In this document: one piece after another, positions 1-26,362 of the stretch | Layout: each line of letters starts with the position of its first letter | Numbering within the stretch: position 1 is the first letter of the stretch | Origin: a virus | Direction: 5' to 3' (one strand) | IMG/VR virus record: IMGVR_UViG_3300025073_001074 | Span: 1-26,362 of that record | Length of the DNA: 26,362 bases | Translations under genes and position numbers: made by a program | Notes under the pieces: model-generated | Seen by the model: only the letters and a program-made list of their open reading frames with translations | Told to the model about the DNA's origin: nothing | Databases searched by the model: none

Positions 1-372
1 TAAATTGTCCACGAATTCATCTATATTTTTTATATGAACAGCTTCATCTATCCATTCTTGAGCGCTACCCGGATTTCCGTCAACTTTAACTAATTTAGTA
101 AACGGAACTATATCCCAACCTAAAATTCCATCTATTTTAAAAGCAACAACTTCTCTTTTATATAATTCATTCTTTGGAACTAGCCTCCATTTAGAAATAT
201 GCTCATCTCTACCCAACTTTAGAATATACTCTTTGTCATCACTTAGTATAACGCGTTTACTTTTATTGACACCCTGCTTTAAGCCCCCTGTTGTAGCTGT
301 TTTCTCTGCGCTATCCGTTATATCTTCTATGTCTACAGATTTTAATATGTCTAAGAATTCATAATTTAACAT
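1..372 (-). CDS. PI3K-like / SCO1664-type atypical kinase, partial (C-terminus outside window)
   Basis: The first 124 codons are visible and the frame runs off the left edge. The ATG at 372 has GGAG ten bases upstream, inside the last codons of the preceding gene. After a variable leader, a Gly-rich stretch (residues 28-34, TGGLKQG) is followed by a beta-hairpin ending YILKLG, whose K52 sits where the phosphate-binding lysine would be. Then come KREVVAF (72-78) and GWDIVP (85-90). This order (Gly-rich turn, lysine strand, 'REvAAy', 'GWdlVPpT') matches the SCO1664/PI3-PI4-kinase-like family of atypical kinases. The catalytic loop and metal-binding motif lie outside the window, so activity and substrate (protein, lipid or small molecule) are unknown. 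A transferase of related fold is the main alternative. Confidence 0.55.
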   Translation of the reverse strand, partial: MLNYEFLDILKSVDIEDITDSAEKTATTGGLKQGVNKSKRVILSDDKEYILKLGRDEHISKWRLVPKNELYKREVVAFKIDGILGWDIVPFTKLVKVDGNPGSAQEWIDEAVHIKNIDEFVDNL

Positions 373-376
373 AATA

Positions 377-574
377 CTATTTCTCCAATAAATAAATAGC
401 TTTTTCTTTAATCGTCATTCGAGATATTTTAGTATGATGCCCTTCTGACATACAATAAAAAACCTCAAAGTAACCATTATCCATAGCTTTAACGATATCA
501 ACGATCAATTCAGTTTTAGCTGCATCTAAACAAACGCCTCTTTTGCCACATGTCTTACAAACCCACTTCCGCAT
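377..574 (-). CDS. Small zinc-binding-type protein (65 aa), unknown function
   Basis: This 65-aa protein has an N-terminal CKTCGKRGVC cluster (C6, C9, C15) and a later YC...GHH segment (around residues 40-47), which together could bind one zinc ion. Its ATG overlaps the stop of the DHH gene upstream (TAATG). It ends in LLEK, whose codons TTG-GAG-AAA supply the SD for the next gene, so translation is probably coupled. The Cys/His layout and tail resemble the 73-aa and 60-aa proteins at 1399-1620 and 1617-1799, suggesting small paralogues or convergent miniature zinc proteins. No specific family is recognised. Nucleic-acid or protein binding is only a guess from the Cys/His pattern. Confidence 0.6.
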   Translation of the reverse strand: MRKWVCKTCGKRGVCLDAAKTELIVDIVKAMDNGYFEVFYCMSEGHHTKISRMTIKEKAIYLLEK

Positions 575-1398
575 TACTTTTTAAAAGGCAATATTTCTAT
601 TTGAAAACCTGCAGCTTTCTTATGCCCACCACCACCGTACTTATTAGCAATTCTATTTACATCTATATCATTTTTTTCAGTGTATAAAGAAATATTATAC
701 ACACGCCCATTAAAATAAAAAATTATTTTAATGTCAAAATCTTCTTTTAGAGAATCAAAAACCATTGCACCCGTAAAAGCTATATTACATGCAATACATT
801 TATATCCTTCAAATCTCGTCACAAAAGCTAAATTATCAATTAGGCGTTTATTATTAACTTGCATATATTCATTAATAATAACCCCCTGCTTTACAGTCTC
901 ATCTACAAGGTTATTATGTTCACTCAGAGCAAATAAAAGATTCCAAATATCACTTTCAGGACAAGTATCTTTTATTTTTAAACCCGCCTGAAATTGTTTA
1001 GTATATTCTCCGTATTTAAACTTCCACGTATCAAAATCACCAATAAGTTCTACAGCTTTTGGAACTTTAACCGTAGGAAAAAAATATTCCCAAGTTAATT
1101 CACATCCAGCTTTATCTGTTCTTCTTATTCCCTTAATATTATCAAATTTAGAATCTACAGACTTTAAATGATGGTCTATAAGGACAATATTTTTTGTTAT
1201 GCTCTTCAAACTTTCAAAGTCTTCATCTTTATCAAAATTATAGTCAACTAATATCACTTCCTCATTAAGAGAAATTATATCTAGTGGAAATTTCTTGTCA
1301 TAATTTACTGGAATATACTTACCAAGCTTATTTTTAGCCTTGTATACTATAGCAGCAGAACATTCACCGTCAAGGTCTATATGATAAAAACAAATCAA
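574..1398 (-). CDS. DHH/DHHA1-family phosphoesterase
   Basis: The 274-aa protein has the DHH-family layout. HIDLDGE (residues 6-12) provides the first metal ligands, VDYN (D52) the second acidic site, and LIDHHLKS (D75-H76-H77) the signature motif. A C-terminal DHHA1 motif, GGGGHKKAAGF (about residues 255-265), contacts substrate phosphate or nucleic acid. The family includes RecJ exonuclease, nanoRNase/pAp phosphatase and cyclic-dinucleotide phosphodiesterases. The length, without extra RecJ domains, favours a small-substrate enzyme such as a nanoRNase or signalling-nucleotide hydrolase, but the sequence does not settle the substrate. The start is TTG, six bases after GGAG within the upstream gene's last codons. 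A role in clearing short oligonucleotides or cyclic-nucleotide alarm signals is inference. Confidence 0.85.
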   Translation of the reverse strand: MICFYHIDLDGECSAAIVYKAKNKLGKYIPVNYDKKFPLDIISLNEEVILVDYNFDKDEDFESLKSITKNIVLIDHHLKSVDSKFDNIKGIRRTDKAGCELTWEYFFPTVKVPKAVELIGDFDTWKFKYGEYTKQFQAGLKIKDTCPESDIWNLLFALSEHNNLVDETVKQGVIINEYMQVNNKRLIDNLAFVTRFEGYKCIACNIAFTGAMVFDSLKEDFDIKIIFYFNGRVYNISLYTEKNDIDVNRIANKYGGGGHKKAAGFQIEILPFKK

Positions 1399-1620
1399 TT
1401 ATTTCTCCAGCAATTTAACCATTAGAAACTTATCTATCTCACCCATATTATGTTCAGAGCAATAAAAATCATAATTTCGCAATACAATCCAATTATTTTT
1501 TAAAGCAAATTCTAATAAATTGTTTCCGTTTATTTCTTTACCGCGCCATGTTTTTTCTAATCTCTTGTTGCAAATACAACATCCTGTAGACGCAAAAAAT
1601 TCTGGAACAAAATCTTTCAT
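1399..1620 (-). CDS. Small zinc-binding-type protein (73 aa), unknown function
   Basis: This 73-aa protein contains GCCICNKR near the N-terminus (C13, C14, C17) and FYCSEH near residues 52-57, a C-x2-C...C-x2-H layout suited to one zinc. Between them is a short mixed segment with several aromatic residues. The gene starts at an ATG overlapping the previous TGA (ATGA) and ends CTG-GAG-AAA-TAA. The GGAG in that tail is the SD for the DHH gene, whose TTG follows at once. The C-terminal sequence KFLMVKLLEK is very like the 60-aa neighbour's KFVMLVLLEK, so these two are probably diverged duplicates. No known function. Confidence 0.6.
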   Translation of the reverse strand: MKDFVPEFFASTGCCICNKRLEKTWRGKEINGNNLLEFALKNNWIVLRNYDFYCSEHNMGEIDKFLMVKLLEK

Positions 1621-1799
1621 TTCTCTAATAATACAAGCATTACAAATTTAGTTATTTCTTTTTTAGAATGTAGTGGACAATAATAATGTCCGTAAAGATA
1701 TTTCCAATCTGTGCCTTTGGAATTAATCTGATTTCTATTTTTGAAACATATCTGACACATTGGACGAGGACCTATTTTACTCTTAAATTTAATTTTCAA
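1617..1799 (-). CDS. Small zinc-binding-type protein (60 aa), unknown function
   Basis: This 60-aa protein has a basic N-terminus, then MCQICFKNR (C15, C18) and YYCPLH (residues 39-44), the same C-x2-C...C-x2-H arrangement as the 73-aa protein downstream. The end, ITKFVMLVLLEK, also matches that neighbour. The start is TTG at 1799 with only a weak AAGAATAAG upstream, so expression may depend on coupling to the 110-aa gene before it. Its TGA stop overlaps the next ATG. A compact treble-clef or zinc-ribbon fold is plausible. Function is unknown. Confidence 0.55.
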   Translation of the reverse strand: MKIKFKSKIGPRPMCQICFKNRNQINSKGTDWKYLYGHYYCPLHSKKEITKFVMLVLLEK

Positions 1800-1806
1800 T
1801 CTTATC

Positions 1807-2139
1807 TTATTCTTGCAATTTTTTCATCAATGATTCTAAAACCAAAGTTTTCACTAGAAGAAGTTCAGTCGTTGGGCTTTCTGCAACAAGTTTAACAATT
1901 AAATCTTTTACTTTTCTATTTTCATCTCTAGGGCCTATCTGCATCACTTGAAACTTTCCAGGGAATCTTTTCTTTACAGCAGAAACTAATGCGTCTACAG
2001 CTAAATTGTCTAACACAAGCATGCCAGGTGTTCCGTCTGGAATGTCTTCATCTGGATGTAGTATCTTTATAGAATCATGTTCTAAATCTACTATCCGCCA
2101 TACATTAGTTCTCTCATCAAATTGGGCCGTATATTTCAT
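1807..2139 (-). CDS. Hypothetical protein (110 aa)
   Basis: This is a 110-aa soluble protein without transmembrane segments or recognisable catalytic motifs. The N-terminus (YTAQFDERTNVWRIVDLE) looks like a short beta-hairpin unit. The second half is helical and rich in Leu, Val and Lys, with a C-terminal amphipathic stretch ending SLMKKLQE. The ATG at 2139 has a good SD (AAGGA) seven bases upstream, just after the terminase nuclease gene stops. Its place between terminase and the small zinc proteins gives no clear clue, and I do not recognise the family. Confidence 0.6.
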   Translation of the reverse strand: MKYTAQFDERTNVWRIVDLEHDSIKILHPDEDIPDGTPGMLVLDNLAVDALVSAVKKRFPGKFQVMQIGPRDENRKVKDLIVKLVAESPTTELLLVKTLVLESLMKKLQE

Positions 2140-2148
2140 TTTTTATCC

Positions 2149-2829
2149 TTAAAAATTTGTAAGACAATAACCACAAAATCTTCCGCCACCTTGCTTTTGT
2201 TCTATATAACCCACTTTTCCACAAAAAATACACTTATTCTTAATTTCTATTTTTCCAAAAATAGAAATATCATTCCGTGATGCATTATTCTTAACCTCTT
2301 CTTTAGAGCTCACAAAAGAAGATAAATTTATAACTCTAGAGTTTTCTCTAGATAGAGCTCCAAAATGGTCTTCATATGCTGCTATTGCTAACATTACTGA
2401 AAAGAAGCTGTCTCCGTGTCCCATTGGAGTTTCAGGAGCATGTAAGTCATTTCGTACACACAATATCTGTTTTTCAAACCTGTCATCAGACAACAATCTT
2501 ATTTTTTTTTGTTCTATTAATTTTGAAAATGAATTAGCCATTCTTCTTTTGTTCACTTCAGAAAGCACTATTGGAATGCAAATTCTTTGAGGCAAATGCC
2601 GCTCTTCCATTTCACCTCTAGTATTATCATAATATAAATAGTCTATCTTGAAAAATTCAATCGCCTCTATAAAGTATTCTACTTGACGAGTGTAATCCCA
2701 TCCATCTAAAAATTTCTGATGAATTTGAGTTAAAATATTATCCATGCATTCGAATACAGAAATATGTGAGGGCGAACGTTTTTTACCAATGTCTACCCCA
2801 GCTACAACTGGACCTACTTTATTTATCAT
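2149..2829 (-). CDS. Terminase large subunit, nuclease domain as a separate gene
   Basis: The 226-aa protein matches the C-terminal RNase H-fold nuclease of phage large terminases. VAGVDIGKKRSPSH (D13) gives the first catalytic Asp, YYDNTRGE (D68) the second and GHGDSFFSVMLAIA (D140) the third. This domain cuts concatemeric DNA during headful or site-specific packaging. In most phages it is fused to the packaging ATPase, but here the ATPase half is encoded at 4130-5458 with three genes in between. After the nuclease a Ser/Asn-rich linker leads to a zinc-ribbon-like tail (C200, C203, C219, C222), an unusual addition. The ATG at 2829 has no clear SD. It overlaps the end of a 23-codon ORF (2819-2890), so start by coupling is possible. 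Confidence 0.88.
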   Translation of the reverse strand: MINKVGPVVAGVDIGKKRSPSHISVFECMDNILTQIHQKFLDGWDYTRQVEYFIEAIEFFKIDYLYYDNTRGEMEERHLPQRICIPIVLSEVNKRRMANSFSKLIEQKKIRLLSDDRFEKQILCVRNDLHAPETPMGHGDSFFSVMLAIAAYEDHFGALSRENSRVINLSSFVSSKEEVKNNASRNDISIFGKIEIKNKCIFCGKVGYIEQKQGGGRFCGYCLTNF

Positions 2830-2890
2830 AACTTTGTAGCAGAAGTGAGAATTGTGTGTTATTTAAAATATTACAATTTTCACAAAACAT
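2819..2890 (-). CDS. Possible tiny ORF (23 aa) overlapping the terminase nuclease start
   Basis: An ATG-initiated ORF of 23 codons begins MFCENC, a CxxC pair resembling the MKCESC start of the 87-aa protein upstream. It stops 11 bases inside the terminase nuclease gene. The SD is weak. It could be a translational-coupling leader for the nuclease gene, which has no obvious SD, or a decayed gene end. Existence as a real protein is uncertain. Confidence 0.2.
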   Translation of the reverse strand: MFCENCNILNNTQFSLLLQSYDK

Positions 2891-2933
2891 TTAATCTTAA
2901 AACCAATGACTTAACCTTTTGTCCATCCTGCAT
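2880..2933 (-). CDS. Possible leader ORF (17 aa)
   Basis: The ATG follows directly after the stop of the 87-aa gene, with GGAG five bases upstream. The 17-codon product begins MQDGQKVK and its TGA overlaps the next tiny ORF. With 2819-2890 it forms a chain of overlapping mini-ORFs across the 104-base gap before the terminase nuclease gene. In another frame the same DNA reads AGWTKG-stop, which resembles a terminase linker. A real small protein is possible but unproven. Confidence 0.2.
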   Translation of the reverse strand: MQDGQKVKSLVLRLNVL

Positions 2934-3197
2934 TTATCTCCATATATAATAAATAACAAATATAATAAAAAATAAGCATATAGCAAAGAATATATAGTTC
3001 TTAACTAAACCTAGTTTTTGAATTTTAGTCTTATTTATAATATTTGGCTTAACAATTGTAGCATTAATTATTGTCGGAAATGCACAGATTAAGTGTTTTT
3101 CAGAAAAATTTACTTTGTGAAAGTTGTGTATATGACTTTTTAAAGTATTTATGTTTTTATAGTTTTTACTATTTTTCCCGCAACTTTCACATTTCAT
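2934..3197 (-). CDS. Small membrane-anchored C2H2-finger-like protein (87 aa)
   Basis: The N-terminus has CESCGK followed by HIHNFH (C3, C6, H22, H26), a spacing like a single C2H2 zinc finger. The C-terminus (about residues 65-86) is a strongly hydrophobic run, FFAICLFFIIFVIYYIW, typical of one transmembrane helix. The product is probably a tail-anchored small protein with the finger in the cytoplasm. The gene starts inside the end of the RNase H gene (11-base overlap) and ends 104 bases before the terminase nuclease ORF. It is one of three genes separating the two terminase halves. No family is recognised. Confidence 0.5.
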   Translation of the reverse strand: MKCESCGKNSKNYKNINTLKSHIHNFHKVNFSEKHLICAFPTIINATIVKPNIINKTKIQKLGLVKNYIFFAICLFFIIFVIYYIWR

Positions 3198-3573
3198 TTA
3201 AGTTTTCCTTCTTAGCTTTTTCTAATAATTTGCCAGCTTCATTTTCTTTTCTAGAAACCCAAATAAAAGATTTATTAATTTCCGGATATTTTTCCCAAAT
3301 TATTTTTGCTAACTTTGCTAAATTTACTCTTGTTAATCTATATTTTTTATTTAATTGATTTACTATTAAAAGGCTGTCAGAGTATATTTCAGTAGAAATG
3401 TATTTATTCTTTAATGCATCTTCTAAAGCTAATATGATACCCAGATATTCAGCTTCGTTGCTAGTTTGTATTCTATTAAATTCTTCAATTTTTTGATAGC
3501 CATCTTCTCTTACAAAAGCACATCTTCCAAAGTTATTTTTTCCTTTTCCGGCGCCATCAGTAAAATATTTCAT
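3187..3573 (-). CDS. Ribonuclease HI-like protein
   Basis: The 128-aa protein shows the RNase H type 1 core: FTDGAGKG (D6), SNEAEYLGIILAL (E42), IYSDSLLIVNQL (D66) and a final WVSRKENEAGKLLE segment. The first three acidic residues are present. The fourth, usually the Asp of N-x-A-D, is Gly here (residue 114), a change that would weaken metal B binding unless another residue compensates. RNase HI removes RNA from RNA-DNA hybrids such as Okazaki primers, which fits a phage encoding its own polymerase. The start overlaps the HD gene's stop (ATGA). The gene lies between the two terminase halves, so it may have arrived as part of an insertion. Confidence 0.8.
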   Translation of the reverse strand: MKYFTDGAGKGKNNFGRCAFVREDGYQKIEEFNRIQTSNEAEYLGIILALEDALKNKYISTEIYSDSLLIVNQLNKKYRLTRVNLAKLAKIIWEKYPEINKSFIWVSRKENEAGKLLEKAKKENLNEM

Positions 3574-4121
3574 CTTTCAGTTAATTTATAAAAATTAAAT
3601 AAAAAATTTTCTTCAGCTTTCTCAGAAGTAGCCGAAACTATTTTATCTACTAAGGGTTCTTCAAATAAATTCCACATATTACTTTGAGACATCAAATCTC
3701 TAGCTTCAGTAGCTAATAAGATATTATCAGCTCTTTTTATTATTCTGTCATCAAATAGATAATTATGTCGTCTTGACGAAAGAAGAGAAGACACGCCAAA
3801 AGTAAGATATATGTAATCTTGTATTTTTCTCTCATATACTTTATATTCTGGAAACAGAGATTTAAAGGGACGAGTAATATCTGATAAATATGCTTCACTA
3901 GCATCATGCAATAATCCAGCTAATTTCTGTACTTTTGTTTCCAATATATCGGACACTCTTACAGAATGCTCAGCAACACTATAAAATTTATTGCAGTGTC
4001 CATTAAATCTGCAAGACAAACTTAAAGCATGCGCAATGTCTGTTATATCTATTTCATTGCTTTCTAGATCAATGAAATCAAATCTTTTTCCAGTAAAAGT
4101 TTCTATCCAAAAATTACTCAT
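3570..4121 (-). CDS. HD-domain phosphohydrolase (YfbR/DatZ-like nucleotidase)
   Basis: Numbering from the ATG at 4121, the 183-aa protein has an Arg/Gly segment (CRFNGH), SVAEHS (H52), LLHDASEAYLSDI (H72-D73) and KRADNILLATEARD (D132). These are the H...HD...D metal ligands of HD hydrolases. The 'LLHDASEAYLsDi.RP' form is common in phage relatives of 5'-deoxynucleotidase YfbR and of the dATP triphosphohydrolase DatZ. It probably dephosphorylates deoxynucleotides in the cytoplasm and shapes the dNTP pool. Substrate cannot be read from the sequence. The frame also opens at GTG 4136, but ATG 4121 has GGTGG/TAAG upstream and seems better. It directly follows the stop of the terminase ATPase gene. 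Confidence 0.8.
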   Translation of the reverse strand: MSNFWIETFTGKRFDFIDLESNEIDITDIAHALSLSCRFNGHCNKFYSVAEHSVRVSDILETKVQKLAGLLHDASEAYLSDITRPFKSLFPEYKVYERKIQDYIYLTFGVSSLLSSRRHNYLFDDRIIKRADNILLATEARDLMSQSNMWNLFEEPLVDKIVSATSEKAEENFLFNFYKLTER

Positions 4122-4129
4122 TTTTAAAC

Positions 4130-5458
4130 TTACCACCCGGGCATATTTATATTATATAAATTTCTATCAATGTTTTTATCAAGTTCTTCTCTAGAGAAAA
4201 AAGCTTCTGTAGATAACACTGGCGCTAGTTCAAATTCAGAAGCAAAAGCCTTTGCGCCAATTGTTTTTTTATGTTCCATTAATTTCTCTAAGCTAAATCC
4301 CTTTTCCCATAATACTTTTTTATCTGCTTGTTCTAATATTGGATTCAACGCCGGCATATACCGATATTTATATCTTGGATTTTCCCTAAGTTTAAACAAT
4401 AGATCAGAATAATCTTGTATAGTTCCAACAACCATGAGAAAACTACCTGGAATAGGAATATTGCTAATTTCTGCATTATAAAACTTTTCAATTTTATCTA
4501 ATTCTGGAAAAGTTAAAGGATTCTGTGGATCTGCCAAAATGTCATCACAATTATGATAAATAATACCCTTACCAACATATGAATTATCATCTTCTACTTC
4601 AAGATTGTATACATATCCTTCATACCAAGTATGAACTATTTTTTTCATTCTAGAATGCATAATATCATCTTCTAATCGCAATTCTCCCGCCGGAATCCAG
4701 CCTTCACTTGTCAAAACTGGATGAGTTTTTGTAATTCCAATTATCTCATTATTGTCTAAATATAATATAGTTATTTGCTCTTTTATATATCTATTAAAAA
4801 TATTTGTGACTTCTCTGTATCTATTTTTATGTGTTCGAACCATATCACCAGTTTGGATATCTTCTATATGTGTATATCCAGAATTAGTTAAAATTCTAGT
4901 TCCCGGAGTTAAGCAGATAGTCATGCCATAGCGTCCAGTATGAATACCTCTTTTAACACCGAAAATTCCACTAGAAATACTTCTAAATTGTTTTTGCCCA
5001 TTTTCATATAAAAAACTAGTGTTTGATTGCTTTTGTCTATCGACTAAACATTTGCTTAGTACTGGATTAGTGACCACGATTCTTTTTATATTTGATATGT
5101 GATATGTTGCTAGTTCGGCTTTATAGGAAATATAGACAAAGTCATCACTTAATCGTGCTTTTAACATTTTGTATAATACCGTAGCGTAAGATATAGTAGA
5201 TTTTAAATGAAATCTTGGTAATACCAAAACATACCATTTATCTTCAGCGATAGCTTCTTCAATATCTTGCGCGATTAAATGAATATGCCAAGTGTCAAAA
5301 TCAAATTCTGGAAAACTAAGAGAAAAAGTGTTTTGAATAAAGTTATCTAATGAAGACAAATCAGGTTCTAAAGAAATTTCTTTCTTCTGATTCATATTTT
5401 CATATAAAACAGTTAAAGCATGTTTAAAATTTTCTTCAGCATGTATGAGTTCTGTCAT
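4130..5458 (-). CDS. Terminase large subunit, ATPase domain, with a mini-intein
   Basis: This is the packaging motor ATPase. Walker A is LPRFHLKST, a common terminase variant. After splicing, Walker B reads GMTI-CDDIL, and VVGTIQD gives the coupling motif. The precursor is 442 aa from ATG 5458, and removing a 122-aa intein leaves about 320 aa. Together with the 226-aa nuclease gene at 2149-2829 this equals a normal large terminase of about 546 aa. I chose ATG 5458 because AAGGA lies seven bases upstream. An upstream ATG-ATG at 5500 would overlap the small-subunit gene by 29 bases. The protein stops after NINMPGW, where terminases normally continue through a linker into the nuclease, so the gene is split. 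It must assemble with the separate nuclease or rely on it in trans. Confidence 0.88.
   Translation of the reverse strand: MTELIHAEENFKHALTVLYENMNQKKEISLEPDLSSLDNFIQNTFSLSFPEFDFDTWHIHLIAQDIEEAIAEDKWYVLVLPRFHLKSTISYATVLYKMLKARLSDDFVYISYKAELATYHISNIKRIVVTNPVLSKCLVDRQKQSNTSFLYENGQKQFRSISSGIFGVKRGIHTGRYGMTICLTPGTRILTNSGYTHIEDIQTGDMVRTHKNRYREVTNIFNRYIKEQITILYLDNNEIIGITKTHPVLTSEGWIPAGELRLEDDIMHSRMKKIVHTWYEGYVYNLEVEDDNSYVGKGIIYHNCDDILADPQNPLTFPELDKIEKFYNAEISNIPIPGSFLMVVGTIQDYSDLLFKLRENPRYKYRYMPALNPILEQADKKVLWEKGFSLEKLMEHKKTIGAKAFASEFELAPVLSTEAFFSREELDKNIDRNLYNINMPGW
4550..4915 (-). other. Mini-intein (Hint domain, no endonuclease) inside terminase ATPase
   Basis: In-frame insertion of 122 residues from Cys (codon 4913-4915) to Asn (4550-4552), followed by Cys +1. 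Block A is CLTPGTRILT, block B ITKTHPVL (T-x-x-H), and the F/G end is VYNLEVEDDNSYVG...GIIYHN/C with the standard His-Asn pair. The short distance between blocks B and F leaves no room for a homing endonuclease. It sits immediately before the DD of Walker B, so the ATPase cannot work unsplit. All residues for normal class 1 splicing are present. Confidence 0.9.
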
Positions 5459-5471
5459 ATTAGAATCCTTG

Positions 5472-6050
5472 TTAGGATACTTGTGATACCTCCCCATCAA
5501 TTACACCTTCTGTTATCAATAATTTTTTATCTGACGACTTTTCGTATTTATCTAATCCAAGTAATTTAGCAAATCTGATTCTAATCCTTTCCCATAAATT
5601 ATCATCAGCTATTTCTTCTCTCAATATTCTACTCATCTCTGTAACAAAAGTAAGTTGAAAAGCTTCTTGTTTCAATTGCTTTTCTAATCTAACAGTATCC
5701 AGAAAAGTATCCACCGCGTCAGTAAATTTGTGTGGTTTCATCCCAGAATCTTTGAGAGCTTCTTCTATCTTATCTTTAATAATTTGCAGTGTTGCTAAAG
5801 TGTTTTCTGTATCTGCATTTGCATGACGCATAATTGTGCCAAGATTTTCTTTAGTTTGAGAATTTATAAAGTCTATTTTTTCTGCTCGCCAATTACCTTC
5901 TTTAATCCATCTAATCAAAGTAGAAACTGCAATTTCTAATTCATTAGCTATATCTATTTTATACTTCCCGCTGAAATATAGTAGTTTAGCCTTAGCTTTT
6001 AAAACATCATAGTCAGGCTTGCTTTTAATTTCATCGTTCACATTAGTCAT
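5472..6050 (-). CDS. Terminase small subunit-like HTH protein
   Basis: The 192-aa protein begins with a helix-turn-helix region (about residues 17-55, YDVLKAKAKLLYFSGKY then IANELEIAVSTLIRWI and GNW), typical of small terminase subunits that bind the packaging site. The rest is mainly helical, with a charged middle (residues 60-150) that could form the oligomerisation core. It lies directly upstream of the terminase ATPase gene, the usual small-large order. The ATG at 6050 overlaps the preceding gene's end and has no strong SD. A general transposase-like or regulatory HTH protein is the alternative, but position strongly favours terminase small subunit. Confidence 0.75.
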   Translation of the reverse strand: MTNVNDEIKSKPDYDVLKAKAKLLYFSGKYKIDIANELEIAVSTLIRWIKEGNWRAEKIDFINSQTKENLGTIMRHANADTENTLATLQIIKDKIEEALKDSGMKPHKFTDAVDTFLDTVRLEKQLKQEAFQLTFVTEMSRILREEIADDNLWERIRIRFAKLLGLDKYEKSSDKKLLITEGVIDGEVSQVS

Positions 6051-6282
6051 ATTTTTTATGCCATATTTTTTTAGTACTAAAAATTTTCATTTGAAACTCT
6101 TTCTTATTAATGTCTAATACGTCACATAGATAATCAATAAATGGCGATTTTAGAAATTGAGTGGCATCACTTTTATTATCATAATTATCAGAATGTAGAT
6201 CTAATATAGACAAACGTATCATTGCAGCTACTAAACTTAAGTAACCAAAGAATACATCTTCGTCATAATTTCCGATAATCAT
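6043..6282 (-). CDS. Hypothetical protein (79 aa)
   Basis: This is a small, probably helical, acidic-to-neutral protein with the start MIIGNYDEDVFFGYLSLV and no cysteines apart from one in the middle. No motif or membrane helix is clear. Its stop overlaps the start of the small terminase gene, implying coupled translation in the packaging gene set. No SD is obvious at its ATG. I do not recognise the family. Confidence 0.5.
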   Translation of the reverse strand: MIIGNYDEDVFFGYLSLVAAMIRLSILDLHSDNYDNKSDATQFLKSPFIDYLCDVLDINKKEFQMKIFSTKKIWHKKYD

Positions 6283-6291
6283 TGCATAAAA

Positions 6292-6666
6292 TTAAAAATT
6301 TGAATGTCCCTGCCCTACAAATCTCATCATATCTATGTGACCTTTTATCTTCTTATCCGAATAAGTAACACAAAATCCATTGGAATCAATACAAATTTCA
6401 TGCCTTTCGCATATGGTAGCTTTATTCCACAAACATTCCAAAGAATTACAACAAAAGATATTGCCTGTATTACTACAAATAACTCTTTTGATTTTAAATT
6501 TCAAATCTTCGTGTGTTTTTTCATCAAAATTAGGCTGTATAAGACACTCGCCATAATATTCTCCCGTTGTACCAATGGGAACATAATTTTTATGATATTT
6601 AAAATGATAGATATCATCAAGCTCTTTATAATTTTTACACTTGTCAAAGTTACAATAAATTTTCAT
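6292..6666 (-). CDS. Cysteine-rich hypothetical protein (124 aa)
   Basis: The 124-aa protein has many cysteines (CNFDKC at the N-terminus, then GEC, VIC, FCCNSLEC, TICERHEIC and FC), plus several histidines. This suggests one or two structural zinc sites, because phage cytoplasmic proteins rarely form disulfides. There is no signal peptide. The ATG at 6666 has AAGGTG upstream, a fair SD. It sits between the ribonucleotide reductase and the terminase genes. I do not recognise a family. Confidence 0.6.
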   Translation of the reverse strand: MKIYCNFDKCKNYKELDDIYHFKYHKNYVPIGTTGEYYGECLIQPNFDEKTHEDLKFKIKRVICSNTGNIFCCNSLECLWNKATICERHEICIDSNGFCVTYSDKKIKGHIDMMRFVGQGHSNF

Positions 6667-6678
6667 TTAAACACCTTT

Positions 6679-9600
6679 TTATGCAATATTACATTTTCCC
6701 CATCCACATGACGGACAATGGAAACAACCTTCTGAGAATACCAACGAAATATGACATTCAGGACAAGAATTATCTCCCGTAGTCATAACCTGTTTAGTTT
6801 TACAACCATCTCTAAATATGGTGACGCCATCACATTTTAAATCATATGCATCTTTAATTATTTTTTCTACATCAGACACAGTTGAATTATTTGGCATATT
6901 AATTGTTTTTGATATAGAATTATCTACATGTGCCTGGAATTTACTTTGAATATGTATATGATTTTCTGGTAACACTTCTAACGCTGTTATGAATATCTTT
7001 TGCCATTTCTCCGGAATTTCATTTATTCCCGTCGCGCGGCCTTCATTTTTTATGATTTTGTCTAATAATTCGATTGAGAAAAATCCTTCTCTTTTAGCAA
7101 TACTCTCAAATATTGGATTAACTGTAATCAATTCCTTTGCAGATAAAGTAGTTGCTCTTTTGAAGACTAAACCATAGTTTGGCTCTATGCCAGGAGAACA
7201 ATTAGCCAAAATAGAAATTTCTCCCGTGGGCGCAATTACAGTCAATGAAGCATTCCTAATTGGATCAGTATAAATTGAAATATTAAAATTTGGGAAACTC
7301 CCTCTCTCTTTAGCTAATTGTTCAGAAGCTTTTTTAGCCTCAAGATAAACAAACTCCATTAATTTGTCTACAAGTTTAATAGCTTCCATAGAATTATACG
7401 GTATTTCAAGCATATAAAGTAAATCTGCAAATCCCATTACCCCAAGGCCTATTTTCCTATTAGCAACTGTCATTTCTTTAATTTTTGGCAAAGGATAATC
7501 TGAAGCGTCAATAACATCATCTAAAAAATGAACCGCATTGATAATTGTTTTTTGCATAGCTGGCCAAGAGATTTGATTGTCTACAACAAATTTTGTCAAG
7601 TTAATACTGCCTAGAACACATGGCTCATTTGGTAATAAGCTCGTTTCACCACAGTCCCAGATAATAATCCCGCTTTGTTTTTCAGCTGAATTTGAAGTAA
7701 CTATAGCGTAATTTAAAAACTCTTCTACCGTTAGATCATAAACATCTTCAATTTTAGAAAATTCAATTGAAACAACTTTATGATTGTCTTTAATCTTTCT
7801 ATTTTTCTTCGATTTTAAACTAGCTTTAGCGGCTTTTATTTTATTCTGATGATCTAATTCTAAATTCTCTTTACGAAATTTTATTAGTCCGTTGCTAACT
7901 TTTTTTCTTGTTTCTAAACTAAGAGGAATTCCAGTTTTATTTATTTTATTAAAATTAATTATAGCACAATGCTTACAACGATATTCGCCATTAATATTAT
8001 TAACTTTTATTATTTTTATTTTTTTACAATCAATACAAAATATTTTAACTCTTTCTATTTTATTACCTTTTAATTTTTCAGAAATTATTCTTAATAGTTC
8101 ATAATTCTCTTTAGTTTTTCCTTTACAATGAGACTCTAAACCATTTTGATACCGGTTTAATAAAGTTTGTCTTTGTTTTTCTACTTGTTCTTGGGATAAT
8201 TTAACTCCAAATCTAGGATTATTTTCTCCTTTTGTATTATAAAATGAATTTCTTTTTTTGTATTCTTCAAATTTGCCTCTTAATTTTAATTTAAATAAGG
8301 GATTTTTTTCTCCTGAAATATCATGAATTTTTCTATGCTCTTCTATTGTTAAAATTTGTAAATTATCTTTCAAATTATTTAACCCATTATAATCTACATG
8401 ATGAATTACTTCATTTTTATCACAATTTCTTCCAAAATAAAATTCGCTAAGAAGTCTATGTTCAACCTTTCCAGCATGCCCACAATTAGAAGATTTCCAA
8501 TATTTTACAGTATTCCATTTACTTTTAACTCGATCAAATCTCATTAATGAATCACCAATATTTAAATCTTTTAATAATACTTTCTGATTATTTTGCAAAA
8601 TAAATTTGTGATCTTCAGTTGTTTCAACAAAAGAACCATCATCAAGAGTTACTTTAAATACTTTTTGATTTTCTCTAGTCTTTCTAACATTATAAGCTTT
8701 TCTAATTACCAATTTTCCTTCATTATCAGTGCAATATACTGGAAATTCCATTCCAAGTAGTTCTTTTATTGGTTTTGGTGAATCTCCAGCTATCATAACT
8801 AAAGTATCCCCTGTTATACAAGCATTTTTATACATTGGCCCTAAAGTAGGAGTTGGATTATTTTTATTGTATGTGTCAAAGAATACTACACCAGGATCAC
8901 CACTTTCCCAGGCACTCTGTGCAATTAAATTTAATAAATATCTGGCTCGCACTGAATCCACTTTTTTCTTAGTCCTGGGATTAATAAGTGGAAAATCAGT
9001 ATCTTTTGAAACACAAGACATAAACTTATCTGTAATAGCGACAGAGAGATTAAAGTTAGAAAACTTGCCCTCTTCTTTCTTGCAATTTATAAATTCTATA
9101 ATATCTGGATGGTCACATTTTAAAAGAGCAAGAGCTGCACCTCTTCTCATTCCGCCCTGTTTTACAGAATCAATAACTGAATTAAATACGGGCAAAAACC
9201 CTACTACACCACTGGATACTTTCCCAGTAGTTTTAACAATATCATTACGTGGTCTTAAATCAGAAAAATTCAGGCCTATGCCACCACCAGATTTAGTGAT
9301 AATTGCGCAATCCCGAGCCGTTGAAAAAATAGATTCAATAGAATCTTCTGGTGATAAAACATAACATGCAGCCAAGAAATTCAAATTTTCTATCCCCGCA
9401 TTAGACAAACATGGAATATTCGGGAAAAATACTTGGTTAGATAGCATATTATAAAATATTTTTTGCCATTTAATAGAATTTCCGCCATATCTTTTTTCTA
9501 TAGAAGAAATATATTTCGCTGTTCTTCTAAACATTTGTGATGGTGTTTCTTTTTTTCCGTCGCTTAGTAGCTTAAGATACCTTCCCTCAAGAAGACTTAC

Positions 9601-9945
9601 TGCATTTGGAGTTAGTTTTAATTCGTCATCTATATTAATAGCTGCTTTATATTCGCGAATATCAGAATGTTGCGCACGGTATAAAATATATTCTTTAATT
9701 ACTCTATATGTTGAAAATTTTATAAGATTCTTTTCTACAGCATCCTGAATATCTTCAACCTGGACTTCTTCTCGTCCATTAATTTCGCTAGTTACAATTT
9801 CAGTTATTTTTTTAGCCACATCTTCATTTATTTCATTGACAACCGTCATTGCTTTTAATACAGCAAAATTTATTTTATTGCTATCAAATTTTACAATACG
9901 ACCATCTCTTTTAATTACCCGTTTTATTAAACCAATATTACTCAT
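6679..9945 (-). CDS. nrdJ: Class II ribonucleoside reductase (NrdJ-type) with HNH intein
   Basis: The 1088-aa precursor holds an N-terminal ATP-cone (about residues 4-97) that would sense dATP/ATP. The ten-stranded reductase barrel follows: AACYV (C194), KSGGGIGLNFSDLRP (218-232), GGMRRGAALALL and HPDI. The active site NA/CGE (N374, C765, E767) and EPCVLGSINL (C776) come next. The end is a zinc-ribbon tail with CPECH...CPSCGWGKC, typical of adenosylcobalamin-dependent class II enzymes. C194 and C776 would be the redox pair and C765 the radical cysteine. The enzyme makes deoxynucleotides without an NrdB partner, and none is seen here. A 389-aa intein (residues 376-764) must be removed, leaving about 699 aa. 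The start has AAAGGG upstream and overlaps the preceding gene by eight bases. Confidence 0.92.
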   Translation of the reverse strand: MSNIGLIKRVIKRDGRIVKFDSNKINFAVLKAMTVVNEINEDVAKKITEIVTSEINGREEVQVEDIQDAVEKNLIKFSTYRVIKEYILYRAQHSDIREYKAAINIDDELKLTPNAVSLLEGRYLKLLSDGKKETPSQMFRRTAKYISSIEKRYGGNSIKWQKIFYNMLSNQVFFPNIPCLSNAGIENLNFLAACYVLSPEDSIESIFSTARDCAIITKSGGGIGLNFSDLRPRNDIVKTTGKVSSGVVGFLPVFNSVIDSVKQGGMRRGAALALLKCDHPDIIEFINCKKEEGKFSNFNLSVAITDKFMSCVSKDTDFPLINPRTKKKVDSVRARYLLNLIAQSAWESGDPGVVFFDTYNKNNPTPTLGPMYKNACITGDTLVMIAGDSPKPIKELLGMEFPVYCTDNEGKLVIRKAYNVRKTRENQKVFKVTLDDGSFVETTEDHKFILQNNQKVLLKDLNIGDSLMRFDRVKSKWNTVKYWKSSNCGHAGKVEHRLLSEFYFGRNCDKNEVIHHVDYNGLNNLKDNLQILTIEEHRKIHDISGEKNPLFKLKLRGKFEEYKKRNSFYNTKGENNPRFGVKLSQEQVEKQRQTLLNRYQNGLESHCKGKTKENYELLRIISEKLKGNKIERVKIFCIDCKKIKIIKVNNINGEYRCKHCAIINFNKINKTGIPLSLETRKKVSNGLIKFRKENLELDHQNKIKAAKASLKSKKNRKIKDNHKVVSIEFSKIEDVYDLTVEEFLNYAIVTSNSAEKQSGIIIWDCGETSLLPNEPCVLGSINLTKFVVDNQISWPAMQKTIINAVHFLDDVIDASDYPLPKIKEMTVANRKIGLGVMGFADLLYMLEIPYNSMEAIKLVDKLMEFVYLEAKKASEQLAKERGSFPNFNISIYTDPIRNASLTVIAPTGEISILANCSPGIEPNYGLVFKRATTLSAKELITVNPIFESIAKREGFFSIELLDKIIKNEGRATGINEIPEKWQKIFITALEVLPENHIHIQSKFQAHVDNSISKTINMPNNSTVSDVEKIIKDAYDLKCDGVTIFRDGCKTKQVMTTGDNSCPECHISLVFSEGCFHCPSCGWGKCNIA
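7654..8820 (-). other. HNH homing-endonuclease intein in ribonucleotide reductase
   Basis: Residues 376-764 of the precursor run from Cys1 (CITGDTLVMI, block A) through TTEDHKFIL (block B, T-x-x-H) to a C-terminal splicing half with VYDLTVEEFLNYAI (block F) and GIIIWD/C. Between them lies an HNH nuclease: VIHHVDYNGLNNLKDNLQIL...EEHRKIH (about 513-541). A NUMOD3-like NNPRFGVKLSQEQ segment and a CIDC...CKHC zinc ribbon (about 637-660) follow. The site is directly before the radical cysteine of the reductase. The last two intein residues are Trp-Asp instead of His-Asn, an atypical end. Splicing with C-terminal Asp is known for a few inteins. Confidence 0.9.
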
Positions 9946-10168
9946 GTTTGTTCCCTTTAGCTACATCGCTTTCATTTGGCATAAATAACTTTTCCCATAA
10001 TTCAATCCCTTTTTCCAAATCTGCGTCTTCATAATAGAATAAATCATTTCTTTTAAAATTCATTTGCGCAATATTAGATAATAGCTGACACAAACGCATA
10101 TCAGGAACTTTTTCCCACTCTTGTTTTATTTTTTCTAATATTATTGGTATTCTTTTTGGATTTCTCAA
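9938..10168 (-). CDS. Small conserved phage-type protein (76 aa), unknown function
   Basis: The protein begins RNPKRIPIILEKIKQEWEKV and continues PDMRLCQLLSN...LFYYEDADLEKGIELW. This 'NP.RI...l..i...W...PDlRLgQll.N......FY.ED..L' pattern is seen in many small phage and bacterial proteins of unknown function, and distantly in E. coli YihD. The start is TTG at 10168, supported by an exceptionally strong SD (AAGGGGGG), so the 68-base overlap with the RuvC-like gene seems real. Its end overlaps the ribonucleotide reductase start by eight bases. No enzymatic motif is present. Confidence 0.7.
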   Translation of the reverse strand: MRNPKRIPIILEKIKQEWEKVPDMRLCQLLSNIAQMNFKRNDLFYYEDADLEKGIELWEKLFMPNESDVAKGNKHE

Positions 10169-10646
10169 TATCCCCCCTTTTATTTCCCGCTAATGCAATA
10201 CACAAAGAATCATATATATGTTGACTCTTTCCTTTTAATTCTGGAAACTTCTTAATCACCCATTTTGCTATATCTTCTTTTTTAGAGTTACCATTACCGA
10301 GCACTTTCATTTTCCACGTTTTAGCTGGAATAACTTGGAATGGAATTCCATGATAAATACAAGTCGCTAAGATCATGCCTTTTACTTGCGCAAGTCCTAA
10401 AGTAGCTCTAGGATTAACAGAGTAAATATTTCCTTCAACTATGAACTTCGCATCAGTAATTAAATCCTCAGCATCTATTATATGATATAATTTGTTAGTA
10501 AGTTCTATAAATCTTTCTTCTGAAGTTGCAGCTTTAGAATCTATCTCAAAGTAATTTTTTATTTTATTATGCAAATTTATTACGACAAAAGATATTTGTG
10601 TGCTGTCGTAATCACAGCCTATAATTTGCTTTATTATGGTATCCAT
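10101..10646 (-). CDS. RuvC-like Holliday-junction resolvase
   Basis: The 181-aa protein has the RuvC/RNase H-fold pattern: IIGCDYDST (D12), FIVEGNIYSVNPRATLGLAQVKGMI (E71), then the helical VIPAKTWKMKVLGNGNSKKEDI region and HIYDSLCIALAG (H143, D146). These acidic residues and spacings suit cutting of branched DNA, probably during recombination or before packaging. RecA-like and SSB genes in the same transcription unit fit this. After residue 155 a Lys/Asn-rich tail is encoded by DNA that also encodes the start of the 76-aa protein, so the tail may be under little constraint. There is no clear SD at ATG 10646, and the gene overlaps the preceding stop by 13 bases. Confidence 0.82.
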   Translation of the reverse strand: MDTIIKQIIGCDYDSTQISFVVINLHNKIKNYFEIDSKAATSEERFIELTNKLYHIIDAEDLITDAKFIVEGNIYSVNPRATLGLAQVKGMILATCIYHGIPFQVIPAKTWKMKVLGNGNSKKEDIAKWVIKKFPELKGKSQHIYDSLCIALAGNKRGDIEKSKKNTNNIRKNKTRVGKSS

Positions 10647-10819
10647 AAACCACTATTAGTATTTTTATCTTTTTCTGTTCTAATTCTATAATTATTTAAA
10701 ACCCAAATAAAAAATTCTAAACTTTTAGTGTGTTCTGGGCAAAGATTATTAATACTTTGATGTGCTATTTGATTTTTCAAACATTTAGGATAAATACACT
10801 TAATCCTTTTTTGTGGCAT
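10634..10819 (-). CDS. Small zinc-binding-type protein (61 aa)
   Basis: The 61-aa product has CIYPKC (C8, C13) and LCPEH (C27, H30), followed by a helix rich in Phe, Leu and Trp (SLEFFIWVLNNY). The C-x4-C...C-x2-H set resembles the small proteins at 1399-1799, so it may be another family member or an independent zinc mini-protein. It overlaps the stop of the gene before it and the start of the RuvC-like gene. Unknown function. Confidence 0.5.
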   Translation of the reverse strand: MPQKRIKCIYPKCLKNQIAHQSINNLCPEHTKSLEFFIWVLNNYRIRTEKDKNTNSGLWIP

Positions 10820-11004
10820 TACTTCTCCGAAACTTTCATAGCTATTTTCTCTGGAAATAGTCTAAATAAAATATCTTTAATTTCTTTAGTAGTAAGTTCT
10901 ATCTCAAAAGATGTGAACTTAATCTTAATTTTAGAATTCATTGAAGAAAGATCAAAAATAATATCCCTAGTGGGACATATTGTGTTATTGTGCAAATCGC
11001 TCAT
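10819..11004 (-). CDS. Hypothetical protein (61 aa; 78 aa if started at 11055)
   Basis: The reading frame is open from ATG 11055, but the ATG at 11004 has AGGGG nine to ten bases upstream and is the better start. From there the protein begins MSDLHNNTICPTRDIIFDLS and continues with a Lys/Ile-rich beta-strand-like segment and a helical end. No motif is recognised. If 11055 is used, it begins immediately after the stop of the 136-aa gene. The end shares one base with the start of the 61-aa zinc protein gene. Confidence 0.5.
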   Translation of the reverse strand: MSDLHNNTICPTRDIIFDLSSMNSKIKIKFTSFEIELTTKEIKDILFRLFPEKIAMKVSEK

Positions 11005-11055
11005 AGTATTTGCCCCTGTAGTAACATAGTCATACAGTGGAGATATAATGCCCAT

Positions 11056-11466
11056 TTACTTTAAACTTTCAGACAATTTATTTTTTATATCTGTTATAGA
11101 TTCTTTGCTGTTTGGAGAATTTATAAACACAATTGGCTCTTTATTTTTCACAATAATCTCAAGTGAATTATCTTTAATATATTGAGTCTCACTTTTTGCT
11201 AGATTATCAATATTTTTGTCATTCACAGACAATCTCACTTCTTCTGGTAATGCTAATGTTGAATGAACTAATAATAAAGATTTCGACAATAGCAATGATA
11301 AATTTTCATTTATCATCTTATATGTCAATGTTCTAATGTGACTATTTGAATCAATAGATTCAGCAGCTCTAATAAATGGTTCTATACTATCTACTATTTG
11401 CACCAATCTCTCGACAAACTTTCTCTTTGTTTGCTTAAAATCTTCAACTTTATTTTCTTCACTCAT
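11056..11466 (-). CDS. Hypothetical helical protein (136 aa)
   Basis: The protein is mostly predicted helical by composition: a charged N-terminus, a long amphipathic region with IVDSIEPFIRAAESID and NLSLLLSKSLLLVHSTLALP, then a less ordered acidic/Asn-rich tail. The Leu-rich part is not long or continuous enough to be called a transmembrane helix. A good SD (GGAG) lies upstream of ATG 11466, inside the end of the Cas4-like nuclease gene, so the two are translationally linked. No family recognised. Confidence 0.55.
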   Translation of the reverse strand: MSEENKVEDFKQTKRKFVERLVQIVDSIEPFIRAAESIDSNSHIRTLTYKMINENLSLLLSKSLLLVHSTLALPEEVRLSVNDKNIDNLAKSETQYIKDNSLEIIVKNKEPIVFINSPNSKESITDIKNKLSESLK

Positions 11467-12181
11467 TTATCTTCTCCATTGAACTACAAATTTTTGTATA
11501 CGAGCAATAAACATTTGGTTTTAAAATACTACAAAAAATACACCTAGAAGGAAGCTTGCCTATTTTTAAATATTCTAAGACAGAAAATAACTTAGCATAA
11601 AGTTGCTTTATTAATTCTTTGTCTAAAGTACAATGCAAAGCTACAAACTCTTGATCGTCTTTATTTTCGTATACTAACAAACCATTATTAATACCAGTAA
11701 TATCCATATACACTTGTAATTGTGATATATGCTCTGGCTTTCCCACCTTTGTTTTATATATTTGTTTAAAACCGTATGAATGTATAGATTTAAGTTCACA
11801 AACAAATAATGTATTAGAAATATTTAATATCGCATCTAGTCTTCCTGAAATAGGCGGCTCATCTTTTTTTACAACTATTTCTTTGCCAGACAAAATATTA
11901 GCATTTTCAAAATAAACCCCATAACGCTCATGCATATCATTGCCATTGTCAAACTTTCTTAAAGTCTGCGCAGGTATAGGCGCCTGTTCTAACCCAATCA
12001 TAGAAAAATATAATTGTCTCTCAGTGTCTGATATCCCAGAAGCAGAAAACTCTGTTCTAACTTTAGGAGTATTAATTTTTTGACACTTAAATATAGAATC
12101 ATCAATAAGTTTTTTAAAGTTATCAGTTTCAAAATTTAAGCTCTCATTTTTGATTGTTTTAAGAAGATTTTTTATACTCAA
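11459..12181 (-). CDS. Cas4/RecB-type PD-(D/E)XK exonuclease
   Basis: The 240-aa protein has the RecB-family nuclease pattern: an N-terminal His (H84), GRLDAIL (D116), VCELKSI (E129, K131) and QLQVYMD (Q154-x3-Y158). At the C-terminus are four cysteines (C214, C217, C226, C232), which with or without C33 could hold an iron-sulfur or zinc cluster as in Cas4/AddB. Such enzymes resect DNA ends. With the RecA-like, SSB and RuvC-like genes it could supply recombination ends in replication or repair. The start is TTG at 12181 without a clear SD. A CRISPR link is unlikely, since no CRISPR or cas1/cas2 is nearby. Confidence 0.8.
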   Translation of the reverse strand: MSIKNLLKTIKNESLNFETDNFKKLIDDSIFKCQKINTPKVRTEFSASGISDTERQLYFSMIGLEQAPIPAQTLRKFDNGNDMHERYGVYFENANILSGKEIVVKKDEPPISGRLDAILNISNTLFVCELKSIHSYGFKQIYKTKVGKPEHISQLQVYMDITGINNGLLVYENKDDQEFVALHCTLDKELIKQLYAKLFSVLEYLKIGKLPSRCIFCSILKPNVYCSYTKICSSMEKINE

Positions 12182-12185
12182 AGGT

Positions 12186-12389
12186 TTACTTCAACACTTT
12201 TTCTACTATTTCTATTATATTCCCACAAATCCCCTTAAGTTCTTCCCATTTAGGTTTTACACCGTGAGTTCTAGCAGAATCCTTAACACTACCTAGCATT
12301 TTATCCCATTTTTCAGCCTCAATTCCCAAATATTCCAAAAATGACTTATCATCCCATTCAAAACGTACTTTAGTTAATTTTTTACTCAT
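12186..12389 (-). CDS. Hypothetical protein (67 aa)
   Basis: A small basic-acidic helical protein with the pattern TKVRFEWDDKSFLEYLGIEA followed by WDKMLGSVKDSAR and a C-terminal helix IIEIVEKVL. A clear SD (AGGTG) precedes ATG 12389. It lies between a coiled-coil-like protein and the Cas4-like nuclease. No known motif. Confidence 0.55.
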   Translation of the reverse strand: MSKKLTKVRFEWDDKSFLEYLGIEAEKWDKMLGSVKDSARTHGVKPKWEELKGICGNIIEIVEKVLK

Positions 12390-12392
12390 AAA

Positions 12393-12872
12393 TCACCTGC
12401 TTGTTTTTAATTCTAAATCACGCCTAGTAAGTTCTCTAGATATACAATCTGCTTGTATTTGGTACATATCTAACAAACGCAACAAAGCTTTTATTTTAGA
12501 TTCTTTTTCTATTAGTTGTACTTGTACTTTTTTAAAAGCAACATTATTTACTATAGTATTAGAAATGAGAAAGTCCTTAGTACTTTTCTTCTCCTGTTTT
12601 TTCTCTAATTCGAAAGCTGTGTTATTAACGCCCAAGTCAAATGATTTCTTCAGTATATTATATTCCAATTCTTCATGAGATAACAATCGCAAACAATAAG
12701 ACCTCCAAGCAGCTAATTTAAACATCCATCGACCAATTTCAATTAAAGAAGATTTTGTAACCTCTTCAGGAAAAGCATATTTCTCACCAAATGAAGAAGG
12801 CTCCTTTGGCAAAGATAACGACTCTAAAGATTTTGTGACTTCTAATATACTAGTTGAATAATTATTTTCCAT
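12393..12872 (-). CDS. Hypothetical helical protein (159 aa), conserved phage-type
   Basis: The N-terminal 40 residues are Ser/Glu-rich. Then follows IGRWMFKLAAWRSYCLRLLSHEELEYNI, an amphipathic helix pair of a kind I associate with phage recombination-neighbourhood proteins. The second half is strongly charged and helical (AFELEKKQEKK, LIEKESKIKALLRLLDMY), suggesting a coiled coil. The gene sits directly after the AAA+ ATPase and before the Cas4-like nuclease. It may be an accessory recombination or replication protein, but this is inference from position. Confidence 0.5.
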   Translation of the reverse strand: MENNYSTSILEVTKSLESLSLPKEPSSFGEKYAFPEEVTKSSLIEIGRWMFKLAAWRSYCLRLLSHEELEYNILKKSFDLGVNNTAFELEKKQEKKSTKDFLISNTIVNNVAFKKVQVQLIEKESKIKALLRLLDMYQIQADCISRELTRRDLELKTSR

Positions 12873-12878
12873 AGCTTT

Positions 12879-14039
12879 TTACTTTTTTAAGCCAAATTTT
12901 ATGTGAGAACTCTGTATTGGCTTTTTTAATCTTCTCATTTCATACACTTCAGCCAAAGAATATTCTCTATGCAATATATCAAAGGGTATCATGTCTTTAA
13001 CTTTATCATAAGATAAGTTATTGACTTCTATATGTGCTAAACATCTTCCAGGACGAATTATTGCGGGATCAATTTTGCTAATGTCATAATTAAACGAGAT
13101 TATGATAATTGAATCAGCTAACAGTGATAAAAACCCCTCAGTTAAATTTAGTAAATTTGATCTAGCATCCATATACTGAGAAGACGCTTCAATAGACACT
13201 AAGTCCCCAACATCTTCAAATACAAAGCATGACCTTCTAAATTGAGTAATTACATTAGTTAATAGATCAGCTTCAATAAAAAATTGTGTGGGTGGAAGAC
13301 ATGCAATAGCTCTTCTGCCCTTATTTTTCATTTCTGTAAGAATTGAGCGTATTAAATAGCTCTTTCCAGTTCCCACTGGTCCGTTTATTAATACTAAACC
13401 ATGAGACGCACTGCTCATATCTACTAAGAGAGTGTTAATTTTTTCAATAACTTTAGAATCATAGTTTACTTTTATATCATCTAATAATATTGGATCAAAA
13501 GATCTTGTTTTATAAGTAACTCCGTGCTTACTTGGTGAAGCAAACACTATAGGAATACCTTTACCCGCATGCAAATTATCTGTAATATCAAAATTAAACT
13601 TTCTTAATATTTTTAAAAGATTCTCTACATCTACATAGTGGACAAAATCTATAACACAATCTAGACAATAAATATTATTTTTAGCGTCTAGAAAACTCAT
13701 TTCAGTATAATCGTCATCGTCATCTTCATCATCATGAGTTCTTTGTATTGAAATCTTAAGTACATGCGACTCCCCTTCAAAAAACATACATTTCGTATGT
13801 AAAGTGCCAAAATGATTTAATGAAATCTTCTCTAAGTCAGCAAATAATGAAATAAAATCAGTGTCTTTAATATTTTTTGGGACAGCTAAGAACATCTCCG
13901 TATTAACCTTGTTCGGATATCTACGAACCAAATTTTCTCTAAGAATAGAATACTGCATGCCATAGATGCCATAGACATCTTCAGAATAAAGTCTATTGGA
14001 ATACACATCTAGATTTTGACTGACAACATTACGCTTCAA
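12879..14039 (-). CDS. AAA+ ATPase (BCS1/Vps4/FtsH-like core)
   Basis: The 386-aa protein has a roughly 210-aa N-terminal region with an Asp-rich stretch (residues 102-110) and a CLDC pair. A C-terminal AAA+ module follows, with Walker A INGPVGTGKS (218-227), Walker B CFVFEDVGD (271-279), sensor 1 IIISFNYDISKIDPAIIRPGR (312-332) and the second arginine region. AAA+ enzymes remodel proteins or nucleoprotein complexes using ATP. The 'DpAiiRPGR' signature places it with the classical AAA clade (Vps4, FtsH, BCS1). The specific substrate is unknown, and a role in phage protein turnover or complex disassembly is inferred. The start is TTG 14039, supported by a strong AGGAG. A two-base gap separates it from no other large gene upstream except the nuclease fragment. 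Confidence 0.82.
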   Translation of the reverse strand: MKRNVVSQNLDVYSNRLYSEDVYGIYGMQYSILRENLVRRYPNKVNTEMFLAVPKNIKDTDFISLFADLEKISLNHFGTLHTKCMFFEGESHVLKISIQRTHDDEDDDDDYTEMSFLDAKNNIYCLDCVIDFVHYVDVENLLKILRKFNFDITDNLHAGKGIPIVFASPSKHGVTYKTRSFDPILLDDIKVNYDSKVIEKINTLLVDMSSASHGLVLINGPVGTGKSYLIRSILTEMKNKGRRAIACLPPTQFFIEADLLTNVITQFRRSCFVFEDVGDLVSIEASSQYMDARSNLLNLTEGFLSLLADSIIIISFNYDISKIDPAIIRPGRCLAHIEVNNLSYDKVKDMIPFDILHREYSLAEVYEMRRLKKPIQSSHIKFGLKK

Positions 14040-14049
14040 GTATAAACTC

Positions 14050-14259
14050 CTATTTAAACTCTAGTTCATTTTTTAAAATATTTTGAACAGTCTCTTTATT
14101 TGCTTTCTCTATATCAGCTGCTTTAATATGCACAACTTTTGATATCCCATATTCATTTAACAAGAATTTATCTCTTTTCTCATTCGCTTTTTTATAATGT
14201 TGTTTACCCTCACATTCTACAACAATTTGCAGCTCTGAAAGAATATTATTTACAAACAC
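14050..14259 (-). pseudogene. C-terminal fragment of a Vsr/DUF559-like nuclease
   Basis: The frame encodes ILSELQIVVECEGKQHYK, then a conserved RDKFLLNEYGISKVVHIKA and a helical end. This aligns with the second half of a small PD-(D/E)XK nuclease of the Vsr/DUF559 type (E of VECEG, H of QHY, D of the RD pair). It begins with a GTG at 14259 overlapping the preceding gene's stop by 14 bases. The matching N-terminal part appears at 15433-15570, on the other side of the 384-aa endonuclease gene. An insertion splitting one nuclease gene explains this well. Confidence 0.6.
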
Positions 14260-15400
14260 AAACGCCCAGCCTATTCATAAATTTTCCACAAAATTTACAT
14301 TTATTTTCCTTAATCCTAGTTTTTTGTATTAAAACCTCTTCAGGACTTAAATAGTCTTCGTATTTTCCTCTTTTTACACCCTTTTCAGCTAAACTTATTT
14401 TTTTGCCAATTTCTGTTAATTTAGCAGAAGTACTTTTTGTCAATCCAGTATTCCAAGATTTAGAATTCTTATGATAACAATTAATATTACAATATTTTCT
14501 TTTACTGCTTTTCGTAACAAGAAATTCAATTCCACAACCAATACAAGCTACATTTTTAGATTTTTTGATAGATATTCTTGGGCCACGCGCTTTAGAAGCA
14601 CAAGACTGTGAACAATATTGTCGAATATCTTTTTCAGAAATATACAGAACATTACCACAAGCGGGACAAATAAAACGTCTAATTTGCATATCGACCCAGT
14701 ATCTTAACCCAGTAGTTTTATCAACTTTAGAAGTTTTACCTTTCTTCCAGCTATAAAAATCTTTTGTGCATGTAGCTTTATATAAATTTTCAGGACAAAA
14801 TTCTTTTCTTTCAATACTAGATTCCGAGAATAGATTAATAAAAGAAATAATATTTTTTCTAACAACTTCTTGGTTATCTTTTTTCATTAAAAAATCAGCT
14901 TCTATTCTTAAAATGGGCAACTTAAATTTTTCCATTAAAAAAGAATCTCTTCTCATATCTCTATTTTTAGCATGAAATGGGCCATCAGCTTCAAAACCTA
15001 AATGAAGCTTAGGCAAATAACAATCAAGAAAAAAGCCACCAAATTCAACTTCTTTCTCAACTAGGTATCCCATATCTTGAAGAATTTCTTCTAATTTTAA
15101 ATGTGGTTTTGTATTTGTAAATACGGGAGAAATACCATTAATAACTCTAGTTTTAAATTTATTTCGCATATTTAGCTTTTGTTTGTCATTCCATTTATGC
15201 CCGTAATTTGGATTATCTTTTCCTAAATTTTTTAATCTCTGTTTTTGTCTTTGCGCATCAGTCCAATAATATGTAGCATGTCCCATTTGGCTTTTACTTT
15301 GCTTATTTCTAATTTCTAGAGATCTAACTACTCCATATCTCTCAGCATATTTTATTCCCTTAAGAACTGAAATCTTATGTTTTATTTCTTCTTTTGACAA
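14246..15400 (-). CDS. Vsr-like homing-type endonuclease with zinc fingers
   Basis: The 384-aa protein has a NUMOD3-like GKDNPNYGHKWNDKQ segment (60-74). A Vsr/EDxHD-type nuclease domain follows (about 98-185): FFLDCYLPKLHLGFEADGPF (D126, E137, D139), HAKN (H143) and RRD (D152). Three Cys pairs at the C-terminus, at 245/248-263/267, 286/289-304/308 and 368/371-381/383, form zinc-ribbon-like modules, probably for DNA binding. This is the layout of free-standing phage homing endonucleases related to I-Bth0305I. The start is TTG 15400 with no strong SD. Flanking nuclease fragments suggest that it inserted into a host gene. A resolvase-like or restriction function is possible but less likely. Confidence 0.75.
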   Translation of the reverse strand: MSKEEIKHKISVLKGIKYAERYGVVRSLEIRNKQSKSQMGHATYYWTDAQRQKQRLKNLGKDNPNYGHKWNDKQKLNMRNKFKTRVINGISPVFTNTKPHLKLEEILQDMGYLVEKEVEFGGFFLDCYLPKLHLGFEADGPFHAKNRDMRRDSFLMEKFKLPILRIEADFLMKKDNQEVVRKNIISFINLFSESSIERKEFCPENLYKATCTKDFYSWKKGKTSKVDKTTGLRYWVDMQIRRFICPACGNVLYISEKDIRQYCSQSCASKARGPRISIKKSKNVACIGCGIEFLVTKSSKRKYCNINCYHKNSKSWNTGLTKSTSAKLTEIGKKISLAEKGVKRGKYEDYLSPEEVLIQKTRIKENKCKFCGKFMNRLGVCVCK

Positions 15401-15432
15401 ATAAATATTTTGACCTATGCTTTATATAGTAA

Positions 15433-15570
15433 TTATATACCATCACACTCAATAAGTAAAATATCGACCTGATAAGGCTCCATAGCAACTTCTAAATTAG
15501 TTCTATATCCCAGCTCATTTATCCAGGATTCCAATAAAAGTTGTTTTTCTGTATAATATTTATCTGACAT
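15433..15570 (-). pseudogene. N-terminal fragment of a Vsr/DUF559-like nuclease (45 aa)
   Basis: A 45-codon ORF from ATG 15570 (weak AAGAG SD) reads LLLESWINELGYRTNLEVAM and EPYQVDI, ending LLIECDGI-stop. The 'L.sWI.elGy.t..EV...pYqVDI' form is the usual N-terminal half of small PD-(D/E)XK nucleases of this type. It lacks the H/D residues of the second half, which are found at 14050-14259. The start overlaps the previous gene's stop by 11 bases. Too short to be active alone. Confidence 0.5.
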
Positions 15571-15964
15571 TTATTTTTCTCTTTTGCATATTTTGTAATA
15601 ACTCTTTTCTATTTATTACAATAACCTCAGAAAGTGGCTCAATAATTTTGTAATCATAATATGTTCTTGTAAAATCAATAAGTATATCTTCTGGAAATAT
15701 CATTTTAGTAATAATTTCAGTTGGAAATTTATTTTCTTTAAATGACTTAAACCTAAGCGCTACATCAAAACTATATGTGTATGATAATAAAATTTTGTTT
15801 GGTGGCCTTAATATACTTTGAGCCCTATATAAAATTACAGGTTTATTTGGTCTATATACTTTCATTTTTTCTTGTAATTCTTTAGAAGGTATTAAATATG
15901 AATTACACGAATGAACCCAATCATCTAACCATTTATACATTTCATGCTCAACGCTGCTGAACAT
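15560..15964 (-). CDS. Possible ADP-ribosyltransferase-fold protein (134 aa)
   Basis: The 134-aa protein has a layout like R-S-E mono-ADP-ribosyltransferases: PVILYRAQ (R47), a central LLSYTYSFDVALRF (S61-S65, the 'STS' region followed by a helix), a strand pair TEIITKMIFPEDILIDF, and EPLSEVIVI (E113), the catalytic glutamate position. The first residue of the usual [Q/E]-x-E motif is Leu (L111), which is atypical. If real, it could modify host proteins or RNA early in infection, as T4 ModA/ModB and Alt do, but its target is unknown. There is no clear SD at ATG 15964. A TATAAT lies at 16000-16005 upstream, without a good -35. A non-enzymatic relative is the main alternative. Confidence 0.45.
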   Translation of the reverse strand: MFSSVEHEMYKWLDDWVHSCNSYLIPSKELQEKMKVYRPNKPVILYRAQSILRPPNKILLSYTYSFDVALRFKSFKENKFPTEIITKMIFPEDILIDFTRTYYDYKIIEPLSEVIVINRKELLQNMQKRKINVR

Positions 15965-16025
15965 ACGTTACAAATAGTACTATTAATAAAAGAACTGTTA
16001 TTATAAACAAAGTTTCCAATTATTT

Positions 16026-16973
16026 TTATTTTATATTCACTTTTTTTCTTAGCTCAGACATTAATTTATCGTCTTGTTGTATAGTACAAATAGAATTGTC
16101 TTTTCCAACACCTAATTTAACTTCCCCATACATATAAGTATTCCTTTGTTTTGTAATCAAATTCATTTCTAAAGCCACTTCAAATAGTATGAAAGCGTAG
16201 TCTACTTGACCAGTTATAAAATTAAATGGAATCTCTGCAGTTTGAAATGGAGAAGCTAACTTATTTTTAGAAGTTAAACATCGAATAATAAAACCCACTT
16301 TCTGGTCTTCTTTATTTTTTATCCACTCTTTTCTGCTAACTTCTAAGATAATACTAGAAAAAAAGTATTGCCCTTTTCCACCAGGCATAGATTTAAAAAT
16401 TCCAAGTTTTCCAATAGATTCTCTTAATTGATTAATCGCAATAAAGACAGTGTTATTATTTTCTGCAAGTATTTTTCTAAAACCCTTATTTATTAATCTA
16501 GATTGAAGTCCAATAAATTGTTGTTCCATATTTTCGTTTATTTCACTAGATGGAACTAAAGCTGCAAGACTATCTAATACAATTAAATCAACATTCTCTT
16601 TTAAAAAATGTATTATCATATCTATCCCTTCTTCACCAGTGTTCGGCCTTGCAACAATTAATTTATTCAAATCAATTCCGGTCATCTTAAACCACTCTGG
16701 ATCAACAGCTTTTTCAGCATCAATAAAAACACAAGACAGTCCATCTTTTTGTGACGTTTCAATAAACTTTTGTGTAAGAAAAGTTTTACCTGTGCTAAAC
16801 TCGCCACTTATAACTATACTCCGACCTCTTGGAACACCACCACCCAGAATATCATCTAATATCTTTATTCCAGAAGAAATCTTTTTTATCTTTAAATCTG
16901 GATCATCACCGATAAAAATCTTTCCTTTAAATGAATCATTCGCGTTACTTAATAAACTTTTTATTTCAACCAT
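16026..16973 (-). CDS. RecA-family recombinase (phage RecA/UvsX-like)
   Basis: Numbering from ATG 16973, this is a 315-aa protein with the RecA core: GEFSTGKT (57-64, Walker A), FIDAEKAVDPEW (catalytic E87 of the DAE motif), LIVLDSLAAL (D134, Walker B), IAINQLRESIGKLGI (Q182) and the DNA-binding MPGGKG (196-201). It forms filaments on single-stranded DNA and drives strand exchange for phage replication and repair, with the SSB and RuvC-like proteins here. The C-terminal domain is shorter and diverged from bacterial RecA. The frame also opens at TTG 17000, but AGAGAG lies before ATG 16973 and the TTG has no SD, so I chose 16973. Confidence 0.92.
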   Translation of the reverse strand: MVEIKSLLSNANDSFKGKIFIGDDPDLKIKKISSGIKILDDILGGGVPRGRSIVISGEFSTGKTFLTQKFIETSQKDGLSCVFIDAEKAVDPEWFKMTGIDLNKLIVARPNTGEEGIDMIIHFLKENVDLIVLDSLAALVPSSEINENMEQQFIGLQSRLINKGFRKILAENNNTVFIAINQLRESIGKLGIFKSMPGGKGQYFFSSIILEVSRKEWIKNKEDQKVGFIIRCLTSKNKLASPFQTAEIPFNFITGQVDYAFILFEVALEMNLITKQRNTYMYGEVKLGVGKDNSICTIQQDDKLMSELRKKVNIK

Positions 16974-16974
16974 T

Positions 16975-17166
16975 CTAAGCTCTCTGCTTTGAGTAATCAA
17001 TTGTACTGCTTAACGAATTTTCTTTTCTGTAGTCATTACAAAATTCTGGTGGGCATCCTAATTGATAAGTTCGCCAGGGTATCTTATCTTCACCACATAT
17101 TTTACATCTAAGAAAAATAGGCTCTTGTTTTAGTTCAATGCTACTATAACTAGTATAACTATCCAA
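16975..17166 (-). CDS. Small zinc-binding-type protein (63 aa)
   Basis: The product has RCKICGEDK (C21, C24) and LGCPPEFCNDY (C38, C43), consistent with one zinc site, and Ser/Thr-rich ends. The TTG start at 17166 has a very strong SD (AGGGGG). Its last codons include AGAGAG, which serves the RecA gene that starts one base after the stop. The TTG start and strong SD match several other genes in the window. Function unknown. Confidence 0.6.
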   Translation of the reverse strand: MDSYTSYSSIELKQEPIFLRCKICGEDKIPWRTYQLGCPPEFCNDYRKENSLSSTIDYSKQRA

Positions 17167-17195
17167 TTTATTCCCCCTGATATATTATATAATAA

Positions 17196-17606
17196 TTAAT
17201 GATTTTTTCCATTAACTACATCACCCTTAGTTTTTCCGTGTTTAAATGGTCTTGTTCTATTATATTGCATTTTGTTTATTATTTCACTTTCGATATCTAT
17301 GCCTAGAGTACCACAAATATCCATTAACCTTATAAAAATATCAGCCATTTCAACATTAAATGCAATTTTTTCATCTTTTCTATATGCTTCAGCAGCTTCA
17401 GAAACTTCTGAGTGAACTAAGCATAATTTTTCTAGCATATTATCCCAAGAGGTTATGAAGCCCTTTTTCTCTCTCCAATTAGCAACATCTCTAGAGAAAC
17501 TATTCAATGCTAATAATTTAGCATCTTGACAATTATGTGCTGACGTTATTGATCTACTACCACAAATTGTGCATGCTACATTTGTACAAATATAATTTGA
17601 CTTCAT
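17196..17606 (-). CDS. MazG-like nucleotide pyrophosphohydrolase with N-terminal Cys cluster
   Basis: The 136-aa protein shows the MazG signature E-x2-E...E-x2-D: SEVSEAAEAY (E67, E70) and NVEMADIF (E86, D89), with the C-terminal NRTRPFKHG typical of phage members. It hydrolyses nucleoside triphosphates to monophosphates plus pyrophosphate. The nucleotide is unknown (dUTP, dCTP, dGTP or a damaged base). The N-terminus has C7, C12, C15, H24 and C26, a possible zinc site not usual in small MazG proteins. It has a GAGG SD at ATG 17606. It sits in the nucleotide-metabolism run close to a dCMP deaminase and is the second MazG-type domain in the window. Confidence 0.85.
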   Translation of the reverse strand: MKSNYICTNVACTICGSRSITSAHNCQDAKLLALNSFSRDVANWREKKGFITSWDNMLEKLCLVHSEVSEAAEAYRKDEKIAFNVEMADIFIRLMDICGTLGIDIESEIINKMQYNRTRPFKHGKTKGDVVNGKNH

Positions 17607-17615
17607 ATATCCTCA

Positions 17616-17714
17616 TTATAACTTATTCCAATACAAAAAATGTCTATTCTTCGTTTTATCTTTTAAAGTACTAATTATTTTTGAATATTTCTCTTTACTT
17701 CCCAGATAATACAT
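17616..17714 (-). CDS. Possible small protein (32 aa)
   Basis: A 32-codon ORF starts at an ATG directly after the dCMP deaminase stop, with ATAGGTT upstream as a moderate SD. Its stop is ten bases before the MazG start. It encodes a basic peptide (MYYLGSKEKYSK then IISTLKDKTKNRHFLYW). It fills most of the only gap over 100 bases in this operon and may be a real small gene or a coupling ORF. Confidence 0.3.
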   Translation of the reverse strand: MYYLGSKEKYSKIISTLKDKTKNRHFLYWNKL

Positions 17715-18218
17715 TTATGGCAACCTATATTCAAAATCTTCTTTAAGTTTTTCTTTTAGAACTATTTGATGCAATGTTACCTTTCCGCTTTCTTCAATAA
17801 GTTGAATTCCTAATTTATCTGGATAATCATCTTTTAAATAGTATACATCAGTTATTCCAGAATTTATAATAGCTTTTGCGCAATATCCGCAGGGAATAGA
17901 TTGAGTATAAATACTTGCGCCATTCGTAGATATACCATGTTTCGCTGCTTGCACAATTGCATTCACTTCAGCGTGACCTGCTCTACAAAGTTCCATACGT
18001 TCACCCGAAGGAATATTTAGTTTTTGTCTTAGACAACCCACAACAACACAGTGAACACAGCCACTTGGTGCGCCGTTATAGCCCGTAGAAATAATGTTAT
18101 TTTCTTTTGTTATTACTGAACTAATTTGGCGTCTAAGACAAGTGCTTCTTTTAGAAAGTACACGAATAATTTCAAAAATGTTTGCATTAAAAGTTTGTTT
18201 CTTAAAAGTTTGTTTCAT
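17715..18218 (-). CDS. dCMP deaminase
   Basis: The 167-aa protein carries GYNGAPSGCVHC (46-57), the dCMP-deaminase substrate segment, the zinc/catalytic HAE (H82, E84) and PCGYC (C110, C113). It converts dCMP to dUMP, feeding dTMP or modified-pyrimidine synthesis by the ThyX-like protein at 21910. Extra Cys residues in the C54-C78 region may bind a second zinc as in T4 dCMP deaminase. The N-terminus contains a short tandem repeat (KQTFKKQTF). The start overlaps the SDR stop as ATGA, so translation is coupled. ComE-type proteins are related, but the context supports dCMP deaminase. Confidence 0.92.
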   Translation of the reverse strand: MKQTFKKQTFNANIFEIIRVLSKRSTCLRRQISSVITKENNIISTGYNGAPSGCVHCVVVGCLRQKLNIPSGERMELCRAGHAEVNAIVQAAKHGISTNGASIYTQSIPCGYCAKAIINSGITDVYYLKDDYPDKLGIQLIEESGKVTLHQIVLKEKLKEDFEYRLP

Positions 18219-19114
18219 TTTAATATATTATTTATCGCTAGTGATAATCCTTTATCCAAAGTTATTCTTGGTCTCCAGCCAAGTGATTTTAGTTTTATAT
18301 TAGCTAAGACATGGTCATATAAATACTCAGATAATTCATTGTATATCACAATCGGCTTATGTTCTAATTTATTTAACAATAAATTTATTATCTCTGAATA
18401 TTTAATTGCATTACCATAACTAATGTTATAAATTCCTCGCGAATTGTTTTCTAGTAATTTCATAAATGCTGTCCCAAAATCACTAATATATAAATAGTCT
18501 TTTTTGTATTCACTAGAAATATTTAGTGTTACACATTTTTCCCTATTCGCTGATGCATGTATTATCTTTGAAATATTACTACTAGTATCCCTTTGCGCAC
18601 CATATACAAAGCATATACGCAACAGTAAAACATCATCTAATCTAAAATATCCCAATAAATCTAAATGAGATAAGTACTTAGTTAAACTATAATAAGTTTT
18701 AGGATTTATTTGTGATGTCTCAGTATATAATTTTATAGTTGGATGACAATCAAGCATCGCAGTTGTTTCAAAATGAATTAGAAATGTATGATATTTTTTA
18801 CAAGCGCTTATTATATTGTGCGAACCAACAACATTGCAAGAAAAACTTAAGTTTCTGTCGTCATCACATTTATCTGTATTTACTATTGCAGCTGTATTTG
18901 TGACAATATCAGGTTTTAATTTGGTAAAATAATGTTGCACTAATTCATTATCGCGTATATCAAGTTCAGGATATTCATTGTATTGTGTTTTAAATGTTTT
19001 ATGTTGCTCAAGAATGTACTGGTTTAGTAGTATATACTGTGTATTTCGAGATAATTGTGCTATGACTTCTCTAGCTAACATTCCATCTTCGCCCGTAACT
19101 AGTACAGTTGTCAT
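18215..19114 (-). CDS. NAD(P)-dependent SDR/RmlD-like oxidoreductase or epimerase
   Basis: The 299-aa protein has the extended SDR fold. VLVTGEDGMLAREV (4-17) is the dinucleotide-binding glycine motif, LDIRD the adenine-contact strand, and NTAAIVNTDKCDDD an active-site loop. Y142-S-L-T-K146 is the catalytic YxxxK. It resembles dTDP-4-dehydrorhamnose reductase (RmlD) and sugar-nucleotide epimerases. In phages such enzymes may serve glycosylation of DNA or the particle, or sugar alteration of the host, but no glycosyltransferase is visible here. It lies between a kinase-like and a dCMP-deaminase gene in the nucleotide operon. Its actual substrate is open. Confidence 0.75.
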   Translation of the reverse strand: MTTVLVTGEDGMLAREVIAQLSRNTQYILLNQYILEQHKTFKTQYNEYPELDIRDNELVQHYFTKLKPDIVTNTAAIVNTDKCDDDRNLSFSCNVVGSHNIISACKKYHTFLIHFETTAMLDCHPTIKLYTETSQINPKTYYSLTKYLSHLDLLGYFRLDDVLLLRICFVYGAQRDTSSNISKIIHASANREKCVTLNISSEYKKDYLYISDFGTAFMKLLENNSRGIYNISYGNAIKYSEIINLLLNKLEHKPIVIYNELSEYLYDHVLANIKLKSLGWRPRITLDKGLSLAINNILK

Positions 19115-19533
19115 TTAATTTTCTCCAATATCTCTTTTGCGATAGTGTCAATATCTTTATTATTCGCATCTATATGTAAGATATTTTGCACACCCAGTTC
19201 TGTAAATGCTTTAAAATATATGTTGCGCATTTGTGTCAAATCTGTAATTGAATAATTAAAAAAAGTCTCCTTAACTTGACAACGCTTAAATGCTATTTCA
19301 GGAGAAATATCTAGAAAAATTGTTACTATTGGCAATTTTGAAAAATTATCTTGCATTTCTTTAATTTCACGCATTCTTTCTGGTGTCACGCGCTTAAAAA
19401 ATGTATCAAAGACATACAATGAACATATGAATCTATCAATTACTAAATCATGAAAATTATATTTACCCAGAAGTTCTCGAATTCTAGTAATCACAGGACT
19501 TTTTCCAGAGCAATCAAGTCCCTCGAAAATCAA
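19111..19533 (-). CDS. Small P-loop nucleotide kinase (dTMP kinase-like)
   Basis: The 140-aa protein has an N-terminal FEGLDCSGKS P-loop, then VIDRFICSLYVFD (the 'DRy' motif of thymidylate and deoxynucleoside kinases), a VTIFLDISPEIAFKR strand and a short helical end. It is clearly shorter than a normal dTMP kinase (about 200 aa), missing much of the insert between P-loop and DR motif. It may be a dTMP, dNMP or modified-nucleotide kinase. The start is TTG 19533 with only a distant GGAG upstream. Its stop overlaps the SDR start. Confidence 0.65.
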   Translation of the reverse strand: MIFEGLDCSGKSPVITRIRELLGKYNFHDLVIDRFICSLYVFDTFFKRVTPERMREIKEMQDNFSKLPIVTIFLDISPEIAFKRCQVKETFFNYSITDLTQMRNIYFKAFTELGVQNILHIDANNKDIDTIAKEILEKIK

Positions 19534-19538
19534 TATTT

Positions 19539-21920
19539 TTATTTTGCAACTCCTATAATTTTTTCTAACTCCTCAATGTATTCTTTCTTTAAATTATTGT
19601 TTCGCGCAATATACGACGGATGATATATCGAATATACATCACAATCATTATAGTGAGTAAATTCGCCTAATTTACCATTGAAAAAATCTATTGATAGCTT
19701 TCCCATTGCAACAATTAATTTAGGTTGTACGATTTTAAGTTCTTTTTGTAGCCAATTATTTGCACAAACATTAATAGTTTCAATATCAGGAACAATATTA
19801 TCTTTAGTGCTGCACTTAACTAAATTTGTATAGTAATATTTTGACTTAAAACCCAATGAAAATAGCATGTTCATGAATTGGCGACTGATACCCACGTCAT
19901 CAATGGGCGTGATAATATTTTTATGCCGATAATAAGATGGATTTTGCGCAACAAAGAAGACTTTTCCAAAACCATAGCCAATTAATTTCCCATGACCCAA
20001 TTGAGAATTTGCTATATTCACACTTAGTTCGCATAATTTGCAGTTTGAACAACTATATTGTTGACAATGTAAATTATATAAGTCAATATTAAATTCAGCT
20101 TTTTTACCCCAACTAAATGATGAATACGCAACTTCAACTTTTAATGGCACACGGTTAAGTACACTAGAGAATTCCATTATTTCTTTTATTTTAGGAATAA
20201 CCTCGAAATATTCATCGTTTGCAACATCAAATGCTAGCTCATCATGAATTGATAGAATCATTCTTGTTTTCTTATCTTTTAAATAGTCTGCAATTTTCAC
20301 CATTGCAGATTTTAATATATCTGCGCAAGATCCTTGCACTAAATAGTTAATCCCCGTATATGAACGTTCTGCATCAATTCGATATCTTCGACCAAATTTA
20401 TTAAAAATATAACCTCTAGTTTCAACTGTTTTTGCAACTTTATCAATAAATTGTTTTAAACTCTTAAAGCGCTTAAAAAATTTATTTAAGTACGCTTTAG
20501 CTTCATCATACGTTTTGTTTATTTGTGTAGATAATAATTTCGGGCCAATACCATATAATATACCGAAATCTATTTTTTTAGTTGTATCACGCAAATACTT
20601 ATATTCTGCTGAATCTTTGTCTTCGGGCATCTTAAATAACTCATGTGCAATAGCGCTATGTACGTCAATATCTTTATTAAATGCATCAATCATCACGTCT
20701 TCATTTGCATAATCAGCTGCAACTCGTAACTCCATTTGACTATAATCAAAGAAAAATAATTTCCCTATTGATGGAATAAACGCAGAACGAATACTGCTAA
20801 TATCATTTTCATCTATCATCTTGTTAATATTATCGCTACTAGTAATTAATGAAACGTTCCTAGTGGGAAATTCTTCTATTCTAGGAATATTTTGTAAGTT
20901 TGGTTCAACACAAGAAAGACGCCCTGTTCTAGTTCCATACTGTCTAAAATTACAATGAATAAATTCGTTAGTGTCACTTGTATAATTAAGAAATGGCTCA
21001 ATGTATGTAGATAAAAGTTTAGCACGTGTGCGATAACGCAAAATTGCATCAGCAAATGGATGCTGTAATTGCGCTAAAACTTCTTCACTCCATGAAAATG
21101 AATTTTTTCCCATTACAGGCGAAGTGAACTTTAAACTCTGCATCACTTCATTTAACTGCTTATTGCTCAATATATTAAATTCAGTTCTTGCAAAAGAAAA
21201 AATCTCTTTCTGTAATAAATCTAATTTCTTTGTTTCTATTACTTGACATTTAGTAACATACTCTCTATCAATTTTTACGCCCGATAATTCCATTTGTATT
21301 AATGTAAATAATAATCTATGTTCTATTTCACAAATAGCTTGTAAGTTCTCATCAACTATTTGTTTTTGAAAAAGTTTAAATAGTTCTAGCGTATATAATG
21401 CGTCATTTGATGCATATGTAACCATATCATCTATTGGAACTTGTGCATATGACTTAATTTTACTCTTGCGCATCAATTTTTTAAGTATGTCTTCTGAGCT
21501 TTTCGCTGATTCGTCAATCAATTCACTAGCAATTTCTTTTAGTCCATATCTAAATTTCTCTTTTAAACAAAGACGCGCAAGTATTAAAGTGTCATATATC
21601 TTAAATTTAAAAATATCAATGTTTTCAAAATATAACATCTCGAGATCAAATTTTAGATTATGCCCAATAATAGTAACATTATTTGAAATGATCATGTCAT
21701 ATAATAGTTTGACCGCATTGTTAGAAAACCCATGACTATTATATATATTCTTAATGGGTATATAAAATACTCGCTTATCTTTAAATGAAATTGAAATACC
21801 ACAAATCCTATCTCCTAAAAATGGAAATAATCCCGTAGTTTCAGTATCAAATCCAATATATTGCTGCGATTTGATGTCCTCTAATAGTGTGTTAAATTCA
21901 TTGTTTGTCTTAATCAGCAT
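19539..21920 (-). CDS. Family A DNA polymerase with 3'-5' exonuclease and C-terminal UDG-like domain
   Basis: Numbering is from the M at 21938. The DEDDy exonuclease shows FDTETTGL (30-37), GHNLKFDLE (92-100) and YASNDALYTL (175-184). Polymerase motifs are GTRTGRLSCVEPNLQNIP (335-352), motif A FDYSQMELR (397-405), motif B RDTTKKIDFGILYG (450-463) and motif C SIHDELAF (563-570). Residues about 621-799 add a UDG family-4-like module with C630, C633, C636, C709 and C725 (possible FeS ligands), FFVAQNPSYYR and YHPSYIAR. There is no 5'-3' exonuclease, as in T7 polymerase. A UDG-like domain is also known in SPO1-type polymerases. The UDG motif A differs from classic GEAPG, so uracil removal is uncertain. 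I prefer ATG 21920 because GGA precedes it. Confidence 0.93.
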   Translation of the reverse strand: MLIKTNNEFNTLLEDIKSQQYIGFDTETTGLFPFLGDRICGISISFKDKRVFYIPIKNIYNSHGFSNNAVKLLYDMIISNNVTIIGHNLKFDLEMLYFENIDIFKFKIYDTLILARLCLKEKFRYGLKEIASELIDESAKSSEDILKKLMRKSKIKSYAQVPIDDMVTYASNDALYTLELFKLFQKQIVDENLQAICEIEHRLLFTLIQMELSGVKIDREYVTKCQVIETKKLDLLQKEIFSFARTEFNILSNKQLNEVMQSLKFTSPVMGKNSFSWSEEVLAQLQHPFADAILRYRTRAKLLSTYIEPFLNYTSDTNEFIHCNFRQYGTRTGRLSCVEPNLQNIPRIEEFPTRNVSLITSSDNINKMIDENDISSIRSAFIPSIGKLFFFDYSQMELRVAADYANEDVMIDAFNKDIDVHSAIAHELFKMPEDKDSAEYKYLRDTTKKIDFGILYGIGPKLLSTQINKTYDEAKAYLNKFFKRFKSLKQFIDKVAKTVETRGYIFNKFGRRYRIDAERSYTGINYLVQGSCADILKSAMVKIADYLKDKKTRMILSIHDELAFDVANDEYFEVIPKIKEIMEFSSVLNRVPLKVEVAYSSFSWGKKAEFNIDLYNLHCQQYSCSNCKLCELSVNIANSQLGHGKLIGYGFGKVFFVAQNPSYYRHKNIITPIDDVGISRQFMNMLFSLGFKSKYYYTNLVKCSTKDNIVPDIETINVCANNWLQKELKIVQPKLIVAMGKLSIDFFNGKLGEFTHYNDCDVYSIYHPSYIARNNNLKKEYIEELEKIIGVAK

Positions 21921-22866
21921 TGAATAATCCAAAATCATTTTTAGATAAATACTCTACATTACTAATAGGAAGATACTCGTCAGCATTAGGAATTGTAATT
22001 CCTAATTGTTTTGCAATCGTGTCCTTATTAGAACAAGAATAATTAAAAGAAGCATAATTATCTTGATTCAAATCTTTATTTCTACCGCAACTCCTAAATA
22101 GACAACCAAAAGCTTCTGATAAAGCATAATTCTGATGATATTCACAGATTCTTTTCCAGTCACATGAGGGTCTTAGATAACTACCCAATAAAGGAAATAC
22201 TTTATGCACTTCTTCTCTAATTAACCATGCCACTGCTACGGTATCTGCTTGTTCGCAATTTTTCAATCTTTTATTACAAAAATTTCTTAAAGCCATATAA
22301 TTCATAGACATTGAAAAATTATGACAAGCAGAAATAGGGAGTAGAGCTCTTGCATCTTGCCAATTTGATTGTCCCTCAGAAATTAATCTATGGTATTCCT
22401 TTTTTGCCATATTGCAAGATATCTTAAAATTATCAAGAGATTGCGCATCATCCCAAATTGACTGTGGCACTCTAAATCCTATGTCAGAATGATCATTGTC
22501 GCGCCAACCCTGACTCGAAAATACTGCCCCTATTCTAGCTCTCGCTATTTGGTCAAACGCTGATCTAGAACATTTTTCTATTGCAAAACAAAATGTGGGT
22601 TCTTCCATTGCGTTAGGCAAAGCTTTAAATTCTAATATTGCTTTTATTACCTGGAATTTGCCTTCTAAAGAAGTTTCATGCCATTTATCTATAGTATTTC
22701 CCCATGTTGAAGTTGCCATATTATACATCGCTTTATATGGGTTAATGTTATAATCCATTAGTTTTACTGAAATTCCTTTTACACCCTCATAGAATTCAGT
22801 TTTAAGTTCTACGTTTTCTTTGGGATTTGTTCCCATTATTTTTCTTAATTCACCTATGCTATTCAC
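21910..22866 (-). CDS. Divergent ThyX-like flavin-dependent thymidylate synthase homologue
   Basis: The 318-aa protein matches the ThyX fold: FCFAIEKCSRSAFDQIARAR (92-111), DARALLPISACHNF (171-184), NYMALRNFCNKRL (189-201) and a Gln/Ala/IREEVHKVFPLL helix (205-227). The signature R-H-R-x7-S is altered to R109-A-R111 followed by SSQGWRDN, so the FAD-binding His and the Ser/Arg-Tyr pair are not conserved. It is also longer than typical ThyX (about 220-250 aa), with a roughly 60-residue C-terminal addition. It may still make dTMP, or may transfer a different one-carbon unit to dUMP or dCMP. The GTG start at 22866 overlaps the upstream TGA and has GAGG eight bases upstream. Confidence 0.78.
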   Translation of the reverse strand: MNSIGELRKIMGTNPKENVELKTEFYEGVKGISVKLMDYNINPYKAMYNMATSTWGNTIDKWHETSLEGKFQVIKAILEFKALPNAMEEPTFCFAIEKCSRSAFDQIARARIGAVFSSQGWRDNDHSDIGFRVPQSIWDDAQSLDNFKISCNMAKKEYHRLISEGQSNWQDARALLPISACHNFSMSMNYMALRNFCNKRLKNCEQADTVAVAWLIREEVHKVFPLLGSYLRPSCDWKRICEYHQNYALSEAFGCLFRSCGRNKDLNQDNYASFNYSCSNKDTIAKQLGITIPNADEYLPISNVEYLSKNDFGLFNAD

Positions 22867-23714
22867 TTCAATTCCTCAATTTCTTTAATATTCCTTATAT
22901 CTACTCCAAATTGATACGCCTTTATTCCCAATGCCTTAAAATCACTACAAGTATCTTTATTGTCATCAATAATAAATTTTATATTATTTATCCCCTTGCA
23001 ATCAATTATTTTTCGATTCTCTGATGAAAGCAAATAATCATAGGGAATACTATTATCTGATAACCATTGTAATGTATAAGAATACATTAAAAAGTATTTC
23101 GAAAAGGGCCTATTTGTAAATAATATTATTTTATACTTTTTAAGTTTAAGTTTATCTAATGCTTCAATAGATGAGGGTATTACTTGAAGTTTAGATTTTG
23201 CGTCGCTAGATCTATATAAATGTTTATAGCGTTCATATTCTACAGGATTATTAATATATTCGCTATATTCTTTATTATATGTAGATAGCACCCAGTCATA
23301 AAAGCATACTGGATAATTGTTTAATACGCCATCGATATCAATTAAGCAAATATTATCCTTATTATTAGAAAGTTCTTTATCTTGAATCCATCTTCTTTCT
23401 ACCTCCAAAGATTTCAAAGTAAATATTTTTGATATTACTTCTACATCCATTCCCCAGATATACATTAATCCCCACAAATATTTCTGAACATCTATAAGCT
23501 CTGTGTAAACATTGTCTATGTTCAACTCTTTATTTTCAGCTCTATGGCTTTTCCAATTTAGTTGTTCTAATACTTCATCACATTCACTATGTAAAGACAA
23601 GATATATTCTTTTGTGAGCCTAACTTTATCAGCATAAGTAATAGGATGTTTTACACCATAATCAACTAATATTTTATCAGTAAATCTTTTTTGTATATTA
23701 TACAGTTCTTCCAT
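22863..23714 (-). CDS. Fusion of MazG/dUTPase-like pyrophosphohydrolase and HAD nucleotidase
   Basis: Numbering includes one extra leading residue. The N-terminal half (about 1-115) is all-helical with HSECDEVLEQL (E45, E48) and TELIDVQKYL (E73, D76), the E-x2-E...E-x2-D set of all-alpha NTP pyrophosphatases. The C-terminal half (about 122-284) is a HAD phosphatase: LIDIDGVLNN (D127, D129), ILFTNRP (T201) and IIDDNKDT (D251-D252), like 5'(3')-deoxyribonucleotidases. One chain could thus convert a dNTP to dNMP and then to the nucleoside, removing a chosen base from the pool. Substrates are unknown. ATG 23714 has AAGGTG upstream. TTG 23717 is an alternative start. Confidence 0.78.
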   Translation of the reverse strand: MEELYNIQKRFTDKILVDYGVKHPITYADKVRLTKEYILSLHSECDEVLEQLNWKSHRAENKELNIDNVYTELIDVQKYLWGLMYIWGMDVEVISKIFTLKSLEVERRWIQDKELSNNKDNICLIDIDGVLNNYPVCFYDWVLSTYNKEYSEYINNPVEYERYKHLYRSSDAKSKLQVIPSSIEALDKLKLKKYKIILFTNRPFSKYFLMYSYTLQWLSDNSIPYDYLLSSENRKIIDCKGINNIKFIIDDNKDTCSDFKALGIKAYQFGVDIRNIKEIEELK

Positions 23715-24459
23715 CAAGCACCTTTATAACTTTATGATAAGTAGTATCAATTCTCTCTTTCTTATCCCATGCACCAAAACGTCCTATTCTTATAACATTC
23801 TCATTGAATCCTCCGCCAATGACATTAGTAGTAGTAACTTTTATAGTAGCTTTGTAGTCAGCATCAATTTGTGTTTTTGCTTCGATAAATGCACTATTAA
23901 ATACTGTGCCAAATCTAAGATACACACTATCAGGCAAAGTATCATAGAAACAGAAATTAAGGTTAGCAAGATCATGATAATGTTTAATAAAACTAATCCT
24001 AAAACAGCAATTTCCAGGAAAGAAAAAATTAAATGGGATACTTGAAAATACTAAATCATACTTGGTAGATAAAGAGTTAACATCAGCAATACTAGTAATT
24101 CTTAAGTTCAACATTTGACCTTTAGCTATATTATATAAAAAATTAATTGCTTCGCGAAGATTATAAATCTCCTGGTAACCACATCGAACATTGTTCTTCA
24201 TCTGTGTGTTGTCATAGACTTTTTGACTATAGTTTTCACTAGCAACTTTTAAATCACAATTATTCGGAATAATTTGGTGAAGCAATGAGCTGGGTTTTAA
24301 AGGTAGTCCACATGATTCATGCAAATAATGAAATCCTTCTACAATGGGCACTTTAATATTATCAGAGATAATTTGAGGATATACACCCCTGTTCAAACAT
24401 GCCCAATAAGCCATTAAACCTGAGGGCCCAGATCCTAAAATAGCTACTTTCAACTTCAT
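23698..24459 (-). CDS. FAD-type oxidoreductase of a phage-associated family
   Basis: The 253-aa protein begins with a Rossmann FAD-binding motif, VAILGSGPSGLMAYWACLNRG (5-25), the GxGxxG form. It continues with PIVEGFHYLHESCG, a segment ending KVYD, NLREAINFLYN and YDLVFSSIPF (about 152-161). This layout matches a family of FAD oxidoreductases common in phages and their hosts, often beside MazG-like genes, of unknown substrate. There is no second NAD domain. The gene overlaps the stop of the preceding small gene (ATGA) and runs into the MazG-HAD fusion gene, so it is probably part of the same pathway. Confidence 0.68.
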   Translation of the reverse strand: MKLKVAILGSGPSGLMAYWACLNRGVYPQIISDNIKVPIVEGFHYLHESCGLPLKPSSLLHQIIPNNCDLKVASENYSQKVYDNTQMKNNVRCGYQEIYNLREAINFLYNIAKGQMLNLRITSIADVNSLSTKYDLVFSSIPFNFFFPGNCCFRISFIKHYHDLANLNFCFYDTLPDSVYLRFGTVFNSAFIEAKTQIDADYKATIKVTTTNVIGGGFNENVIRIGRFGAWDKKERIDTTYHKVIKVLDGRTV

Positions 24460-24773
24460 TTATTGCTTTTCTTTTCTATGGCTAACACAGCTTCTTTTAG
24501 TATTTTTACTTCATTTCTAAGCACTTTTACTACTTCTACTAGCGATTTCTTTTTCTCTACGTCTAAATCAGTAAATTCCTTTTCTAACAATGTTTCCAGT
24601 TGTGTCGAAGCTTCATCCCAAACTTTTGGTAAAGCTTTTCTTACTAGTTCAAGTTCCTTGTCTACATTACTAACATCTACTTCTTGCACTGACACTGCGG
24701 GTCGTATAAATTCAAAATTATCACCCTTTGGTAATTTTAAAGTTAATCCCAAATCTACGCTTACCTTCGCCAT
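24456..24773 (-). CDS. Conserved phage-type helical protein (105 aa)
   Basis: The N-terminal part, KVSVDLGLTLKLPKGDNFEF then IRPAVSVQEVDVS, resembles a widespread small phage protein family with 'nlG.ti.l..yesir.dvg.e' pattern. The C-terminal part is a charged helical segment that may form a coiled coil (LETLLEKEF, LVEVVKVLRNEVKILKEAVLAIEKK). A strong SD AAGGAG precedes ATG 24773. The function is unknown. Linkage to the SSB gene suggests a replication or recombination role. Confidence 0.62.
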   Translation of the reverse strand: MAKVSVDLGLTLKLPKGDNFEFIRPAVSVQEVDVSNVDKELELVRKALPKVWDEASTQLETLLEKEFTDLDVEKKKSLVEVVKVLRNEVKILKEAVLAIEKKSNK

Positions 24774-24829
24774 ATTTACTCCTTCATAACATTTATATTT
24801 GGTAGATTTTCTAATTTTGTTCCCAAATT

Positions 24830-25216
24830 TTATCTTCCTATTATATTATTCAATCTACGGTGTTCGTGTGGTTTATTTGAGTTTGCTATAATTTTTTCCA
24901 AGCCAAAAACCCTTTCTTCTAACAGTTTCACACGTTCTTCTAAACTTAATGTTTCTCTTATTTCCCCTGAGAAAAGAGAACCCACGGGATCGACAATTCT
25001 CGCGGTCACTGTTTGTTTTTTCTTCTTTCTAAGTTTTATGGGAACGTCATCAATTAAGAAACTCCCATGTAAAGGACAATCTTCAAGCATCCAATAGTTT
25101 CCGTTCCCCACACCTTTTCCATAATTATTATCCATTTGAGGACATGTACAACCTCTTTCTATTGCTTCCAAGCTTCCCGGATTATATGAAGATTTGTCTA
25201 ATTTTTTTATCTCCAT
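24830..25216 (-). CDS. Small conserved phage-type protein (128 aa) with Cys cluster
   Basis: The N-terminal half contains GSLEAIERGCTCPQMDNNYG and EDCPLHG (C23, C25, C47, H50), a very common small phage protein motif of unknown function, likely one zinc site. The middle is Lys/Thr-rich (RKKKKQTVTARIV), and the end includes SLEERVKLLEERVFGLEKII, a short predicted coiled coil. ATG 25216 is preceded by AAGAGG, a good SD. The candidate promoter at 25358-25386 would drive this gene and those downstream. Confidence 0.7.
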   Translation of the reverse strand: MEIKKLDKSSYNPGSLEAIERGCTCPQMDNNYGKGVGNGNYWMLEDCPLHGSFLIDDVPIKLRKKKKQTVTARIVDPVGSLFSGEIRETLSLEERVKLLEERVFGLEKIIANSNKPHEHRRLNNIIGR

Positions 25217-25419
25217 TTTTAAGCCTCTTTACGTCTTTTCTTATGTTTTATATTATTGGCTGCTAGGCAATTTCTTGCAATTAAAAAATCCGATTTAACT
25301 TACTCTTTAAAGTTATGCTCTACGAAAATACATTCTTTAAATTTTTGCACCAATATGAGTATAATTCTACTTTCCCCGCAACTCAATCGGAAAGAGTAGC
25401 TGACCACACTTTTTAACTT
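25217..25419 (-). other. Intergenic region of about 200 bases
   Basis: This is the longest non-coding gap in the window. It holds the candidate promoter at 25358-25386, a possible stem formed by CTAC-TTTCC/GGAAA-GTAG around 25367-25400, and a D-arm-like tRNA segment on the plus strand. No long T-run follows the stem on the minus strand, so a strong terminator is not seen. Confidence 0.6.
25358..25386 (-). promoter_or_regulatory. Candidate sigma70-type promoter
   Basis: On the minus strand TTGAGT (25386-25381) is separated by exactly 17 bases from TATACT (25363-25358), close to the TTGACA-17-TATAAT consensus. Transcription would start near 25350 and read into the 128-aa gene at 25216 and the operon beyond. 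It lies in the largest gap between genes, right after the SSB gene. By-eye prediction only. Confidence 0.4.
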
Positions 25420-26142
25420 TTAAAATAAACTGTCATTAGATTTAGTTAGTGAATCTAATATTTGCTGAGAACTTTCATCAGATTTTGTGTTTCCCCGTAT
25501 ACCGTCTGAAGAATACATTATTGTAAGTAAGTCTTCTAATGATTTTAAACCCTTCTTAGACTCAGTGACTATGCTAGAAGCTTTTGTTTTATCATCTGGC
25601 ATAAGAGCATACGTGGTATCATTCATACTGTCACCCTTGCGTTCCCAAGTATAGTCTCTATCTACTAGAGTCTTATATTTACCGTAATAACTAGTAAATA
25701 GGCCTTCTATATATCCGCCATTACCTTTTCCAGTAAAAAGCAACATTGGAAAATTTACTTTCTCTAAATATTTCTTTGTGGCAGAATCTAGTTTCCAATC
25801 AGTATCAGGCCTTTTTTGTCTGTGTTCAATCTCATAGACAAATATATACGCTAGTATTTTTTGTCTGATAGCTTTGTTTTCTTCAGTGAAATTATCGCCA
25901 CTGCATATCGGACAATCTCTACCCACACAATAAACATCTTTAGAGAATTTCTTTCCTGAGGGAAAGTTTATTGTATAATTATGAAATGGTACTTGAATAA
26001 TTTCATCACCATCAGTTAAAAATCTAAGCTTAACAGAATCACCACTACTTATCCTAAGTACTTTTATTAAATTATCTTTCTCGGATTTAGCTTTTTGAAC
26101 TTCTTCTGAATGCGCTTTTATATTTTGCAAACCTTTTAACAT
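25420..26142 (-). CDS. gp32-like single-stranded DNA-binding protein
   Basis: The 240-aa protein has an OB-fold-like beginning (LRISSGDSVKLRFLTDGDEI, 29-48) and a zinc cluster formed by H54, C72, C77 and C80 (VYCVGRDCPIC), as in T4 gp32 and its relatives. The chain ends with a flexible acidic Ser/Asp-rich tail finishing NDSLF, typical of SSB tails that bind replication partners. It coats single-stranded DNA during replication and recombination with RecA, polymerase and nucleases from the same transcription unit. The start has AAGGAG farther upstream and overlapping purine-rich sequence. It is probably expressed from upstream promoters. Confidence 0.82.
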   Translation of the reverse strand: MLKGLQNIKAHSEEVQKAKSEKDNLIKVLRISSGDSVKLRFLTDGDEIIQVPFHNYTINFPSGKKFSKDVYCVGRDCPICSGDNFTEENKAIRQKILAYIFVYEIEHRQKRPDTDWKLDSATKKYLEKVNFPMLLFTGKGNGGYIEGLFTSYYGKYKTLVDRDYTWERKGDSMNDTTYALMPDDKTKASSIVTESKKGLKSLEDLLTIMYSSDGIRGNTKSDESSQQILDSLTKSNDSLF

Positions 26143-26146
26143 TCTC

Positions 26147-26287
26147 TTATTTTTCTCCTTTCAATTTCAATTCTTTTTCAAAAAATCTTATAGCTTCGAC
26201 TATTTCTTCTTTAGTTCCAGTAGTAGAAATAAACGCTTCTTTATTATTTGACAAAGTGTATTTTACAGATACTGTTGAAACACCCAA
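26147..26287 (-). CDS. Small protein (46 aa), unknown
   Basis: A 46-codon ORF starts at TTG 26287 with GGAG six bases upstream inside the last codons of the previous gene. It encodes MGVSTVSVKYTLSNNKEAFI, a short beta-rich start, then EEIVEAIRFFEKELKLKGEK, a helix. The ending codons include AAAGGAG, which serves as a purine-rich SD region for the SSB gene. No family recognised, but spacing and SD support a real gene. Confidence 0.55.
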   Translation of the reverse strand: MGVSTVSVKYTLSNNKEAFISTTGTKEEIVEAIRFFEKELKLKGEK

Positions 26288-26288
26288 T

Positions 26289-26362
26289 TTATTCTCCTCT
26301 TATTAAATTTAATTTTTTTGATCTTATTCTTTCTTCTAAATCTTCTTTTGTATGTTCGTCAG
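26289..26362 (-). CDS. C-terminal end of a gene (start outside window)
   Basis: The last 23 codons, DEHTKEDLEERIRSKKLNLI then RGE-stop, are open to the window edge. They form a charged helix. The stop lies one base before the next TTG, and its codons AGA-GGA-GAA contain the SD of that gene. Function cannot be judged from this piece. Confidence 0.5.
   Translation of the reverse strand, partial: DEHTKEDLEERIRSKKLNLIRGE

What the first reader, a model, noticed from the sequence alone, without database searches (positions are those of the whole stretch)
2149..5458. Terminase large subunit split into ATPase and nuclease genes by a three-gene block
The ATPase gene stops after NINMPGW exactly where the linker to the nuclease should begin, and the nuclease gene starts close to its first catalytic strand (VAGVDIGKK). 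Between them are HD hydrolase, RNase H and a small membrane protein. The DNA around both ends shows a similar short sequence: ATGCCCGGGTGG at the ATPase end and ATGCAGGATGG at 2923-2933, which reads AGWTKG in one frame. This suggests that the block inserted into, and duplicated, the linker. The two halves may work as separate proteins.
Basis: partly seen in the sequence, partly recalled or inferred. Interest (0 to 1): 0.7.

Follow-up and report, generated by a model that had tools for sequence, protein, structure and literature searches.

The report
Packaging motor gene split in two

Summary
The split is real and not an artefact. The window's TerL ATPase (5458-4130, minus strand) ends at ...NINMPGW*. 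The RNase H-like nuclease (2829-2149) starts seven residues before its first catalytic strand. An HD dNMP-phosphatase-like gene, an RNase H gene and a small Zn/membrane protein gene lie between them.

Three other contigs (L204, L216, L217) are split at the same linker without the block. Their cistrons lie 2-6 nt apart, and all four split ATPases end in PG+F/W/L. Both halves are under purifying selection (dN/dS about 0.1-0.25). So the fission is old and kept, and the block most likely entered later between two genes that were already separate. It probably did not insert into, or duplicate, the linker: the reported repeat is no better than chance. No intron model matches, and 2-6 nt cannot hold an intron.

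Best reading: a two-chain terminase, with ATPase and free nuclease assembling on the motor. Re-association is inferred. New variant of a known kind (split phage genes).

The parts
4130..5458 (-). TerL ATPase half (ATG start; longer TTG start possible at 5500); Walker A-like LPRFHLKST, Walker B MTI|CDDIL interrupted by the intein, motif VVGT; ends NINMPGW*
   Evidence: phrog_38 E 3.9e-26; alignment with full-length TerLs
4550..4915 (-). 122-aa mini-intein (CLTPGT...IIYHN|C), no endonuclease domain
   Evidence: Pfam Intein_splicing 1.7e-11; boundaries by comparison with intein-free relatives
3570..4121 (-). HD-domain dNMP-phosphatase-like gene (GTG start possible at 4136, overlapping the ATPase stop)
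   Evidence: phrog_318 1.2e-57
3187..3573 (-). RNase H type I
   Evidence: Pfam RVT_3 1.6e-10, RNase_H 1.5e-8; NCBIfam RNAseHI below cut-off
2934..3197 (-). small protein, CxxC/HxxxxxH motif plus C-terminal hydrophobic stretch; no family
   Evidence: sequence; no family hit
2819..2890 (-). possible 23-codon ORF MFCENCNILNNTQFSLLLQSYDK* whose stop overlaps the nuclease start (possible translational coupling; inference)
   Evidence: sequence
2149..2829 (-). TerL nuclease half: RNase H-like fold, AGVDIGKK / YYDNTRGEMEER / GHGDSF acid motifs, C-terminal zinc ribbon
   Evidence: alignments, AlphaFold model, PDB match to G20c TerL nuclease 5m1f
5472..6050 (-). TerS-like small terminase; syntenic upstream neighbour
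   Evidence: phrog_509/2538, Terminase_5; order conserved in L126, L127, L203-L205, L216
1807..2139 (-). conserved downstream neighbour; directly follows fused TerL in L126 and L127

Best explanation
The large terminase of this phage is made as two polypeptides: an ATPase/translocase (after excision of a mini-intein) and a free RNase H-like nuclease with a zinc ribbon. An ancestor of a small phage clade acquired a stop and restart in the inter-domain linker, leaving two adjacent cistrons 2-6 nt apart, probably translated by stop-start coupling. In the window's lineage a block of three small genes then came to lie between them. The two chains most likely re-associate on the portal so that the ATPase ring translocates DNA and the nuclease docks to cut it. 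Shown: the split, the shared breakpoint, the retained motifs, purifying selection on both halves (in the split relatives), and fused syntenic relatives. Inferred: a single fission event, the order fission then block, coupling, protein-protein assembly and intein splicing.
For: 205 related loci (145 below 95% identity) have ATPase and nuclease in one frame; the first 115 loci were found with a nuclease-only motif, so the search did not favour fusion. L126 and L127 share gene order g6043-TerS-TerL-g1807 with a fused TerL and no block. The same split without the block is seen in L204 (6-nt gap), L216 and L217 (2-nt gaps). C-termini MPGW/VPGFG/VPGF/IPGLG occur in the four split proteins; PG occurs in 1 of 89 fused linkers, and there at another position. 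The nuclease tree groups the four split copies (96/94). dN/dS between split copies is about 0.1-0.25 in both halves. The nuclease folds alone as a TerL nuclease.
Against: The ATPase tree does not recover WIN with L204/L216/L217 (AU p 0.04-0.09; joint data p 0.52), so WIN's fission could be independent, or one half recombinant. No expression or interaction data. The WIN nuclease lacks the YWW[RK] leader shared by the other three, and its Shine-Dalgarno signal is weak. The genome is incomplete, so an intact second TerL is not excluded.
Confidence: 0.75

Rival explanations
1. The three-gene block inserted directly into an intact terL linker in the window's lineage, causing the split independently of L204/L216/L217.
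For: The ATPase tree separates WIN from the other split copies (p-AU 0.04-0.09); fused TerL in syntenic L126/L127.
Against: Same breakpoint and PG+hydrophobic C-terminus as three block-free split relatives; nuclease tree 96/94 groups them; no duplicated linker.
Confidence: 0.17
2. A self-splicing intron (or trans-splicing) restores a single TerL mRNA, as in intron-split terL genes of other phages and spliced herpesvirus UL15.
For: terL is a known intron target (PMC12363816, PMC11878797); herpesvirus UL15 has genes inside its intron (PMC3079670).
Against: No intron match at E<=1 over the window or E<=10 in the block; 2-6 nt gaps in three relatives cannot hold an intron; no homing endonuclease in the block; stop codons directly follow the ATPase.
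Confidence: 0.03
3. Assembly error or decaying terL, with an intact terminase elsewhere in the genome.
For: The genome is a 26-kb fragment; the overlapping contig may come from the same population.
Against: Three further contigs with the same split; all motifs kept and dN/dS about 0.1-0.25 in the split relatives; no second TerL in about 37 kb.
Confidence: 0.05

Closest known systems
Full-length phage TerL (phrog_38 family; syntenic relatives L126, L127)
   Same: All ATPase and nuclease motifs, zinc ribbon, synteny with TerS; 45-46% identity to the two halves joined
   Different: Two ORFs instead of one; intein; three-gene block between the halves
Split core genes of T4-like phages (Aeh1 nrdA/mobE, T4 topoisomerase genes with mobA, gp43A/B of phage 25; PMC2988022)
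   Same: Essential enzyme encoded by two cistrons that must re-associate
   Different: No homing endonuclease or untranslated spacer at the break; different gene
Intron-split terL (Jug phages PMC12363816; Bastillevirinae PMC11878797; Campylobacter phage IBB_35 PMC3322345)
   Same: terL ORF in pieces; inteins nearby
   Different: There splicing, shown or inferred, restores one protein; here no intron, and block-free relatives have 2-6 nt gaps
Parabacteroides phage phiPDS1 gp45/gp46 (PMC10773633)
   Same: TerL annotated as ATPase and nuclease CDSs
   Different: My reading shows the first nuclease strand in another frame upstream of gp46, so it looks like a frameshift; the authors themselves suspect assembly or codon table
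Herpesvirus UL15 (PMC3079670)
   Same: Terminase coding halves separated by other genes
   Different: Spliced to one protein; genes lie antisense in the intron

Membership tests
Phage large terminase (TerL) | P-loop ATPase with Walker A, Walker B and coupling motif | tested here: met
   LPRFHLKST, CDDIL after intein removal, VVGT; invariant across the alignment; phrog_38
Phage large terminase (TerL) | RNase H-like nuclease with catalytic acids | tested here: met
   AGVD, YYDNTRGE, GHGD kept; fold match 5m1f 1.8e-7
Phage large terminase (TerL) | Both domains on one polypeptide | tested here: not met
   Two ORFs in WIN, L204, L216, L217; one ORF in 205 relatives
Homing-endonuclease-split gene (Aeh1 nrdA type) | Endonuclease gene between the halves | tested here: not met
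   Block encodes HD, RNase H and a small protein
Intron-split terL | Group I or II intron core between the exons | tested here: not met
   No Rfam intron match; 2-6 nt gaps in relatives
Mini-intein | Hint splicing domain, Cys1, terminal HN and Cys+1, no endonuclease | tested here: met
   Pfam 1.7e-11; CLTPGT...YHN|C, 122 aa
Mini-intein | Splicing activity | not testable with these tools
   Needs expression

The most novel reading that the evidence does not exclude
A phage clade with a true two-chain packaging motor in which the nuclease is a separate docking subunit that can be exchanged independently of the ATPase. The nuclease tree groups all four split copies (96/94), while the ATPase tree puts L204/L216/L217 with fused relatives and WIN elsewhere, which would fit reassortment of the free nuclease gene.
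Probability: 0.2. Interest if true: 0.8.

Novelty: new variant of a known kind. Interest (0 to 1): 0.6.

Why it matters
TerL is among the most conserved proteins of tailed phages and herpesviruses. In the T4 model, force comes from the nuclease domain pulling DNA towards the ATPase domain across a linker, and the isolated P22 nuclease is largely inactive without its ATPase (review PMC7617512). A natural, selected, two-chain TerL makes directly testable whether covalent linkage is needed for translocation and for nuclease control. It also warns that annotation misses the free nuclease: neither the L204 nor the L216 nuclease matched any PHROG at E<=0.001, and the window's nuclease reached only 0.006.

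Tried and rejected
Linker duplication (not beyond chance). Intron. Second TerL (none in the held records). Named phage relatives: no match for the nuclease halves, only remote DAC16-type for the ATPase. L096 appeared split but is a frameshift inside the nuclease. HD relatives do not show the HD-RNase H pair near terL, so the block's origin stays unknown; none of its three genes was found near terL in about 185 relatives examined. Early trees without L216/L217 left the position of WIN open. The AlphaFold model of the intein-bearing ATPase was mediocre (pLDDT 69, shallow alignment) and is not used as evidence. DAC16 and phiPDS1 were inspected as named comparators. The 'nuc' query wrongly held two joined records; it was rerun cleanly and only the rerun is used.

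Full report
Observation. The minus strand of the window carries a TerL ATPase (4130-5458, possible TTG start at 5500), then HD (3570-4121), RNase H (3187-3573) and a small Zn/TM protein (2934-3197), then a separate nuclease (2149-2829). The ATPase ends NINMPGW* and the nuclease begins MINKVGPVVAGVDIGKK. Aligned with full-length relatives, the two pieces together give a complete linker with nothing lost. The record is a 26-kb virus fragment. An overlapping contig (L001) is identical over 10.8 kb and has the same split, but may be the same population.

The intein. It contains a 122-residue mini-intein at the Walker B strand (Pfam 1.7e-11; boundaries), which must splice for ATPase function. Relatives L203 and L205 carry larger HNH-containing inteins within a few codons of the same place; L126, L127, L201, L204, L216 and L217 have none there.

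Relatives are fused. A scan for the nuclease motif alone (DIGKKxxPxxH) and alignment-guided scans gave 205 loci (145 below 95% identity) in which ATPase and nuclease share one open frame. L126 and L127 are the key comparators: they have the same gene order around TerL (g6043, TerS, TerL, g1807), an intact 546-548-aa TerL, no intein and no block. The block is therefore derived.

The split is shared. L204 has ATPase 7914-8861 ending NYVVPGFG*, then 6 nt, then a nuclease at 8868-9677. L216 (4967-5926 / 5929-6705) and L217 (281-1291 / 1294-2079) have 2-nt gaps. They come from three metagenome datasets other than that of L001. All four split ATPases end in PG followed by F, W or L. PG is found in 1 of 89 fused linkers, and there not at this position. 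The three block-free copies form a 100/100 clade yet have diverged to 55-73% nuclease identity. dN/dS among them is about 0.10-0.25 (dS is near saturation, so approximate) for both halves. The split has thus been kept under selection. Sequencing or assembly error and introns are not viable for them.

Phylogeny. The nuclease tree puts WIN with L204/L216/L217 (96/94). The ATPase tree places those three with the L127 group and leaves WIN unresolved; forcing the split clade costs little (AU p 0.09 in the final set, 0.04 and 0.07 for WIN+L204 in earlier sets), and the joint data are indifferent (p 0.52). One ancestral fission is the simplest reading, but independent fission, or reassortment of the free nuclease, remains open.

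Order of events. Because adjacent split genes exist without the block, and the window shares their breakpoint and C-terminus, the block most likely entered between two genes that were already separate. The proposed linker duplication fails: local alignment of the two ends is average, the 12-mer match is 3 edits (4% for this hand-picked word, 41% for random words against the same stretch), and no fused linker contains GWTKG. GGGTGG at the ATPase end also doubles as a Shine-Dalgarno-like site for the HD gene (-7.2 kcal/mol; inference).

Mechanism. The nuclease half folds on its own as a complete TerL nuclease plus zinc ribbon (pLDDT 87, beta-1 at residue 8; best PDB hits G20c/P74-26 TerL nuclease). 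Stop-start distances of 2-6 nt in the relatives suggest translational coupling. In the window a possible 23-codon ORF (2819-2890) overlaps the nuclease start in the same manner (inference). I infer that the two chains re-associate on the motor, as split NrdA, gp43A/B and T4 topoisomerase do (PMC2988022). Neither binding nor packaging is shown.

Known context. terL split by group I introns (PMC12363816, PMC11878797, PMC3322345), herpesvirus UL15 with genes inside its intron (PMC3079670) and phiPDS1's two CDSs (PMC10773633; on inspection a frameshift) are the nearest cases. In the searchable papers I found no report of a clean, clade-wide two-cistron TerL, but most subscription papers are not held.

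Noticed in passing
window 6679-9945 (-): B12-dependent ribonucleotide reductase (NrdJ-like) with an intein of roughly 390 aa containing an HNH endonuclease; L204's homologue looks interrupted at more than one place.
   Followed up: partly
L203, L205, window 4550-4915: Inteins at the TerL Walker B strand sit 1-3 codons apart in related phages instead of at one identical site; L203 and L201 have a further intein in the nuclease at GHxD|SFW.
   Followed up: partly
window 1-372 (-), continuing in L001 10458-12113: 551-aa protein joining a SCO1664/kinase-like domain to a weak SPP1 gp7 minor-head-protein match.
   Followed up: no
window plus L001/L214 (about 37 kb): No portal gene found, although it follows g1807 closely in L126, L204 and L205; it may lie elsewhere or be too divergent.
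   Followed up: partly
L204 8868, L216 5929, L217 1294: Free nucleases of the block-free split phages share a YWW[RK] leader that WIN lacks; possible docking motif.
   Followed up: no
window 14246-15400 (-): Zn-finger/NUMOD-like probable homing endonuclease next to a short endonuclease-like ORF (14050-14259).
   Followed up: no
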